DNA of 64,000 nucleotides from Phycisphaerales bacterium (GTDB lineage Bacteria; Planctomycetota; Phycisphaerae; Phycisphaerales; SM1A02), in the NCBI GenBank assembly GCA_007693845.1, contig RECV01000142.1, positions 1 to 64,000 on the forward strand, read 5' to 3'. The notes under the pieces are model-generated. The model saw only the letters and a program-made list of their open reading frames with translations, was not told the DNA's origin and searched no databases. Shown one piece after another: positions 1 to 64,000 of the stretch (positions are counted from its first letter, which is position 1; the number at the start of each line of letters is the position of its first letter). Position numbers and translations under genes: made by a program.

Positions 1-57
1 CCGGAGCATGTCGAATTCGGCCCCGGCGGAAGAACGCCTTCTCAATCTCTGATCGGA

Positions 58-1791
58 ATGGATGGATCGATGACCACCACGACCGCAACGACTGACTTTG
101 TGCCCACCGACCTCGACGCCACACAGTGGAAGAATCTCGAGCCGCTTTACCAGTCACTGATCGATCGCCCGCTGAAGTGCGAGGACTGCGTGGAGCAGCT
201 CATCCTCGACCGCAGTGAGCTCGATGCCGCGGCGAGCGAAGCCGAGTCCAATCTCTACATACGCATGACCTGCAACACGAGCGATGAGAAGGCGAAGAAG
301 GGCTTTCTCAACTTCGTCGAGAACGTCGAGCCGCAGCTCAAGAAGGCCGGCTTCGCGCTGGACAAGAAGATCGCGGAATGCGAGCACACCGACAAGCTCG
401 ATCAGCATCGCTACAGCGTGTTGATCCGGAACATTCGCGCGGATGTCGAACTCTTCCGTGAAGAGAACATTCCGCTTCAGACCGAGGACACCAAGCTCGG
501 GCAGCAGTACGAGGAAATCTGCGGCGCGATGACCGTTGAGTTCCGCGGCGAGGAAAAGACCCTGCCGCAGATGGCCAAGTTCTTCGAACTCAACGACCGC
601 GAGACTCGCGAAGAGGCGTGGCGCGCCGTCGCGGAACGACGCGCGCAGGACACCGAGAAGATTGACGAGATCTTCGACAAGCTCATCAAGCTGCGGCACC
701 AGATGGCGCAGAATGCGGGCTTCGACAATTACCGAGACTACATGTTCAAGGCGATGCACCGGTTCGATTACACGCCGGAGGATTGTGAAGCCTTTCACCG
801 CGGCGCGGAAGAAGTCTGCGTGCCGGTGTACCGCAAGCTGAATGAGCAGCGTGCCGAGACGCTCGGGCTGACCAAGACAGGGGAATCGCTCCGGCCGTGG
901 GATCTGGCGGTCGATCCGAAGGGACGCGATCCGCTGACGCCGTTTGACGATGCGGACGAGTTGATCGAACGTACTTCCAAGCTGTTCCACAGGATGAGCC
1001 CGGACCTGGGCGAGATGTTCGACACGCTGCGCGAAGGGGACTGCCTTGATCTCGAATCCCGGAAAGGCAAAGCGCCGGGCGGTTACCAGTCGATGCGTGA
1101 CCGGATCCGCAAGCCGTTCATCTTCATGAACGCTGCGGGCCTGCAGCGGGATCTCGAAACGATGGTGCACGAAGCGGGACATGCCTTCCATTCGCTGTTG
1201 TGCAAAGACGACCCGCTGGTCTACTACCGTCACGCGCCGATCGAGTTTGCGGAAGTTGCGTCGATGTCCATGGAATTGTTCGCGCACCCGTACATGACCG
1301 AGTTCTATGACGAGGACGGTGCGAATCGCGCGCGACGTCAGCATCTGGAAGATCTCTCCAAGATGCTTCCCTGGATCGCCACGATCGATGCGTTTCAGCA
1401 CTGGATTTACACCAACCCCGACCACACGCGCGATCAGCGCACCGCGAAGTGGCTCGAACTGGACGACCGGTTCGGCGCAAAGGTGGACTGGTCGGGTATG
1501 GAACCGTACCGCGCCTCGGCGTGGCATCGGCAGCTGCATCTCTTCCGCGTGCCGTTCTATTACATCGAATACGGCATCGCGCAACTCGGCTCACTGCAGC
1601 TCTGGCGGCAGTCGCGCGAAAACGGCGAAGACCTCGCGCTGAAGAATTACCGCAACGCAATGGCCCTCGGCGGGTCGAAGCCGCTGCCCGATCTCTTTGC
1701 CGCGGCGGAGTTGAAATTTGATTTCGGCCCTGAAACCATGCGCACCCTGATGAGCGAAGTCGAGAAAGAGTTGGGGCAGCTTCCCCGCTGA
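58..1791 (+). CDS. M3-family oligoendopeptidase (PepF/thimet-like)
   Basis: A 577-residue zinc metallopeptidase expected to cut short peptides in the cytoplasm. The M3 active-site motif HEAGH lies at residues 371-375, where the two histidines bind zinc and the glutamate activates water. The third zinc ligand is probably E399 in the FAEVAS segment, about 25 residues downstream as is usual for the family. The long helical N-terminal part (residues 20-340) and the length fit oligoendopeptidase F-type enzymes. There is no signal peptide. An in-frame ATG at 70 is an equally good start, because neither has a strong ribosome site. The next gene follows in the same direction after about 100 bases, but nothing ties the two functions together. 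Confidence 0.9.
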   Translation: MDGSMTTTTATTDFVPTDLDATQWKNLEPLYQSLIDRPLKCEDCVEQLILDRSELDAAASEAESNLYIRMTCNTSDEKAKKGFLNFVENVEPQLKKAGFALDKKIAECEHTDKLDQHRYSVLIRNIRADVELFREENIPLQTEDTKLGQQYEEICGAMTVEFRGEEKTLPQMAKFFELNDRETREEAWRAVAERRAQDTEKIDEIFDKLIKLRHQMAQNAGFDNYRDYMFKAMHRFDYTPEDCEAFHRGAEEVCVPVYRKLNEQRAETLGLTKTGESLRPWDLAVDPKGRDPLTPFDDADELIERTSKLFHRMSPDLGEMFDTLREGDCLDLESRKGKAPGGYQSMRDRIRKPFIFMNAAGLQRDLETMVHEAGHAFHSLLCKDDPLVYYRHAPIEFAEVASMSMELFAHPYMTEFYDEDGANRARRQHLEDLSKMLPWIATIDAFQHWIYTNPDHTRDQRTAKWLELDDRFGAKVDWSGMEPYRASAWHRQLHLFRVPFYYIEYGIAQLGSLQLWRQSRENGEDLALKNYRNAMALGGSKPLPDLFAAAELKFDFGPETMRTLMSEVEKELGQLPR

Positions 1792-1899
1792 CTTCAACTG
1801 AAGGTCTCGATCGATCGCGATGTTCGGTGGATCGTCCGATGCGTGGCAACGTCGTCCCGCATTGTCCTGTCCTTACGACGACCCCCCGAGGAATTGACA

Positions 1900-2847
1900 T
1901 TGAGCTTGCTGGGCATTCATCACATCACCGCCTTCGCAGGCGACCCACAGACGAACCTCGACTTTTTCACCAAAGTCCTCGGACTGCGCTTCATCAAGCA
2001 GACCGTGAACTTCGATGACGTCGAGCATTACCACCTCTATTTCGCGGACCGGATCGGCACGCCGGGCACGGTGATGACGTACTTCGCCCACCCCGGCGCG
2101 AAACGGGCCGACCCCGCATGCGGACAGATCGATACGGTGCGGCTGGCCATTCCCGCCGGATCCGCCGATGCCTGGGCCGCGCGACTGGAACAGCGGAACG
2201 TTGCCTTCGAGCGGGCGGGGGCGTCGCCACACACAGTCCTGCGACTGACCGACCCCGACGGCCTGCCTTTGGAATTGCACGAACGTGATCTTGCCGTTGA
2301 ACGATTTGAACCGTGGTTGAACGGTGATCAGCAGAGCGACATGGCCATCACCGGATTCTCCGGGGTGCGCATGGCGGTCAAGGACATCGAGCCGTCCAGT
2401 ACGTTCCTGACCAATGTCCTCGGGCTGGTTCACGACGAATCGTCCGACACGTCGGAAGGCGGCAAGGGAACGGTCCTTCGGGTCCCGATGGATCATCGCA
2501 AGGCCCGGATCGAGGTCTTCAAGGATTCGACTCGAGGACGGGGGCGCTTTGGCCCCGGCACGGTGCACCACATCGCGTGGCGCGTCGCGGATGATGCCGC
2601 ACTGATGTCCTGGCAGGCCCGGTTGAGCGCGGAGAAGGTCAATGTGACCGATGTCCGGGAGCGCAAGTATTTCCGGTCGATTTACTTCCGTGAACCGGGC
2701 GGCATCGTGTTCGAGATCGCGACGGACGGCCCGGGCTTCACCGCGGACGAATCAGAAGACAACCTGGGCGGTTCGCTTCAGTTGCCGGTCTGGCTGGAGG
2801 ACCGTCGCGCGGAGATCGCGCCGAACCTGCCGCCGCTGACGGTTTGA
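1900..2847 (+). CDS. VOC-family ring-cleaving dioxygenase-like protein
   Basis: A 315-residue protein made of two vicinal-oxygen-chelate halves. The first begins at the N-terminus (LLGIHHITAFAG, with the HH metal-ligand position) and the second near residue 150, with HH in GTVHHIAW and the late glutamate in IVFEIATDGPG. The overall pattern resembles the YkcA/MhqO/MhqA group of putative ring-cleaving dioxygenases (hydroquinone or quinone detoxification), but the substrate cannot be read from sequence. I chose the TTG at 1900 because GAGGA at 1888-1892 sits seven bases upstream and homologues start right at the LLGIHH segment. A longer frame opens at 1843 but adds a non-homologous tail. Confidence 0.82.
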   Translation: MSLLGIHHITAFAGDPQTNLDFFTKVLGLRFIKQTVNFDDVEHYHLYFADRIGTPGTVMTYFAHPGAKRADPACGQIDTVRLAIPAGSADAWAARLEQRNVAFERAGASPHTVLRLTDPDGLPLELHERDLAVERFEPWLNGDQQSDMAITGFSGVRMAVKDIEPSSTFLTNVLGLVHDESSDTSEGGKGTVLRVPMDHRKARIEVFKDSTRGRGRFGPGTVHHIAWRVADDAALMSWQARLSAEKVNVTDVRERKYFRSIYFREPGGIVFEIATDGPGFTADESEDNLGGSLQLPVWLEDRRAEIAPNLPPLTV

Positions 2848-2898
2848 GCAATGCGCGATCTATATGTGTGTTGGGTGAGACGCGCGTCAAAAATTCGA

Positions 2899-2904
2899 TA
2901 AACT
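2899..2904 (+). promoter_or_regulatory. -10-like TAAACT, leaderless promoter candidate for the PAP2 gene
   Basis: TAAACT ends seven bases before the ATG at 2912. A -35-like GTGAGA lies at 2875-2880 with an 18-base spacer. No Shine-Dalgarno is visible, so the transcript may begin at the start codon. Confidence 0.4.
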
Positions 2905-2911
2905 TCCCCGG

Positions 2912-3682
2912 ATGAGTCTTTCCCTATCGCGCCGACTAATCGGAATCCTGCTTCCGCTCGGCCTGAGTGCGCTCGGCATCGTGCTGTGGTGGGTGTACGG
3001 CTTTGGACCGCTCGATCAGGTTGAACGTCCGCTGGCGGATGCGATCAACGGTCTGACCGGCCGGAGCGCCGGGTTCGATCACGCCGTCGTCTTTTTCAAT
3101 AACTGGTGGGGCGAAGCCCTGTGTGTGTTTCTGATCTTTCTCGCGTTCTGTCTGACCGCGAGGTGGGCGATCGGCCCGGGCATCGACTGGCGCCGTGTCG
3201 CAGCGTTCGCCGGCTTCATTTTCGTGTTCTGGATCGTCGCCAACGCAATCGGTGATCATGTTCTCGAACAGTACATGCCGCGTGACAGCCCGACCTACGT
3301 GATGGGGGACGAACTGATTGATCTGGAAGAGAAACGTGATGTCGATGTGAAGACGGCCTCGCGGACGAGCTTTCCATCCAATCACGGCAGCGTATTTTTC
3401 ACCGTGTTCTTCTTTGCACTGCTTCGCTGGGGAAAGCGGGTGTGGATCCTGTTTCCCGTCTGCTTCGTGCTCAGTCTGCCGCGCTGCTTCACCGGCGCGC
3501 ACTGGGTCAGCGATACGTTGATCGGGTCCGTGCTGGTGACGTGGTCCGTGGCGGCGGTTGCCCTGTACACGCCGCTCTTCCGCCTCTCGCTCTGGGGCGA
3601 GGACTTCGCGTGCCGCCTGCTTCACTTTCTGGAGACTGACCAGGACCGCGCGATTCGAGCGAAGGGACATCGCGGGATCTGA
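2912..3682 (+). CDS. PAP2-family membrane phosphatase
   Basis: A 256-residue integral membrane protein with about six hydrophobic segments. It carries the later two PAP2 signatures: RTSFPSNH at residues 151-158 (H158 as acid/base) and R191-x5-H197-x3-D201 in the segment RCFTGAHWVSD (H197 as nucleophile). The first family motif (K-x6-RP) is not obvious. Family members remove phosphate from lipid phosphates such as undecaprenyl pyrophosphate or phosphatidate on the outer face of the membrane. The exact substrate is unknown. It stands as a single gene with its own promoter candidate. Confidence 0.8.
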   Translation: MSLSLSRRLIGILLPLGLSALGIVLWWVYGFGPLDQVERPLADAINGLTGRSAGFDHAVVFFNNWWGEALCVFLIFLAFCLTARWAIGPGIDWRRVAAFAGFIFVFWIVANAIGDHVLEQYMPRDSPTYVMGDELIDLEEKRDVDVKTASRTSFPSNHGSVFFTVFFFALLRWGKRVWILFPVCFVLSLPRCFTGAHWVSDTLIGSVLVTWSVAAVALYTPLFRLSLWGEDFACRLLHFLETDQDRAIRAKGHRGI

Positions 3683-3702
3683 ACTTCTCTTCTCCGGAGC
3701 GG

Positions 3703-3708
3703 TATAGT
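3703..3708 (+). promoter_or_regulatory. -10-like TATAGT upstream of the ABC transporter pair
   Basis: TATAGT matches the sigma-70 -10 consensus at five of six bases and lies about 60 bases before the ABC ATPase start. A -35 is weak (TGAACT at 3680-3685, 17-base spacer). Confidence 0.35.
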
Positions 3709-3770
3709 GAGAAGCACGGACTTTCCCGCCGAGCACGCCGCGCATCACGACCCACGGAACGGATTCAGGA

Positions 3771-4517
3771 ATGACCACGCTTCCGGCTCTCGACATACAC
3801 GATCTGCACTTCCGCTACGCGGGCATGCCCTCAACGGAACCTGTGGTTGATATCCAGTCGCTCAAATTGGACCGCACGGATCAGATGCTCCTCAAGGGCC
3901 GCTCCGGATCGGGCAAGAGCACGCTGCTTTATCTCATCGCCGGCCTCATGGAGCCGCAGGGAGGCCAGGTTCTGATCAACGGCGAGAACATTCACGAACT
4001 GCAGGGCGAGAAACGCGATCTCTTCCGCGGAAGAACCATCGGCATGATCTTCCAGACTTTCAACCTGCTGCAGGGGTTCACCGCACTGGAAAACGTTCTG
4101 GCGGCACTGATGTTTTCCGAACTGCCGCCCAAGCATCACCGGGAACGCGCAACCGCCTTGCTCGATTCACTCGGCATCGACCGGCCGAACCAGTTCGTCG
4201 AGCGGCTCAGTATCGGACAGCAGCAGCGCGTCGCCGTGGCGCGGGCCGTGGCGTGTGAACCGGCGCTGGTTCTGGCCGATGAGCCGACGGCGAGTCTTGA
4301 TCCGGAGAACGCCGATGCGGCCATGGACCTGATTCAGAAAGCATGCCTCGAAACCGGTGCCGCGCTACTCTGCACGAGCCACGATCCATCGCTGGCGAGC
4401 CGTTTCGAGAGATGCGTCGATCTGAGCCAGTTGCGGGTCGAGCCGGAACTGGACACCAAGACACTGGAAATGTCCACCGATCGAGCCCGCCGCGGAGGCG
4501 AAACCACGATTGATTGA
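3771..4517 (+). CDS. ABC transporter ATP-binding protein (LolD/MacB type)
   Basis: A 248-residue ATPase that would power the membrane protein encoded just downstream. Visible parts in order: Walker [10 protein letters not shown] (43-51), Q-loop glutamine Q95, signature LSIGQ (146-150), Walker B ending in DE (170-171), and the switch histidine in CTSHD. The length and sequence fit the LolD/MacB/FtsE branch, which acts with FtsX-fold permeases to extrude lipoproteins, peptides or drugs rather than to import. A CAGGA ribosome site is next to the ATG. The stop is 21 bases from the permease start, so the two are almost certainly cotranscribed. Confidence 0.92.
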
Positions 4518-4538
4518 ACGAGTGAAGGATAACGCCCC

Positions 4539-5858
4539 ATGGCGATGACGGATTTCACGATCATTTCGCGCAGCTTGACCAGCCGCTGGTTCTCGACGGT
4601 GACGACCATTGTCACCGTGGCGGTGGCGGTCGCGTTGATGATCGTGCTGCTGAGCATGCGCACAGCGGGGCAGGACGCCTTCCAAAGGGGGGCGGGCAAC
4701 ATGCACATGCTCGTCTCGGCAGAAGACAGCGCTCTGGTGGCGGTTCTCAACAGCGTGTTCTACGCCAGCGCGCCGCGCCGCGCGATTCCGTGGTCGAAGT
4801 ACCTGGAAATCTCCGAAGGCCTGCGCATTCCGTGGGAGTTCGCCATCCCCAATCAGCAGGGCGACAGCTACCGCGGGTTCCCGGTGCTGGCGACGACCGA
4901 AGAGTTCTTCACGAAATTCCAGCCGCACCCCGGCTTGGAATGGTCCTTCCGTGACGGTCGTCGGTTCGAAAGGCCGTTTGAAGTCGTCATCGGTTCCGAA
5001 GTCGCGCAGGGGACCGGACTGCGCCTCGGCGACGAAATCTACCTCACGCACGGCATCGAAGATTCGAGACAACGGAGAATTTTCGGCCGGGCGGACGAAA
5101 CCACGATGACGCCTCATGTACATGATGACTACGCCTACCGTGTCGTCGGCATTCTTGAGCAAACGGGCAGCCCGCACGACCGCGCGCTGTTCACCGACCT
5201 GATCAGCACCTGGGTCATTCACGCCCATGATGTCCGCCGCGCAGAAGATCCTTCCGTTCGCATGACCACCGAAGCGGACCTGCGTGATGCTGATCGACTG
5301 ATCACCGGCATCTACCTGCGCGTCGGCACCCGTCCCGGCCGAGCCATGTCCGCCGGCCAACAGCAGATCTACGATATGCTGCGGCGGGACACGACGATCA
5401 CCGTGGCGGACCCGCACTTTGAAATTCAACGTCTCTTCCGCATCGTCTCGAACATCGATCAGATCTTCATCGGGATGGCGGGCGTGGTGCTGCTTTCCAG
5501 CGGCATTGCCATCATGCTCGCGCTCTACAACACGATGGAGCAGCGCCGAAGGCAGATCGCCATCCTCCGGGTGCTCGGCTGTAGCCGGCCGCGAATCTTC
5601 GGCCTCGTGCTGACCGAGTCGGCGTTGATCGGCCTGCTGGGCGCGTTGGCCGGGGTGGTTTTCGCCTTCATCGGCATGATCGTGGTGGCGGAGTTGATGA
5701 AGCAGACGTTGGGGCTGGTGATCGAGCCGCGCCTGGAACCGGTCTGGACCTTCGTGATGGTGATGGCGTCGATTCTGCTCGCCGCGCTCGCCGGCCTTGT
5801 TCCCGCAGCCGCGGCGTATCGGACCACGGTCGTCGCCCACCTGCGTCCATTGGGTTAG
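4539..5858 (+). CDS. ABC transporter permease (MacB/FtsX type)
   Basis: A 439-residue membrane protein with one N-terminal transmembrane helix (about 17-40), a large extracytoplasmic domain (about 45-300) and three C-terminal helices. The conserved cytoplasmic segment between helices two and three (RRRQIAILRVLGCSRPRIF) is the usual coupling helix of this fold. With the ATPase upstream it forms a type VII exporter, which typically works by mechanotransmission across the envelope. No outer-membrane or fusion partner is encoded nearby, so the cargo is unknown. AAGGAT nine bases before the ATG supports the start. Confidence 0.88.
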   Translation: MAMTDFTIISRSLTSRWFSTVTTIVTVAVAVALMIVLLSMRTAGQDAFQRGAGNMHMLVSAEDSALVAVLNSVFYASAPRRAIPWSKYLEISEGLRIPWEFAIPNQQGDSYRGFPVLATTEEFFTKFQPHPGLEWSFRDGRRFERPFEVVIGSEVAQGTGLRLGDEIYLTHGIEDSRQRRIFGRADETTMTPHVHDDYAYRVVGILEQTGSPHDRALFTDLISTWVIHAHDVRRAEDPSVRMTTEADLRDADRLITGIYLRVGTRPGRAMSAGQQQIYDMLRRDTTITVADPHFEIQRLFRIVSNIDQIFIGMAGVVLLSSGIAIMLALYNTMEQRRRQIAILRVLGCSRPRIFGLVLTESALIGLLGALAGVVFAFIGMIVVAELMKQTLGLVIEPRLEPVWTFVMVMASILLAALAGLVPAAAAYRTTVVAHLRPLG

Positions 5859-5860
5859 CC

Positions 5861-5875
5861 GCCCTCCCCGAGGGC
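5861..5875 (+). other. Short hairpin after the ABC permease gene
   Basis: GCCCTC-CCC-GAGGGC forms a perfect six-pair stem three bases after the permease stop. It lacks a following T-run, so it is at best a weak or Rho-assisted terminator, or an mRNA 3'-end stabiliser. Confidence 0.4.
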
Positions 5876-6003
5876 CCGCGACCGCATTCTGATCTATCCG
5901 TACCGAAATCATGCACGATGGCAGGGCGGAATATCCGCAACCGGCCGAATCGACTGAATCATTTGGGCCGCCCGGCGGTTGAACCGATGGAACCCGCAGG
6001 GAG

Positions 6004-6009
6004 TAAGAT
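6004..6009 (+). promoter_or_regulatory. -10-like TAAGAT, leaderless promoter candidate
   Basis: TAAGAT ends six bases before the ATG at 6016. TTGAAC at 5979-5984 is a -35-like match with a rather long 19-base spacer. A GGGAG at 5999-6003 is too far from the ATG to be a good ribosome site. Confidence 0.4.
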
Positions 6010-6015
6010 CAACGT

Positions 6016-6951
6016 ATGCGACTCTTCTGGATTGTCATTCTGATTTTCGTCGCCGTCGCCCTCGTGGTGGCTTGGGCGGAAATGCGCAGCGGCAGCCAGG
6101 CCCCGCGAACCGCGTCAACGTCAGCCGAGACGGCGGATGCGATCGTGCCGCCCCGGAGTGAAGATCGCAGCAGAAGTGATGCGGGGGATCCAACCCGACC
6201 GGAATCCGACTCTGGCCAGCCGGACGAATCGAGCCGATCCGCGCCGGGAAGCTGGGCATCCGCGTCGCCTCCAACCGCCCAGTCCCTCGCCGAAGAGTTA
6301 CTCGCCTCGGCCGATCAGGACCGGTCGGAAGGGGATGATGGCGATGTGTCGCTCGGTGAGTTTTTCGGTGGCACGCCGACGCCCCCCGGCGGGCCGGCCG
6401 GCGCGCCGCCCGGCCACGTCCACGAAGACACGCTTCGCGAATCAGAAAACCCCTGGAAGGACGGCGAGAAATCAACCATCGAGCATTCCATCGTCAAGAA
6501 AGATGACGGTCGTCTGCTCGTGGACGGGCTGTTCGAGATCAACGGCTCGGGAACCCCGGATGATCCATACGAGGTCAGTTGGGAACTGCTCATGTCCGCT
6601 GCGGAGACCTATCAGCCGCGATTAGGCATGACGGAGATTCCCGAACGGATCCAGATGCTCGACAACGCCCACGTGCGGATCACAGGGCACCTGCTTTTCC
6701 CGATGATCGGTGCGGATGCGAAAGAAATGCTGTTGATGCTGAACATGTGGGACGGCTGCTGCCTCGGCACCATGCCCTCGCCATACGACGCGATCGAAGT
6801 TCAGTTGACAGAGACGCCGAGTCCGGATGTCCGCCGTTTCTCGAACTACGGCGCGATTGAAGGCATCATGCGGATTGATCCGTATCTGATCAACGACTGG
6901 CTCATCGGCCTGTACCTGATGGAAGAAGCGACGTTGCGCGTCGGCCTCTGA
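6016..6951 (+). CDS. Secreted or membrane-anchored DUF3299-like protein
   Basis: A 311-residue protein with an N-terminal hydrophobic segment (residues 3-17) that serves as signal or anchor. A long low-complexity Ser/Pro/Asp/Gly-rich stretch follows (about 25-145), then a compact C-terminal domain (about 155-311). That domain has the order 'TEIPERI...VRITGHLLFP...MWDGCCLGTMPSPYDAIEV', which resembles DUF3299 proteins: a small OB-like fold with a conserved Cys-x-Pro-type stretch, seen in exported proteins linked to lipoprotein-release and metal-handling ABC systems. The ABC pair upstream makes a functional link plausible. The match is from memory of the family pattern and should be checked by profile search. 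Confidence 0.6.
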   Translation: MRLFWIVILIFVAVALVVAWAEMRSGSQAPRTASTSAETADAIVPPRSEDRSRSDAGDPTRPESDSGQPDESSRSAPGSWASASPPTAQSLAEELLASADQDRSEGDDGDVSLGEFFGGTPTPPGGPAGAPPGHVHEDTLRESENPWKDGEKSTIEHSIVKKDDGRLLVDGLFEINGSGTPDDPYEVSWELLMSAAETYQPRLGMTEIPERIQMLDNAHVRITGHLLFPMIGADAKEMLLMLNMWDGCCLGTMPSPYDAIEVQLTETPSPDVRRFSNYGAIEGIMRIDPYLINDWLIGLYLMEEATLRVGL

Positions 6952-7037
6952 CCGCCGGAACGGAATCGACGGTCCCGCACCGGGGGGAGGGCTTTTTCGC
7001 CCCGATGTGCAAACTTCCGCGCAATTTTCGGTACAAC

Positions 7038-7085
7038 CTGTTCACCGGCCGGACGGACCGGCTTTTCGCCTTGTGGAGTGAACAG
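7038..7085 (+). promoter_or_regulatory. Structured 5' leader of the tricorn-like gene
   Basis: An eight-base perfect inverted repeat, CTGTTCAC (7038-7045) and GTGAACAG (7078-7085), encloses an inner hairpin GGCCGG-ACGGA-CCGGCT (7047-7063) followed by TTTT. The outer stem ends five bases before the ATG at 7091 and covers the only candidate ribosome site. It could control translation, or the inner hairpin plus T-run could act as an attenuator. Confidence 0.45.
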
Positions 7086-7090
7086 GACAC

Positions 7091-10000
7091 ATGCAAAGAA
7101 TTACATTGATCGGTCTCCTCTTTCTGCTGGCAGCGGTTTTCACGCTGCCCGCGCAGGCGGATATCACCCCGGATGCCGGGATGCTGCGTTATCCGCACGT
7201 TTCAAAGACGCACATCACGTTCGTCTACGCCAACGACATCTGGCTCGTGCCGCGTGAGGGCGGGCTCGCCAAGCCGCTCGCCAGCCCGCCGGGTCAGGAA
7301 GTCAATCCGCGCTTCTCGCCGGATGGCAAGTCGATCGCATTCGTCGGCAACTACGACGGCGGACGGGACATCTACACCATCCCGTTCGAAGGCGGCGTGC
7401 CGGAGCGCATCACCTACCACGCCGGCGGGAAGAACTTCACCGGCTGGACGCCCGACGGGGAAAAACTCATCTACACGAGCAATTTCCGCTCCGGCCAGCA
7501 ACGCGCGGCGCAGATCTACACGATCTCCAAAGATGGCGGGCATCCAGAACAACTGCCCATTCCCTACGGCGATGCCGGTGCCATCAGCCCGGATGGCCAG
7601 TGGCTCGCCTACACGCCGTTCAACCGCGACCGGCGCACCTGGAAGCGCTACCGCGGCGGGCTCGCTTCCAACATCTGGCTCTTCAACCTCAACGACCACT
7701 CCTCGAAGCAGGTTACCGACTGGGAAGGCACCGACACGCTTCCCATGTGGGCACCGAACGGCGACAAACTGTACTACCTCTCCGACCGGGGTGAAGAAGC
7801 GCGTCTCAATATCTGGGTGTACGATATGCGCCGCGATCGCCACGAGCAGATCACCCGTTTCAGCGAATGGGATGTGAAGTGGCCGAGCATCGGCCCCGGC
7901 CCGCGCGACCGTGGAGAGATCGTTTTCCAGAACGGGCCGAACCTGTATCTGCTCAACCTTGACAACAACTCGACGCGCACCGTCGACGTGCGCATTCCGG
8001 GCGATCGACCGAACATCCGTACGCAGCGGACCGATGTCTCGCGATTCATCACCTACTGGAACATTTCGCCGAACGCGAAGCGCGCGGTCGCGGAAGCGCG
8101 CGGCGACATCTGGACCATGCCCGCAGAGAACGGCTCGCCGCGCAATCTCACGCGTACCAGCGGCATTGCGGAGCGCAACCCGAGCTGGAGCCCGTGCGCG
8201 CAGTGGATCGCCTACTTCTCCGATGAGTCGGGCGAGTACGAACTCTACATCACGCAGTCCGACGGCCGGGGCGAAACGCGCCAACTCACCGACGACGGCG
8301 GTCCCTTCAAATACAACGCCCAATGGTCCCCTTGCTCCGAGTACATCATCTTCACCGACAAGACCAGCACGATCTTCCTGACCAACGTGGAAGAGGCGGA
8401 GACGAAGAAGGTCGATCAGGACCCGTGGGCCACCGGGGGGGGACGCAGCGGGGGATCTCTTCGCGTGGACTGGTCGCACGACAGCCAATGGATCACCTAC
8501 GGCCGCACGCTCGATGACCAGAGCGATCCGTCCAGCGCGATCTTCGTTTACAACGTGAACGAGGATGAACATCACCAGCTCACCAGCGGCTACTACAACG
8601 ACCGCTCGCCGGTCTTCAGCCGCAACGGCGACTGGCTCTACTACGTGACGACCGGTCACTGGTCGCCGGCCTACTCCGACATGGATTCCACGTTCATCTA
8701 CGCGGGCAGCAGCGTGTTGGCCGCCGTGCCGCTTCGTGAGGAAATCAAGTCCCCCTGGCTTTTGGAAAGCGATGAAGAGACATGGGATGATGAGGAAGAA
8801 GAAGCGGAAGAGGATGAAGAAGCGGAGGACGACGACGCTGATGCGGAAGATGAAGCCGCAGAAGAAGAAGCCGAAGACGACGGCGTGAGCGGCGTGTGGA
8901 CCGGATCGGTCGACGTGCCCGAAATGGGGCCGATGACCTTCTCGATGTCGCTCACGATGACGGCCGATTATTCCGTCACCGGCACGCTGTCGATGGACAT
9001 GTTCAATGTGGATCTCACCGGCGAATTTGACCCGGCGACCAGCCGGATCACGCTGACGGGCCGTTTGCGCGAATTCCCCGAAGCGCCGGAATCGACCATC
9101 GAAGCCACGATTGACGGCAATACGATGAGCGGCACATCGTCCTCACAAGGTGAATCCGTTGATTTCACCGCCGAGCGCACCGAAGTCGGCGCGGATGCCG
9201 CCGCCGAAGCGGATGCGGATGAAGCGCGCGAGAGCGTGGACATCGACATCGACGGCTTCGAACGTCGCGCGATGCGACTGCCCGTCTCGCCGGGGAACTT
9301 CGGCCGGCTCGCGGTCAATAATCGCAACCAGTTGCTCTACGTTCGCACGTCGGGTCGCGGCCTGCCGGGCGGGCAGACGGGTATCTTCCTGTTCGACATC
9401 AAAGACGATCAGCGGCGTGAACAATCCGTCGCTTCGGGCGCAACGCAGTTCGAGATCACCCCCGACGGCTCGAAGCTGCTCGTCGTGCGCGGTGCGCGGG
9501 CGTCGATCCAGAACGCCGCCGCCGGTGCATCAGGCAAGAACGTGCCGACGGACAACATGATCTCGATCATCAATCCGCGCGAAGAGTGGCGCCAGGTCGT
9601 TCGCGATGCGTGGCGCATTCAGCGCGATTTCTTCTACGTGGACAATCTTCACGGCGTGGACTGGGACAAGATCGGCGAGCACTACCTGTCGATGGTCGAC
9701 GACGCCACCAGCCGCGAAGACGTCAGCTTTATCATCGGTGAGATGATCGGCGAGTTGAACGTCGGACATGCGTACTACTTCGGGGGTGATCACGAAAGTC
9801 AGCCGTCAGTCAGCGTCGGTTCGCTCGGCTGCGACTTCGCTTTCGATGAAGACGCCAACGCCTACTACATCGAGCGCATCTACGAGGCGGGCGACTGGGA
9901 CCGCGACGGTTTCGGTCCGCTCTCCGAAGCGGGCATCGACGTCAACGAAGGCGACTATCTACTCGAAGTCAACGGCGTGCCGGTAGATCCGACGCGCGAT

Positions 10001-10807
10001 GTCTTCGCCAGTTTCCAGAATCTCGCCGGTCGCACCATCACGATCACCGTGAGCGAAGAGCCGGAATGGGATGAAGACGCCCGCGACGTCGTCGTTCGCG
10101 CGATGGGCAGCGATGCCGCGCTGCGGTACCGCACGTGGGTCGAAGACAATCGCCGCTATGTCGAAGAGAAAACCGACGGGCGTGTCGGCTACATCCACGT
10201 GCCCGACACCGGCGTGAACGGCCAGAACGAACTGGTCCGTCAGTACATGGCGCAGCTCGGCAAGGAAGCGCTCATCATCGATGAGAGATGGAACGGCGGG
10301 GGACAGATTCCCACCCGATTCATCGAAATGCTCAACCGCCCCGTCACGAACTACTGGGCGCGGCGGGATGGCATCGACTGGAAGTGGCCGTTCGATGCGC
10401 ACCACGGCCCCAAATGCATGCTCATCAACGGACCTTCCGGCTCCGGCGGCGACATGTTCCCGTGGCTCTTCCGCCACAACGACCTCGGCAAACTGATCGG
10501 CACCCGCACCTGGGGCGGCCTCGTCGGCATCTCCGGCAACCCAGCGCTCATTGACGGCGGCTATACCGCGGTGCCCACCTTCGGCTTCTACACCAAAGAA
10601 GGCGAGTGGTCGATCGAAGGCCACGGCGTCGATCCGGATATCGAAGTCATCGACGATCCCGCAAAGATGGTCGACGGCGGCGATCCGCAACTGGATCGCG
10701 CGATCGAACTGATGCTCGATGCAGCCGACGCCAACCCCCACGTGCGTCCGGAACGACCTGAACCGCCGGACCGCTCCGGCTTCGGCATTGATCCGGCGCA
10801 CTGGTAA
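7091..10807 (+). CDS. Tricorn-like protease, S41 family, with inserted beta domain
   Basis: A 1238-residue exported peptidase. A signal peptide ends near residue 23 (LPAQA). Residues about 30-560 form PD40/TolB-type beta-propeller repeats (recurring SPDGKSIAF, SPCAQWIAYFS, SHDSQWITYGR). An extremely acidic linker follows (about 560-598), then a separate beta-rich domain (about 599-700), the remainder of the second propeller, the tricorn C1 helical region, a PDZ domain (about 915-1000) and the S41 catalytic core. The nucleophile is probably S1116 in NGPSGSGGDMFP, aligning with the SASD segment of tricorn. Tricorn proteases break down peptides released by larger proteases. The signal peptide implies action in the periplasm. 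The extra beta domain is not part of classical tricorn. Confidence 0.9.
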   Translation: MQRITLIGLLFLLAAVFTLPAQADITPDAGMLRYPHVSKTHITFVYANDIWLVPREGGLAKPLASPPGQEVNPRFSPDGKSIAFVGNYDGGRDIYTIPFEGGVPERITYHAGGKNFTGWTPDGEKLIYTSNFRSGQQRAAQIYTISKDGGHPEQLPIPYGDAGAISPDGQWLAYTPFNRDRRTWKRYRGGLASNIWLFNLNDHSSKQVTDWEGTDTLPMWAPNGDKLYYLSDRGEEARLNIWVYDMRRDRHEQITRFSEWDVKWPSIGPGPRDRGEIVFQNGPNLYLLNLDNNSTRTVDVRIPGDRPNIRTQRTDVSRFITYWNISPNAKRAVAEARGDIWTMPAENGSPRNLTRTSGIAERNPSWSPCAQWIAYFSDESGEYELYITQSDGRGETRQLTDDGGPFKYNAQWSPCSEYIIFTDKTSTIFLTNVEEAETKKVDQDPWATGGGRSGGSLRVDWSHDSQWITYGRTLDDQSDPSSAIFVYNVNEDEHHQLTSGYYNDRSPVFSRNGDWLYYVTTGHWSPAYSDMDSTFIYAGSSVLAAVPLREEIKSPWLLESDEETWDDEEEEAEEDEEAEDDDADAEDEAAEEEAEDDGVSGVWTGSVDVPEMGPMTFSMSLTMTADYSVTGTLSMDMFNVDLTGEFDPATSRITLTGRLREFPEAPESTIEATIDGNTMSGTSSSQGESVDFTAERTEVGADAAAEADADEARESVDIDIDGFERRAMRLPVSPGNFGRLAVNNRNQLLYVRTSGRGLPGGQTGIFLFDIKDDQRREQSVASGATQFEITPDGSKLLVVRGARASIQNAAAGASGKNVPTDNMISIINPREEWRQVVRDAWRIQRDFFYVDNLHGVDWDKIGEHYLSMVDDATSREDVSFIIGEMIGELNVGHAYYFGGDHESQPSVSVGSLGCDFAFDEDANAYYIERIYEAGDWDRDGFGPLSEAGIDVNEGDYLLEVNGVPVDPTRDVFASFQNLAGRTITITVSEEPEWDEDARDVVVRAMGSDAALRYRTWVEDNRRYVEEKTDGRVGYIHVPDTGVNGQNELVRQYMAQLGKEALIIDERWNGGGQIPTRFIEMLNRPVTNYWARRDGIDWKWPFDAHHGPKCMLINGPSGSGGDMFPWLFRHNDLGKLIGTRTWGGLVGISGNPALIDGGYTAVPTFGFYTKEGEWSIEGHGVDPDIEVIDDPAKMVDGGDPQLDRAIELMLDAADANPHVRPERPEPPDRSGFGIDPAHW

Positions 10808-10837
10808 ACCACCGTTCGTTAATCTCCATTCCTACGC

Positions 10838-10874
10838 AACCGCCCGAGTCCCTTGCACTCGGGCGGTTTTCTTT
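10838..10874 (+). terminator. Rho-independent terminator after the tricorn-like gene
   Basis: A perfect 12-pair stem, AACCGCCCGAGT / ACTCGGGCGGTT, encloses a seven-base loop and is followed by TTCTTT. It lies 30 bases after the stop and separates the protease gene from the convergent gene on the other strand. On the minus strand the stem is preceded by AAAGAA and followed by GCGT, so it is mainly a plus-strand terminator. Confidence 0.9.
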
Positions 10875-10929
10875 GCGGGCCATTTGCGCGTCAGAGTATC
10901 GGCCAGAATCGACATCCAATCGCTGCGCC

Positions 10930-13494
10930 TCACTGCCCCAGCGTACGCAGCCGATCCTCCGCCTCGGGGCGATCGGGACGCGCATCGCGCAGCGCGCGAA
11001 AGGCGGTACGGGCAATCTCTTCATCGCCCGCGCGGGCCAGATCTGTTGCCACGCGAAGTGCCATGGCATAGCTGGTCTCGAAATCAGAACTCACCGCCGC
11101 ACTCTCAATGTAAAGCGCCAGCGCATCAATCGGGCGATTCTCGACGCGGTGCGCCTCTCCGCGAAGATAGAGATCACGCGCCTCATGCACCGCGCTCAGA
11201 CGCTCGGTAAAACGCACTTCATCGGCATCGCGATCGGGGAAGAGTGATGCGATCGATCCGTCTGTCCTTTCGAGCAGCACCCGCATTTGCTCGTGCGGCG
11301 CTCGTTGTGGTGCATACGCATAGCGCGGCGCGCCGTGGATGACGATCGGAAACTGATCCGTGTTCCGCGGCCCTTCCCCGGCGTAACGACGCAGCCCATC
11401 CGCGTCGCCGATCACCGTGCCGAAAAGTGCGAACGGGGTGTACAACGCCTGCCGACGCTGCTGAAGCGGTTCGATGAGATCACGTTCAACGACACGGCGT
11501 TCGAACCACGTAGAATCAAAAGTCACCGCGCTGCGCGAACCGATCAGACCGAGGCAGGGCGTTTCAGCGTTGTACGATGCCATGATCGCAAATCCATCCG
11601 GGTACACATCCAGAAACGTCCGGATGATCACGCGCAGCATCTTTTCGTCGAGTTGATAGACCGGCAGCCACTGACAGAAAATCCCTTCGGGTGCGAGGCG
11701 ATCCCGAATCGCGCGGAAGTGTTCGGTGGTGTACAGACTTCCCGCGCCGTCGCGAGCCGGATGATAGAGATCCGCGACGATCACATCGTATTCATGGGTC
11801 GACGCGCGCACGTATCGCCGGGCATCCGCAGCATGGATCGTCGCATGGGGCGCGTTCTGCACGCCCGCGTTGGCCGGGTCGAACCAGTGCATGACGTCAA
11901 TGATTTCGGGCACCAGTTCGACGCCGGTCAGTTCGATGTGCGGCTCGATTGATGCGGCCCCCATCGTGATGCCGGTTCCCACGCCGAGGAACAGCGCCCG
12001 TTCCGGGTCGGGATGCAGGAACAGGGGCAGATGCGCCAACCTCTGTTCGAGAAAGAGACTGACCGTGCTGCCCATATCGAAATGATTGTTGACCTTCAGC
12101 GCGCGGTTGCGATTGGCATCTTCCACGATCGCCACCGCGCCGAGCAGACCTTCGCGGTACTCAAGCACGCGCCCGTCCGGCGCGGTGGTCACCAGAACCA
12201 GATGCGGCGGCAGCAGCAACAGCAGCACGACCGGCACCACTGCCGGCAGCAGCCGCGCGGGACGGCGTTCCGGGATCAGAAAGAGGTACGCCAACGCGAG
12301 CAGCGCGATTGCGTTCCGCGCGCCCGTCAATGGCAGCAGGACAATCCCGAAGAGGATCGGACCCGCCATCCCCCCGAACGTATTGAGACCGATCGCGCGC
12401 CCGACCCCGCCGCCCTGATGCTTGGCGGCTTCCACCAGATGCGAAAAGATCGCGCCCATGAAGAACGATGGTGCGGCGAAGACCAGCATGGCGAAGATCA
12501 TCTCCGCGATGATCGCGCCGGTGAACCCGCCGCCGATGGCGTTCTGGAACATGAGATGAAGTTCGGGTCCGCGCGCCAGAACCATGATGCCGAGCAGGCA
12601 GGTTGATGAGAGACCGATGATGAGCGACGTGAGCAGCGGTCGAAACGGTTGTTCGCGCCAGTGTCGATGGTAGATCGCCGCCCCGAGCGATGTGAAGATC
12701 AGATACACGCTCAGTGCGCAGGCGAAACTGTAAACCGTGTTCTGCAGAACCTGCGCCATGACCCGCACGCCGAGCACCTCGTAGCCGATACCGAGCGCCC
12801 CCGTCAGAAAGAGCGTCACCCCGAGCCGAACGCGCCCGATGCCGTCAACGATCGGCGTGATGGTCGGCGGTTCGATCGGTCCGCCGGGCGGACGCACGAT
12901 CAGAATGCCCGCAGCGCAGAGGAGATTCATCGCGGCCAGCGTGATCATCGACCACATCACGCCAAGGTTCGGCAGAAGCAGGAACGCGGCCATGAGTACG
13001 CCGACCGCAGCGCCGAGCGTATTGGCGGCATACAGCCCGGCTACAACCCGACCGCGCGAGCGAACCGCCGCGACGAAACGTTCGAGTGCGGGCAGCGTTG
13101 CACCCATCGCCACCGTCGCCGGCAGAAGCGTGACAAACGGCAGCACCATCGCCCAGGTCCAGTGCGCGATAGGCGATGGATCAAGCCCGATACGCTGCGA
13201 GGCGAAGTCGTTGACGATCGGCACGAGGGCGATCGTCACCAACGCCCAGCCGGCAATGATGAACTCCAGCGCGGCGTACCAGCGATCCGGATGACGGCTG
13301 CGCCCGATCGGGCCGTCGAGCATCCACGCGCCGATCGCCAGTCCCCCGAAGAACGCCACGATCACCGCAAAGACGCTGGGCACTTCGTGTCCGAGACCGA
13401 CGGAGAACTGTCGGGCCCAGACGATCTGATAGCCGAGACCGGCCAGCCCGGACAGGGCGAAGATCAAATGGCTGAACAGAATACGATGGCGCAT
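10930..13494 (-). CDS. Membrane-fused spermidine-synthase-like protein
   Basis: An 854-residue protein with two parts. Residues about 1-430 hold many hydrophobic helices in MFS-like or polytopic arrangement. Residues about 440-700 form a spermidine-synthase/Rossmann methyltransferase fold with the nucleotide-binding loop LFLGVGTGITMG, an acidic residue in GVELVPEI, and DADAR/VIVADLYHP positions matching the aminopropyltransferase core. A C-terminal helical tail (about 740-854) looks TPR-like. Such fusions are widespread in bacteria and often annotated as spermidine synthase, but many lack the residues for polyamine binding, so the reaction is unproven. A second, different relative is cut by the right edge of the window. 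Confidence 0.82.
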   Translation of the reverse strand: MRHRILFSHLIFALSGLAGLGYQIVWARQFSVGLGHEVPSVFAVIVAFFGGLAIGAWMLDGPIGRSRHPDRWYAALEFIIAGWALVTIALVPIVNDFASQRIGLDPSPIAHWTWAMVLPFVTLLPATVAMGATLPALERFVAAVRSRGRVVAGLYAANTLGAAVGVLMAAFLLLPNLGVMWSMITLAAMNLLCAAGILIVRPPGGPIEPPTITPIVDGIGRVRLGVTLFLTGALGIGYEVLGVRVMAQVLQNTVYSFACALSVYLIFTSLGAAIYHRHWREQPFRPLLTSLIIGLSSTCLLGIMVLARGPELHLMFQNAIGGGFTGAIIAEMIFAMLVFAAPSFFMGAIFSHLVEAAKHQGGGVGRAIGLNTFGGMAGPILFGIVLLPLTGARNAIALLALAYLFLIPERRPARLLPAVVPVVLLLLLPPHLVLVTTAPDGRVLEYREGLLGAVAIVEDANRNRALKVNNHFDMGSTVSLFLEQRLAHLPLFLHPDPERALFLGVGTGITMGAASIEPHIELTGVELVPEIIDVMHWFDPANAGVQNAPHATIHAADARRYVRASTHEYDVIVADLYHPARDGAGSLYTTEHFRAIRDRLAPEGIFCQWLPVYQLDEKMLRVIIRTFLDVYPDGFAIMASYNAETPCLGLIGSRSAVTFDSTWFERRVVERDLIEPLQQRRQALYTPFALFGTVIGDADGLRRYAGEGPRNTDQFPIVIHGAPRYAYAPQRAPHEQMRVLLERTDGSIASLFPDRDADEVRFTERLSAVHEARDLYLRGEAHRVENRPIDALALYIESAAVSSDFETSYAMALRVATDLARAGDEEIARTAFRALRDARPDRPEAEDRLRTLGQ

Positions 13495-13508
13495 AGCGTG
13501 GGAAGGGC

Positions 13509-13514
13509 AGTGTA
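13509..13514 (-). promoter_or_regulatory. -10-like TACACT upstream of the spermidine-synthase-like gene
   Basis: On the minus strand TACACT ends 14 bases before the ATG at 13494. This predicts a leader of only about seven bases with no room for a Shine-Dalgarno. Confidence 0.35.
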
Positions 13515-13531
13515 GCCGCGGGAGGCGCGAT

Positions 13532-15988
13532 TCAGTGCGGCGGGAGGGAAGTCCCCACCGTACTCTGTTCCAGCGTTTCCATCACCGGTTCGAGCGAGAG
13601 CGTGAACCGGTGGCGCGCGCCCTCCGGCGGATAACTCAGGTCGGCCGTTCCGTGCAGTTCGCTGCGCACGAGACCCCGGATTAACCCCGTCCCGGTTCCG
13701 CTGGGGGGAGTCGCGTCGACCGGCGGCCCGCCCGACTCGATCCAGTTGATCGTGAGTCGGCGGTGATCTTCACGTTCTTCATCGGCCGGCTCATCGCTCC
13801 AGTGGATCGTCACCGTCCCTTCTTCCGACGCCAGCGCGCCGTGCTTGAGACTGTTGGCGATCAATTCCTGGATGACCATGCCGAGCGCGGTGCTCTGGTT
13901 GGCGGCAATCGGAAGCGGGGTGCCATCGACATCCACGCGCGACGCCACGTCGGCCGGCAGGAGGGAGTCCATGAGGCCGCGAAGATCGAGCGAAGTCCAG
14001 TGCCCGCGCGACAGGAGGTCGTGCACGGACGACATGGCGAGCACACGACTGCGAATGGAATCCGCCAGTTCATTGACCGAATCGGCATCCCGCGCGGAAA
14101 GATCGACCAATGCGAGAAGTGAAGCCAGATTGTTCCGCACACGATGATCAAGTTCGCGCAGCAACAGGCGTTGGAGCGAGTTCGCGTTGCGCAAGTTGCG
14201 CTCTGCCTGTTTGCGCTGTGTGATGTTGCGAGAAAGGCACAAAACGGAGGTGATCTCGCCGTTGTCGTTGGGTTCGGGCACAAGGTGACAATCGAAACAA
14301 GTCATCAATCCATCGATCTCGGTTTCATATTCAAAGCGACGGTCCCTCCCCAGCCGCGCCGTTTCGCGAACGTAGTCCGTCCAGTCATCGACGACCCGCT
14401 GGGAAAATGGCGTCGCACACAGTGGCCGACCGATCAGTTCCTGTTCGGTCATGCCGAAGACGGCGGCGGCAGGCGGATTGACGTACAGAATCGTCAGATC
14501 AAGGTCATAGCGCACAATCACATCCGGCGAGTTGACGAGAATGAGTTGAAGGTCACGATCCCGCTTCTGAAGCTCCAGCTCGTTCAAGTGCTGCTGACTG
14601 ATATCGGTAATGAACCCTTCGAGATACTTCAGCCGGTTGTTCTCATCGAACACGCCCAGTCCCCGCTCCCAGAGCCACTTGGTCGCGCCGGCAGCGTCGC
14701 GGATGCGGTACTTCAATTCGAACGAACGGCGGTCTTGGAGTGCCTTCTGCACGGTCTCCCACACCTCGGCGCGATCATCGGGATGCATCAACTCACCGAA
14801 CGACTGCTCGCCCTGCAGGAAACGAGTGATAGAAACGCCCGTGACCGCTTCGATGCCATCGCTGACGTAAAGAAATGTCCAGTCGGGGTCGTTGTTGACA
14901 CGGTACACCCAGCCGGGAAGGTTACCCAGCAGCGTACTCAGAAACCGCTCTTGTTCCTGCTGTTCAAGTTGGTTTTGGCGGCGTTCCAGCGCATGCACAA
15001 ACACATCCGCCAGAGCCGCCGCGTCCTGGATGATCTCCTCCGACCACTCGCGCGCTTCCCGCACCATGTCGAAACCGCAAAATCCCAGAAAGCGTCCGGC
15101 CAATTGAAGCGGGATCGCAAGAAGCGACCGGATTGACTGCTCGGCCGCAGCACGGCTTTCGCCGACCGCTTCCTCGGGCAGTGATTGCACATCGTTCACG
15201 ATGACCGCTTCACCACGACGAAACTGGGAGACGGACCAGGCAAAGTCCGCGGCCGGCGCGTTCTGAATCGAATCACGCTCGGCTGAAATGCCATCGCGGC
15301 ACCACTCGTGCGTATTGGACAGCGTGTCCGTCGAGTCGTCGTAGTGGAACACGTAGGATCGATCCACATTGACAAACTGTCCGACCATCCCCAACGCCTC
15401 GTCAATGCCCTGATCCAGTTCCGCCGCCGGCAGATCAATGAAGTGATTCGAGATGCGTATCATCAACCGCTCGAACTGAACGCGCCGGGTGAGCTTGCGT
15501 TCAAGCACCTTCTGCTCGGTGATGTCGAATGCGATCCCGATCTGCCCCGTGATCCGGCCGCTCTCTTCTCGCAGCGGCTCGCAGATGATCTGGTAGTCTC
15601 GACCCATCCAGGTTGAAGTGAGCGAGACGCGTTCGCCTTCCCTAACGCGTTTGTGACTGCTCAGATACAGCCCTGCCTCCGGTCTGTCGCCAAGGTACTC
15701 GTGCAGCGGTACGCCGACCAGTTCGTTCGGCTTCAGGCCGAGTTGTTTCAATCCCGCCCCGTGGCATGAGGTGTAGACGAGGTCTTGATCCATGGTCCAG
15801 ATCATCGCCGGCACCTGCCCGATCAGGAGCTGCCACCGCCGCTCGAGTTCTTCGGTGACCTGGTTCTGACGAAGCGACTTGATTTCGTTGCGCTGCGCGC
15901 GGATGGTCGCTTCCAATTGCGCGATCCGCTTCTGCAGAAGTTCGGGATCATCCGTCGGCAGCGGGGTGGTCGGGTCTGGTTTGCTCAT
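13532..15988 (-). CDS. Multi-PAS/GAF sensor histidine kinase (HisKA_2 type)
   Basis: An 818-residue soluble kinase. Order: N-terminal coiled coil (10-45), PAS (about 47-165), GAF (about 185-345), PAS with PAC (about 360-475), PAS with PAC (about 480-595), HisKA_2 dimerisation domain with phospho-acceptor H615 in RELDHRVRNN, and a C-terminal HATPase (N-box in QELIANSLKHG, G-box in GTGTGLIRGLV). There is no transmembrane segment, so it senses a cytoplasmic signal such as redox, light or a small molecule. No receiver gene is adjacent, so it is an orphan kinase. The frame stays open further upstream to 16225, but the ATG at 15988 is where the coiled-coil sequence becomes natural and the gmk promoter region lies beyond it. 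Confidence 0.9.
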   Translation of the reverse strand: MSKPDPTTPLPTDDPELLQKRIAQLEATIRAQRNEIKSLRQNQVTEELERRWQLLIGQVPAMIWTMDQDLVYTSCHGAGLKQLGLKPNELVGVPLHEYLGDRPEAGLYLSSHKRVREGERVSLTSTWMGRDYQIICEPLREESGRITGQIGIAFDITEQKVLERKLTRRVQFERLMIRISNHFIDLPAAELDQGIDEALGMVGQFVNVDRSYVFHYDDSTDTLSNTHEWCRDGISAERDSIQNAPAADFAWSVSQFRRGEAVIVNDVQSLPEEAVGESRAAAEQSIRSLLAIPLQLAGRFLGFCGFDMVREAREWSEEIIQDAAALADVFVHALERRQNQLEQQEQERFLSTLLGNLPGWVYRVNNDPDWTFLYVSDGIEAVTGVSITRFLQGEQSFGELMHPDDRAEVWETVQKALQDRRSFELKYRIRDAAGATKWLWERGLGVFDENNRLKYLEGFITDISQQHLNELELQKRDRDLQLILVNSPDVIVRYDLDLTILYVNPPAAAVFGMTEQELIGRPLCATPFSQRVVDDWTDYVRETARLGRDRRFEYETEIDGLMTCFDCHLVPEPNDNGEITSVLCLSRNITQRKQAERNLRNANSLQRLLLRELDHRVRNNLASLLALVDLSARDADSVNELADSIRSRVLAMSSVHDLLSRGHWTSLDLRGLMDSLLPADVASRVDVDGTPLPIAANQSTALGMVIQELIANSLKHGALASEEGTVTIHWSDEPADEEREDHRRLTINWIESGGPPVDATPPSGTGTGLIRGLVRSELHGTADLSYPPEGARHRFTLSLEPVMETLEQSTVGTSLPPH

Positions 15989-16025
15989 GGTCGCATTCGC
16001 CCAGCGAGAGTTCACCCACTCCGTG

Positions 16026-16031
16026 AAGTGT
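16026..16031 (-). promoter_or_regulatory. -10-like TACACT for the histidine kinase
   Basis: TACACT on the minus strand lies 37 bases before the kinase ATG at 15988. It shares a 91-base divergent intergenic region with the gmk promoter. Confidence 0.3.
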
Positions 16032-16066
16032 ACACGCGGAACCGCCCGGAGCGAAACCGAATCGCG

Positions 16067-16072
16067 TACACT
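16067..16072 (+). promoter_or_regulatory. -10-like TACACT, leaderless promoter candidate for gmk
   Basis: TACACT ends seven bases before the gmk ATG at 16080, so transcription should start at or next to the A of the start codon. No clear -35 is visible. The only purine-rich stretch (CAGG) touches the ATG. Confidence 0.45.
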
Positions 16073-16079
16073 TCGCAGG

Positions 16080-16703
16080 ATGAACGCTGCCCAAGAGAAA
16101 GATTCGGATCGCGGTCTGCTCGTGGTGATCTCCGGGCCGTCCGGCGTGGGGAAGACAACCATCGTCCATGCGGTGGAGAAGCAACTCGGTGGGGCGTTCA
16201 GCGTTTCCGCCACGACCCGCCCCAAAACTTCAGCCGAGATCCACGGCCGCGATTACCTCTTCCTCGATGAAGATGAGTTTCAGGCCATGATCGATCGTGG
16301 TGAATTTCTTGAGTACGCCCAGGTCTTCGGCAAGCACTGGTACGGCACGCCGCGCGAACCCGTCGAGCGGCTGCTCGATGAAGGCCAGCTCGTCATCCTC
16401 GATATCGATGTGCAGGGTGCGCAGCAGGTCAAGAAGTCCATGCCCACCGCGTTCAGCGTGTTCATCCTGCCCCCAAGCGAGGAAGAACTGCTTCGGCGGC
16501 TCCGCGCCCGCGGCCGGGATGATGAGCAGGCCATTCAGCGCCGATTCGCCGAAGCCAAGCAGGAGATTCACTTTGCCCGCACCAGCGCGTGCTACGACAC
16601 GTTCGTGGTGAACGACCAATTGAACGACGCGATCGAAAAGGTGGTGCAGCTCGTCGCCGACCGTCGGGCGGCCCACCACGGCGCAGCGCACCCGAGGCAG
16701 TAG
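16080..16703 (+). CDS. gmk: Guanylate kinase
   Basis: A 207-residue enzyme that phosphorylates GMP to GDP with ATP, an essential step in GTP and dGTP supply. The P-loop GPSGVGKTT is at residues 19-27. The GMP-binding segment SATTRPKTSAEIHGRDY follows, with the family YxF replaced by Y-L-F, then the lid and RxxxR arginines (RLRARGRDDEQAIQRR). Length is normal. The start at 16080 is set by the family N-terminus and the TACACT element; the open frame continues upstream without homology. Usual neighbours such as rpoZ are absent and the gene appears to be transcribed alone. Confidence 0.96.
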   Translation: MNAAQEKDSDRGLLVVISGPSGVGKTTIVHAVEKQLGGAFSVSATTRPKTSAEIHGRDYLFLDEDEFQAMIDRGEFLEYAQVFGKHWYGTPREPVERLLDEGQLVILDIDVQGAQQVKKSMPTAFSVFILPPSEEELLRRLRARGRDDEQAIQRRFAEAKQEIHFARTSACYDTFVVNDQLNDAIEKVVQLVADRRAAHHGAAHPRQ

Positions 16704-16720
16704 CCCGGAAACCCGCGCGC

Positions 16721-16736
16721 GACCCGCCGCCGGGTC
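16721..16736. terminator. Hairpin between convergent gmk and the small membrane gene
   Basis: GACCCG-CCGC-CGGGTC is a perfect six-pair stem in the 48-base convergent gap. It has no T-run on either side, so it would be a weak bidirectional terminator at most. Confidence 0.35.
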
Positions 16737-16751
16737 CAACCGTCCAATTCT

Positions 16752-17519
16752 TCACTTCCCCTGTTGCGCAAGTCGCTCCATGGCTTCATCCAGAATCGTG
16801 ATGCCCTGCGCGATCGATACATCCGCCTCTTCGAGCACGTGATCCGCCGCGGCCGACCAGGCGCGGTTGAACTGTCGTTCCGCCGCGGCGAACCGGTCCA
16901 TGATCTGCGCGTAGCCGGCCATGCCGTAGTCGTTGATCAGCTTCGGCCGGCTCTGCACGAACGGATCGAACGACTGCTCCTGCATGCGTTCCACGCGAGA
17001 AAGTATGCGCTGCTGCTTCGCGCGGGGATCGGTCATCTTCGAAAGCTCGTTCTGAAGATCGACAGCATCCTTTTTGGCGTTCTCCAGGAGTTCGCGCGGC
17101 GGGACGGTCGATTGTTCGCTCGGCGACGGCGCAAGCTGTGTCAATTCGCGCTTCATGGCCGTGCGCACCATCAGGGAACCCACCGTCAACCCGATGCACG
17201 CCAAGAGGAAGAGCCACCATTCCTGCCAGTGACGAAACGAGAATTCCTTGGCATGGACGCGCGTCGCGCCGGCATCGCGCAATTCATCGAGATGCGCCTC
17301 GGTCAGCGTGAGCGGCTCCTCCATCGTGCCGGGCCTCAGGACCGGCTCCGGCATCGCGGTCGGATCATCTTCATCCACCTCGGAACCGGCCGGGGCGTGC
17401 AGCACCACGCGATCCTGATCGGGGTCAATCCGATCGATCGGAACCAGGTACGCCGTCGTCGCAGCAAGCACCCCGATGATCAGCGAAACGGTGACCAATA
17501 GTGAACCGATGAGTTTCAT
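16752..17519 (-). CDS. Two-helix membrane protein coupled to the OPT transporter
   Basis: A 255-residue protein with transmembrane helices at about 5-26 and 103-122. Between them is an extracytoplasmic loop rich in Asp, Glu and Pro, and after them a long charged, probably coiled-coil, cytoplasmic tail (about 140-255). I do not recognise a family. The ATG lies three bases after the stop of the OPT transporter, so the two are translated together and the product is a likely accessory subunit or regulator. The tail repeats RxxRMQEQ- and AxxEAMERLA-type helical patterns. No catalytic motif is visible. Confidence 0.7.
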   Translation of the reverse strand: MKLIGSLLVTVSLIIGVLAATTAYLVPIDRIDPDQDRVVLHAPAGSEVDEDDPTAMPEPVLRPGTMEEPLTLTEAHLDELRDAGATRVHAKEFSFRHWQEWWLFLLACIGLTVGSLMVRTAMKRELTQLAPSPSEQSTVPPRELLENAKKDAVDLQNELSKMTDPRAKQQRILSRVERMQEQSFDPFVQSRPKLINDYGMAGYAQIMDRFAAAERQFNRAWSAAADHVLEEADVSIAQGITILDEAMERLAQQGK

Positions 17520-17522
17520 CGT

Positions 17523-20036
17523 TCAGGACTCCAGTATCAGCACAGTAAGGTTGATGCCCAGCGAGAGCATGGCATCGCCGACGATTAATCCCGCTGCAAA
17601 CGGCACGCCCCACGCTTCGGCCCATGCCGCGCCCTTGATCTTCTTCACCGCCATGTTGACGAGGCATCCGATGCCGTAGGTCGCGATGAACATGAACGGC
17701 AGGAACATCGAGATGCCGACGAGCACGCCCAGGCCGGAGAACGCGCCGAGCCCGAGGAGGCAGCCGAGAATCGCGCCGAAGCCGTAGAGCGCGTACGGCA
17801 TCTCGCCGCCCTGCACGCCGGTGATGACCGCTTCCAGTGCGAACGCCTGCGGCGCGGGCATGTCCACCTCCGGGCCGATCGCCACGCCATCGGTCACGAG
17901 GTTCGCCTCGGCAATGATGAAGAGGACGAACATGGCGATGATCGGTCCCATCCAGACGACGCACAATTCAATGAACTGCTGTCGCTTGGGTTTCGAACCG
18001 ACGAGATAGCCGGTCTTCATATCGCCCATCATGTCCGCTGCGAGGGTGATCGCCACACATAACGCCGCGCCGAGCAACACCGCGCCGAGCACCGCGCCGG
18101 AGCCGGCGAGCATCAGAACAAGCACGATCGTCAACAGCGACATGCCGGAGATCGGCGACCAGTCGGTCATGCCCGCGCACTGGGAAATGATGATCCCGGC
18201 AAACCAGATCCAGACCGCGCCGATGATCGCAATCACCGCAGCGCGAATGTGCGGATTCAACTGCGAAAGCAGTCCCGGCCGGGCGAACTCGGAAGCCATG
18301 AACGCCTTGCGCTGCTCCTCGGTCCACTCCATCTCCCACATGAGCGCTGCATCTTCGGTGGCAAAGCCGATCGTGTACCCGCCGTACTCCGCAGTGTCGA
18401 TCTGCCGATCGATCGGTTCGTTCGTAATGGGGCAGTTGCCGGGGTTGATGGGCGTGTTGCCGGCGATATCCGCCGCAATGAACAGCACGATCAGGCCGAG
18501 CACGATCGACACGCCGATGGTTTTCAATCCGAGTTCATCGCTGCCCGTCTTCAACTTGCTGGCCGCGCCGATCGACTTGATCGCTTCCCGAATGGCGGGG
18601 AAGGAGAAGACGATGCCGAGCATCGCGCCGCCGAGCAGCAGCCCGATCCCGAGCGGCCGCGTGAACTCGGTGAGACTGTATCCGCCGGCCTGGTGCGCCT
18701 GAATGGTCGCGGGCATCCAGCCGGAGTTGTACGCAAGCGGCGTGATGAAGAAGTAGGCGAGAATCCCACCCGCCAGGACGAACAATCCCGCCTTGCCGGT
18801 GATGTACCCCGCGCCGAGGGCGAAGGGCGCGATCGCCAGAATCAGCGGGAACTGACCCGGCAGGCCGATCCACCGGCCGATGTCGATCGAGTTGTCCGCG
18901 AAACGTTTGTCCGGCCTGCCATCGCGGTTGCGATCCACGCGCCGCGTGAGCACCGGATCCGCGCCAAGGTCTTCGGCCTGGACATGCGCGGTGGCTTCTT
19001 CGTCGACCTCTGCCGGATACCGCCAGGGAATGTCCTGGTAGCCGAAGATCGGCCGGGTCGCCCAACCCGTCTGCCGACTGATCAGTTCGCTCCATTCCTT
19101 CTCGCCTTCCGAGGCAAGATAGGCGCGTCGGGCGAGGTGTTCGTTGTACGGCACGGCCGCGAGATCCGCTTCCAAGGCGCGGCTGACTTCACGATACTGC
19201 GCACGAAGTTCGAGCAGATTGTCCGCGCGGGCTTTGGCGGCCTCATCGCGCAGTCGGAGCAGTTCTCGCCGAGCGGCCGCCCGTTCACCCAGAGCGTAGA
19301 CCTCCTGAGGGGCAGCTTCTTCTTCGATCCACTGCGCGATCATCAATGTGTGATCGCGCTCCTCCGGGGTGATTCGATCACGCTCAACCAGCGCATCGAG
19401 TTCATCGAGCGAGGCGGTGAGCTGGATCGACGGCAGCGAGGCGGGAAGAACGATGATCGCGCCCAGCAGGCAGCCGACGAGCAGGACGACCGCCTTGGCG
19501 GTCCCCGCGCCGGGTGACTTGAGGATCGTCGCCACGCCAGTCGGGCTGGGGAAACGCAGCCGCTCGATATCCAGCATCTGTTTTCGCAGCGGAATGATGA
19601 ACACCGTGCCGAGCAGCGCTCCAGCCACGCAGGCGAGGGTGATCGTCCAGAAATCACGGTCACCCATGGTGATCTGGTAGCCGAGCAGGAAAAGCACCGG
19701 CACGGTGAAGATCACGCCGGAGTTGGACGTGTTCACCGCGGAGGCGATCGTCTGCGCGATGTTGGTTTCGAGGATCGACCCCTTGCGCAGCATGCCGCGC
19801 AGCACGCCGAAGCCGAGTACGGCGGCGATCGCGGATCCGCCGATCGTGAAGCCGATCTTGAGGCCGGCGTAGGTGATCGCCGCGTTCATCACGATCCCGA
19901 TCAGGATCGCAAAGACGATCGCACTGACCGTCACTTCGCGGTAGCGGGTCTGGAAGACATCCTGCAGGACGTTCTCGTCCTGCGGCGGCCCTTTGGGGGG
20001 TGTCGGGGGAGGCGGGGTCGATTCATGCTCAGCCAT
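17523..20036 (-). CDS. OPT-family oligopeptide/metal-chelate transporter with YHS-like and Ca-type loop inserts
   Basis: An 837-residue polytopic membrane protein. The N-terminal NAAITYAGLKIGFTIGGS segment and the later AQTIASAVNTSNSG stretch are typical of prokaryotic OPT transporters, which import oligopeptides or metal chelates with protons. Two soluble inserts stand out. A charged helical region (about 215-385) ends in a DRNRDGRPDKR loop resembling a calcium-binding DxNxDG site. A shorter loop (about 533-580) starts CPITNEPID and continues EYGGYTIGF, which resembles the YHS/TRASH heavy-metal module with most cysteines lost. GAGG eight bases upstream supports the ATG. The small membrane gene downstream is coupled. 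Confidence 0.9.
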   Translation of the reverse strand: MAEHESTPPPPTPPKGPPQDENVLQDVFQTRYREVTVSAIVFAILIGIVMNAAITYAGLKIGFTIGGSAIAAVLGFGVLRGMLRKGSILETNIAQTIASAVNTSNSGVIFTVPVLFLLGYQITMGDRDFWTITLACVAGALLGTVFIIPLRKQMLDIERLRFPSPTGVATILKSPGAGTAKAVVLLVGCLLGAIIVLPASLPSIQLTASLDELDALVERDRITPEERDHTLMIAQWIEEEAAPQEVYALGERAAARRELLRLRDEAAKARADNLLELRAQYREVSRALEADLAAVPYNEHLARRAYLASEGEKEWSELISRQTGWATRPIFGYQDIPWRYPAEVDEEATAHVQAEDLGADPVLTRRVDRNRDGRPDKRFADNSIDIGRWIGLPGQFPLILAIAPFALGAGYITGKAGLFVLAGGILAYFFITPLAYNSGWMPATIQAHQAGGYSLTEFTRPLGIGLLLGGAMLGIVFSFPAIREAIKSIGAASKLKTGSDELGLKTIGVSIVLGLIVLFIAADIAGNTPINPGNCPITNEPIDRQIDTAEYGGYTIGFATEDAALMWEMEWTEEQRKAFMASEFARPGLLSQLNPHIRAAVIAIIGAVWIWFAGIIISQCAGMTDWSPISGMSLLTIVLVLMLAGSGAVLGAVLLGAALCVAITLAADMMGDMKTGYLVGSKPKRQQFIELCVVWMGPIIAMFVLFIIAEANLVTDGVAIGPEVDMPAPQAFALEAVITGVQGGEMPYALYGFGAILGCLLGLGAFSGLGVLVGISMFLPFMFIATYGIGCLVNMAVKKIKGAAWAEAWGVPFAAGLIVGDAMLSLGINLTVLILES

Positions 20037-20113
20037 GCGTGATCCTCATGTGAAAAGCGTCGGGGTATCGTGACGGAACCGCCGATGAATTGCAACGCGG
20101 CCGGCCGATCGAC

Positions 20114-21442
20114 TCAGCCCGCCCGAGCCGAATCTGCTTCCGGCATCCGCCACGCCGCGATGCTGCCCGCCAGCGCGATCACGATCAAGACGACGATCAG
20201 CACCTGCACGGTGAAGATATCGGCGATCACGCCCAGCCCGGCGGCGGCGACCATCGCCACTCCCACGATCGTGTTCGAGAGCGCGACCCACGTCGGTCGA
20301 TCATCCTTCGGCGAGGCGTCGATGATCCACGTCTTTCGCCCCAGTCGGATACCGCCGTGCGCAAGCCCGACCAACAGAAACACCAGGCCGTACACGTAGG
20401 CGTTCCGCCACACTTCAGGCAATGCATCGAAGAACAGCGCGAACACGCCCGCGCCACCCGCAATCAGCCCCGCGACGATCATCACCCCTCGGCTGGAGCG
20501 ATCGGCAAACTTGCCCCAGACCGGGCTCGAAAGAATCTCCGCCAGACTGACCGCAATGATGAAGACCCCGAGCGCGCTGGAATCAATCGGATCAAGTGAC
20601 CGCGCGTGCAACGCGTAGAACGGAATCGATAGTTCCACGCCGGTCAACAGACACCGCGCGATGATGAAGCGGCGGATGCTCGACTCACGCTTGAGCAGCG
20701 TCCAGCCACCTTTCAGTTCGGTGAAGACCGTGCGGCTGCCATCGCTCGCGCCGGGCGGTTCGACCTTGAAGGCGAACAGGATCGAGCCGAGCGCCCAGAG
20801 CGCCGCTGCGATGACGATGAGCAGAATGAAAATGCCGACCGCATCATCGTTCTCCACGGTCTGCCGCAGAATCAACCCTGCTCCTAGCGCGAGCAAGCCG
20901 CCGAGACTCGCGCGCAAGGCCAACATGCGGCCACGGCGTCCCTTGGTGATGGTTTTGCCCACCACATCGCTGAAGGAAACTGACCCAACGCCGCTGGCGA
21001 TCGAAAAGATGAGCAGCATCGTGACAACCGCGAAGCCGGCCCCGAGCGGGGGGAGAAATGCAACGGCAATCGCCATCAGCACAAGCGCAATCGCCTGCGT
21101 GATCCCCGCACCGACCCAGAACCACTTGCGCACCGCCTTGCGGCGAATCGCCCCGGCAACCATCATCTGCGGCGCGAGCGAGCCCGCACGCCGAATCGGC
21201 ACGAGCCACCCGGCCAGAAACGACGGCGCGCCGATCGCGGAGAGCAGCCACGGCAACACCAGTCCCGGCGAGGCGAGCTGTTCCGCCAGCTTGGTCGCCA
21301 TGCCGTTGCCGATGTTCAGAAAGAAGTTGCGCGGCTGATGGCGACACGCCGACTCGGGAATGTCCTCGCACAACCGATCTTCATCATCATCGCCGGTCAC
21401 GAATGCGTACGCGCGGCCGATGGTGTCCTGGTCATTCGACAT
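20114..21442 (-). CDS. Major facilitator superfamily transporter
   Basis: A 442-residue protein with about twelve hydrophobic segments after a 60-residue acidic cytoplasmic N-terminus (DDDEDRLCEDIPESACRHQ). An MFS-type loop (FSDVVGKTITKGRRGRMLALRAS) lies between helices. The substrate is unknown. It is followed on the same strand by the OPT gene only after a gap of about 80 bases, and preceded at 50 bases by the end of the type III PKS gene, so it could export the polyketide product. It has its own promoter candidate with an inverted repeat around it. Nothing in the sequence separates a drug exporter from a nutrient importer. Confidence 0.85.
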   Translation of the reverse strand: MSNDQDTIGRAYAFVTGDDDEDRLCEDIPESACRHQPRNFFLNIGNGMATKLAEQLASPGLVLPWLLSAIGAPSFLAGWLVPIRRAGSLAPQMMVAGAIRRKAVRKWFWVGAGITQAIALVLMAIAVAFLPPLGAGFAVVTMLLIFSIASGVGSVSFSDVVGKTITKGRRGRMLALRASLGGLLALGAGLILRQTVENDDAVGIFILLIVIAAALWALGSILFAFKVEPPGASDGSRTVFTELKGGWTLLKRESSIRRFIIARCLLTGVELSIPFYALHARSLDPIDSSALGVFIIAVSLAEILSSPVWGKFADRSSRGVMIVAGLIAGGAGVFALFFDALPEVWRNAYVYGLVFLLVGLAHGGIRLGRKTWIIDASPKDDRPTWVALSNTIVGVAMVAAAGLGVIADIFTVQVLIVVLIVIALAGSIAAWRMPEADSARAG

Positions 21443-21443
21443 G

Positions 21444-21466
21444 AGGGCAGATCATAACGATGCCCT
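21444..21466 (-). promoter_or_regulatory. MFS gene promoter with -10-like TATGAT inside an inverted repeat
   Basis: On the minus strand TATGAT (21451-21456) ends eight bases before the ATG at 21442. It is flanked by AGGGCA (21444-21449) and TGCCCT (21461-21466), six-base arms with an 11-base centre, placed like an operator over the -10 element. Confidence 0.4.
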
Positions 21467-21493
21467 GACTTCGCATCGCCCGCTTGTTGCCGG

Positions 21494-22612
21494 CTACTGC
21501 GCCGTGGCCGGCAGAATCGGAAGCGCCTCGATGGTCAATCCCGGACCGAACGCCAACAACAGAGTCGGCAATGGTTCTCCGGCTCGCATCGCTTCCTCCA
21601 GAACGAACAGAACGGTGCCGGAGGACATGTTGCCCTTCTCGCAAAGAACCGTCCGGGCGGAGCGGAGTGCATCTTCATTCGGAAGCGAAAGGCCACGCTG
21701 CACCGCATCGAGAATGCCCGGCCCGCCGGGATGCACGCAGTATCCCGCAAGACCGATCCGATCGAAATGATCCTCGACGAACGATGCAATCGTCGCTTCG
21801 AGCGCTTCGGGCACACGTTTAGAGAGCGTCATCGCAAAGCCGGCATCGGTGATCCGCCAGCTCATCCAGTCCCGCCCTTCGGGAAGCAGCTTTGTTGCGC
21901 CGAGCGCGAGCCGGCCGAGCGAAGGCGGCCCCGATGCGGCGCCGTTCAATTCTTCGGATGGAGAACCCGTCACGATGACCGCGGCGGCGCCATCGCCGAA
22001 CAATGACGTTGCGACCTGATTCTCCATCGACTGATCATCGCGCAGATGCAGCGAACAGAGTTCACAGCAGACCACCAGCGCGCACGCATCGGGATCGGCA
22101 GCGCACGCGCCGATCGCGCTGCGCAAGCCGGTAATCGCGCCGAAACAGCCCATGTATCCGATCATGGTGCGCCGCACGTTGCCGGACAAACCCAGACGCT
22201 CAATCAGCGCAACATCCAACCCCGGCGCGGAGAAGCCGGTGCATGAGACCACGATCAGATCGGTCACGTCGCTCGCATTGATCCCGGCATCGCGAATCGC
22301 GCGATCGGCGGCCTCCATCGCCAGCGGCGGGGCTTCTTCGGCAAAAATGTCCATGCGCGCTGAGGTCGGCAGTGAGAACACCTCGCGCGGTGGGCGCGTC
22401 CCGTAACGCTGCTGAATCCCGGAAGCGCGGCAGAGGCGCGCCCATCGTTCGCGCCGGGTGCGGCTGAGTTCCCACAGTGACGCCAGTTCATCGATCAACT
22501 CATCCTGCCCGATGCGAATGTGCGGCACGGCCGTTCCAATGCTGCGCAGCAGCGGGGTCGTGCTAGGGCGCGAGATCCGGGGCAGGCGTTCCAGCGTGGG
22601 ACTGACCGTCAT
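21494..22612 (-). CDS. Type III polyketide synthase (chalcone/stilbene synthase-like)
   Basis: A 372-residue homodimeric ketosynthase that extends an acyl-CoA or acyl-AMP starter with malonyl-CoA and cyclises the chain to a pyrone, resorcinol or similar ring. The catalytic triad is visible: C156 in GYMGCFGAITG, H294 in CVHPGGPG and N328 in EKGNMSSG. The family C-terminal GFGPG is FGPGLTIE here. The ATG at 22612 overlaps the stop of the upstream FAD oxidoreductase as ATGA, so the two enzymes are made together. The frame is open further upstream but only as an overlap with that gene. Starter unit and product cannot be predicted from sequence. Confidence 0.92.
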   Translation of the reverse strand: MTVSPTLERLPRISRPSTTPLLRSIGTAVPHIRIGQDELIDELASLWELSRTRRERWARLCRASGIQQRYGTRPPREVFSLPTSARMDIFAEEAPPLAMEAADRAIRDAGINASDVTDLIVVSCTGFSAPGLDVALIERLGLSGNVRRTMIGYMGCFGAITGLRSAIGACAADPDACALVVCCELCSLHLRDDQSMENQVATSLFGDGAAAVIVTGSPSEELNGAASGPPSLGRLALGATKLLPEGRDWMSWRITDAGFAMTLSKRVPEALEATIASFVEDHFDRIGLAGYCVHPGGPGILDAVQRGLSLPNEDALRSARTVLCEKGNMSSGTVLFVLEEAMRAGEPLPTLLLAFGPGLTIEALPILPATAQ

Positions 22613-23796
22613 GCCGCCACCGCCTTGCCGGCCACCCGACCGGCGAGTTGCTGCGCGATGAACTGACGCCCGAGCGAAAAGCCGCAGACGGTGCGCACCA
22701 GTCCCGGTGCCCGCACCAGCCGGGCGATGGCCCGACAGCGACGTTGCGCCCGGCCGACCTCGCGCTGCCAATGCGCTTCGTAGGTGCGCGCGGTCGCGGC
22801 TGACCACTGGCCGTGTTGCTGCACGGCTCCGGCGAGCAGCAGCGCGGACTCCATCGCCCATGTCATGCCCTCGCCGGTGAAAGGTTCAATGTACCCCGCC
22901 GCATCCCCGATGAGCGCGCACGATCCGCCGGCAATCCGGTCGGGGGCGTGCGGCATCGGTCCGGCCGCGGTGAGTGACCGCATGTCGGTGGTTCTGATCT
23001 GATCGAGGCCAATCTGCTGGAGCATCTCGAAACGATTCGCCACGGCGCGCACGAATGCATCCGGGGCAAGCTTCTGCTCAGCCCGGGGCAGCACGAGCGC
23101 GCCGATGTGAAGCGTACCGCCCGCTTCGCGCACGATGCCAAGGTAACCCGTCCGGTCGAGAAACATTTCGATCGTTTCCGGGCGGAGTTCATGCTGGCCG
23201 GGGTCCTTGATCTGAAACGAGAACCCGTACCCCCGGCCGGTGCGCGATGGACTCCAACCGGCATGCCGCGCAACGCAACTGCGCAACCCATCCGCGCCGA
23301 CCAGCAGCCGGGTTCGCCATCGGGTTGTCGTTGCTTTGTGTGTGGCGGCCACGACCGCAGTATGACCATGGATGAATTCGATGCGCGCGGTCGCGGGCTG
23401 CATCACGATCGCGCCGTGTCGTGCGGCTTCATCAAGCAGCAACTGATCGAGATCCGTTCGCCTTACCATCAAACCGCGCGCGAGGCGAAATCGAACCGCG
23501 GCGCGACCGGACAGATGAAGGCCCAGCGCGCGGGTTTCACCGACCGCGATATCTTCGATCGGCTGTCGCAAGTCGATCGCATCAAGCTGGGGGAGAATGC
23601 GCGGGTTGAGACAGTGACCGCAGGTCGTCTCCCGGTTTCGCTGACCGCGTTCGATGATGATGATGCGCATGCCGAGTCGCGCCAGTTCACGACCGGCCAC
23701 CGCGCCGGCCGGACCGCCGCCGATGATGACAGCATCGGCGGATTGAACGCGGGAATCAGGCACGGGCATCTCCGGTCGGGATGATGAAACGGTCAC
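22609..23796 (-). CDS. FAD-dependent oxidoreductase, geranylgeranyl-reductase/monooxygenase type
   Basis: A 395-residue flavoprotein. The ADP-binding loop GGGPAGAVAGREL lies at about residues 26-38. The middle motif RWRTRLLVGADGLRS corresponds to the DG motif of FAD monooxygenases, and the second FAD motif is SCALIGDAAGYIEPFTGEGM. The family includes geranylgeranyl reductases and aromatic hydroxylases. Given the four-base overlap with the type III PKS it most likely hydroxylates or reduces the polyketide. The start is uncertain: GTG at 23796 or ATG at 23769, neither with a good ribosome site. Confidence 0.85.
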   Translation of the reverse strand: MTVSSSRPEMPVPDSRVQSADAVIIGGGPAGAVAGRELARLGMRIIIIERGQRNRETTCGHCLNPRILPQLDAIDLRQPIEDIAVGETRALGLHLSGRAAVRFRLARGLMVRRTDLDQLLLDEAARHGAIVMQPATARIEFIHGHTAVVAATHKATTTRWRTRLLVGADGLRSCVARHAGWSPSRTGRGYGFSFQIKDPGQHELRPETIEMFLDRTGYLGIVREAGGTLHIGALVLPRAEQKLAPDAFVRAVANRFEMLQQIGLDQIRTTDMRSLTAAGPMPHAPDRIAGGSCALIGDAAGYIEPFTGEGMTWAMESALLLAGAVQQHGQWSAATARTYEAHWQREVGRAQRRCRAIARLVRAPGLVRTVCGFSLGRQFIAQQLAGRVAGKAVAA

Positions 23797-23873
23797 GGCA
23801 ATACAGGCAGACGATCCTACGCCGGTTTCGCCCTTCGCGCCGAATCAGATGCATCGGTCGTTTCAATTCCGCC

Positions 23874-25142
23874 TTAGCCCGCCGCCACAACCTTCTCCGC
23901 CACATCGACTTCCACGTGAACCGGTTCGCGCAGGACATACTCCCGCTTGAGGCGCGGGTTCAATCGGCAGAGCATTTCGTGAGCAAATGTCCCGCCGCTT
24001 TCAGCCAGGGCGGGCAGGTGATTGGACGCAGCGCGGTCATCGGAAACGAGTTCAACCGTCATTCCGACATCGATTGCGGCGCGGCCGAAGCGCGCCACGG
24101 CGTCGGTCAGGTCGATCGTGATCTGATCCATGTTCACCGCGCCCACGACCGGCACATCACACGATTCCGTGCGGCCGTTCGCATCGATGCGCAGTCGCAC
24201 CATGCCCCCCGGCGTGTCGTTGGCCAGCTTTGCATCGCTCGCGCCGAGGTTCATCGGATATCCATCGGCGTAACCGACGGGGACGACCCCGATGACGGCG
24301 TCGCGCGGCGCGGTCCACGTCGCGCTGTAGCCGATCGTTCGCCCCTTCGGCACGGAGCGCACCTGAACGAGGTGACTCTTCCACACCACGGCGGGTTGAA
24401 GTTTTTCGCCTTCGATGATGATCTCGCCGCCTTCGATCATCTCCAGGCCGTAACCGGCCCAGGCGAGACCGATACGAATCATGGAACGGTGGTATCGTTG
24501 CGCGCGAAGCGTTGCGAATGTGCTCGCGCAGTGAATCAGACAATCTTCAGGAATGAAGTCGCCCGCATGATCGATGATCTCATTGAACTGCGTGAACTGG
24601 CGATCGGTAAAGTCGAGGTCAGCTTCGGCGTGGGCGAAGTGGGTGTAGAGTCCCGCCAGTTGAAGGCGCGGATGCCGACTGATGCGCTCGATCAGCGCGA
24701 GTGCGTCATCCGCATCGCACCCGCCGCGGCTCATGCCGGTGTCGATTTCGAGGTGGACGGGAATCGCTGCACCAAAGCGTTCAGCGACCGTGATCAGATC
24801 GTTCAGGTGCGCGTCATCGTGCACCGTCAGATGCAGACGACGGCAGATCAGGGCCCGGTAGATCTCGTCCAAGCGATCGATCTCGCGGACGGGCATCAGG
24901 ACGAGAATCGGCGCGGTAATCGCGCGCTTCAATAGTTCGGTGGCTTCCGCGGGGTCGTACACCGCGAGCATATCCGCCCCCGCGCCGATCAGGGTTCGCG
25001 CGATGCGCGGCGCCCCCAGGCCATAGGCATCGGCCTTGACGATCGGGCACAGCCGGCAGGAATCGCCGACGATCCGCTTGAGCAGCCGCAGGTTATGACT
25101 GACGGCGGCGAGATTGATTTCCACGAGACTGGTTTCGCGCAT
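23874..25142 (-). CDS. alr: Alanine racemase
   Basis: A 422-residue PLP enzyme interconverting L- and D-alanine for peptidoglycan. The PLP lysine is K36 in CPIVKADAYGLG. The second catalytic base is the tyrosine in RTIGYSATW. The phosphate- and substrate-binding segments IRIGLAWAGYG and VNMDQITIDLTD are present. Length is slightly above the usual 360-380 residues. The start at 25142 matches the family N-terminus (VEINLAAVSHNLRLLK). The upstream open frame to 25721 only overlaps the divergent helicase gene. It is divergent from the DEAD-box gene across about 220 bases with no recognisable operator. Confidence 0.94.
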   Translation of the reverse strand: MRETSLVEINLAAVSHNLRLLKRIVGDSCRLCPIVKADAYGLGAPRIARTLIGAGADMLAVYDPAEATELLKRAITAPILVLMPVREIDRLDEIYRALICRRLHLTVHDDAHLNDLITVAERFGAAIPVHLEIDTGMSRGGCDADDALALIERISRHPRLQLAGLYTHFAHAEADLDFTDRQFTQFNEIIDHAGDFIPEDCLIHCASTFATLRAQRYHRSMIRIGLAWAGYGLEMIEGGEIIIEGEKLQPAVVWKSHLVQVRSVPKGRTIGYSATWTAPRDAVIGVVPVGYADGYPMNLGASDAKLANDTPGGMVRLRIDANGRTESCDVPVVGAVNMDQITIDLTDAVARFGRAAIDVGMTVELVSDDRAASNHLPALAESGGTFAHEMLCRLNPRLKREYVLREPVHVEVDVAEKVVAAG

Positions 25143-25365
25143 AGCGGGCAGCGTCCGGGTTCGAGTCAGCGGCCGGATGTGGGGTGGCCATGCCCGACCG
25201 CCGAAGCAGGTGATGATAGACCATGTCCCATCGGTTGTATCGGCCGAACCGGCCGCGTACCATGATGGTGATGGCGCGATGAGCAGCGCCCCCATCGAGG
25301 GTTCTATCGGTCGAGCCGCTGGCCACCCACGACTGGTCGGCCGGATTCGATCGAAAGGAACCAAA

Positions 25366-26757
25366 TTGAGTGAAGTTATGACCCAGACGACCCCCAGCAA
25401 GAATTCCCCTGCGGAATCGGATATTTTCGCCTCCGGCCAGACGTTTGCCGAGCTCGGCCTGCGGCCGGAGATTCTCGACGGCATCACGAAGATGGGCTTC
25501 GTACACCCCACGCACGTGCAGTCGAAGCTGATCCCCCTCGCCCTGGAAGGCAAGGACATTCTCGGCCAGTCGAAAACCGGAACGGGAAAGACGGCGGCGT
25601 TCGGCCTGCCGATTCTGCACAAGACCGATGGCAAGTCGCCTTTCGCCTCACTGATCCTCGTTCCGACGCGCGAACTGGCGATCCAGGTCACCCATGAACT
25701 GCGTGAGCTCGCTCGCTCCACCGACCTGAAGATCGTGGCGGTGTACGGCGGTCAGCGCATGGGGGTCCAGATCACCAAGCTGGAGAAGGGGCCGGACATC
25801 ATCGTCGGCACGCCCGGCCGGGTGATGGACATGCACCGCCGCGGCCATCTGCCTTACGACAAAATACAGTTCGCCGTGCTCGATGAAGTCGATCGCATGC
25901 TCGATATCGGCTTCCGCGATGACATTCGGCGGATTCTCGGCACGATCAAACAGAAGCACCAGACGATCTTCGTCTCCGCGACCATTTCTGATGAAATCGA
26001 CAAACTCTCGCGGCAGTACATGAACAATCCGGTGCGGCTGGAGTTGACGACATCCAAGAGTCTCACCGTTTCGCAGGTCACGCAGAAGTATTTTCCCGTC
26101 CAGCCGTGGGACAAGAATCGCCTGCTGCTTCATCTCCTGAAGAGTCACAAACCCGCGATGACGATTGTGTTCTGCCGCATGAAGCAGACGGTCGATGCGC
26201 TGACGAGCTATCTGAATCGGAAGAACGTCGAAGCGCACGCGATTCACGGTGACATGTATCAGGGCAAGCGCAACAGCGTGATGCAGAAGCTGCGCGCCGG
26301 GGAGTTGAGCGTGCTGGTGGCGTCTGACCTTGCCGCGCGCGGCCTGGATGTTGATGACATCACGCACGTGATCAACTTCGACCTGCCCGAAGATCCCGAA
26401 GTCTACGTCCACCGCATCGGCCGCACGGCCCGGGCGGGACGCGACGGCATCGCCTGGTCGTTTGTGACACCCGATCAGGGTCACTTGCTGACGGAGATTG
26501 AGAAACTGACCAACACGGAGATTCAGGTGGAGGACTTCGGCGACTTCAAGCCCGGTCCGATGCCGAAGGAAATCTCCGAACGGATGGAAGCGGATGCGAA
26601 GCGGCAGCAGGAACAGCGCACCAAAGCCAGCCGCACCTCTCCGCGTCCGCCTTCAGAGAAGGAAGCCACTGATCCCAGCCGTTTCCCCGGCGGGCTGGTG
26701 CCGAAAGAGGTCCCGAAGCGCCGTCTGGGCGGCCGGCTTCGCACTCGTCGCGGTTGA
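25366..26757 (+). CDS. DEAD-box RNA helicase (RhlE/CsdA-like)
   Basis: A 463-residue ATP-dependent RNA helicase. In order: Q-motif region (FAELGLRPEILDGITKMGFVHPTHVQ), Walker A SKTGTGKTAAFG, motif Ia PTRELAIQ, motif II as DEVD rather than DEAD, SATISD (motif III) and HRIGRTARAGRDG (motif VI). A basic Lys/Arg/Pro-rich tail after about residue 400 probably binds RNA. It would unwind duplexes in rRNA maturation or mRNA decay. I chose TTG at 25366 because AAAGGA at 25354-25359 is six bases upstream. ATG at 25378 is the alternative. The stop is four bases from the convergent gene. Confidence 0.93.
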   Translation: MSEVMTQTTPSKNSPAESDIFASGQTFAELGLRPEILDGITKMGFVHPTHVQSKLIPLALEGKDILGQSKTGTGKTAAFGLPILHKTDGKSPFASLILVPTRELAIQVTHELRELARSTDLKIVAVYGGQRMGVQITKLEKGPDIIVGTPGRVMDMHRRGHLPYDKIQFAVLDEVDRMLDIGFRDDIRRILGTIKQKHQTIFVSATISDEIDKLSRQYMNNPVRLELTTSKSLTVSQVTQKYFPVQPWDKNRLLLHLLKSHKPAMTIVFCRMKQTVDALTSYLNRKNVEAHAIHGDMYQGKRNSVMQKLRAGELSVLVASDLAARGLDVDDITHVINFDLPEDPEVYVHRIGRTARAGRDGIAWSFVTPDQGHLLTEIEKLTNTEIQVEDFGDFKPGPMPKEISERMEADAKRQQEQRTKASRTSPRPPSEKEATDPSRFPGGLVPKEVPKRRLGGRLRTRRG

Positions 26758-26761
26758 GTGA

Positions 26762-28027
26762 TCAATCGCCGACCGTCGGCCATCCCTCGGGCAACAGAAA
26801 CGCCTCCGGGTCGAACCGCGCGCCCGTCTCCGGGTGACGCACGGTTCGCTTGACCACGAAGTCAAAGAGCAGGGGATTTTTGCGGTAGATCTCGTTGAGG
26901 TGCTCTCGCTCTTCAGCCGTGATCAAGCCGTGCCTCTGCAGCGCGCGGGTCTGCACGACGACATTTACCGCGGGAATCGGGTAGTCACTGCCATTGATCA
27001 GGCGATGATGCAGATCGGGTCTTTCCAGCAGCCGCCGAAGCGCCTCGTCGAGGTGGTTGACGAACGTGATTGCTGACAATTCTGCGAACAACAGCTCCTC
27101 GTAGGATGGTTCATCCATCATGCGAAGCAGCAGCTCAATGCCGGGAATCAGATCTGACGAAGCGGCGTCTTTGTCATCCAGATCCGGAAAGGACCCGTCG
27201 CTTGCTGCATGCAGCGCAACCACGGTCACCCCGCGATCAAGCGGCCGACGGAGGCGCAGCGGATTGCCCACTTCCTGACTGGCGGCTTCCACCGCATGCT
27301 CGTGGCCCGTGTGTGTGAGCAGGATCATCTCACACTCGCGCATGGCGTCGTAAAACGGATCATACGCCTCATCCGCCGGATCGATCAGCATCGTGTTCGG
27401 CAGCCACTTGACGTAGCGCGCCCCGCGATCCGCCCACGCGTGCAATCGTTCGATCGCATCTTCTCGTGCAGGATGAATCGAAATTACCGGCACGAAGTTC
27501 GCATCCGAAGTCTCGAACACCTCCCAGACCGACTCGTTCGGGACGTCAATCGGCGTCATGTCCGGCTTGGGCGTGCCCTCTTCATCGTGCGCCCGCTCAA
27601 GCGCGTAGAGGAAGAACATCGTCTGCTCCGGGAAGTGCGCGATGAGTCTTTCCAGCCGATCGATGTATTGCGCTTCGAGATCATCGCCCCACTCCACACC
27701 CGCGCCGCTCATATAGACCTCCGTGCGCAGGCGGCGGATCGGATGACGCCACGACCGCCAACTTGGGTGGATCTCGCGGGTGATATGATGCACATGCGCA
27801 TCGGCGAATCGCTCGAGATCAAGATCCGACAATGCTCGTTCAAGCAGTTCGTTTGCCCCCGGCGACAGGACGTCTTCGAGTTCTTCCGCCGCTACCGGGT
27901 CGAACGCACCGCCGATCTGGTCGACCAATAACTGGCATCCCGTCAAGGGAAGCACGATCAGCGCTGCCATCAGCATCGCGGAGAGACCTCGGAACCACTC
28001 TTTTCCAGTTCTGATCGAATCGCACAT
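26762..28027 (-). CDS. Lipoprotein amidohydrolase-like metal-dependent hydrolase
   Basis: A 421-residue exported lipoprotein. The N-terminal hydrophobic segment ends in the lipobox LTGC (Cys about residue 30). The mature part has a TIM-barrel amidohydrolase pattern: FADAHVHH early (HxH metal pair), FVPVISIHP, LLTHTGHEHAVEAA, VVALHAASDG and the late aspartate in INGSDYPIPA. Related proteins are the amidohydrolase_2 decarboxylase/hydrolase group. The substrate is unknown. The frame extends to ATG 28063, but ATG 28027 gives a better signal peptide and has a -10-like TATCGT six bases before it. The gene is convergent with the helicase and tail-to-head with the small zinc protein gene. Confidence 0.72.
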   Translation of the reverse strand: MCDSIRTGKEWFRGLSAMLMAALIVLPLTGCQLLVDQIGGAFDPVAAEELEDVLSPGANELLERALSDLDLERFADAHVHHITREIHPSWRSWRHPIRRLRTEVYMSGAGVEWGDDLEAQYIDRLERLIAHFPEQTMFFLYALERAHDEEGTPKPDMTPIDVPNESVWEVFETSDANFVPVISIHPAREDAIERLHAWADRGARYVKWLPNTMLIDPADEAYDPFYDAMRECEMILLTHTGHEHAVEAASQEVGNPLRLRRPLDRGVTVVALHAASDGSFPDLDDKDAASSDLIPGIELLLRMMDEPSYEELLFAELSAITFVNHLDEALRRLLERPDLHHRLINGSDYPIPAVNVVVQTRALQRHGLITAEEREHLNEIYRKNPLLFDFVVKRTVRHPETGARFDPEAFLLPEGWPTVGD

Positions 28028-28033
28028 ATCGAC

Positions 28034-28039
28034 ACGATA
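28034..28039 (-). promoter_or_regulatory. -10-like TATCGT, leaderless promoter candidate for the lipoprotein hydrolase
   Basis: On the minus strand TATCGT ends six bases before the ATG at 28027. ATGACC, 18 bases further upstream, matches the -35 consensus at four positions. It overlaps the alternative upstream start codon. Confidence 0.4.
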
Positions 28040-28098
28040 TGGCACTCGGTAGCGGTCGGTCATTGCGGCAGCGGAGTCTGAGCACGCGCTGAGCCGGA

Positions 28099-28380
28099 TT
28101 ACCTGGCCTCGAAGAGGCGACGATTCGTGCCGTTCGGCCCGATCAGTGCGTGAACCTTGGTGTTGCACTTGGGGCAGCGGCCCTCGTAGGCGGTCTCATC
28201 CCGATTGCGATACATCCGGCCGTAGGTATGACAGCAGCGGAACCAGACCGAGAGAAACGGGCGCGCGGGGCCCTTCCTGGGCGGGGCGGCCGTCGGATTC
28301 AGTTCCTCGGGGTTGGCCTGCCTGAGCCCATCGATGTCAATGATGTCTCGAATCTCGTGGATCGGGCGTCGTCGCGGCAC
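28099..28380 (-). CDS. Small conserved zinc-binding protein
   Basis: A 93-residue protein. The N-terminal half is charged and proline-rich. The C-terminal half holds FLSVWFRCCHTYGRMYRN, then GRCPKCNTKV and ALIGPNGTN. The CCH and CPKC groups, about 25 residues apart, would form one zinc ribbon. I recognise it as a type of short protein seen in planctomycete genomes, but I know no function. The start is GTG at 28380 and no ribosome site is obvious. It lies upstream of the lipoprotein hydrolase on the same strand and is divergent from adk. Confidence 0.65.
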   Translation of the reverse strand: MPRRRPIHEIRDIIDIDGLRQANPEELNPTAAPPRKGPARPFLSVWFRCCHTYGRMYRNRDETAYEGRCPKCNTKVHALIGPNGTNRRLFEAR

Positions 28381-28509
28381 AGCAGATTCATCGGCCGGGG
28401 AGTGCGGTCGGCTTCAGTGTGGCCGGAACGATCGCCATCCCACCCAGATTGCCTGTTTGGCCCAAAATAACGATGATGGCGGGGATTTGAGGCCCAAATC
28501 GCGCTGCGT

Positions 28510-28538
28510 TTGCCCTTCCGCGGGACTTTCGCGATACT
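28510..28538 (+). promoter_or_regulatory. Sigma-70-like promoter of adk
   Basis: TTGCCC (28510-28515) and GATACT (28533-28538) are separated by 17 bases, each matching the consensus at four of six positions. The predicted leader is about 33 bases and contains GTGGAG as ribosome site. Confidence 0.45.
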
Positions 28539-28577
28539 GGTCGCTTGTGACTTTTTTCTCAAAGTGGAGACGTCCAC

Positions 28578-29195
28578 ATGTCGGATCGGTATCAGAGCTT
28601 GCTCCTTTTCGGCCCGCCGGGTGTCGGCAAAGGGACCCAGGGCAAACTGCTCGGCAGCATCCCGGGATTCGTCCACCTCGCCACGGGTGACATTTTTCGC
28701 GCGCTCGATAAGAACTCCGAGCTCGGCCAGCAGTTCATGGCGTACTCATCACGCGGCGAGCTGGTCCCGGATGAGTTGACCATCAAGGTCTGGCGCAATC
28801 ACGTCGAACATCTCATGAACGATGGCTGCTTCGATCCCGAACGGGATGTGCTGGTGCTGGACGGCATCCCACGAAGTTTGAACCAGGCGAAAACTATTGG
28901 TGAACACATCGATGTTCTCGCGGTGATTCACCTTGAGTGCCCCGACATCAACGAGATGATCACGCGCATGAAACGTCGCGCCGAGCAGCAGGGGCGGCAC
29001 GACGATGCCGATGAAAATGTCGTCCGCAAACGCTTCGAGGTGTACAAGGATGAAACCGCGCCGGTCCTCTCCTGCTACGACGCATCGCTGGTGACAAAGA
29101 TCAACCCGATCGGCACCCCCGCGGAAGTGCTGATGAACATTCTGAAGGTCGTCGTGCCGATCTACAGCAAGAACTTCGCGAACCCGCTCGCCTGA
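28578..29195 (+). CDS. adk: Adenylate kinase (short form)
   Basis: A 205-residue nucleoside monophosphate kinase that converts AMP and ATP to two ADP. The P-loop GPPGVGKGTQ is at residues 12-21. AMP-site segments HLATGDIFRA and VLDGIPRS follow (Ile where Phe is usual), and GRHDDADENVVRKRFEVY carries the catalytic arginines and DD. The lid between about residues 130 and 140 is short and has no zinc cysteines, so it is the short type. GTGGAG ahead of the ATG supports the start. It is convergent with gpmI with a 38-base gap and no clear terminator. Confidence 0.9.
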   Translation: MSDRYQSLLLFGPPGVGKGTQGKLLGSIPGFVHLATGDIFRALDKNSELGQQFMAYSSRGELVPDELTIKVWRNHVEHLMNDGCFDPERDVLVLDGIPRSLNQAKTIGEHIDVLAVIHLECPDINEMITRMKRRAEQQGRHDDADENVVRKRFEVYKDETAPVLSCYDASLVTKINPIGTPAEVLMNILKVVVPIYSKNFANPLA

Positions 29196-29233
29196 CGCTT
29201 CGCAGCAACCACCAGAAACTCGTCCGCCGCGCT

Positions 29234-30883
29234 TCACGATTGCCAAAGCGATCGGCCGGTCATCGTATTGGGCGGCGCGAGCCCCATCATCTCCAGCAAC
29301 GTGGGCGCGATATCCGCCAGGCGGCCGCCCTCACGCAGCGACCGGTTTCGGTACGCTTCACCCACGATCAAAAGCGGCACGTCGTATGTCGTGTGCGCGG
29401 TGTGGGGGGAATCATTTTCGGGTGACCACATTTGCTCCGCGTTGCCGTGATCGGCCGTCACGATCAGCGCGCCGCCGCACACCAGCGTCGCGCGCACGAT
29501 CTGGCCCACACACTCATCCACCACTTCGACCGCTTTTATCACCGCATCAAGATTGCCGGTGTGACCGACCATGTCCGGGTTGGCGAAGTTCACAATGAGC
29601 AGATCTTCGCAGTCCTCCGCGGCGAGACGTTGAAGAACCTCCCGGCACACCTCGCGCGCGCTCATCTCGGGTTTCTGGTCGTACGTGGAGACATCCTGCG
29701 GGCTGGGGCAGAGTTTCCGGCCCTCACCTTCGAACGGCTCTTCACGGTAATCATTGAAGAAGAACGTCACGTGCGCGAACTTCTCGGTCTCCGCGCAACG
29801 GAACTGTGTCCGGCCGGCGGCGCTGACCACCTGCCCCAGGATGTCCCGCATCTTCGGCGGCTTCTTGAAGGCGATCGCGTTGACCGGCAGCCCTTCTTCG
29901 TAGCCCGTCATCGCGCAGAAGTAGAGATTCCTGATGCGGTCGCCACGCGCAAAGCCCCCGCCCTGCACGTTCGCCCATGCCTCATCGTCGAACGTAAACG
30001 CTTTGGTGATCTGCCGCGGCCGATCACCACGAAAGTTGTAGAAAATGACCGCATCGCCTTCACCGATGAGCGTGCCTTCTGAATCCTCCTCCTGCACCAT
30101 GATCCGTGTCGGGTTGATGAACTCATCGCCCGTGCGGCTGGATTCGGTCGGATTTTCGTAGTACGCCTCGATCGCAGCGCGGGCGGAGGGCGCTTCCCGC
30201 AACAGTGAGGAATCAAACTTCTCGTGCGCAACCTCGCGGCCGGTCAGCAGGCGGTACGCCAGAGCGGTACGCTCCCACCGGTGATCGCGGTCCATGGCGT
30301 AGTACCGGCCGCAGACGCTGGCGATCCGCCCGATGCCGATCTCGCGCATCTTCGACTCGAGCTGATCAAGGTAACCGAGCGCCGTCTTCGGCCCGACGTC
30401 CCGGCCGTCGGTGATGATGTGAATGACGACCCGCTCGCCGGGAAAGTCCACACGCTTCGCCAGATCAAGCAGCGCGAAGAGGTGCTCGATATCCGAATGC
30501 ACCTGCCCGTCGGAGAGCAGCCCGAGCAGATGGACGCATCCGTCATTGGCTGCAGCGTGCTCGAACGCGCCGCGCAGGCCGGCGTTCTCGAAGAACGAAC
30601 CGTCGTGAATCGCGCGGGTGATCCGCATCACTTCCTGATCGACGATGCGCCCGGCTCCGATGTTCTGATGGCCGACTTCGCTGTTGCCCATCGTTCCTGG
30701 GGGCAGACCTGCATCCACGCCGCTGGTCTTGATCAGCGTATGCGGCCAGTCCTGTCGCAACTGATCATCCACCGGCGTGCGCGCCAGCTTGATCGCATTG
30801 AACGCATCGTGCGCTGCGTTCGGATTCTCACCCCATCCGTCGCGCACGATCAACACCGTCGGCTTCGCGGTGGACGCTGTCAT
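29234..30883 (-). CDS. gpmI: Cofactor-independent phosphoglycerate mutase
   Basis: A 549-residue alkaline-phosphatase-fold enzyme that interconverts 3- and 2-phosphoglycerate in glycolysis using two metal ions, usually manganese. The start VLIVRDGWG supplies the first metal aspartate. GNSEVGHQNIGAGR carries the phospho-accepting serine. The C-terminal VTADHGNAEQM and HTAHTTYDVPLL supply further metal ligands. The length is a little above the usual 510-515 residues. The ATG has GGGAGG about ten bases upstream and is preceded by an extended -10 element. Confidence 0.95.
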   Translation of the reverse strand: MTASTAKPTVLIVRDGWGENPNAAHDAFNAIKLARTPVDDQLRQDWPHTLIKTSGVDAGLPPGTMGNSEVGHQNIGAGRIVDQEVMRITRAIHDGSFFENAGLRGAFEHAAANDGCVHLLGLLSDGQVHSDIEHLFALLDLAKRVDFPGERVVIHIITDGRDVGPKTALGYLDQLESKMREIGIGRIASVCGRYYAMDRDHRWERTALAYRLLTGREVAHEKFDSSLLREAPSARAAIEAYYENPTESSRTGDEFINPTRIMVQEEDSEGTLIGEGDAVIFYNFRGDRPRQITKAFTFDDEAWANVQGGGFARGDRIRNLYFCAMTGYEEGLPVNAIAFKKPPKMRDILGQVVSAAGRTQFRCAETEKFAHVTFFFNDYREEPFEGEGRKLCPSPQDVSTYDQKPEMSAREVCREVLQRLAAEDCEDLLIVNFANPDMVGHTGNLDAVIKAVEVVDECVGQIVRATLVCGGALIVTADHGNAEQMWSPENDSPHTAHTTYDVPLLIVGEAYRNRSLREGGRLADIAPTLLEMMGLAPPNTMTGRSLWQS

Positions 30884-30924
30884 TCGGTCACATCCTCCCT
30901 GGTCGTAAGATCATCAAAGCTGCC

Positions 30925-30933
30925 ATCGTAACA
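30925..30933 (-). promoter_or_regulatory. Extended -10 (TGTTACGAT) upstream of gpmI
   Basis: On the minus strand TG-T-TACGAT is an extended -10 type element about 41 bases before the ATG. The predicted leader of roughly 35 bases contains the GGGAGG ribosome site. Confidence 0.3.
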
Positions 30934-31027
30934 CGCGGCGACGGCGCGTCCGGTGACCGGCGAGCCGAAGGAAGCTCAATCGCCCGGGCTACCCGTTGTG
31001 GTCTGTCCGTATTGACGGTTCCCGATC

Positions 31028-31056
31028 TTGTGAACCCGGCCGATCACGCGTATGCT
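31028..31056 (+). promoter_or_regulatory. Promoter TTGTGA-17-TATGCT, leaderless candidate for the YggS gene
   Basis: TTGTGA (31028-31033) and TATGCT (31051-31056) have ideal 17-base spacing. TATGCT ends six bases before ATG 31063, which makes this the best complete example of the start-adjacent promoters in this window. Confidence 0.5.
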
Positions 31057-31062
31057 TTTCAC

Positions 31063-31857
31063 ATGCCGACTGCCCAGGGAGAACGCGCGGGAATGCAGAT
31101 GCCATCGACGCTGAAGGAGCGTTACGAGCAGGTCAAGGCGCGGATCACCGATGCCGCTGCCCGCTCCGGTCGCCGATCCGACGAGATCATTCTCGTGGCG
31201 GTGACGAAGTACGCCGACATCGAGGATATTCGCGCTCTCATCGAGCTCGGACAGCGCGACTTCGGCGAGAACCGCGTGCAGAACCTGATTCAGCGCACCG
31301 CGCAAATTGAGGAGTTCCTCAAACGACGGCGTGAGTTGCCCAAAGGCGATGCCCTGCCGATGCCCAAAGACATCCGCTGGCACATGATCGGCCACCTGCA
31401 GCGCAACAAGGCCCGGAAGGTGCTCGAGCTGGCGCGACTGGTGCATTCGGTGGATTCCCTCCGGCTCGCGGAGGAAATTCAGCAGCACGCCAATCGACAG
31501 GAAGAACCGATCGAGGTTCTCGTGCAGGTCAACACGTCGGGGGAAAAGAGCAAGTACGGCATCGTCCCCGCCGCATCGCGTCACCTGGTCGAGCAGATCG
31601 AAACGACCATGAACATTCGCGTGCGCGGCCTGATGTGCATGGCGCCGCACTTCGAAGATCCGCAGCAGGCGCGCCCCTCCTTCGAACGCTGCCGCGAACT
31701 GTTCGATGACATCCGCAACGCGGGCGTCGTCACCGGTCGCTTCAACATTCTTTCGATGGGCATGACCAACGATTTTGAAGTGGCGATCGAGTGCGGCGCG
31801 AACATCGTCCGGGTCGGGTCGGCCATCTTCGGCGAACAGAGCGACAGCGAAGAGTGA
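31063..31857 (+). CDS. YggS-type PLP homeostasis protein
   Basis: A 264-residue PLP-binding protein of the YggS/PLPBP family, which controls free pyridoxal phosphate and amino acid balance rather than catalysing a known reaction. The PLP lysine is in LVAVTKYADIEDI, followed by the family segment GQRDFGENRVQNL. MIGHLQRNKAR, VNTSGEKSKYG, LMCMAP and SMGMTNDFEVAI complete the signature. ATG 31063 is chosen because of the promoter six bases upstream. ATGs at 31093 and 31099 (the latter with GGGA six bases before) would give a length closer to the family norm, so the first 10-12 residues are uncertain. It is convergent with rex. Confidence 0.9.
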   Translation: MPTAQGERAGMQMPSTLKERYEQVKARITDAAARSGRRSDEIILVAVTKYADIEDIRALIELGQRDFGENRVQNLIQRTAQIEEFLKRRRELPKGDALPMPKDIRWHMIGHLQRNKARKVLELARLVHSVDSLRLAEEIQQHANRQEEPIEVLVQVNTSGEKSKYGIVPAASRHLVEQIETTMNIRVRGLMCMAPHFEDPQQARPSFERCRELFDDIRNAGVVTGRFNILSMGMTNDFEVAIECGANIVRVGSAIFGEQSDSEE

Positions 31858-31993
31858 TTCGACGATCGGAGTTTCCACCGAACCGCGACTGACCGGTGAT
31901 TGTTTCCATTCGTGCCCTGCTCAAGCCGTGCGCTCGTCGGGGAACGAATGAGGTCCGCTGGAAAATTCGACCATTATGCTGGGGCGCGGGCGC

Positions 31994-32656
31994 TCACCGC
32001 TCGACTTCCTCATCCAGCGAGCCGGTCATTCCGAGTGAGATCTGGAAAGCAAGTTGTTCGAGTGAGAGGGAGAAGTCAACGCTGACCACGCTGACCGCAT
32101 CGTGCACATCGAGGCGGACCGGCGCGAAGTTGAGAATGCCCAACACGCCTGCTTCGATCAGCTTGTCCGCAACCTCCTGTGCCCCCGGTGCCGGCACGGC
32201 GACGATGCCGATCTTGATCTCCCGTTCCTTGACGAGCTTGGGCAGATCCTTCATCGGGCGAACCTTGTGGTTGGCGACTTCCGTGCCGACCACACTCGGT
32301 TCGGCGTCGAAGATGGCAACGATGTCGAAACCCTTCCGTGCAAATCGGCCGTAGGGCATGACCGCCCGGCCGATGTTGCCCGCACCGACGACCGCGGCGT
32401 TCCAGTTTCGGTCGGTGCCGAGGATTCGCTTCAATTGCCCGACGAGTTCCGGAATCCGGTATCCGATGCCCGGATAGCCGAACTGGCCGAAGTAGGCCAG
32501 ATCCTTCCGCACCTGGGCGTCGGTCAACCCGAGGGTCTGGCCGAGCTGCTTGGAACTGATCGTCTGCTGATCCCGTTCCGCCAGCAATTCCAGCTCGCGC
32601 AGGTAAAGACTCAGCCGCTTGACGGTCGGTTTCGGGATTTTTACGCGCGGCGTCAT
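31994..32656 (-). CDS. rex: Redox-sensing transcriptional repressor Rex
   Basis: A 220-residue repressor that senses the NADH/NAD+ ratio. An N-terminal winged helix (IPKPTVKRLSLYLRELELL, then SSKQLGQTLGLTDAQVRKDLAYFG) is followed by a Rossmann domain with VVGAGNIGRAV and a C-terminal domain-swapping helix (LEQLAFQISLGM). NADH binding releases Rex from promoters of anaerobic or fermentative genes. ATG 32656 fits the family start. A TTG at 32689 lies eight bases after a TACACT and could be used instead. It is divergent from metF across a short region. I found no canonical Rex palindrome there. Confidence 0.94.
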   Translation of the reverse strand: MTPRVKIPKPTVKRLSLYLRELELLAERDQQTISSKQLGQTLGLTDAQVRKDLAYFGQFGYPGIGYRIPELVGQLKRILGTDRNWNAAVVGAGNIGRAVMPYGRFARKGFDIVAIFDAEPSVVGTEVANHKVRPMKDLPKLVKEREIKIGIVAVPAPGAQEVADKLIEAGVLGILNFAPVRLDVHDAVSVVSVDFSLSLEQLAFQISLGMTGSLDEEVER

Positions 32657-32697
32657 GCCTCGAAAGCTCTCCAGATCGGCCGGGGTCAATGGCCCGC

Positions 32698-32703
32698 AGT
32701 GTA
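32698..32703 (-). promoter_or_regulatory. -10-like TACACT for rex
   Basis: TACACT on the minus strand would start a transcript near 32690, next to an in-frame TTG (32689) and about 35 bases before ATG 32656. Confidence 0.35.
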
Positions 32704-32753
32704 GCAGCGGCCACGGCCGATCGAGCGGATTCCCCGCGAGGAAGTCGTGAATC

Positions 32754-32762
32754 TGTTAGAAT
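32754..32762 (+). promoter_or_regulatory. Extended -10 TGTTAGAAT for metF
   Basis: TG-T-TAGAAT ends 11 bases before ATG 32774, giving a leader of only a few bases. GAGGAAG at 32738-32744 would instead serve a GTG start at 32747, so the two signals point to different starts. Confidence 0.45.
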
Positions 32763-32773
32763 GGCGCGCCGCC

Positions 32774-33688
32774 ATGCACATTCGAGATATTTTCGAAAGA
32801 CACTCCACCACCTTCAGCTTTGAGTTCTTCCCCCCCAAGACCGACAAAGCTTGGGATGCCCTCTTCAAGCGCATCAGCGACTTTGAAACGCTGGCTCCCT
32901 CATTTGTTTCCGTCACCTACGGGGCCGGCGGCTCGACCCGGGAGCGAACCCACGATCTCGTCGTTCGGCTGAAGCGTGAAACCAAGCTGGACCCGATCCC
33001 GCACCTCACGACGGTTCTCCAGAAGCGTGCGGAGATCGACCGAATCCTCGAGCGGTACGCGGAAGCAGGGATTTCGAACATTCTCGCCTTGAAGGGTGAC
33101 CCGCCGAGCAGTGTGGACGACTATGACCCCGATGCGGATGAGTTTCCCCACGCGATCGATGTCGTCCGTCATATCCGGAAGTTCAACGAGTCCGGAAAGC
33201 ACTCCGACTCGCGCGGATTCGGCATCGGCGTGGCCGGTTTTCCCGAGGGTCATCCCGCCACGCCCAACACGCTGATGGACATCGAGTATCTCAAGCAGAA
33301 GGTCGATGCCGGCGCGGATTACATCTGCACGCAGATGTTCTTCGACAACCGGGCGTTCTACGACTACTGCGAACGGTGCGAACTGCACGGCATCAACGTG
33401 CCGATCCTCGCCGGCCTCATGCCCATCACGTCCCTGAAGGGCATGAAACGCATGGGTGATCTGTCCGGCGGGACGAACTTCCCCGCGCCGCTGCAGCGCG
33501 CCATCTACCGCTGCCAGGATGATCCCGATGCCGTCCAGCGCGTGGGCATTCACTGGGCCACCGAACAGGCCCGCGATCTGATCGACAACGGCGTGCGCGG
33601 CATCCACTTCTACACGCTCAACCGCTCGGACGCGACCAGCGAGATCTACCGAACGCTCGGCGTGAAGGACTCTGCCGCGCTGCGATGA
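32774..33688 (+). CDS. metF: Methylenetetrahydrofolate reductase
   Basis: A 304-residue FAD enzyme that reduces 5,10-methylene-THF to 5-methyl-THF for methionine synthesis. The family N-terminus TFSFEFFPPKTDKAW carries the catalytic glutamate. FVSVTYGAGGSTRERT, ILALKGDPP, GVAGFPEGHP and CTQMFFDNRAFYDY are all present. ATG 32774 matches homologues. GTG 32747 would add nine residues and has a Shine-Dalgarno. It is divergent from rex and convergent with speA, so it is transcribed alone. Confidence 0.95.
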   Translation: MHIRDIFERHSTTFSFEFFPPKTDKAWDALFKRISDFETLAPSFVSVTYGAGGSTRERTHDLVVRLKRETKLDPIPHLTTVLQKRAEIDRILERYAEAGISNILALKGDPPSSVDDYDPDADEFPHAIDVVRHIRKFNESGKHSDSRGFGIGVAGFPEGHPATPNTLMDIEYLKQKVDAGADYICTQMFFDNRAFYDYCERCELHGINVPILAGLMPITSLKGMKRMGDLSGGTNFPAPLQRAIYRCQDDPDAVQRVGIHWATEQARDLIDNGVRGIHFYTLNRSDATSEIYRTLGVKDSAALR

Positions 33689-33759
33689 ATCACGGGGTGA
33701 CCGTTCGTCGATCGCCCGCCGTCACCACGAGAGAAGGCAGAAACTGATCCGGCGCGGCG

Positions 33760-35757
33760 TCACTCAAGGTAGGTGTAGCCGGCCAGCCCCGATTCGTACG
33801 AACGCACCAGCATGTTGCTGTCGCTGACGGTCAGGCGGCGCGTTCGCACCGCGTGTTCGCACTCTTTGCGGAACTGCTGGAACAACCGGTCCACATCGTA
33901 CTGAACGTAGGAAAGCACTTCGCGGATTGAATCGCCCTCGACGACGTCATCGATCCACCATTCGCCGTTTTCATCCAGCCGCACGTGAACGAGATGCGTA
34001 TCGCCGAACAGGTTATGCAGATCACCGAGCGTTTCCTGGTACGCGCCGACGAGAAACGCCGCGAGGTAGTACCGGTCGCCCTGTTGAATCGGGTGCAACT
34101 CGAGGACGTTCTTGATGTCGGTCGGATCGATAAAGCGGTCAATTTTACCGTCGGAGTCGCAGGTGATATCCGCCAGTGTCGCGCGCCGACTCGGCCGCTC
34201 ATCCAGCCGGTGGATGGGCATGATCGGAAAGAGCTGATCGATCGCCCACGAGTCGGGCAGTGACTGGAAGATTGACAGATTGCAGAAATAGGTATCGCTC
34301 ATCGAGCTTTCGAGATCCTGCAACTCCTCGGGAATGGTCTTGAGCTGGCGGCAGACATCACGAATCTTCGCGCAGAGCGACCAATACAGGCGATCAACCA
34401 CCGCGCGGTAGGGCAGTGCGAGATGGCCGAAACGAAAGAGGTTGATCGCTTCGTCCCGCGCCTGCTGCGCATCGTGGTAACACTCGAGCATCCGGTCGGT
34501 GGACATGATCCGGTGCGCTTCGATGAGATCCAGAACGGGACGCGGCAGATTCTCGCGCTCGTCCACGCCCAACTCGTCCATCGCTTCGTCCAGTGAATAC
34601 CGGTCAAGCTGGTTCGAGCCGAGCACATCAAACACCAGGACACTGTGGTGAGCAACCATGGCGCGGCCGCATTCGGTAATGATCGTCGGGTGCGGCACTT
34701 TCTCATCATCGCACATCGCGCCGACACGGTAGATGACGTTGTTCGCATACTCCTTGAGGGAGTAGTTCATCGAGAATTCGAAGTCGGTCATGCTGCCGTC
34801 GTAGTCGACGCCGAGCCCGCCGCCCACATCAAGATACTTCAGCCCGGCCCCCATTTTTGACAGCTCGACGTAGATGCGCGTCAGTTCGTTGATGGCGTTG
34901 TTCACGCTCCGGATGTCGTGGATCTGCGAGCCGATGTGGCAGTGCAGCAGGTGCAGGCAGTCGGGCATGTCATTTTGCTTGAGCATGTCCACCGCCTGAA
35001 GAACTTCCGAAATCGAGAGTCCGAACTTCGCCCTCGCGCCGCTGGAATACTTCCATCGCCCGGCGCCGGATGAATCGAGTTTGACCCGGACGCCAACGCG
35101 CGGACGAACATCGAACCGCTCGGCCGCCTTGAGAATCAGATCCAGTTCCGAGAGGTTCTCAATCACCGGCGTGATGTTACGGCCGAGCTTTTTGGCCAGC
35201 GTCACGAAGTCGATGTACCGACCTTCCTTGAAACCGTTACAGATGATCGGCGTTTCCGGATGGTCGCTTGTCAGCCCGAGCACCGCCAGCAACTCGGGCT
35301 TGGAGCCGACTTCCAGCCCGAACCCGAGCGGTGCGCAGTTCCGGTAGACCTGCTCGGCCAGATGCCGCTGCTGATTGACCTTGATCGGGTAAACCGCGCG
35401 GTACTTGCCTTGATAGTTGTTCTCCACGATCGCTTCGGCAAAGGCATCGTGCAGATCGTGAATGCGCTGCTTCAGCAGGTCGCTGAACCCGATCAGGACC
35501 GGCGTGTTCAGATCGCGCGCTTCCAGCCCCTTGATGACCTCGTAAATGTCGATCTCACGTTCGGCATTCCGGTCGGGTCGCACCACGACGTGTCCCCGCT
35601 CATTGATCTGGAAGAAACCCTGCCCCCACGCCTCGATCTGGTAGAGATCGCGCGATGAATCCAGCGTCCAGACCGCACCGGCGGCCTTGTCAACGTTCTG
35701 CTTGGGCTTCGTGCCCGGCGTGTTCGCCCGGGCTTTCTGCTGTTTCGTGGGGGGCAT
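33760..35757 (-). CDS. speA: Biosynthetic arginine decarboxylase
   Basis: A 665-residue PLP enzyme of fold III, about the length of E. coli SpeA (658). It decarboxylates arginine to agmatine, the first step of putrescine and spermidine synthesis. The PLP lysine is in VYPIKVNQQRH. The segments LHLLHCHIGSQIHDI and YLDVGGGLGVDYDG are typical, and ITECGRAMVAHHSVLVFD lies in the barrel. ATG 35757 with GAGG upstream is preferred over the open frame to 35841. Later polyamine genes are not adjacent, though two spermidine-synthase-like proteins occur elsewhere in the window. Confidence 0.95.
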   Translation of the reverse strand: MPPTKQQKARANTPGTKPKQNVDKAAGAVWTLDSSRDLYQIEAWGQGFFQINERGHVVVRPDRNAEREIDIYEVIKGLEARDLNTPVLIGFSDLLKQRIHDLHDAFAEAIVENNYQGKYRAVYPIKVNQQRHLAEQVYRNCAPLGFGLEVGSKPELLAVLGLTSDHPETPIICNGFKEGRYIDFVTLAKKLGRNITPVIENLSELDLILKAAERFDVRPRVGVRVKLDSSGAGRWKYSSGARAKFGLSISEVLQAVDMLKQNDMPDCLHLLHCHIGSQIHDIRSVNNAINELTRIYVELSKMGAGLKYLDVGGGLGVDYDGSMTDFEFSMNYSLKEYANNVIYRVGAMCDDEKVPHPTIITECGRAMVAHHSVLVFDVLGSNQLDRYSLDEAMDELGVDERENLPRPVLDLIEAHRIMSTDRMLECYHDAQQARDEAINLFRFGHLALPYRAVVDRLYWSLCAKIRDVCRQLKTIPEELQDLESSMSDTYFCNLSIFQSLPDSWAIDQLFPIMPIHRLDERPSRRATLADITCDSDGKIDRFIDPTDIKNVLELHPIQQGDRYYLAAFLVGAYQETLGDLHNLFGDTHLVHVRLDENGEWWIDDVVEGDSIREVLSYVQYDVDRLFQQFRKECEHAVRTRRLTVSDSNMLVRSYESGLAGYTYLE

Positions 35758-35908
35758 GTCACGACCTCGAACGGGACGGGATTCGGAAGGGGAACGTGCG
35801 ATCTCCACGATATCAGCTTGGACAGTCGGATTCTCGCGCAACGGTGTTGCGTTGAGGAAATTTTTCGCGCGGCATGGCCATCGGCAGGCCGATTTGCCCC
35901 GGCCGGGT

Positions 35909-35914
35909 TACACT
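35909..35914 (+). promoter_or_regulatory. -10-like TACACT, leaderless promoter candidate for the methyltransferase
   Basis: TACACT ends eight bases before ATG 35923. No Shine-Dalgarno and no clear -35 are visible. Confidence 0.4.
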
Positions 35915-35922
35915 GTCGCGCT

Positions 35923-36792
35923 ATGGGACGAAACACCACGAAAGAACGACCGAAATCCTCCCGCCGAAAATCTCGCCGAAAAAAGGCGAAGAAGGGCTGG
36001 CGAACCGCTGAGACAAGCGACCGGCACGAGCTGTACGAACTCTCCGTTCAGGAGCCCGAGGCGGAGTGTGATCTGATCGATCAGATCTGGAAGGAACAGC
36101 GCAGCCGCAAATGCAACCACATCCGCGAAGACTTCTGCGGCACCGCGGCGGTCGCCATGGAGTGGGTCAAGCGCAAGAAGTCCCACACCTCAATCGGCGT
36201 GGACCTGGACCGCGAAGTTCTCGACTGGGCGCGCGACAAACTGCCCCAGCGCCTCGACGTTGAACAACAATCACGGGTCACCCTCATCGAAGGCAACGTG
36301 CTGACGACCAAGACCGAGAAGGTCGACTCCGTGCTGGCGATGAACTTCAGTTACAACCTCTTCAAAACGCGCGATGACCTGCGCAACTATTTCCGCATCG
36401 CACGGGAGTCGCTTGTCGACGATGGCCTGTTTCTGCTGGACGCCTACGGCGGGAGCGAGGCCTTCGAAGAGCTGACCGAGGATCGTGACCTGGACGGCTT
36501 CACCTACGTCTGGGATCAGGCCTCGTACGATCCGATCAGCGGACTCGCCACGAACCATATCCATTTTCACTTTCCCGACGGCACGAAGATGAAGAAGGCC
36601 TTCAGCTACGAGTGGCGGCTCTGGACGCTGCCCGAGGTGCAGGAAGTCCTGCGCGAAGCCGGCTTCAAGAACGTCATCGTGTACTGGGAAGGCACCGATG
36701 AAGAGACCGGCGAGGGTGATGGCGAATGGGCCATCGCCGAGCGCGGCGAAGCGTGCCCCGGCTGGGTGGCCTACCTGGTCGCGGAACGTTGA
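35923..36792 (+). CDS. SAM-dependent class I methyltransferase
   Basis: A 289-residue protein with a very basic N-terminal tail (about 1-30, rich in Lys and Arg) and a Rossmann methyltransferase core. Motif I is altered to HIREDFCGTAAVAMEW. GVDLDREVLDWAR supplies the acidic residue for the ribose. VDSVLAMNFSYNLFKTR and the strand around FLLDAYGG follow. The CGT-type motif I groups it with class I enzymes often annotated methyltransferase domain 25 or 11. The substrate is unknown. The basic tail suggests nucleic acid or ribosome contact. The open frame upstream to 35818 is non-homologous. Confidence 0.82.
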   Translation: MGRNTTKERPKSSRRKSRRKKAKKGWRTAETSDRHELYELSVQEPEAECDLIDQIWKEQRSRKCNHIREDFCGTAAVAMEWVKRKKSHTSIGVDLDREVLDWARDKLPQRLDVEQQSRVTLIEGNVLTTKTEKVDSVLAMNFSYNLFKTRDDLRNYFRIARESLVDDGLFLLDAYGGSEAFEELTEDRDLDGFTYVWDQASYDPISGLATNHIHFHFPDGTKMKKAFSYEWRLWTLPEVQEVLREAGFKNVIVYWEGTDEETGEGDGEWAIAERGEACPGWVAYLVAER

Positions 36793-36812
36793 TCCGACCC
36801 TCCGCTCCATGT

Positions 36813-36837
36813 CGGCGCGACCCGCTTTTTCGCGCCG
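36813..36837. terminator. Hairpin after the methyltransferase gene
   Basis: CGGCGCGA / TCGCGCCG is a perfect eight-pair stem with loop CCCGCTTTT, 20 bases after the stop. The T-run is in the loop, not after the stem, so termination would be inefficient. Confidence 0.4.
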
Positions 36838-36866
36838 TACGTCTCGGCAGCCGCCGTCCGGCCGCC

Positions 36867-36872
36867 TAGAAT
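36867..36872 (+). promoter_or_regulatory. -10-like TAGAAT upstream of the polyprenyl synthase gene
   Basis: TAGAAT lies 31 bases before the ATG at 36904, predicting a leader of about 25 bases. It is five of six to the consensus; no -35 is clear. Confidence 0.35.
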
Positions 36873-36903
36873 ACTGATCCCCGCTTCGTCCGAGACGTTT
36901 CCC

Positions 36904-37908
36904 ATGCGCGGCATGCTGCATCTGGCCCATCTCGATCGATCCATCGCCGAACTGCTCGCTGATCAGCTAGAGCAGGTCGGGGTCGTCTTTGAACGACAAC
37001 TGGCGAGCGATCTCTCCGCGGTGAACGGGCTTTGCCTGCACGTCGAACGCTACCGCGGCAAGATGCTGCGCCCGACGTTGGTGCTGCTGTCGGGACTCGC
37101 CGTCTCCGAAGAACCCCACGACGAGGAGACGTTGAACGAGCGTCACCGGGTCGTTGCCGCCGTGGCCGAAATGATTCACATGGCCACGCTCGTGCATGAT
37201 GATGTGCTCGATGAGGCAGATGTGCGTCGTCAGGGCGCGACGGTCAATCATCTCTGGGGAAACGAAACCGCCGTGATGCTCGGCGACTACCTGATCTCCA
37301 ACGCATTTCATCTCTGTTCGAGTCTGGGCGATCCCGCCGTCAACCTCGCGCTGGGGCAGGTGACAAACACGCTTTGCGAAGGCGAGTTGGTGCAGCTCCA
37401 CCACCGAAACGACTACAGCATCGACGAAGCGACGTATTTCGAGATCGTGCGCCGCAAAACTGCTTCGTTGATCGGCGAATGCTGCCGACAGGGCGCCCTG
37501 CTCAGCGGCGCGAAGCCGGAACACGCTGAATCGCTCTACCGCTACGGCATCGCGCTGGGCATCGCCTTCCAGATTCAGGATGACCTGCTGGATCTCATCG
37601 GCGATGAGGACATTGTGGGCAAATCACTCGGCCGGGACCTGGAAAAGGGCAAGTTGACCCTGCCGGTCACGCACCTGGTGAGCCAGGCCAATCCGGAAGA
37701 CCGCGGCGAATCCCTGCGCGTCCTCAAGCAACGCGATGCCGCCGCGCTGCGCGACCGTTTGCGTGATCACGGTTCGGTGGCCTACGCCCAGGAAACCGCC
37801 CGGCGGTTCGTTCGCGAGGCGAAGTCGGAACTGGAACGCTGGCCCTCCGGCCGCGCGGTTCGCATGTTGCAACGCATGGCGGATTCGGTGATCGATCGCT
37901 CGTATTGA
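36904..37908 (+). CDS. Long-chain polyprenyl diphosphate synthase
   Basis: A 334-residue trans-prenyltransferase that adds isopentenyl units to an allylic diphosphate to make the side chain of menaquinone or ubiquinone. The first aspartate-rich motif DDVLDEAD is at residues 99-106 and the second, DDLLDLIGD, at 226-234. RGKMLRPTLVLLSG and KTASLIGECCRQGA are typical for the octaprenyl/heptaprenyl group (IspB/HepT-like). The residues before the first motif are medium-sized, consistent with a long product, but chain length cannot be fixed by eye. It is a single-subunit type, since no small HepS-like gene is present. Confidence 0.9.
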   Translation: MRGMLHLAHLDRSIAELLADQLEQVGVVFERQLASDLSAVNGLCLHVERYRGKMLRPTLVLLSGLAVSEEPHDEETLNERHRVVAAVAEMIHMATLVHDDVLDEADVRRQGATVNHLWGNETAVMLGDYLISNAFHLCSSLGDPAVNLALGQVTNTLCEGELVQLHHRNDYSIDEATYFEIVRRKTASLIGECCRQGALLSGAKPEHAESLYRYGIALGIAFQIQDDLLDLIGDEDIVGKSLGRDLEKGKLTLPVTHLVSQANPEDRGESLRVLKQRDAAALRDRLRDHGSVAYAQETARRFVREAKSELERWPSGRAVRMLQRMADSVIDRSY

Positions 37909-37959
37909 GCACTTTGCCACATCCCAGAGCGGTGCGGTTGCGCGCCGTCAGGGCTCAGC

Positions 37960-38958
37960 TCACGCGGACAGTTTCAGGTCGTTCTGATCCGACTGGCCGG
38001 CCAGGCAGACACGGTCGCGTCCCTGCTGCTTGGCCTGGTAGAGCGCCTTGTCCGCTGCATCGACCAGATGTTCGGTCGACACTTCAGAGAGGCACTTTAG
38101 ATCGGCGACGCCGAACGACGCCGTCGACTGCACATCGGGGTGCTCTTCCCATCTCATGTTGCGAATGGCTTCGCGATACCGATTGGCGGCGATCATTGCC
38201 TCGTCGGCCGGCGTGTCGGGCAGGATCACGACAAACTCCTCACCGCCGTAGCGGCAGGGAACATCCCCGCCGCGGCCGCTGGACAGGATCTCTGCGAAAT
38301 CTTCAAGCACCTGATCACCGAAGGGATGACCGTGATCATCGTTGAGAGTCTTGAAGTGATCGAGATCGCACAGAATGAGCGAGAGATCGCGGCCGTACCG
38401 CGTGGCTTCGGCAAACTCCTGCTTGAGCCGCTGATCGAAACACGCGCGATTCCACAGGCCGGTCAGACCGTCGATCTGCGCTCGCTGCGCGAGCATCTTG
38501 ATCAGCAGACAGATTCTGACGGCCGAGCGAATTCGGGCCTTGAGCTCAGCCATATCAAACGGCTTGGCAACAAAGTCATGCGCGCCCATGTCCAGGCCGC
38601 GCACGCGCGCATCCGCATCCGTCGAGCCCGACACGAAGATCACCGGAATGTCGTGCGTTGTCGAATCGGTCTTCAACTCCCGAAGAACATCAACTCCATT
38701 CTGATCCGGCAGATCGATATCCAGCAGAATGACCTCGGGCAGCAATGCCCGCGCCATTTCCAGTCCTTCTTCGGCGGTCATGGCGGCGTGAATCTCAAGA
38801 CGCTCCCCGCGAAGGCGCGACTTGAGCAGGCGATGAATCAACTCCGAATCATCGATGGCCAGCAGCCGTGGGATTTGATGTTCACAAACCTGCATGGGTC
38901 CGACTACGTCTCCGAGAACGTGGTCCCTCAGGGCAACTGCTGGATCTGGTGAATCCAT
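37960..38958 (-). CDS. Response regulator diguanylate cyclase (REC-GGDEF)
   Basis: A 332-residue regulator. A receiver domain (about 30-145) has phospho-acceptor D80 in VILLDIDLPDQNG and lysine K132 in FVAKPFD. It is joined by a short helix to a GGDEF domain (about 160-325). The active-site motif is GGEEF (238-242). The inhibitory RxxD site (R229-D232) is exactly five residues before it, so product inhibition by c-di-GMP is expected. It resembles PleD/WspR-type enzymes that make c-di-GMP when phosphorylated. The ATG is eight bases after the stop of the HPt gene, so the two form an operon. Confidence 0.93.
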   Translation of the reverse strand: MDSPDPAVALRDHVLGDVVGPMQVCEHQIPRLLAIDDSELIHRLLKSRLRGERLEIHAAMTAEEGLEMARALLPEVILLDIDLPDQNGVDVLRELKTDSTTHDIPVIFVSGSTDADARVRGLDMGAHDFVAKPFDMAELKARIRSAVRICLLIKMLAQRAQIDGLTGLWNRACFDQRLKQEFAEATRYGRDLSLILCDLDHFKTLNDDHGHPFGDQVLEDFAEILSSGRGGDVPCRYGGEEFVVILPDTPADEAMIAANRYREAIRNMRWEEHPDVQSTASFGVADLKCLSEVSTEHLVDAADKALYQAKQQGRDRVCLAGQSDQNDLKLSA

Positions 38959-38966
38959 CCGGAGGT

Positions 38967-39377
38967 TTACTTACCATCCGGCGAGGCCGTTGCACGTCGA
39001 CACAGACCGATCAATGCCTCCACCCGTTCCGAGAGATCGGCGATTGTGGCCTCTTCATTCAGCTCGCGTTCCAACTTCGCCGCAGAATCCGTTATCTGCG
39101 GAAACCCGTACCCCGCCGCGGCACCTTTGATCTGGTGCGCATAGTCGCGGAGCCGCTCTTTATCCTGTTCCTGCCACGCCTTTTCGATGGACTGGACACG
39201 GTTGTTCATTTCACCCACGAAGTAGGTGATCAACTCAACCATGTCTGCATCACCGGCGTACTCACTGAGCAGCGGGGCATCCGACTGAGATCCCTCGTTA
39301 GGCCTTGCGCGTTCCTCCATACCGCTGATATCGACCGAATCAAGCCGGTCATTCGGCCCAAATGGCAGGAACTTCAC
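38967..39377 (-). CDS. Histidine phosphotransfer (HPt) protein
   Basis: A 136-residue protein whose C-terminal 90 residues form an HPt four-helix bundle, with phospho-histidine H81 in YAHQIKGAAAGYG. It would pass phosphate between a hybrid kinase and a receiver, and its nearest receiver is the REC-GGDEF protein encoded eight bases downstream. The start is unsure: GTG 39377 (used here) or ATG 39320, which would drop a non-conserved N-terminus. No hybrid kinase is encoded nearby, so the phosphate donor is elsewhere. Confidence 0.85.
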   Translation of the reverse strand: MKFLPFGPNDRLDSVDISGMEERARPNEGSQSDAPLLSEYAGDADMVELITYFVGEMNNRVQSIEKAWQEQDKERLRDYAHQIKGAAAGYGFPQITDSAAKLERELNEEATIADLSERVEALIGLCRRATASPDGK

Positions 39378-39428
39378 CTCAGTACGGCCGATAACCGACC
39401 GGTCGATTCCCCCCGCCCTCTCTGGACG

Positions 39429-39917
39429 CTATCCCTCCCCGGACTGACGCATGTCCGCCGGCGTTCGCAGTTCCGCACGGTCGTATCCCCCACCGCGATA
39501 ACCCGCTTCCGTCAGCAAATCGCTCTGCGCAAAGAGCAACGATCCGCTCCCGTCAAAGGTCAGACGGAGCGGATGACGCACCGACGGACGGTCCGGCAGC
39601 GCCGAGACCTCCACATGGAGCAGGCCGGTTGCATTGACAATGCTGCACACCACTTCGGCCGGACCATGTACGCGTCGAAGGACGGCCTCGTGACTCTCAA
39701 CCCACGATGAAAAGATCGCCCGGTCACTACCCGTCTCATCAAGCGGATCGAGCCGCACGACAAGTGTCTCCCGGCGAAAGGCGCGCGCATTCGCGGCAGC
39801 GGACTCTGCCGCACCGTTCTCGGACCATCGGCTGAGCGTGCGAGACCAGCCGATCTCGATCGGCCGGACCAGGCGCGGACAGGGCGTCTCCGCGACAACA
39901 CGAGGCAGCGTCGTCAT
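39429..39917 (-). CDS. Uncharacterised protein coupled to the GbsR-like regulator
   Basis: A 162-residue soluble protein I cannot assign to a family. It has no signal peptide or membrane segment. It is rich in Arg, Glu and Ser and contains an alternating hydrophobic pattern (VVRLDPLD, VVCSIVNATGLLHVEV, LRLTFDGSGSLLFAQ) suggesting a small beta-sheet domain. Its ATG overlaps the stop of the upstream regulator as ATGA, which ties the two products together. It may be a ligand-binding or antagonist partner of the regulator, but this is only inferred from coupling. Confidence 0.6.
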   Translation of the reverse strand: MTTLPRVVAETPCPRLVRPIEIGWSRTLSRWSENGAAESAAANARAFRRETLVVRLDPLDETGSDRAIFSSWVESHEAVLRRVHGPAEVVCSIVNATGLLHVEVSALPDRPSVRHPLRLTFDGSGSLLFAQSDLLTEAGYRGGGYDRAELRTPADMRQSGEG

Positions 39918-40477
39918 GTGTCGCGCTCCATGAACCTGGCCGCAAGCTCCATCGCATCGGTGGAGCCCTCGCCCGGCTGGAGAATCTCCTGACACATCAG
40001 ATCAACCAGCGCGAGGAAACTGAGCAGCTCTTCAAGCCGCGCATTATGGGCTGCCGCGGATTCATCGTTTTCCTGAACGTCCGTGTCGGCTGAACCGCCG
40101 GCACGACATTCCCGCAACTGGTGAATCAGCGGGTCTATCTCGCGACGCTTCCGTTCGCGCAGAATCGTGCGGAAGAGTTTCCAGACATCCTGCTCAGCTT
40201 CGAAATACTCCTTGCGGTCACCCCGGCGATGGACGCGCTGGACGATGCCCCAATCGACGAGATTGCGCAGCGTCATGGACGCGTTGCCGCGACTGATGTC
40301 GAGGGCATCCATGACTTCATCGGTGTTCATCGGCTTGCCGCGGATAAAGAGCAGCGCGTGCACTTCCGCCATCGTGCGCGGGATGCCCCAGTTCGAACCC
40401 ATCTGACCCCAGAGCGCGACAAATCGCTCGCGAGATGCGCGGATGGATGCGTCGTCCTTTTGCAATGCTTCGGACAT
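39914..40477 (-). CDS. GbsR/MarR-family transcriptional regulator
   Basis: A 187-residue winged-helix protein. The segment WGIPRTMAEVHALLFIRGKPMNTDEVMDALDISRGNASMTLRNL is the recognition region of GbsR-type MarR relatives, known from osmoprotectant and membrane-stress control in other bacteria. A C-terminal helical part (about 90-187) likely mediates dimerisation and may bind a ligand. GAGG eight bases before the ATG supports the start. A perfect palindrome TGGTCGACCA (40492-40501) lies just upstream and could be its own operator. The downstream unknown gene is translationally coupled. Confidence 0.85.
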   Translation of the reverse strand: MSEALQKDDASIRASRERFVALWGQMGSNWGIPRTMAEVHALLFIRGKPMNTDEVMDALDISRGNASMTLRNLVDWGIVQRVHRRGDRKEYFEAEQDVWKLFRTILRERKRREIDPLIHQLRECRAGGSADTDVQENDESAAAHNARLEELLSFLALVDLMCQEILQPGEGSTDAMELAARFMERDT

Positions 40478-40491
40478 GAAGAGAACCTCGG

Positions 40492-40501
40492 TGGTCGACC
40501 A
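40492..40501. promoter_or_regulatory. Perfect palindrome near the GbsR-like start
   Basis: TGGTCGACCA is a ten-base perfect palindrome 15 bases before the regulator ATG, in the roughly 250-base divergent region shared with the DciA-like gene. It is a candidate autoregulatory site. Confidence 0.35.
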
Positions 40502-40595
40502 AAGTGATCAGAAAGAAAGCTGGACTCGGACGGATGGCCTGCCGCAAGTGAATGCCGATCCCGAGCAAGTACGGGACAATCCTAACTTCCAGAAG

Positions 40596-40629
40596 GTGGA
40601 TGGACCACCGTTTTCAGAAAATTTTGAAA
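40596..40629. promoter_or_regulatory. Hairpin plus AT-rich near-palindrome in the GbsR/DciA intergenic region
   Basis: GGTGG-ATGGA-CCACC (40596-40610) is followed by GTTTT and then TTTCAGAAAATTTTGAAA (40612-40629), an 18-base near-palindrome with two mismatched pairs. The AT-richness is unusual for this genome. It could be a terminator-like hairpin, an operator or an UP-type element. Confidence 0.35.
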
Positions 40630-40723
40630 CAAATACGTGAAACAACCGCTTTGCAAGCCGGAAACCGGGCGCAGACCGGAATCTGACGCTCCAGACCGGG
40701 CCGGTGTCCGCCACCTCCCGGAG

Positions 40724-40729
40724 TAGAAT
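40724..40729 (+). promoter_or_regulatory. -10-like TAGAAT overlapping the DciA-like start region
   Basis: TAGAAT overlaps ATG 40728 and ends seven bases before an in-frame GTG at 40737. If it is a real -10, the protein must start at the GTG, on a leaderless transcript. Confidence 0.4.
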
Positions 40730-41090
40730 GACGGGCGTGCGTGACCCCCAGCAGCAACTCGACTCGCTCCGCAAGTACCGCCAGCGGCGGGAACGGGAGA
40801 CCTCCATTCACGACCTCGTCGCGCAGGCCCGCCAGACCGCCAAGCGCGATGAGAAGCGGCTGGGGTCACTCGTTCAGCTCTGGGAGCAGTGCATCCCGCC
40901 CGAACTGGCGGCCCGGACCGCGCTGACGGGCATTCGCCGCGGCGTGCTGCACGTGCTGGTCGATTCCACCGCAACCGGATTCGAGCTCGACCGCGTCCTC
41001 CGCAGCGGGGCGGAAGCCCAACTTCGCGCGGCCTACCGCGGCACACTCCTGCGCGTCCGCACCAAAATCGGCCTTCATCTCAACGACTGA
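40728..41090 (+). CDS. DciA-like (DUF721) replicative helicase loader
   Basis: A protein of 120 residues (117 if GTG 40737 is used). The C-terminal half (LGSLVQLWEQCIPPELAARTALTGIRRGVLHVLVDST, then LRAAYRGTLLRVRTKIG) fits the DUF721/DciA fold, a KH-like domain that helps load DnaB helicase in bacteria without DnaC or DnaI. The N-terminal half is basic and probably disordered. GGAG sits too close to the ATG for normal use. The assignment rests on the pattern and size, since DciA sequences diverge strongly. Confidence 0.7.
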   Translation: MTGVRDPQQQLDSLRKYRQRRERETSIHDLVAQARQTAKRDEKRLGSLVQLWEQCIPPELAARTALTGIRRGVLHVLVDSTATGFELDRVLRSGAEAQLRAAYRGTLLRVRTKIGLHLND

Positions 41091-41168
41091 TCCACCGATC
41101 CCATGAAACGGTTGAAACAGGTATCGTGAAGTGAGCGCCATTCGCGCACTGCGACCTTCAGCTCCGTC

Positions 41169-42992
41169 ATGAACGTTCTGCTTCTCGTCGGCATCGGTGG
41201 TCTGCTTCTGCTCATCGCGGGCAGGACGTATCCGTACTGGATCGCGCGGCTTTTCCGCGAGGACGATACGAACCCGACCCCGGCCGAAGCGCACGCCGAC
41301 GGCCGGGACTACGTGAAAAGCCCTTCGCAGGTTGTCTTCGCGCATCACTTTGCATCGATCGCCGGCGCGGGGCCGATCATCGGTCCGATCCTCGCGTTCA
41401 TCTTCGGCTGGATGCCCGCGTGGCTGTGGATCATCGTCGGCGGCATCTTCTACGGCGCGGTGCACGACATGACCACGATGTTCGTCTCCGTACGAGAGAG
41501 CGGCAAGACGATTGCGGAAATCTCGCGGCGAACACTCGGCCAGGCGGGCTTTCTGATCTTCATCGCGTTTCTCATTCTCGTCCTCACGCTAATCAACGCG
41601 ATCTTTCTCAACCTCTCTGCCGCAGCGCTCACTTCGCTTATTCCCTTTGAAGCGCTCGAACTCGACCGCGACACCTCCGTTCTCCGCGCGGTCGACTACG
41701 GTGGGGGCGAAGTCGCGCAGATCGGCGGCATCGCGACCACCTCCGTGTTCTTCATCACGCTCTGCGCGCCGATTCTCGGCTGGTTGATCTACCGCCGCGT
41801 CATCCGCGGCCTCGCCGCTTTCGGCATCGCGTCGGTCATCTGCCTGCTCAGCATTCTCATCGGCTTTCAGTTCCCCATCGCGATGCACGCCGTCGCGGAG
41901 TGGTGGTTCTGCGAAGCGGACCCCGACCTCACCGGCGCGCGGGCGCAGAACATCTGGCGCATTCTGCTGGCGGGATACGTTCTGATCAGTTGCTGGATCC
42001 CGGTCTGGATGATCCTCCAGCCGCGTGACTTTGTGAACGTGCAGATTCTTTACGGCGGATTGATTTTGCTTTTGACCGGCACGATCGTCGCGGGCTTCAC
42101 CGGCGCGACCATCAGCGCGGACACGGCGTTCACGATCGATGTCGGCGCCGAGCGGCTCGGGGCCGTCTGGCCATTCCTCTTCATTACGATCGCCTGCGGC
42201 GCGATCAGCGGGTTTCACAGTCTCGTCGCCACCGGCACCACGGTGAAACAGATCGGCCGGGAAAGCGACTGCCGACGAATCGGCTACAACGCGATGCTGC
42301 TGGAGAGCTTTCTCGCGCTGCTCGTGCTCGCCGCGATCGCCAGCCAATTCACCCACACGGACTACCTCACCCACGTCTGGCCGGAAGAAGGCGCGGGCAA
42401 TCCGGTGCTCGCCTTCGCGCTCGCCTGCGGCAATCTGTTCAGCGGACTCGGCATCCCGCGCGACATCGGCGCGGTGCTCGGCATCCTGGTGATCGAAGGA
42501 TTCCTCGTGACCACGCTCGACACCGCCGTGCGCCTCTGCCGGTATCTCTTCGAGGAACTGTGGAACGGGATCTTCAAGACCCGCACGCCGGCGATCCTGC
42601 GCTGGCGCAGTACCAATACGTTCCTTGCGATCGCGGCGATGCTGGTGCTCGCCTTCTCGCAGTACTACGGCGAGATCTGGCCAGTCTTCGGCTCGGGCAA
42701 CCAACTCATCGGCGCCCTCGCGCTGACCACCGTACTAATCTGGCTGTTGCAGCGGCGGCGCACCGTCTGGTTCGTCGCGATCCCCGCTGTATTCATGGTC
42801 GTAACGACATTGAGCGCACTGTGGACGAAGATGTGGCTGGACTATCAGGATGACCGCCCGATCCTCGCCTTCGCCGGCGCAATCCTGTTCGTGCTCGCGC
42901 TGGCGTTCGTGCTGGTCGCGGCCGGGCGCATCTGGGCCACTCTGCGCGAATTGCGAGAACAAGCGACACGAGTCGGCGAGGACAATCCCTGA
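41169..42992 (+). CDS. cstA: Carbon starvation protein CstA (peptide/pyruvate transporter)
   Basis: A 607-residue membrane protein with about 15 hydrophobic helices. The conserved N-terminal segments are present: YVKSPSQVVFAHHFASIAGAGPIIGP, then FGWMPAWLWIIVGGIFYGAVHD, and later GFHSLVATGTTVKQI. CstA proteins import pyruvate or peptides, usually in carbon limitation. It is shorter than the E. coli protein (701), as is common outside enterobacteria. The stop overlaps the next start (TGATG), so the DUF2071 gene is translationally coupled. Confidence 0.93.
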   Translation: MNVLLLVGIGGLLLLIAGRTYPYWIARLFREDDTNPTPAEAHADGRDYVKSPSQVVFAHHFASIAGAGPIIGPILAFIFGWMPAWLWIIVGGIFYGAVHDMTTMFVSVRESGKTIAEISRRTLGQAGFLIFIAFLILVLTLINAIFLNLSAAALTSLIPFEALELDRDTSVLRAVDYGGGEVAQIGGIATTSVFFITLCAPILGWLIYRRVIRGLAAFGIASVICLLSILIGFQFPIAMHAVAEWWFCEADPDLTGARAQNIWRILLAGYVLISCWIPVWMILQPRDFVNVQILYGGLILLLTGTIVAGFTGATISADTAFTIDVGAERLGAVWPFLFITIACGAISGFHSLVATGTTVKQIGRESDCRRIGYNAMLLESFLALLVLAAIASQFTHTDYLTHVWPEEGAGNPVLAFALACGNLFSGLGIPRDIGAVLGILVIEGFLVTTLDTAVRLCRYLFEELWNGIFKTRTPAILRWRSTNTFLAIAAMLVLAFSQYYGEIWPVFGSGNQLIGALALTTVLIWLLQRRRTVWFVAIPAVFMVVTTLSALWTKMWLDYQDDRPILAFAGAILFVLALAFVLVAAGRIWATLRELREQATRVGEDNP

Positions 42993-43726
42993 TGACATCG
43001 TTCCGTCCCATCATGCGCATGCAGTGGAAACACCTGCTGTTCGTCCACTGGCCGATCCCGGTGGAGATCATGCGGCCTCTGATCCCCGCGTGCTTCGAGG
43101 TCGATACTTTCGATGACCAGGCGTGGGTCGGGCTGGTGCCGTTCACGATGCGCGATGTCAGTCCGGTCGGGTTGCCGCGCGTTCCCTGGCGCGGCGTCAC
43201 GGACTTCCACGAGTGCAACGTGCGCACCTATGTGCGGTTCGGCGAAGAAGTCGGCGTCTATTTCTTCTCACTCGATGCCGCCAGCCGATTGGGCGTCTGG
43301 GGCGCGAAGACGTTCTTTCACCTGCCGTATAAAAATGCGCGCATTTCGTTACACCGGCACGGTGAGTCGATTGACTATCGTGTGGATCGACTGGACCCGC
43401 CGCGCGCGACGATGCACTGTCGCTGGTCGGTCGGCGAACCGCTGCCGCGCTCACAACCGGGTGAACTGCCGCACTTCCTCACCGAACGGTACCAACTGAT
43501 GACGACGGACCGCGCGGGTCAGCCGCGCCGTTGCCGCATCGCGCACGATCTCTGGCCGCTGCGCGCGGCGCAGCTTGTGGAGTTGAACGATGAACTCGTC
43601 GCCGCGGCGGGCCTGCAGGTGCCCTCATCACCGCCTCTGGTTCACCATGTGGACCATATCGACGTGCGCGCGGGCCGCCTCGAAACGCTTCGAAAACCCG
43701 ACGGCACTTCAGAAGGCGTGGGTTGA
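42992..43726 (+). CDS. DUF2071 (YqjF-like) protein
   Basis: A 244-residue cytoplasmic protein of the DUF2071/YqjF family, recognisable by MQWKHLLFVHWPIPVEIMRPLIP near the start, WVGLVPFTMRDVSP, FHECNVRTYVRF and VYFFSLDAASRLGVW. The fold is related to acetoacetate decarboxylase-like barrels, but no activity is established. It overlaps the cstA stop by one base and so depends on cstA translation. The stop is 16 bases from a convergent lipoprotein gene. Confidence 0.88.
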   Translation: MTSFRPIMRMQWKHLLFVHWPIPVEIMRPLIPACFEVDTFDDQAWVGLVPFTMRDVSPVGLPRVPWRGVTDFHECNVRTYVRFGEEVGVYFFSLDAASRLGVWGAKTFFHLPYKNARISLHRHGESIDYRVDRLDPPRATMHCRWSVGEPLPRSQPGELPHFLTERYQLMTTDRAGQPRRCRIAHDLWPLRAAQLVELNDELVAAAGLQVPSSPPLVHHVDHIDVRAGRLETLRKPDGTSEGVG

Positions 43727-43742
43727 ACGGGCGCAGAACCGT

Positions 43743-44594
43743 TCATCCATCAGCGTGTCGCGCGACCTCGCCCACGGGGTCAACGTCCGGTCCGTAGCGG
43801 CGGACCACGTTCTGCCACGTGTTTTCAAACTGATCGATGACCTTGACGAACGCCTCACGTTCAGCGCGACGACGGGACTGATCGACCGCCGACCGGCTGG
43901 TCCAGGCATTGGCGAGTTGGGTGGTTTCGCTCGTCCCTTCGGCCAGGCCGTACACGAACCCGTTGCGCGTGTCGACGAGAATGGCGGAGACGGTGCTGGT
44001 GACGCGCGCTTCCCGTTCCGGAAAGAGGCCGAGCGTGAAGGTGGACAGCGGCGCGATTTTGCTCTCACTGCCGAAACTCGTGTCGAAGGTGTAGAGCAGC
44101 AGCATGTCCGCCTGGACCGACGCCGCCGCGACACGAAGATCGCGTTCGTTGCGAATGCGGTCGGTCACGACCAGGCGGTTGAGTGCCGCGACGCCGTCGA
44201 CCATCGGCAGGTTCATCAGGCGTTCGAAATCTTCATCCTTCTCGACATCCCGGATGGTGACGAGCGTGTAGTTGCCCGACCCGTAGCCGCGCGCGGTGTG
44301 CGAGCGGTAGTTGCGTCCCTGCACGCGCGCGAAGGCAATGGAAGCGGGGAAGCTCGCCAACGGCTGTCGGTCGAGCTTCTCCGACACATCCCAATCCGTC
44401 GCGTCCGCCACCTCTTCGGGCGTCAATCCCATCGCCTGGAAGTTCGCGGCCGTCCCCGGCGTCTGGTAGGTCGTGCAACCACCGATGAGCAGCAAAGAGA
44501 TCAGCGGCGCGCACAAGGCAAGGCGCCATCGCGCCCAGCCGCTTCGCCCGTTGTTTGAGTCGAACTTCACTGCGGAAATCATCTGCTGCCACAT
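43743..44594 (-). CDS. Exported lipoprotein of unknown function
   Basis: A 283-residue lipoprotein. An unusually long N-region precedes a hydrophobic stretch ending in the lipobox LIGGC (Cys40). The mature domain has alternating strands such as SFPASIAFARVQG, VAAASVQADMLLLYTFDT and VTSTVSAILVDTRNGFVYG. This resembles small outer-membrane-associated beta domains of unknown role, and I know no specific family. GGAGG seven bases before the ATG gives firm start support. It is divergent from recQ. Confidence 0.75.
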   Translation of the reverse strand: MWQQMISAVKFDSNNGRSGWARWRLALCAPLISLLLIGGCTTYQTPGTAANFQAMGLTPEEVADATDWDVSEKLDRQPLASFPASIAFARVQGRNYRSHTARGYGSGNYTLVTIRDVEKDEDFERLMNLPMVDGVAALNRLVVTDRIRNERDLRVAAASVQADMLLLYTFDTSFGSESKIAPLSTFTLGLFPEREARVTSTVSAILVDTRNGFVYGLAEGTSETTQLANAWTSRSAVDQSRRRAEREAFVKVIDQFENTWQNVVRRYGPDVDPVGEVARHADG

Positions 44595-44831
44595 CGCTTG
44601 CCCTCCGAGTCCGGGGAATGGTCATCGTGCCCGACGGAGCGCCGCGCCCCGCCATTGCTTAGCGTCTGCTTACAAGATGACAATCCAGCCGCGATCCGTC
44701 AACGAAAAAACAAAAATCATGGCTGGCGCCCGCCTTCCGAGTCGAGTCAGTGGTTTGTACGGTACCATTTCGAGGATCGGTGCGGCGATACGCGGCCCGA
44801 GGCGTGGTAACGTTTCCGTGGGAGATGAACA

Positions 44832-47105
44832 ATGAGCAGTGAGCAACCCAAATCCACCGGCACGGCGGTTCGAGGCGCGCCGGATGAGGCCGCGCCGTCC
44901 GGCGTCGATCCGCGCATTCTCGAAGCGCTCCGGCAGTATTGGGGGTACGAGACGCTCCGGCCGCACCAGCGCGAAGCCATCGAAGCGGGGCTCGCCAATC
45001 GGGATTCGCTCGTCGTCATGCCGACCGGCGGCGGGAAGTCGTTGTGTTACCAGATTCCGCCCCTGATCGCCGATCGCATGGATGTCGTGATCTCGCCGCT
45101 CATCTCGCTGATGAAGGATCAGGTGGATGGTCTGCGCCAGAGCGGTTACCCGGCGGCCGCGATTCACAGCAGTATCACGCCGGCGGAGCGCGAGGAGCTG
45201 CGCGATGCCATCCGTGACAATCGCCTGCGGCTGCTCTTCGTCTCGCCGGAACGGCTGATGACACCGGCGTTTCTTGACTTTCTCGGCCATCAGCAGGTGC
45301 GCGCGTTCTCGATCGATGAAGCGCACTGCATCAGTCAATGGGGGCATGACTTTCGACAGGAGTACCGCCAACTCGCCGTCCTGCGCGAGCGCTTTCCCGA
45401 GGCGAGCATCCACGCGTACACCGCAACCGCCACCGAACGCGTGCGGAAGGACATCGTTGAACAGCTCGGCCTGCGGAATCCTAAGATTCTCGTCGGCACG
45501 TTCGACCGGCCGAATCTGGTCTACCGCATACAACCCGCAACCGATGTTCATTCGCAGACGCTTGAGATCGTGAAGCGGCACGAGAATGAAGCGGCCATTG
45601 TGTACTGCATCTCGCGCAAGGACACCGAAGCGATGGCGGGGTTTCTGCAGGAGAACGGCGTGAAGGCCGCGGCGTACCACGCCGGTCTGGAGAAATCCGA
45701 ACGCTCGCTCGTGCAGGAGTCATTCGCCAACGAAACACTGGATGTCGTTGCCGCAACGGTCGCCTTCGGCATGGGCATTGATCGCAGCGACGTGCGGTGC
45801 GTGATTCACGCCGCGATGCCGAAGACGATCGAGAATTACCAGCAGGAAACCGGGCGGGCCGGCCGCGACGGCCTTGAGGCCGAATGCGTGTTGCTCTTCA
45901 CCTACGGCGATGTTATGAAGTGGAAGCGCCTCATCAAGTTCAGCGCGGAGAACGCGCCCGACCCCGGGCCGATCATCGCCACCCAGGAGGAACTGCTCAA
46001 CCACATGGCGGGGTTCTGCGCCTCGGCGGAGTGTCGGCACCTCGTGCTCTCACGTTACTTCGGGCAGACGTACCCCAAAGACAACTGCGGCGCGTGTGAT
46101 GTCTGTCTCGATGAACTCGACACGATGGATGGCGCGACCGAGATCGCGCAGAAGATTCTCTCCTGTGTCTACCGCGTCGGTCAGTCGTTCGGGGTGAGCT
46201 ACGTCATTGAAGTGTTGCGCGGCAGTCAATCGCAGAAAGTGCTCGAACGCGGTCATGATCAGCTCTCCACGCACGGTCTTTTGCGCGAGATGCACGAGAA
46301 GACGCTGCGCAACCTCATCTTCCAACTGATCGATCAGGGCCTGCTCGTGCAGACGCAGGATGATCGGCCGGTGCTGAAACTCTGCGAGGCGTCCCTGGCC
46401 GTGCTGCGCGGCGAACGCGAAGTCGCGTTGACCGACCCCGGCCACGTCGATGTCAAGAGCACCGGTCGCAGCGCGGATGAATGGGCGGGCGTGGATCGCG
46501 AACTGTTCGAAACGCTGCGCGAGGTGCGGCGTGATCTCGCTGCGGAACGGGACGTGCCGGCGTTTGTCGTTTTCAACGACGCGACGCTGCGCGAGATGGC
46601 GCGAATGCGGCCGACCACACGGGATAGCATGGCGAAGATCCCCGGCGTGGGAAAGAAGAAACTGGCCGAACTCGGGCCGCGCTTCATCGAAGCCATCCGA
46701 AGCTATTGCGAAGAATGCGGGCTTTCTTCCGACGTAGAGGTTGTTGTCCCGCCGAAACGGGCGAATCCGTCGCCCCGGCCGAACGCGCAGCGGCAGCGCG
46801 CGCTCGAGATGTTCCGCCAGGGTGCGTCAATCGAAGCGGTGGCCCAAGAGACCGGCCGCGCTGAATCGACCATTTGCCGCTATCTCGAAGACTGGCTCGA
46901 AGCCGAGCCGCGCGAATCGCTGGAGCCGTGGGTTGATCACGCGACGTATTCACGGGTCATGGACGCAGCACGCGAGCTGCACGCTGATCGGTTAGCGCCG
47001 ATCTACGAAGCGCTCAACGGTGAAGTCCCGTACAGTGCGATCCGTCTCGTCCTCTCGCACGCACGGGTGCAGGGCGAGATCAGCGCGGGGGAGCCCCGGG
47101 GGTAA
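44832..47105 (+). CDS. recQ: RecQ-type ATP-dependent DNA helicase with C-terminal HTH
   Basis: A 757-residue 3'-5' helicase for recombination and fork repair. Walker A is in MPTGGGKSLCYQIPP, the DEAH box in FSIDEAHCISQWGHDF, and motif VI in QQETGRAGRDG. The zinc domain cysteines are CRHLVL...CGACDVC. An RQC winged helix follows, then an HRDC domain (about 535-620: FVVFNDATLREMARMRP...IPGVGKKKL). The last 100 residues add a helix-turn-helix (SIEAVAQETGRAESTICRYL) also seen in some bacterial RecQs as HTH_40. GGGAGA seven bases before the ATG supports the start. Confidence 0.95.
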   Translation: MSSEQPKSTGTAVRGAPDEAAPSGVDPRILEALRQYWGYETLRPHQREAIEAGLANRDSLVVMPTGGGKSLCYQIPPLIADRMDVVISPLISLMKDQVDGLRQSGYPAAAIHSSITPAEREELRDAIRDNRLRLLFVSPERLMTPAFLDFLGHQQVRAFSIDEAHCISQWGHDFRQEYRQLAVLRERFPEASIHAYTATATERVRKDIVEQLGLRNPKILVGTFDRPNLVYRIQPATDVHSQTLEIVKRHENEAAIVYCISRKDTEAMAGFLQENGVKAAAYHAGLEKSERSLVQESFANETLDVVAATVAFGMGIDRSDVRCVIHAAMPKTIENYQQETGRAGRDGLEAECVLLFTYGDVMKWKRLIKFSAENAPDPGPIIATQEELLNHMAGFCASAECRHLVLSRYFGQTYPKDNCGACDVCLDELDTMDGATEIAQKILSCVYRVGQSFGVSYVIEVLRGSQSQKVLERGHDQLSTHGLLREMHEKTLRNLIFQLIDQGLLVQTQDDRPVLKLCEASLAVLRGEREVALTDPGHVDVKSTGRSADEWAGVDRELFETLREVRRDLAAERDVPAFVVFNDATLREMARMRPTTRDSMAKIPGVGKKKLAELGPRFIEAIRSYCEECGLSSDVEVVVPPKRANPSPRPNAQRQRALEMFRQGASIEAVAQETGRAESTICRYLEDWLEAEPRESLEPWVDHATYSRVMDAARELHADRLAPIYEALNGEVPYSAIRLVLSHARVQGEISAGEPRG

Positions 47106-47136
47106 CTGAGGGCGTAACCGAAGGGGAAAACAGCGA

Positions 47137-48660
47137 TCAGCGTTCCATGTCCTGATCCTGATCATCCGGATCGAACGGTTTGATCGGGGCGGGAACCTCA
47201 CCAGAGACATAATCGGGGTCATGCTCTGGCCGCCAGGATTCGGGGGTCGGCGCGACTCGCCCGGAATCACGAAACTCCGCGGGCACGGTATACGCGCCGC
47301 TCCAGTACGAACCGACCGTTTGCGCGCGGGCAGCGATGGATGGTTTCCCAACCACATCCATTGTCCATTCCGCATCCTGACCGCCCGGGCCGAAAAGCAG
47401 GTCATGATTTTCGTAAGTCACTTCGTACCCAAAGTTCCGGTTGCGATCGAGCTGGAGATTGGCGATGTTGGAACCGGCCATCCACCACATCGTGATCTGG
47501 CGCGCCTTTTCGCCATCGCGTTTCAATGTGACTTCAATCCCGATCGCCACATCGTCGAGTTCAGCCACGAACGTGCGTTGGGGCATGTACCGGAATCGGA
47601 CGGGGTGAATCCCCTCTCCCCATCGAACGATCTCTCCACGCACCGCGGAACGAATCACCTGTTCCGCCTCTTCACTCTCAATCGGCCTGAGCGGCTCGGC
47701 CCGCGTGTCGATCTGAGCCAACGCCAGTTCCGAGTGAACCACGTGCGTTTCGTTCCACACTTCTTTCGCGGCGTCAAAGTGGTCGAAGTGAATGTTCAGC
47801 AAGAACGGCTCGATCTCGCGCGCATCGGCGGGGAGCGGCAGGATCAATGAGTTTCGCTGCGGCAACTGACTGCCGTGAAACACAGTCATGAGCGGCTCAT
47901 CCGGCCGGCGCGAATCCATGATGCGAACGCGGGTCCGCGTCCCGATCGGCCACCAGTCCCTGATGCTCAGATTGACGAACGGCTCGTACTCTGCGGGCAG
48001 GTGTTGCGGAAGGTTGATCAGGACGAGCGGCGGCAGTTCAAAGAGCCAGTCGGCGAAGTCGTGGTCGGCGGCCGCCTCGTCATTGCGAGGGTTCACACTG
48101 CCCCAGTTGACGCCGGACGGTCGATTGCGATACCGCCAGAAGTCGAGCATCGGTGCGTATTTTTGCTGCCAGTTGTCATCCAGCGGCTGCGCCCACCGAT
48201 CGCCTTCCACCGCGCGAACGATGACCGTCTCCCACTGCGAGGAGGTCAGTCGCATCTGCTGCATACGGCGTCCGAGTTCATCAAGCACCGGGTTGGGCGG
48301 CTGCCCGCTCCAGGGCAGCGCGATGACCAGCGCGCGCGTGGGGATCAGGCCCGACCAGCCCTGCTGTTGCGTGCGCTCATTGATCAGTACGCTCAGCGCC
48401 AGGCAGACGGTGACGGCAAAGACCGCCCAGATCGGACGCCGGCGGGTCCGGTGGAGTTGCGCCTCCCGAGTCGCGGCAAAACCGCATTCCGTGCAGCGCA
48501 TGCCCTCGGTATAAGACAGGTCATACCAGCACTTCGGGCAGCGGCGGCGATGGCGCGCACGATCGCCGAACAGGGCCCACCACAGCAGGAAGACCATGCT
48601 GAGGTAGGTCAGTCCGAAGAGCCCCCAGACGAGCCACGTGATCCAGTCGATCAGATTCAT
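47137..48660 (-). CDS. Membrane protein with zinc ribbon, planctomycete type
   Basis: A 507-residue protein. A first transmembrane helix (about 5-30) is followed by a cytoplasmic zinc ribbon CPKCWYDLSYTEGMRCTECGF (about 40-60). A second helix (about 78-97) leads to a large extracytoplasmic region of about 400 residues. That region has no catalytic motif I recognise and looks beta-rich. Short zinc ribbons of this CPKCWYD/CxEC kind, next to one or two helices, are frequent in Phycisphaerae. The role is unknown. The ATG at 48660 is preferred to the open frame to 48765 because of the family-like start and the -10-like TAGAGT eight bases upstream. Confidence 0.8.
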   Translation of the reverse strand: MNLIDWITWLVWGLFGLTYLSMVFLLWWALFGDRARHRRRCPKCWYDLSYTEGMRCTECGFAATREAQLHRTRRRPIWAVFAVTVCLALSVLINERTQQQGWSGLIPTRALVIALPWSGQPPNPVLDELGRRMQQMRLTSSQWETVIVRAVEGDRWAQPLDDNWQQKYAPMLDFWRYRNRPSGVNWGSVNPRNDEAAADHDFADWLFELPPLVLINLPQHLPAEYEPFVNLSIRDWWPIGTRTRVRIMDSRRPDEPLMTVFHGSQLPQRNSLILPLPADAREIEPFLLNIHFDHFDAAKEVWNETHVVHSELALAQIDTRAEPLRPIESEEAEQVIRSAVRGEIVRWGEGIHPVRFRYMPQRTFVAELDDVAIGIEVTLKRDGEKARQITMWWMAGSNIANLQLDRNRNFGYEVTYENHDLLFGPGGQDAEWTMDVVGKPSIAARAQTVGSYWSGAYTVPAEFRDSGRVAPTPESWRPEHDPDYVSGEVPAPIKPFDPDDQDQDMER

Positions 48661-48668
48661 GCTTCCAT

Positions 48669-48674
48669 ACTCTA
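48669..48674 (-). promoter_or_regulatory. -10-like TAGAGT, leaderless promoter candidate
   Basis: On the minus strand TAGAGT ends eight bases before ATG 48660 of the zinc-ribbon membrane gene. There is no Shine-Dalgarno in the gap. Confidence 0.4.
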
Positions 48675-48889
48675 CGCGGGAGACTGCGTGGGGGGTTGAA
48701 TGGCCGCGTCGGATCGGGCATCGCAGCCGGCAGTGTGGTCCGGGTGATCCGGATGGACACCGCACGACGAGCCGAGGGGGTGGGATGCGCGGGGTGCTGG
48801 TGCTGGCCTGACGGGCTCGATACGCTAGGATTGGTCGCTCTGCTTTCGTCTTGCTTACCGATCAGTGCATCTCAGAACCGGAGGTCCGG

Positions 48890-49906
48890 ATGGCCGCACC
48901 CGATACTGCCCAGATTGAAACCGCCGCCGAGAAGTTTCGCGAGGACTACCTCAAAACGAAGGACCAGATCAAGAAGGCCGTGGTCGGTCACGAGGAGATC
49001 GTCGACGGCGTGCTCGTATGCCTCTTTGCCGGCGGCCACGCCCTGCTCGAAGGCGTGCCGGGGCTCGGCAAGACGCTGCTGATCCGCTCCCTCTCCGAGG
49101 CGCTGCATCTGCACTTCTCCCGCATTCAGTTCACGCCCGACCTCATGCCGGCCGACATCACCGGCACCACGATCGTGGTCGAGACCGAACACGGCCGGGA
49201 CTTCCAGTTCCGGAAAGGGCCGCTCTTCGCCCAGATCGTCCTCGCGGACGAAATCAACCGCGCCACACCCAAGACGCAATCCGCGCTGCTCGAAGCGATG
49301 CAGGAAAAGTCGATCACCGTCGGCGGAGAGACGCACATTCTCGAAAAGCCTTTCTTCGTCATGGCGACCCAGAACCCGATCGAGCAGGAAGGTACGTATC
49401 CGCTGCCCGAAGCGCAGCTTGACCGTTTCTTCTACAAGCTCGAGGTTGGTTACTCCAGCCGTGAAGATCTCTCGGAGATTCTCAATCGCACGACCGCCGG
49501 CGAACAGCCGAAGATTGAGCAGGTCCTCGACGCACCGTCGATTCTTGAACACCAATCGCTGGTGCGGCGGGTGATCATTGCCCCGCATGTGCAGGACTAT
49601 GCCGTTCGCATGGTCATGGCGACACACCCCGGAGGCGAACTGGCCACGCCGCAGGTCAACAAGTTCCTGCGCTTCGGCGCAAGCCCCCGCGCGGCACAGA
49701 CGCTCGTGCTGGCCGGCAAGGTGAAGGCCCTGCTCGACGGCCGCGCGAACGTCTCCGTGGAAGACATTCGCGCATCCGCGCTTCCCGCGCTGCGGCACCG
49801 TTGTCTGCTGAACTTTGAAGGTGAGGCGGAAGGCAAGACGACCGATGAGATCATTCAGAACATCGTGGAGACCCTGCCGACGGATGTCGGGGTGAGTGCT
49901 GCGTAG
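48890..49906 (+). CDS. MoxR-family AAA+ ATPase
   Basis: A 338-residue AAA+ chaperone of the MoxR/RavA type. Walker A is in EGVPGLGKTLLIR. Walker B is VLADEINRATPKTQSALLEAMQE. Sensor 1 is VMATQNPIEQEGTYPLPEAQLDRFF, and sensor 2 lies near FGASPRAAQTL. MoxR ATPases mature metal enzymes or surface proteins together with DUF58 and VWA proteins, normally encoded just downstream. Here those partners are missing and the next gene is a sugar isomerase. GGAGGT at 48880-48885 fixes the ATG at 48890. Confidence 0.92.
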   Translation: MAAPDTAQIETAAEKFREDYLKTKDQIKKAVVGHEEIVDGVLVCLFAGGHALLEGVPGLGKTLLIRSLSEALHLHFSRIQFTPDLMPADITGTTIVVETEHGRDFQFRKGPLFAQIVLADEINRATPKTQSALLEAMQEKSITVGGETHILEKPFFVMATQNPIEQEGTYPLPEAQLDRFFYKLEVGYSSREDLSEILNRTTAGEQPKIEQVLDAPSILEHQSLVRRVIIAPHVQDYAVRMVMATHPGGELATPQVNKFLRFGASPRAAQTLVLAGKVKALLDGRANVSVEDIRASALPALRHRCLLNFEGEAEGKTTDEIIQNIVETLPTDVGVSAA

Positions 49907-50023
49907 AGGTGGAAGTTCGAGGCAGACCGGCGCCGATGGAATGCGCGTGGAAAACGCCCGGCCTCATGGAGCATGGCTCGGTCGTGCCTGGGACTGCTTC
50001 ACCGTCAATGTACCGCACTTTCG

Positions 50024-50029
50024 TATACT
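50024..50029 (+). promoter_or_regulatory. -10-like TATACT, leaderless promoter candidate
   Basis: TATACT (five of six to consensus) ends six bases before ATG 50036 of the sugar isomerase gene. No Shine-Dalgarno precedes the ATG. Confidence 0.5.
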
Positions 50030-50035
50030 CTGGGT

Positions 50036-50908
50036 ATGTCGCCACTCTTCTCGATCTCACTCGCGCAGTGGTCGTTGCACCGGATGATCTTTGCCGGCGA
50101 ACTGCACCCGCTCGACTTCCCGCGGTTTGCGAAGGACACCTTCGGCATTGACGCCGTCGAGTTCGTCAATCGCTGCTTCAAGGATCACTATGCCGACGAT
50201 GATCTCAGCTACCTGCCGGAGTTGAAACAGCGCTGCGATGATCTTGGCGTGAAGCCGCTGCTTTACATGATTGATCGGCAGGGCGACCTCGGTGATCCCG
50301 ATGAATCGCAGCGTTCGCAAGCCGTCAACAACCATCGAAAGTGGCTCGAAGCGGTCAGTTATCTCGGCGGACACGCAATCCGGGTGAACGCGCGATCCGA
50401 AGGCACGCGCGAGGAACAGGCGAAACTCGCGGCGGATGGATTGCGCCGCCTGTGCGAATACGCCGAGCCGTTCGGGCTCAGCGTGCTCGTGGAGAATCAC
50501 GGCGGCTTTTCCTCCGATGGCGCGTGGCTGGCCGGTGTCATGCGCGCCGTTGATCATCCATGTTGCGGCACGCTGCCCGATTTCGGCAACTTCTGTCTCG
50601 ACTGGAATCGCCGCGATGATCCCGAAGCGTGGTACGACAAGTACCGTGGCGTGGAAGAACTGATGCCCTTTGCCCGCGCGGTCAGCGCGAAGTCCAACGT
50701 CTTCGACGAATCCGGCAACGAGCGCATCATCGACTACGAACGAATGCTTCGAATCGTGCTCGGCACCGGCTACCGCGGCTACATAGGAATTGAGTTCGAA
50801 GGTGAAGAGCTCAGCGAAGTGGACGGAATCCGTGAGACACAACGCCTGCTGGAGTGCCTGCGGGACAAACTGTCGCCTTCCTTTGAAGCGGAAGCGATTC
50901 GCGGATGA
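50036..50908 (+). CDS. Sugar phosphate isomerase/epimerase (AP endonuclease 2 fold)
   Basis: A 290-residue TIM-barrel protein of the xylose-isomerase-like family. Features are an early LAQWSLHRMIF, IDAVEFVNRCF, AIRVNARSEG, LSVLVENHGGFSSDG (the ENHGG metal-glutamate strand), TLPDFGNFCLDW and the C-terminal GIEFEGEELSEVDGI. These glutamate, aspartate and histidine positions bind a divalent metal in relatives that isomerise sugars, inositols or hydroxypyruvate. The substrate is unknown. The ATG at 50036 is chosen because of the TATACT element; the frame opens earlier at 49973 without homology. Its stop overlaps the next start as ATGA. Confidence 0.85.
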   Translation: MSPLFSISLAQWSLHRMIFAGELHPLDFPRFAKDTFGIDAVEFVNRCFKDHYADDDLSYLPELKQRCDDLGVKPLLYMIDRQGDLGDPDESQRSQAVNNHRKWLEAVSYLGGHAIRVNARSEGTREEQAKLAADGLRRLCEYAEPFGLSVLVENHGGFSSDGAWLAGVMRAVDHPCCGTLPDFGNFCLDWNRRDDPEAWYDKYRGVEELMPFARAVSAKSNVFDESGNERIIDYERMLRIVLGTGYRGYIGIEFEGEELSEVDGIRETQRLLECLRDKLSPSFEAEAIRG

Positions 50909-51558
50909 ATCGCGGTGAATCACACAATCCGCCGGAGAAGGATCGCCGGAAGGAACCGCGCACTGATCCGCAGCGCACCGCGCACCACGATCTGATCTTC
51001 GCATTCGCCCGCGCGAGTGAGCAACACGATGCGGATGTCGGCGATCATCTGCACCACATCCGCGCGATCGTCGAGTTGATCGCGTTACAAATGGGCTTCG
51101 TGGAAAATGACGCGGAAGATCTCGGCTACGATGCGATGCTGCACGATGTAGGCAAGCTGCACGTGCCCGCCGACGTGTTGAACAAACGCGATGAACTCAC
51201 CGAAGAGGAGCGGCAGCTGATTCAGTCACACACCACGCACGGCGAGGTCATGCTTCAGCAGCGACCGGGCACAAGCCGGGCAGCGCGCATCGCGCGATCA
51301 CACCATGAGTCATGGGACGGCACGGGCTACCCCGATGGACTTGAGGGCGAAGCGATCCCGCTGGAAGCGCGCATCACCGCCGCGGCGGATATGCTCGATG
51401 CGCTGCTGGCCGACCGGTCGTACAAGGATGCCTGGTCGTATGATCGGGCGATTCAGGCGGTGCTGGCGGAGCGCGGCCGGCAACTTGATCCGGGCGTGGC
51501 CGATGCGCTGCGCGCCTGCCACGAGGCCGGCTCGCTGCGCCGCGTCTACGACATGTGA
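50905..51558 (+). CDS. HD-GYP-type phosphohydrolase
   Basis: A 217-residue protein consisting almost only of an HD-GYP domain. The metal motif LHDVGKLHVPADVLNK is followed by SHTTHGEVML, HHESWDGTGYPDGLEG with the GYP signature intact, and EARITAAADMLDAL. HD-GYP enzymes cut c-di-GMP, mostly to GMP. There is no receiver or sensor domain in the short charged N-terminus (about 1-25), so activity is controlled by expression or partners. The ATGA overlap with the sugar isomerase means the two are made together. Confidence 0.88.
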   Translation: MNRGESHNPPEKDRRKEPRTDPQRTAHHDLIFAFARASEQHDADVGDHLHHIRAIVELIALQMGFVENDAEDLGYDAMLHDVGKLHVPADVLNKRDELTEEERQLIQSHTTHGEVMLQQRPGTSRAARIARSHHESWDGTGYPDGLEGEAIPLEARITAAADMLDALLADRSYKDAWSYDRAIQAVLAERGRQLDPGVADALRACHEAGSLRRVYDM

Positions 51559-51578
51559 ATCTTGCATCTGTTCCACGT

Positions 51579-51605
51579 GGCGCGGCACACAAGTTGTGTC
51601 GCGCC
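51579..51605 (+). other. Strong hairpin between the HD-GYP gene and mgtE
   Basis: GGCGCGGCACA (51579-51589) and TGTGTCGCGCC (51595-51605) form an 11-pair stem with one G-U pair and loop CAAGT. No T-run follows. It lies 20 bases after the HD-GYP stop and about 50 before the mgtE ATG. It could be a 3'-end stabiliser or part of the mgtE leader. Confidence 0.6.
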
Positions 51606-51657
51606 GAGATGCTGTTCATGAACCAACTTCACCCCTGCGCAATCGATGGGAGGCACC

Positions 51658-53190
51658 ATGGCGTCGAATGGCGAAAAACCTCAAGTCAGTATGCTCCTGG
51701 CCGCGGAGATTGCGGAGTTGCTCGACAAGCGACGCACCGTGGAAGCGCGGGATTCTCTGGTCGACATGCACCCCGCGGAGATTGCAGAACTACTGGTTGA
51801 ACTGGAGTCGCAGCAGCGGGCGATGGCCTTCCGCATCCTGCCTCGCGATATCGCGGCGGAAGTGTTTACGGAACTCTCCTCCGATCTGCAGGAACAGCTC
51901 ACGGAGGAGCTGACCAACGAACAGCTCGCGCAGATGTTCAACGAGATGGAGCCGGACGACCGGGCGGAACTTTTCGATGAGATGCCCGGCCAGCTTGTGA
52001 CGCAGTTGTTGAGCATGATGCGGCCGGAGGAACGCCGCAGCACGCAGGTGATCCTGAACTATCCGCCGGACAGTGTCGGCCGCCTGATGACGCCCGAGTT
52101 CATCTCGCTGCGGCCGGAGTGGACCGTCGAACAGGCGTTCGAGCACATCCGGACGCGCGGCGAAGAGGCGGAAACGGTACACGTACTTTTCGTGGTCGAT
52201 GATCGCGGCCGCCTGATCGACGACATTCTCATCCGGGAACTGCTGCTCGCCAACCCCAGCGCGACGGTCGAGTCGATCATGGACGACAGCGCGATCTGGC
52301 TGAACGCGCGTGATGACCGTGAGGAGGCGGTACGCATGATGGAGCGGTACGACGTCTCGGTGTTGCCGGTCGTCGATCGCGACCACGTGCTTGTGGGTAT
52401 CGTCACGTTCGACGACGTGGCGGACGTGGCGGAAGAGGAAACCACGGAAGATATTCACAAGGGCGGTGCGGTCGCGCCGCTTGACATGAGCTACGGCGAA
52501 ACGTCGATTCTCACGCTCGTCAAAAAGAGGGCCGGCTGGCTGTTGCTGCTCGTCGCCGTGGCGATTCTTTCTTCGGAAGTCATCGGCCAGTTCGAGGAAA
52601 CGCTCGAAGCGGTGCTGGTGCTCGCCTTCTTCATCCCGCTTCTCATCGACAGCGGCGGCAACGCGGGCTCGCAGTCAGCCACCATCATGGTTCGCGCGAT
52701 TGCGACCGGGGATGTCCATCTCAAACAGTGGTTAGGCACGCTGGGCAAGGAAGTCTTCGTCGGCCTGCTGCTCGGCGGCCTCATGGGAATCGCGAGCGCG
52801 TTGCTCGGCCTCTGGCGCGGCGGGTGGGAAATCGGCCTGATCGTCGGCCTGTCGATGGTGTCGATCGTCGTCATCGCCAACCTCATCGGCACGCTCACGC
52901 CGTTCGTCCTCAGCCGAATGCGACTCGACCCGGCCACCGCCAGTAGTCCGCTGATCACGACCGTGGCGGACGTCACCGGTCTGCTGATTTACTTCTCGAT
53001 CGCCACGGGCATCATTGCCATGCTTGATTTCACGGTGGACCCGGAGGAGACGGAAGAGGAGAACGCCATCGAGCTCGTTGTCCCGGATGAGGCCGGCGCT
53101 GACCGCTCGCCCGTCGGCGGCACCACGGCCGGGCCGCTCACGATCGACTGGATGGGTGAGCAGCGTGCGGCCGGGGTCCGTGCGGTGTGA
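51658..53190 (+). CDS. mgtE: Magnesium transporter MgtE
   Basis: A 510-residue Mg2+ channel. Order: N-terminal helical-repeat domain (about 10-130; repeats such as HPAEIAELLVELESQQR), two CBS domains (about 135-260; LMTPEFISLRPEWTVEQAF and VESIMDDSAIWLNARDD), then five membrane helices with the signature LIDSGGNAGSQSATIMVRA and the late VVIANLIGTLTPF. High cytoplasmic Mg2+ closes the channel through the N and CBS domains. GGGAGG at 51648-51653 fixes ATG 51658. A short C-terminal tail of about 40 residues goes beyond the usual end. No M-box is evident in the 99-base upstream gap, but a hairpin is. Confidence 0.95.
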   Translation: MASNGEKPQVSMLLAAEIAELLDKRRTVEARDSLVDMHPAEIAELLVELESQQRAMAFRILPRDIAAEVFTELSSDLQEQLTEELTNEQLAQMFNEMEPDDRAELFDEMPGQLVTQLLSMMRPEERRSTQVILNYPPDSVGRLMTPEFISLRPEWTVEQAFEHIRTRGEEAETVHVLFVVDDRGRLIDDILIRELLLANPSATVESIMDDSAIWLNARDDREEAVRMMERYDVSVLPVVDRDHVLVGIVTFDDVADVAEEETTEDIHKGGAVAPLDMSYGETSILTLVKKRAGWLLLLVAVAILSSEVIGQFEETLEAVLVLAFFIPLLIDSGGNAGSQSATIMVRAIATGDVHLKQWLGTLGKEVFVGLLLGGLMGIASALLGLWRGGWEIGLIVGLSMVSIVVIANLIGTLTPFVLSRMRLDPATASSPLITTVADVTGLLIYFSIATGIIAMLDFTVDPEETEEENAIELVVPDEAGADRSPVGGTTAGPLTIDWMGEQRAAGVRAV

Positions 53191-53261
53191 TTGCGCGGCG
53201 GGCTTGGCGATTTCGGTTGTGGATGACCTGTCAACTCGCCTCGTTCTCTCGCGCGAGCAGG

Positions 53262-53267
53262 TAGAAT
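53262..53267 (+). promoter_or_regulatory. -10-like TAGAAT upstream of dnaE
   Basis: TAGAAT lies 75 bases before ATG 53343. No -35 is clear. It is the only AT-containing consensus-like hexamer in the mgtE-dnaE gap. Confidence 0.3.
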
Positions 53268-53342
53268 GTGTCTGAATCATGATCTGGTGGAGTGCTCCCC
53301 GGTCATTGCCGACTGAACCACAAGATATGGGGCATACCGCGC

Positions 53343-56300
53343 ATGGCTGCCACGCCCGCTTTCGCACACCTGCACCTGCATACCGAGTATTCCCTTCTCG
53401 ATGGCGGGAACAAGATCTCCGCGCTCGTGAACCGCGTGAAAGAGCTCGGCATGGATGCCGTGGCAATGACCGACCACGGCAACATGTACGGCGCGATCGA
53501 GTTCTACACCAAAGCGCGCGAAGCCGGCATCAAGCCGATCCTTGGCATCGAGGCCTATGTCGCTCCGGAAGATCGACGTGTCAAGCGTTCCACCGGCGTC
53601 GCCGACGGCGGCTTCCACCTGGTTCTCCTGGCGGAGAACAACATCGGCTGGCAGCACCTGCTCAAGCTCACCTCCGACTCGTTCCGCGAAGGTTTCTACT
53701 ACAAGCCGCGAATGGACAAGTCCACCCTGACGCAGTGGGGGGACGGTCTGATCGCGATCAACGGTCACCTCGGCAGCTCGATCGCACACTACCTCACGCA
53801 GTACGTGCAGACGAACAACGACAAGCACTGGAGTGAAGCGATCGCGGAAGCCACGTGGCACGCCCGAACGTTCACGCCCAACGAGCAGGGCGAGCCGCGG
53901 TTCTACATCGAGTTGCAGCGTCACGACACACCGGAGCAGGATCGCATCAATCCTCTGCTGGTGAAGCTCGCCCGGGAACTCGATCTGCCGCTCGTCTGTG
54001 ATAACGATGCGCACTTCCTTCGCGCGGAAGACTGGGACACGCACGATTCACTCTGCTGCATCTCGATGGCCAAGCTGAAGGAGGAAGAGAACCGGCTTCA
54101 CTATCCGAAAAAGCTCTACGTCACCAGCCCCGAAGAGATGACGGAGCGGTTTGATGACCTGCCTGAAGCGGTGGAAAACTCCGCGAAGATCGCAGTTCGC
54201 TGCAACGTCGAACTGAACTTCACCGCCAACCACGCCCCGGTCGTGCAGGTCGTCAAGCAGGAAAGCGCAAAGGCAACCGGTGATGATGGTGCTGAAGCTC
54301 ACCTGCGCGGCTCCACCGAGTGGTTCAAGGCGTTCTGCGCTCAGTACGAACTCCTACCGTTCGATGCGGAGAAAAATCCCGATCTTGATCAGGCGCAACT
54401 CAAAGATGACTGCGATGCGGCTTTGCGCGAACTTTGCGAAGCGGGTTTGATCTGGCGGTACGGCGAAAACGGCATCACCGACGAAATCCGCGCGCGACTC
54501 GAGCGTGAGCTCAAAATCCTTGCCGACAAACTCATCAGCGCGTACTTCCTCATCTGCTGGGATTTCGTCAACTGGGCGCGGCAACACGGCATCCCCGCTT
54601 CTGCGCGCGGCTCCGGTGTCGGCACCATGGTCGGGTACGTGCTCGGCCTGTCCAATGCGTGTCCGGTGCACTACGGACTGCTGTTCGAACGGTTCACCGA
54701 TCCCGATCGCAGCGAATACCCCGATATCGATATCGACATCTGCCAGGACGGCCGCGCGGAGGTGATCGAACACGTCCGGCAGAAGTACGGCCACGTGGCG
54801 CAGATCATCACGTTCGGCCGGCTCAAGGCTAAGGCCGCGATCAAAGACGTCGCACGTGTGATGGGTCTCACGCCCAGTGACGGCCAGCGCCTGGCGAACC
54901 TCGTGCCGAACGAACTCAACATCACCCTTGATGCGGCCCTTGAAAAAGATCCGGACTTCAAGCAGGAGTACGAGGGGAATCCGGTTGCGCGAAAGGTGAT
55001 CGACACCGCGCGGGCGCTGGAGAACCACGCGCGGCACGCCGGCATCCACGCCGCCGGCGCGGTCATCGCCACCCAGCCGCTCGATAACATCGTTCCCCTC
55101 TGCAAAGCCAGCGGCTCGGACGATATCGTCACACAGTGGGACGGTCCGACGTGTGAGAAGGTCGGCCTGCTCAAGATGGACTTCCTGGGCCTGCGCACAC
55201 TCAGCACGATCGAGCGCGCCAAGGAACTCATCAAGCAGTCACTGCCGGACGAAGCGATCTGGAACGCGGTCGGACGGAGTGAGGATTTCAAGCGCGCAGA
55301 AGCGGAACGCGGGCCGCATCCGCTCGATCTTGAACGGTTGCACTACACCGATTCGAAGGTGCTCGGTCTGTTCCAGCGGGCCGACACGGCGGGGATTTTC
55401 CAGTTTGAATCCGGCGGCATGCGGAAGCTGCTGCAGGAAATGAAACCCGACCGTCTGGAAGATCTCATCGCCGCCAACGCGCTCTTCCGTCCCGGTCCGA
55501 TGGATCTCATCCCCGACTACTGCATGCGCAAGCACGGCCGGCAGGAAGTCCCGAAAGTCCACCCGATCGTCGATCAGTTCACCGATGAGACCTACGGCAT
55601 CATGGTCTATCAGGAACAGGTCATGCAGATCGTGCACTCACTCGGCGACATTCCGCTCCGCGAGGCGTACACGCTCATCAAGGCGATCAGCAAGAAGAAG
55701 CACAAGGTCATCGACGACTTGCGCCCGAAGTTCATCGAGGGCGCGAAAGAGAAGGGGCTCGCTGAAGCACAGGCCAACGAACTGTTCGATCTGATCCTGA
55801 AGTTCGCCGGCTACGGCTTCAATAAGTCGCACTCCACCGGCTACGCGATTATTGCGTACCAGACGGCGTATCTGAAGACGTACTTCCCAAACCAGTACAT
55901 GGCCGCCCTGCTGAGCTACGAAAGCCAGGCGCGCAAGATCGAGGACTGGTCGATTTATCTCGAAGACTGCAAGCAGACGCGGTTCCCGGATCACACGGAT
56001 GCCCGGCCGCATCTGGGCGTGGAAGTCAAACCGCCGGACATCAATCTCTCTGATGCGAGCTTTACCGTAGTTCACATGGAGGATGAGCCGCGCGACACCC
56101 TGCACGGCCACGTGCGATTCGGGCTCGGCGCGATCAAGGGCGCGGGCAAGAACGCCGTGAAGGCCATCATCGAAGAGCGCGAGAAGAACGGCCCGTTCAA
56201 GGGCATCTACGAGTTCTGCGAGCGGGTACCGACGCGCCTGGCCAACAAGGCGACGATTGAATCGCTGGTCAAGGCCGGAGCGTTCGATTCGATGCACGGC

Positions 56301-57242
56301 ACGCCACAGCGGGCCGCGGCGTTGGCGGCGATCGACGACGCCATCGCGGCGGGGCAGACGGCTGCGGAAGATCGCCGCAGCGGCCAGATGAACTTCTTCG
56401 GGGGGGGATTGGTCGAGGAAACGGTGCAAGAGGAGGCGCAGCCCGAACGCCCGTTGCCGAGTGTCACGCCGTGGGACGAGATAACCACGCTCGGCTACGA
56501 GAAGGAAGTCCTGGGCTTCCACATCTCCGGTCACCCGATCGATCGATACGAATCAACGCTGCGCACGTTCCGCACCGCGGAGGTGAAGGAAGTTACCAAC
56601 CTCAACCACGACCAGATCGTGGTGCTCGGCGGCATGATGTCACGCGTGCGCATCACCCAGGTCCGCAACGGTCGCAGCGCGGGCGAGAAGATGGCCATGA
56701 TCGGGCTGACGGACAAAACCGGCACGATCGAGGGCGTGGTCTTTTCATCCACCTTCCAGAAAGCGGCCACGCACCTGCAGACGGACGCCATTCTGTTTCT
56801 CGTCGCGCGGATTGACCGTTCGCGCGGCACCGAGCCGCAGATCATTGTCGATCAGGTCCTTCGGCCGGAGGATGCCCCGCGTTATCTGACGCGCAGCATC
56901 GAGTTGGAGTTCGATGCCTCGGCACCGAACGGTTCTCTGGAGTCCATGATGTCGTTTGCCTCGGGCATTCTGCAACAGGCCGGTCAGTCACGCGTGGTGG
57001 ACGGTGCCCGGCCGGCGGAGATCCTGGTACGCATCCTGACGGGCGAGAAACGGGTCACGCTGAAGCCGAGCCGCCTGCGCGCGATCGTGGATGACCATTT
57101 GCTGAGACAGTTGCGCGATCTGCTGGGTGAACAACATGTCCGCATCATTCCCGGCTCGCCCCCATCGCGGAACAACGGTAACAATCGGCGTTACCAGGGC
57201 AACGGCTCGCGCAATCGCGCCACGGCAGCAGTGGAAGGGTGA
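53343..57242 (+). CDS. dnaE: DNA polymerase III alpha subunit
   Basis: A 1299-residue replicative polymerase, longer than the E. coli protein (1160). PHP domain: FAHLHLHTEYSLLDG with early histidines, then VAMTDHGNMYG. The C-family polymerase core has ARGSGVGTMVGYVLGLS and YPDIDIDICQDGR, with catalytic aspartates in DIDIDI, and SHSTGYAIIAYQTAYLKT. A tandem helix-hairpin-helix and an OB domain follow (MMSRVRITQVRNGRS...MIGLTDKTGTIEG). The C-terminal tail is Asn/Arg-rich. ATG 53343 matches homologues. The frame begins at 53292 with a GTG that adds nothing recognisable. Confidence 0.96.
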   Translation: MAATPAFAHLHLHTEYSLLDGGNKISALVNRVKELGMDAVAMTDHGNMYGAIEFYTKAREAGIKPILGIEAYVAPEDRRVKRSTGVADGGFHLVLLAENNIGWQHLLKLTSDSFREGFYYKPRMDKSTLTQWGDGLIAINGHLGSSIAHYLTQYVQTNNDKHWSEAIAEATWHARTFTPNEQGEPRFYIELQRHDTPEQDRINPLLVKLARELDLPLVCDNDAHFLRAEDWDTHDSLCCISMAKLKEEENRLHYPKKLYVTSPEEMTERFDDLPEAVENSAKIAVRCNVELNFTANHAPVVQVVKQESAKATGDDGAEAHLRGSTEWFKAFCAQYELLPFDAEKNPDLDQAQLKDDCDAALRELCEAGLIWRYGENGITDEIRARLERELKILADKLISAYFLICWDFVNWARQHGIPASARGSGVGTMVGYVLGLSNACPVHYGLLFERFTDPDRSEYPDIDIDICQDGRAEVIEHVRQKYGHVAQIITFGRLKAKAAIKDVARVMGLTPSDGQRLANLVPNELNITLDAALEKDPDFKQEYEGNPVARKVIDTARALENHARHAGIHAAGAVIATQPLDNIVPLCKASGSDDIVTQWDGPTCEKVGLLKMDFLGLRTLSTIERAKELIKQSLPDEAIWNAVGRSEDFKRAEAERGPHPLDLERLHYTDSKVLGLFQRADTAGIFQFESGGMRKLLQEMKPDRLEDLIAANALFRPGPMDLIPDYCMRKHGRQEVPKVHPIVDQFTDETYGIMVYQEQVMQIVHSLGDIPLREAYTLIKAISKKKHKVIDDLRPKFIEGAKEKGLAEAQANELFDLILKFAGYGFNKSHSTGYAIIAYQTAYLKTYFPNQYMAALLSYESQARKIEDWSIYLEDCKQTRFPDHTDARPHLGVEVKPPDINLSDASFTVVHMEDEPRDTLHGHVRFGLGAIKGAGKNAVKAIIEEREKNGPFKGIYEFCERVPTRLANKATIESLVKAGAFDSMHGTPQRAAALAAIDDAIAAGQTAAEDRRSGQMNFFGGGLVEETVQEEAQPERPLPSVTPWDEITTLGYEKEVLGFHISGHPIDRYESTLRTFRTAEVKEVTNLNHDQIVVLGGMMSRVRITQVRNGRSAGEKMAMIGLTDKTGTIEGVVFSSTFQKAATHLQTDAILFLVARIDRSRGTEPQIIVDQVLRPEDAPRYLTRSIELEFDASAPNGSLESMMSFASGILQQAGQSRVVDGARPAEILVRILTGEKRVTLKPSRLRAIVDDHLLRQLRDLLGEQHVRIIPGSPPSRNNGNNRRYQGNGSRNRATAAVEG

Positions 57243-57283
57243 CCGGCGGAGCGGGGAGAGTCGTCAAGCCCGGCTTCGGCTTG

Positions 57284-58429
57284 TCACGCTGCCATCCCAC
57301 CAAAGCCAAGGCCGAAATCGTCGTTGAAATCCAACTCGTCGTCGGAGGCCTCTTCGGGCCAGTCCGCGACCGCGCGATGGTGAATCTTCAGCACCGTCGC
57401 CAGTTGTTCGGCGAAGATCGGACGCAGAATATCGATGGTTTCCGGCAACGAGTCGTCGAACGGTTTGTCCGCGGATCGAAACAGAACCACGATCGCCATG
57501 CACTCCCCTTCATGGCGGCAGGGATACGCGATCACCTGTGACTGGCTGAGCATGCCGCTATCAACGCCGATCCACTCCGCGAACTCCTCCGCATCTTCAA
57601 ACGCGATGGGATCGACTTCCTCCGCGAGCTGCGGGCAGATGGCTTCGCCCAGTCGCTCCAACACCGCGCTGATGGTCTCGCGGGGACAGTCATAATTGAC
57701 GTACGCCCCGAGCGAGAACGCCGTTTCGTCCTCGGGCAGGAACACGGCAGCGTTGGTCGGCCCCGTCTTGCTCAACAGGTACTCGAGTGAAGTTCGAAGC
57801 AGATCCTCGATGTCGAGTTCCTGTCGAAGCAACGTGCGATACTCGCTTGCCATGGAGATTTCGTTCATTTGTTCGCTCATTTCCTGATAGGCGTTGACGA
57901 GGTCCTGGCAAAGGTGGTCGAGCTGCTCGGAGATATCATGCCGCGCCTGGTTGAGCTGCCGGCAGATGAGCTTCAGCCGAGCGAGCCGATGCCGATCGTG
58001 TCGCGCTTTCCGCGTGCGCGCCACGGCGGCCTCGACGCGGCTGGCAAACGTCTCGGGCGTGGTCGGCAGATCAATGACATCGATCGCGCCGTGTCGCACC
58101 ATTCGAAGAATGAAATCCGCCTTGGGTCGATCGCAGAACGGAATGACCCCCAGCTCGGGGTGTGCTGCGCACAGGTGCGCGAGCGGCTGGGCGGACAGCC
58201 GGTCGGTGTCCAGAAGCACGAGATCAAAGTCGTTTTCCTTGGCAGCGAGCGCCTTCTCCGCTTCGTGGATGGTCGCGCAACAGGTGAGGCGATGCCGACT
58301 GCGGTGAAGCGGTTCGATCAGATCGACCAGATCGGCCGGCCCCTCACCGATCATCAGAACGTGCGCCGGTCCGCGTTTTGGCGCGCCGTCGGTGAGGGCT
58401 CGGGTGATCTCCTGTTCGAACGGATTCAT
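57284..58429 (-). CDS. Receiver-GAF signalling protein
   Basis: A 381-residue protein. An N-terminal receiver-like domain (about 22-140) has D74 in LVLLDTDRLSAQP and a hydrophobic fold typical of CheY, but the usual conserved lysine near the end is not clear. A coiled coil of about 70 residues (about 142-205) leads to a GAF-like domain (about 205-350) without membrane segments. It probably modulates the kinase encoded just upstream on the same strand. GGGAG nine bases before the ATG supports the start. No DNA-binding or enzyme output domain is present. Confidence 0.8.
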   Translation of the reverse strand: MNPFEQEITRALTDGAPKRGPAHVLMIGEGPADLVDLIEPLHRSRHRLTCCATIHEAEKALAAKENDFDLVLLDTDRLSAQPLAHLCAAHPELGVIPFCDRPKADFILRMVRHGAIDVIDLPTTPETFASRVEAAVARTRKARHDRHRLARLKLICRQLNQARHDISEQLDHLCQDLVNAYQEMSEQMNEISMASEYRTLLRQELDIEDLLRTSLEYLLSKTGPTNAAVFLPEDETAFSLGAYVNYDCPRETISAVLERLGEAICPQLAEEVDPIAFEDAEEFAEWIGVDSGMLSQSQVIAYPCRHEGECMAIVVLFRSADKPFDDSLPETIDILRPIFAEQLATVLKIHHRAVADWPEEASDDELDFNDDFGLGFGGMAA

Positions 58430-58479
58430 CGAAATGTCTCCCCGCCATCGGGTTGAGAGGTGCCGGGTTGTTGGCGACG

Positions 58480-60750
58480 CTACGCTGCATCGCGCGAAGT
58501 CTGTCCGTTCAGCTGGCAGTGGTTGATCCAGAGCGTCACCACCGCACCGCCTCCCGGCGCGTTCTCCAGGGTGATGCGCCCTTCGTGGGCCTCGACGGCC
58601 TGCCGCGCCCGCGACAGACCCAGACCCGGTTGCCGGCCGGCCGCCTTCTCGCTGAAGAAGGGATCGAAGGCGTGGACCAGCGCCCGGTTACTCAGACCCG
58701 GGCCATCATCCCTGACCTGAATTCTCAATCGGTCATGTTCCGGGTCAGTTTGAATCCGGAGTTCAATATGTTGAGAACCTTTCGCTTCCACCGCATTTCG
58801 GACCACTTCCGTCAAAGCCATCGCCACGAGGGACGGATCCAGATGCACCGCATCGAGCGAGTCACCGAAGACCGTGCTGATATTGAAGTTGCGGCGCTGG
58901 GTCGGCTTGAACTGACCGGTAATGCGCATCGCTAGTTCACGCATGTTGGTCGACCGGCGCTTCGCTTCCATCGGTTCGACAAAAGATTGCAGTGTGGAAA
59001 TCATCTCCCCCAGTCGATGTGACTGCTCAACGACCTGCCGCGCGACTTCCTGCTGCTGTTCATCCTCGACGGTGCGCAACAATTGCTGAGATCGACCAGA
59101 GATAATGGCGAGCGGATTGTTCATCTCGTGGGCCGCTCCGGCGATGATTTCGCCGATCGCCGCCATCGCTTTTGCGCGGGTCAACGAATTCTGTGCATCA
59201 ATCAACTGCCGATTGGCATCCGCGAGCTCTTCACCCAGCGAAGCGGTTTCCTCCTGCTGCTCCGCGGCATTGAGCGCCGCCGACCAGCTCCGGGATAGCG
59301 CTTCGGCCAGGGGGCGCTCCGATGTGGGCAGCGCTTCGCTGCCGAGAACGACGATCGTCCGAATGCCCGCGGCTGTCCGCACCGGCATCAGTCGCGGCGG
59401 GCAGTGGCGCTGCTTCTCTTTCAGTTGCCGTTCGAGAGCGGAAAGAACCGGCAGCAGGTGTATCGCCAGCTCTTCATCCTCGTTGATCTGATCGGGCAAC
59501 GAGAGCGTCAGATTGTCCCCCAGCGAATGTATGTCGTTGATGGCACCGGCATCATCGCAACTCCAGAACTGCCACGCTTCGTTGCAGCCGGATTGATGAA
59601 GCAAGCCGAAACACAGGCCGGAAAAACAGTGATGAGCCGAGCGGGCGATCCGTTCGAGCGTGCCGCACACGGTCGGCGCGATACCGGTTCCCTGATGGAA
59701 CTGCGTGATCGCTTCAAGAATCTCCGACTTGCGAGCCGAGGAATGCGCCCGCTGCCGGAGTGCGTGATTGATCCGTCCGAGCGACTGGTTCGCGCGATTG
59801 ATCGCGTGGAGGAGCATATCGGAGTCATGCCGCCGCTCCAGACCGAGGTGCCTGGCCCGCTCGCCGACCTTGTCCGGGAGGGAGGCGATAGCGCGATCAA
59901 GGACATCCTCGGAGACGCCGAGTTCGTCGGGCGACCACGGCGTGAGGTTGATATTCGGACCGTGACCGGCCGGCACGATGAACCGCGTGCGCGCAACCGA
60001 GTCGGCCAGCGTGATCAGCCCGATCATCTTCCGATGGGAAAGATTCGGCAGTGAAGTCATCGGCTGGCCGTGCAGCCAGATCACATCGGTCAGAATCCGT
60101 GGCAGGTTCCACCGCTCCGCCAGACGTTTGCCGACGGTTTGCGTGGTGATGCCGATGATTCGGCGTGACGCATCGTTGAGTGAAATGCCGTTCGCCTCGG
60201 CCAGCCGGCAGACCTGATCCATGCTGCGAGGCAGCAGGGCGTACAGCGTCAGCGTTCCCAGGTCATGCAACAGCCCTGCGAGAAACGCTTCACTGGGGTG
60301 AATCTCGCGCTTCAGTTCCGGAATATGGGCGAGGGACTCCGCCAGCACCGCGACGGCCAGACTGTGCTGCCAGAACGCTTCACGATCGAAGACCGAACCG
60401 TTGGTCCGTTCAACATCGGGGTTCACGATCGTAAAGCGATTTTCAAAGAGGTCGAAGACCTCGACGGAAAGCACGGCACTGCGGACCGCTTCGAAGCCGA
60501 CGTGCTTGACCGCGCGTTCGATGGTGGTGATCGTGCTGGAGCGAATGCGGTCCGTGCACTGGCTGAGCCGGATCACCTTGCTGGCCAGAGAAGGATCGGA
60601 CGAAATGAGTTGGATGACCTCATCGGCACGGGAGTCGTCGGCCAACGTGCGCTCCAACACCTGGACCGCGATTGAGCTGAGCGTGGGCAACTGATCCAGT
60701 TGTTCCAGTATCAACTCAACGCGACGACCTTGGCTGGAAGTGGAGGTCAT
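58480..60750 (-). CDS. HDOD-histidine kinase fusion
   Basis: A 756-residue protein. Residues about 10-285 form an HDOD domain (ELILEQLDQLPTLSSIAVQVL, SDPSLASKVIRLS, FLAGLLHDLGTL). A linker of about 200 residues may contain a degenerate GAF. A coiled coil (about 505-530) precedes a HisKA domain with H541 in AAHEMNNPLAIISG and a C-terminal HATPase (DDGPGLSNRALVHAFDPFFSEKA, then GLGLSRARQAVEAHEG). HDOD domains are usually joined to GGDEF, EAL or receiver domains, and fusion to a full kinase is less common. GGGAG five bases before the ATG supports the start. Confidence 0.88.
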   Translation of the reverse strand: MTSTSSQGRRVELILEQLDQLPTLSSIAVQVLERTLADDSRADEVIQLISSDPSLASKVIRLSQCTDRIRSSTITTIERAVKHVGFEAVRSAVLSVEVFDLFENRFTIVNPDVERTNGSVFDREAFWQHSLAVAVLAESLAHIPELKREIHPSEAFLAGLLHDLGTLTLYALLPRSMDQVCRLAEANGISLNDASRRIIGITTQTVGKRLAERWNLPRILTDVIWLHGQPMTSLPNLSHRKMIGLITLADSVARTRFIVPAGHGPNINLTPWSPDELGVSEDVLDRAIASLPDKVGERARHLGLERRHDSDMLLHAINRANQSLGRINHALRQRAHSSARKSEILEAITQFHQGTGIAPTVCGTLERIARSAHHCFSGLCFGLLHQSGCNEAWQFWSCDDAGAINDIHSLGDNLTLSLPDQINEDEELAIHLLPVLSALERQLKEKQRHCPPRLMPVRTAAGIRTIVVLGSEALPTSERPLAEALSRSWSAALNAAEQQEETASLGEELADANRQLIDAQNSLTRAKAMAAIGEIIAGAAHEMNNPLAIISGRSQQLLRTVEDEQQQEVARQVVEQSHRLGEMISTLQSFVEPMEAKRRSTNMRELAMRITGQFKPTQRRNFNISTVFGDSLDAVHLDPSLVAMALTEVVRNAVEAKGSQHIELRIQTDPEHDRLRIQVRDDGPGLSNRALVHAFDPFFSEKAAGRQPGLGLSRARQAVEAHEGRITLENAPGGGAVVTLWINHCQLNGQTSRDAA

Positions 60751-60803
60751 GGATGCTCCCGCCCCGGAGATTGGACACTGTCCGTAGCCGGCACTGCGAA
60801 AAC

Positions 60804-61403
60804 TCAGGCCTCAATCAACTCGTTGATTCGCGCCATCAGTTCGTCCATCTCGAACGGTTTCTTGATGAATTCATCTGCGCCGGCTTTGCTCAACGCGTTG
60901 ATTTCCTCACTGCGGACCACGCCCGAGATGATGATGATCTTGGTCGCCTCGTGCACCGGGTTGGACTTGATCCGCTGACAGACCAGGTTGCCGTTGAGAT
61001 CGGGCAGCATGTAATCAAGCAGGATCAGGTGCGGCTTGAACTGCTCGGTGAGCAGACCGGCGTCGTAGCCGTTCGACGCCGTTTCAATTTCGAATCGCTC
61101 ATCCCGTCCGAGCACATCGACGAGCATGTCGACGATGTTCGGATCATCATCGACCACCAGGATGCGCTTGAGTCCGCCGTCGAGCTGTTCGATCGGAATC
61201 TCGTTGGCCTTCATGAACCGGATGAGTTCCGCACGCGGAATGCGCCGAAATCGGGACCCGGGCACGCGGAATCCCTGCAGTCGTCCGCTGTCAAAACAGC
61301 GGATGATGGTCTGTTGCGACACGTTGCAGATTTCCGCGGCCTCACCGGTGGTGAAGACCTGTTTGTCGGACCAAGCAGCGGGATTGGTGTTCTTGCCCAT
61401 CAT
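60804..61403 (-). CDS. Excisionase-type HTH fused to a receiver domain
   Basis: A 199-residue regulator with reversed order. A MerR/excisionase-type helix-turn-helix comes first (about 17-68: VFTTGEAAEICNVSQQTIIRCFDSGRLQGFRVPGS) and a receiver domain second (about 78-199), with D130 in LILLDYMLPDLNG and the lysine in FIKKPFEMDEL. Phosphorylation would switch DNA binding. AGGAGG just upstream serves either ATG 61403 or the adjacent ATG 61400. It is the first gene of the three-gene signalling block transcribed to 57284, with gaps of about 50 bases between genes. This architecture is common in planctomycetes. Confidence 0.9.
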   Translation of the reverse strand: MMGKNTNPAAWSDKQVFTTGEAAEICNVSQQTIIRCFDSGRLQGFRVPGSRFRRIPRAELIRFMKANEIPIEQLDGGLKRILVVDDDPNIVDMLVDVLGRDERFEIETASNGYDAGLLTEQFKPHLILLDYMLPDLNGNLVCQRIKSNPVHEATKIIIISGVVRSEEINALSKAGADEFIKKPFEMDELMARINELIEA

Positions 61404-61581
61404 GCGCCTCCTGGAGAAATGCGGCCGGTGCGCTTTGAGAAACGCATGACCGATGACTCCTGCAGTCATCGGGCCGCTTACCCGACGACTTCAACCCGCA
61501 GAACTTGCCACGTCATATCCAGGCCGCACAAAGCGCAGCGGCAGCATTAATCCGTCGAGAACGGCGGGCTTATTGGACCGA

Positions 61582-62307
61582 TCAGGATCGGCGAGACTTC
61601 TGATGCTGTTGCCAAAGCGTCACCGCTTCAGGCGGGCGTGGATAGATCGGCAAAAGACTCAGCGGTGACTCATCGAATTGACTCAGCAGAAAATCACTGG
61701 CCCGTAGACACTGGCCGGCCGTGAAGCGCGGTTCAATCAACGAACATGACGCCGCTTCGCATCGACGTCGCGCTTCCGCGGGCAGGTATGCATCTGCGAG
61801 CACCCCGTTATACGGAGCGGGATCAAAATCGGATGCAGGGAGAAGTTGGGGATTCTCCCGCCATCCAAGCACCTCCGCCGGAGTTATCTGCCAGGCATCG
61901 CTCTTCGATGCTCGTTCCATCGCCGTGGCCCAGAACGTCTCACCCTTGGAAGCAATCGCCACCAGGATCCGCCCCGTCAGGTCCGTGCCGTACGCTGCGA
62001 CCAGCGCACTCGGCACACCGATTACGCGCGCTGCGGTCACCTCCGCGATCATCTTGACGGTCGCCGTGGCGACCCGCAGTCCGGTAAATCCACCGGGGCC
62101 GATCGAGACCGCGATCCACTCCAGATCGCGCGGCGTGAGACCCGCGTTGCTCACGACCCGGTCGATCGTGGGCAGAAGCTGATCCGCGTGGCCTCGTCCC
62201 GACTCGATCAGTTCCTCGTACACCGTTCCCGCGCGATCACGCAGCGCCACACCGCCTGACCGCTGTGACGTCTCGATCGCCAGCATGGCCGGTCGCTCAC
62301 CGCTCAC
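61582..62307 (-). CDS. tsaB: tRNA threonylcarbamoyladenosine protein TsaB
   Basis: A 241-residue inactive ASKHA-fold partner of TsaD. Together with TsaE they put the t6A modification on tRNAs reading ANN codons. Family signatures are AIETSQRSGGVAL near the start, HADQLLPTIDRVVSNAGLTPRDL, and SIGPGGFTGLRVATATVKMIAEV. The GTG at 62307 overlaps the stop of the metallophosphatase gene as GTGA. ATG 62286 is an alternative that begins nearer the homologous core. TsaD and TsaE are not in this window. Confidence 0.9.
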   Translation of the reverse strand: MSGERPAMLAIETSQRSGGVALRDRAGTVYEELIESGRGHADQLLPTIDRVVSNAGLTPRDLEWIAVSIGPGGFTGLRVATATVKMIAEVTAARVIGVPSALVAAYGTDLTGRILVAIASKGETFWATAMERASKSDAWQITPAEVLGWRENPQLLPASDFDPAPYNGVLADAYLPAEARRRCEAASCSLIEPRFTAGQCLRASDFLLSQFDESPLSLLPIYPRPPEAVTLWQQHQKSRRS

Positions 62308-63188
62308 GATGCATTCGGCTCCGGCAGATTGATCGCCGCCAGCGGCGTGGCGCTCATCATGGCCTCTTCCGGCTCCGGCAGATCATCCAACGCAAGCGAC
62401 AGGACCATCGCGCGATCATGGTCGGAGTTCAGAACCAGAACATTCGGCAGACGCAGATCAATGCCGGTTTCCACGTGCTGGTGTCCCAGGCAGAACAAAC
62501 TGACACCCCATCGCTGCGCCAATTCATTCACCTGCGCTTCGTTGTACGAACGCCCCCAGGTCATGAGATACGCGCTGCCGACCGGTGAATGGTAATCTTC
62601 CTCCGTCAGCTCTCGCTCCAGAATATCGGGATCGAAACTCTTCATCGCGCGCTCGTTGGGAAGCGAGTGCGCACAGAACAGGCCGGATTCCGACCGGAGC
62701 GCAAGCGGCATGGCGTGGAAGAACGCATTGATCGCCTCGACCACTTCGCCGCACGCATCGCCGAATGTCCACTCCAGTGCATCGTTGAAGAGTTCGACGC
62801 TGTTGCCCGCGCCCTTGCTGACGCCTTTGCCGGTCATTTGCGACAATTCGTGATTCGCCAGAAGCGGGTGGACCTGCGCCGGGTGCTTCACCACCAGATC
62901 GGCCACTTTGATCAGCATCCGGTAACTGAAATCCATGCCGTTGACCAGGTGCTCCCCGTGAATCAACTCGTGCAGCACGACATGATGATCCGAGTCCCGA
63001 TCGAGAGTTGCAGCATGCACGATTTTGCGAAAGTGTTCCGGGTTGTCGTGCAGATCGCCGGTGATCAGAATCCTGCCGCGGCCGGGCAGCAGGACGTGCG
63101 ACCCCCGGCGGTGTGGATTGGCGCGCAACACCTCGGCCGCCTCGTGAAACCGCGTGCACACCTGCTCGGGATCGCGCTCGTCAAACAT
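62304..63188 (-). CDS. Calcineurin-like metallophosphoesterase
   Basis: A 294-residue phosphoesterase. The dimetal site is recognisable: ILITGDLHDNPEHFRKI (first Asp and His), DHHVVLHELIHGEH, LLANHELSQMTGK (the GNHE-like Asn-His), and FCAHSLPNERAM plus FCLGHQHVETG for the late histidines. The order matches the PPP/MPP family. The substrate is unknown. It overlaps tsaB by four bases (GTGA), so it is cotranscribed with it. A -10-like TAACCT ends six bases before the ATG. Confidence 0.82.
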   Translation of the reverse strand: MFDERDPEQVCTRFHEAAEVLRANPHRRGSHVLLPGRGRILITGDLHDNPEHFRKIVHAATLDRDSDHHVVLHELIHGEHLVNGMDFSYRMLIKVADLVVKHPAQVHPLLANHELSQMTGKGVSKGAGNSVELFNDALEWTFGDACGEVVEAINAFFHAMPLALRSESGLFCAHSLPNERAMKSFDPDILERELTEEDYHSPVGSAYLMTWGRSYNEAQVNELAQRWGVSLFCLGHQHVETGIDLRLPNVLVLNSDHDRAMVLSLALDDLPEPEEAMMSATPLAAINLPEPNAS

Positions 63189-63194
63189 GGCACT

Positions 63195-63200
63195 AGGTTA
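63195..63200 (-). promoter_or_regulatory. Weak -10-like TAACCT, leaderless candidate
   Basis: On the minus strand TAACCT ends six bases before ATG 63188. It matches the consensus at only three bases, so it counts mainly through its position. Confidence 0.25.
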
Positions 63201-63291
63201 CTCGCGTCCGACAGCGCGGACCAGCCGCGCTGGAGTCGACGTGATCAGATCGAAGCGTCCGGTGAATCAAATCCGCGCTGTTGTCACTCCC

Positions 63292-64000
63292 TCACCACAT
63301 CAGGATCCGCAGGAAGTTGGAATAGTTGTCCGTCCAGAGCACACGATCATCGACGAGGCGTAACGGCTGCCAGTTCGATCCGCGCACGCCGCGACGGAGT
63401 TCGCGGACATCCTCATCATCCCGCGCCAGCACGACCCACCTTGAAACCTGGCGGCCGGTACGGTCGGTTTCTTCCGGCGTGATCGAGGTGTCGCGGTTCA
63501 CGTACGCGACGAGGTCCAGTTGTTCCGCGATCGCCGCCAGAACCGGCTCAAGATCAAGGTATCGATTCGAAATGTGCAGTGCGATCAAGCCGTCATCTGC
63601 AATGGTGCGCAGATACGCCTCGATCGCTTCAAGCGTGACGAGGTGAACGGGAATCGAGTCGCTGCTGAACGCATCGATGACGAGCAGGTCGAACGTGCCG
63701 TCATCGACTTCCGCCAGCGTGAGGCGCGCATCGCCGAGCGTGGTTTCGATCACCGCGCCGCGCTCTCTGGCTTCACTCAGATACGTGAAGTACCGCGTGT
63801 CCTCCGCGATGCGGCGCACCGTCGGATCAATCTCGAAAAAGTGCATGCGCTGGCCCGGCTCGGCATACGCGGCCAGCGCACCGACGCCGAGCCCGACCAG
63901 ACCGATGTTTCGGTACGTGCGCTCTTCGGTCCGGCTTCGAAAGACGTGGCCGATCGGTCCGTCCGGATGGTAATACGTCAGCGGTTCGCGCGGTCGAATC
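63292..64000 (-). CDS. Spermidine-synthase-like protein, cut by the window edge
   Basis: The C-terminal 235 residues or so of a gene that enters from the right edge; the frame is open to base 64000 with no start codon needed. The Rossmann core is visible: IGLVGLGVGALAAYA (nucleotide loop), MHFFEIDPTVRRIA (acidic residue), TTLGDARLTLAE and DLLVIDAFSSDSIPVHLVT. This fits the fused spermidine synthase/SpeE-like group, where the missing N-terminus is usually membrane-spanning. The core differs clearly from the relative at 10930-13494, so they are not recent duplicates. The reaction is unproven. Confidence 0.8.
   Translation of the reverse strand, partial: IRPREPLTYYHPDGPIGHVFRSRTEERTYRNIGLVGLGVGALAAYAEPGQRMHFFEIDPTVRRIAEDTRYFTYLSEARERGAVIETTLGDARLTLAEVDDGTFDLLVIDAFSSDSIPVHLVTLEAIEAYLRTIADDGLIALHISNRYLDLEPVLAAIAEQLDLVAYVNRDTSITPEETDRTGRQVSRWVVLARDDEDVRELRRGVRGSNWQPLRLVDDRVLWTDNYSNFLRILMW

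Follow-up and report, generated by a model that had tools for sequence, protein, structure and literature searches.

A conserved FAD oxidoreductase–type III polyketide synthase gene pair in Phycisphaerales, a sister branch of the three-gene alkylresorcinol pathway lacking an adjacent methyltransferase

The window analysed here (i.e., the whole 64,000-nucleotide stretch of DNA) sits in contig C24 of the 3.26 Mb, 303-contig genome of a Phycisphaerales bacterium. On its minus strand, five genes follow one another in the order alr, FAD gene, type III polyketide synthase (PKS) gene, MFS gene and OPT transporter gene, with the following coordinates:

23874..25142, minus strand: alanine racemase gene (alr; TIGR00492, 244 bits)
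22609..23796, minus strand: FAD-dependent oxidoreductase gene (PF01494, 82 bits, 5.7e-23)
22609..22612, minus strand: ATGA, the FAD/PKS stop/start overlap (read from the sequence)
21494..22612, minus strand: type III PKS gene, 372 aa (PF00195/PF02797)
20114..21442, minus strand: MFS transporter gene (PF07690)
17523..20036, minus strand: OPT transporter gene

An earlier sequence-only reading of this DNA had described the PKS and FAD genes as overlapping by four bases, and its coordinates were correct: bases 22612..22609 read ATGA, in which the TGA stop codon of the FAD gene overlaps the ATG start codon of the PKS gene. The order of the two genes, which that reading had left unstated, is FAD first and PKS second. 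The FAD gene encodes 395 aa when started from the GTG at 23796 and 386 aa from the ATG at 23769, the latter (preceded by CCGGAG) being the likelier start. Terminator and promoter scans returned no more than shuffled sequences gave. Genome-wide, PF00195 was matched once. The AMP-binding (acyl-CoA ligase) family was matched three times, each time on another contig. A tblastn search of the whole window with two HidA-like methyltransferases revealed none.

Searched with the PKS, 39 of the 61 genomes from the window's own family and order gave a match, and a FAD homologue adjoined the PKS in 19 of the 20 loci with longer surroundings (the 20th contig starts inside the PKS gene). A scan of named genomes contributed at least 80 further loci, including hierridin-type operons from cyanobacteria and Gimesia. 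In a PKS tree of 99 rows (built, like the FAD and methyltransferase trees, with a quick method without bootstrap), the window's PKS fell into a clade of 43 rows (clade A; SH-aLRT 100), whose sister clade of 46 rows (clade B; 95) holds operons of the order methyltransferase-FAD-PKS, most of them planctomycete or cyanobacterial; ten rows lay outside both. The FAD tree repeated this split (clade A, 23 rows, 99; clade B, 17 rows, 77). PKS identity to clade B was only about 40%, and no characterised member of clade A was found.

Within clade A, 39 of the 43 PKS genes have the FAD gene upstream of them and in the same orientation, while the other four start less than 80 bases from the end of their locus. 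A 4-bp NTGA overlap was present in 38 of these 39 pairs (29 ATGA, 9 GTGA), which ruled out a chance overlap, and in 32 of the 45 clade B pairs (46 loci, 45 with a FAD gene), so that the arrangement has been kept more often than chance would allow. Because the stop/start overlap is conserved, here across many genera, FAD and PKS are probably coupled in translation, in support of the earlier proposal that the two proteins are made together. An adjacent methyltransferase, on the other hand, was found in 0 of the 33 clade A loci with room for one (at least 900 bases upstream) versus 42/42 such loci in clade B. Instead, alr was directly upstream of the FAD gene in 25 of the 33, although it is probably not part of the pathway. 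The FAD-PKS pair is real and conserved rather than an orphan, and constitutes a sister branch, so far given little attention, of a pathway known in its three-gene form; the branch of the window has probably lost its methylating enzyme or moved it elsewhere.

The PKS carries both the N- and C-terminal chalcone/stilbene synthase domains (PF00195, 108 bits, 5.5e-31; PF02797, 84 bits, 1.3e-23; cut-offs of 27) and the Cys-His-Asn triad. The positions of these residues, of a putative cyclisation switch and of a cysteine motif in the FAD protein are:

22145..22147, minus strand: PKS catalytic Cys156 (codon read; Cys in 43/43 clade A rows)
21731..21733, minus strand: PKS catalytic His294 (alignment and codon)
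21629..21631, minus strand: PKS catalytic Asn328 (alignment and codon)
21857..21859, minus strand: PKS Trp252, putative match of ArsB Trp281/ArsC Gly284 (cyclisation switch)
23611..23622, minus strand: FAD protein, CGHC motif (clades A and B: CGxC)

In both clades, every readable row had the triad together with Trp252 and Met261 (with Trp at position 252 in 42/42 readable rows of clade A and 46/46 of clade B). The ArsB Trp281 site was mapped by its nine-residue spacing (Trp252-Met261 corresponding to ArsC 284-293), ArsB and ArsC themselves standing outside the alignment. According to the available excerpts of PMC6274091, Trp versus Gly at this switch site in ArsB and ArsC directs resorcinol versus pyrone formation. 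The FAD protein is a member of the geranylgeranyl-reductase/flavin-monooxygenase superfamily, and both cysteines of its CGxC motif were invariant among 14 aligned proteins. Its fold and FAD motifs are compatible with a flavin-dependent aromatic hydroxylase.

Like the planctomycete mtr-fdo-t3pks operon (Milke et al. 2024; available excerpts of PMC10896814), the window pair lies on a single strand with the FAD gene directly before the PKS gene and the PKS gene last, and its PKS belongs to the sister clade, with active-site residues common to both. It differs in having no methyltransferase gene before the FAD gene, in the usual presence of alr upstream, and in the separate clades formed by its PKS and its FAD protein. 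In the hidABC hierridin operon of picocyanobacteria (excerpts of PMC8086630, which cites Costa et al. 2019), FAD-PKS corresponds to HidB-HidC, but HidA has no counterpart in the pair, so the order methyltransferase-oxidoreductase-PKS is not found; the oxidoreductase does directly precede the PKS, which is the last gene of the pair and is followed after 51 bp by the MFS gene. For long-chain starter enzymes, ArsB and ArsC of Azotobacter vinelandii offer a further parallel, with the ArsB Trp at the putatively equivalent position, but they stem from a different operon that includes the fatty acid synthase ArsA, a comparison made by description rather than alignment (excerpts of PMC6274091). The window PKS falls outside the operon-borne clade, a reference clade set by operon order and cyanobacterial members rather than by HidC, for which cyanobacterial relatives such as L047 and L049 stand in within the PKS tree. 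In srsABC of Streptomyces griseus, the PKS gene comes first and the methyltransferase gene (srsB) lies between it and the flavoprotein gene (srsC). The likeness to that system, i.e., a type III PKS and a flavoprotein working on an alkylresorcinol (SrsA is named in the excerpts of PMC10896814), rests on gene content, the SrsC sequence being outside the comparison.

From the sequence comparisons, we consider it probable (at roughly 0.62) that these genes represent the hierridin/planctomycete alkylresorcinol operon in a two-gene form, encoding an alkylresorcinol synthase and a ring-oxidising flavoenzyme. The available text of PMC10896814 reports that enzymes of planctomycete three-gene operons yield pentadecyl- and heptadecylresorcinols, and that the Gimesia maris, Rhodopirellula baltica and Stieleria maiorica PKSs produced alkylresorcinols in Corynebacterium glutamicum, whereas those of P. 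limnophila and A. californiensis, which lack the operon, gave no product on testing. This last result counts against our reading, as do the low identity to clade B and the failure to find a characterised clade A member. While the first three PKSs lie outside our tree, an uncultured Gimesia operon (L064) is placed in clade B. Given these three-gene-operon products, calling the product of the window pair unknown was too pessimistic.

In the proposed pathway, FAD protein and PKS would be translated together via their overlap, and Cys156 of the PKS would be loaded from fatty-acid metabolism with a long-chain acyl thioester. The earlier proposal that the starter comes from primary metabolism would agree with long-chain acyl-CoA or acyl-ACP, as for the characterised sister enzymes (excerpts of PMC10896814). 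Addition of three malonyl-CoA and a C2-C7 aldol condensation would then give a 5-alkylresorcinol, a product that we infer because of the sister position of the PKS and its active-site residues. The FAD protein would subsequently oxidise the resorcinol ring, most likely by hydroxylation, to an alkyl-hydroquinone or quinone, and methylation would either be absent or fall to a HidA-like methyltransferase whose gene lies at another place in the genome. In short, the pair probably makes, and then oxidises, a long-chain phenolic lipid. The role of the FAD enzyme was left open in the 2024 expression study, as far as its available excerpts go (PMC10896814), and coupled FAD-PKS sets with versus without an adjacent methyltransferase provide matched material for testing it. 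More generally, an apparently orphan polyketide gene pair now has its place in a defined branch, for which the product class can be tested.

Alternatively, the PKS might lactonise to alkyl-alpha-pyrones, with the FAD protein serving as a side-chain or isoprenoid reductase. The AlphaFold model of the PKS (pLDDT 90.0) indeed had as its best Foldseek match PKS18 (1ted, E 1.3e-36), which we take to be a pyrone synthase, and PKS11, deposited as an alpha-pyrone synthase, shares the Trp at the Trp252 column of the alignment, so this residue is not decisive for resorcinol formation. Moreover, the best NCBIfam model of the FAD protein is the geranylgeranyl reductase family TIGR02032 (147 bits, under the curated cut-off of 158.8), so that the protein might reduce a lipid double bond rather than oxidise the ring. 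However, PKS18 and an alga PKS have Leu at the Trp252 column, and resorcinols are what the sister-operon enzymes make (excerpts of PMC10896814), and we regard the combination of pyrone and reductase as unlikely. Still less probable, in our view, is that the FAD protein halogenates the phenolic ring rather than hydroxylating it. Its AlphaFold model (pLDDT 85.4) best matched flavin halogenases and monooxygenases, with PltA and FasV within the top four Foldseek entries and a geranylgeranyl-reductase-like protein at rank 25; the halogenase 8zop came first among the sequence matches, and hierridin C is chlorinated by a mechanism that the available text of PMC8086630 gives as unknown. Identity was only about 20%, however, and aromatic monooxygenases scored nearly equally.

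The absence of an adjacent methyltransferase, as claimed in the sequence-only reading, held, but a HidA-like methyltransferase is encoded on another contig (G000:C164:190-924) and tracks the PKS clade within the family, though not in a second family. With a Gimesia HidA-like query, weak matches away from the pair were obtained in most clade A genomes. Among 181 genomes of the window's family, this distant methyltransferase was present in 38 of the 41 with a clade A PKS versus 10 of the 140 others, the three clade A genomes without it being 76-88% complete. When a subtype associated with acyltransferase/KS gene clusters was taken out post hoc, 15 methyltransferase matches were dropped (L188, L190, L192 and L199 read as lipid clusters, L197 via shared neighbours, the rest by score or frame length) and the counts became 37/41 versus 5/140. 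In no shuffle within genera did PKS and methyltransferase coincide as often as observed (0/20000 for the full count; 0/50000 for the refined count, over nine genera), unlisted genomes without either gene, whose genus is not known, being counted in the totals only. In the methyltransferase tree, a distant clade (34 rows, 94) was sister to the operon-borne one (43 rows, 99), in parallel to the PKS tree, and NF004851 was the best NCBIfam model both for the methyltransferase of the window's own genome (126 bits) and for two operon-borne proteins (225 and 275 bits).

All of this favours a split but complete pathway, in which G000:C164:190-924 encodes the enzyme that methylates what the FAD-PKS pair makes; the distribution in a second family argues against it. 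Across 400 genomes of the order, a clade A PKS occurred outside the window's family in three, all of them from this second family and all with the methyltransferase. Yet 29 of the 32 second-family genomes with the methyltransferase had no clade A PKS, and 23 of those 29 had no type III PKS at E <= 1e-6. The second-family methyltransferase also follows that family's own phylogeny (20 rows, 99) and adjoins another FAD gene in 6 of 17 loci without a clade A PKS. Lipid-cluster neighbours weaken the split reading as well: in genome G017, the methyltransferase is surrounded by what by eye are KS-, ACP- and FabZ-like proteins. Since many second-family genomes have the methyltransferase without a type III PKS, the enzyme must have another role, at least there, and service to the window's PKS is therefore not claimed. 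The split pathway is a tentative reading to which we give somewhat less than even odds. Its extension to the whole branch, in which the alr-adjoining FAD-PKS pair would make an oxidised lipid that the distant, co-retained methyltransferase finishes, and in which uptake of a hierridin-type operon would replace both parts, is more doubtful again. If the split is true, a step of the pathway can escape genome mining that relies on gene adjacency.

In six second-family loci (L135, L201, L203, L204, L205 and L206), a FAD gene whose product has a KVCGE motif comes after the methyltransferase gene, closely or with overlap, and no type III PKS was found near these pairs; G054 and several other second-family genomes were without any type III PKS match. 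At L188, L190, L192, L199 and L126, the methyltransferase gene lies beside acyltransferase-like, KS-like or class III aminotransferase-like genes, to which L126:2-8963 (G017) adds ACP-like and FabZ-like genes in what by eye resembles an aryl-polyene-like lipid cluster.

The MFS gene had been proposed to export the product. An MFS homologue was present in 6 of 41 related genomes (three belonging to the window's genus and three to other parts of the order) and adjoined the PKS only within the window's genus (L022). Because the linkage is confined to the genus, this exporter assignment is weak and was rejected.

Among the records listed by our literature searches, none described a FAD-PKS two-gene branch without methyltransferase in this group; the two-gene variant described in the available excerpts of the 2024 study lacks the oxidoreductase, not the methyltransferase (PMC10896814). 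Near the FAD-PKS pair, L023, L025, L026, L029, L031 and L136 share a gene for a protein that is about 540-590 aa long and begins like MPRR.RF..AAL.EL.RQL.YAP, its copy in L029 being without a Pfam match. Directly 3' of the PKS gene in G017, a menaquinone biosynthesis gene (PF02621) is located at L031:9274-10209. The PKS matches of G147, G152, G157, G158, G159, G193, G195 and G212 contain one in-frame stop each, possibly as a result of decay or assembly error. In G028, a methyltransferase and a FAD monooxygenase gene come after a distant type III PKS gene (L137:7945-11532), an order resembling that of srsABC; the same genome also carries a FAD gene of clade A that lacks a PKS partner (L136:7005-8141). 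Finally, the Gimesia operon at L064:4723-8770 is flanked, by eye, by MMPL-like exporter, isoprenylcysteine-methyltransferase-like and cyclopropane-synthase-like genes.
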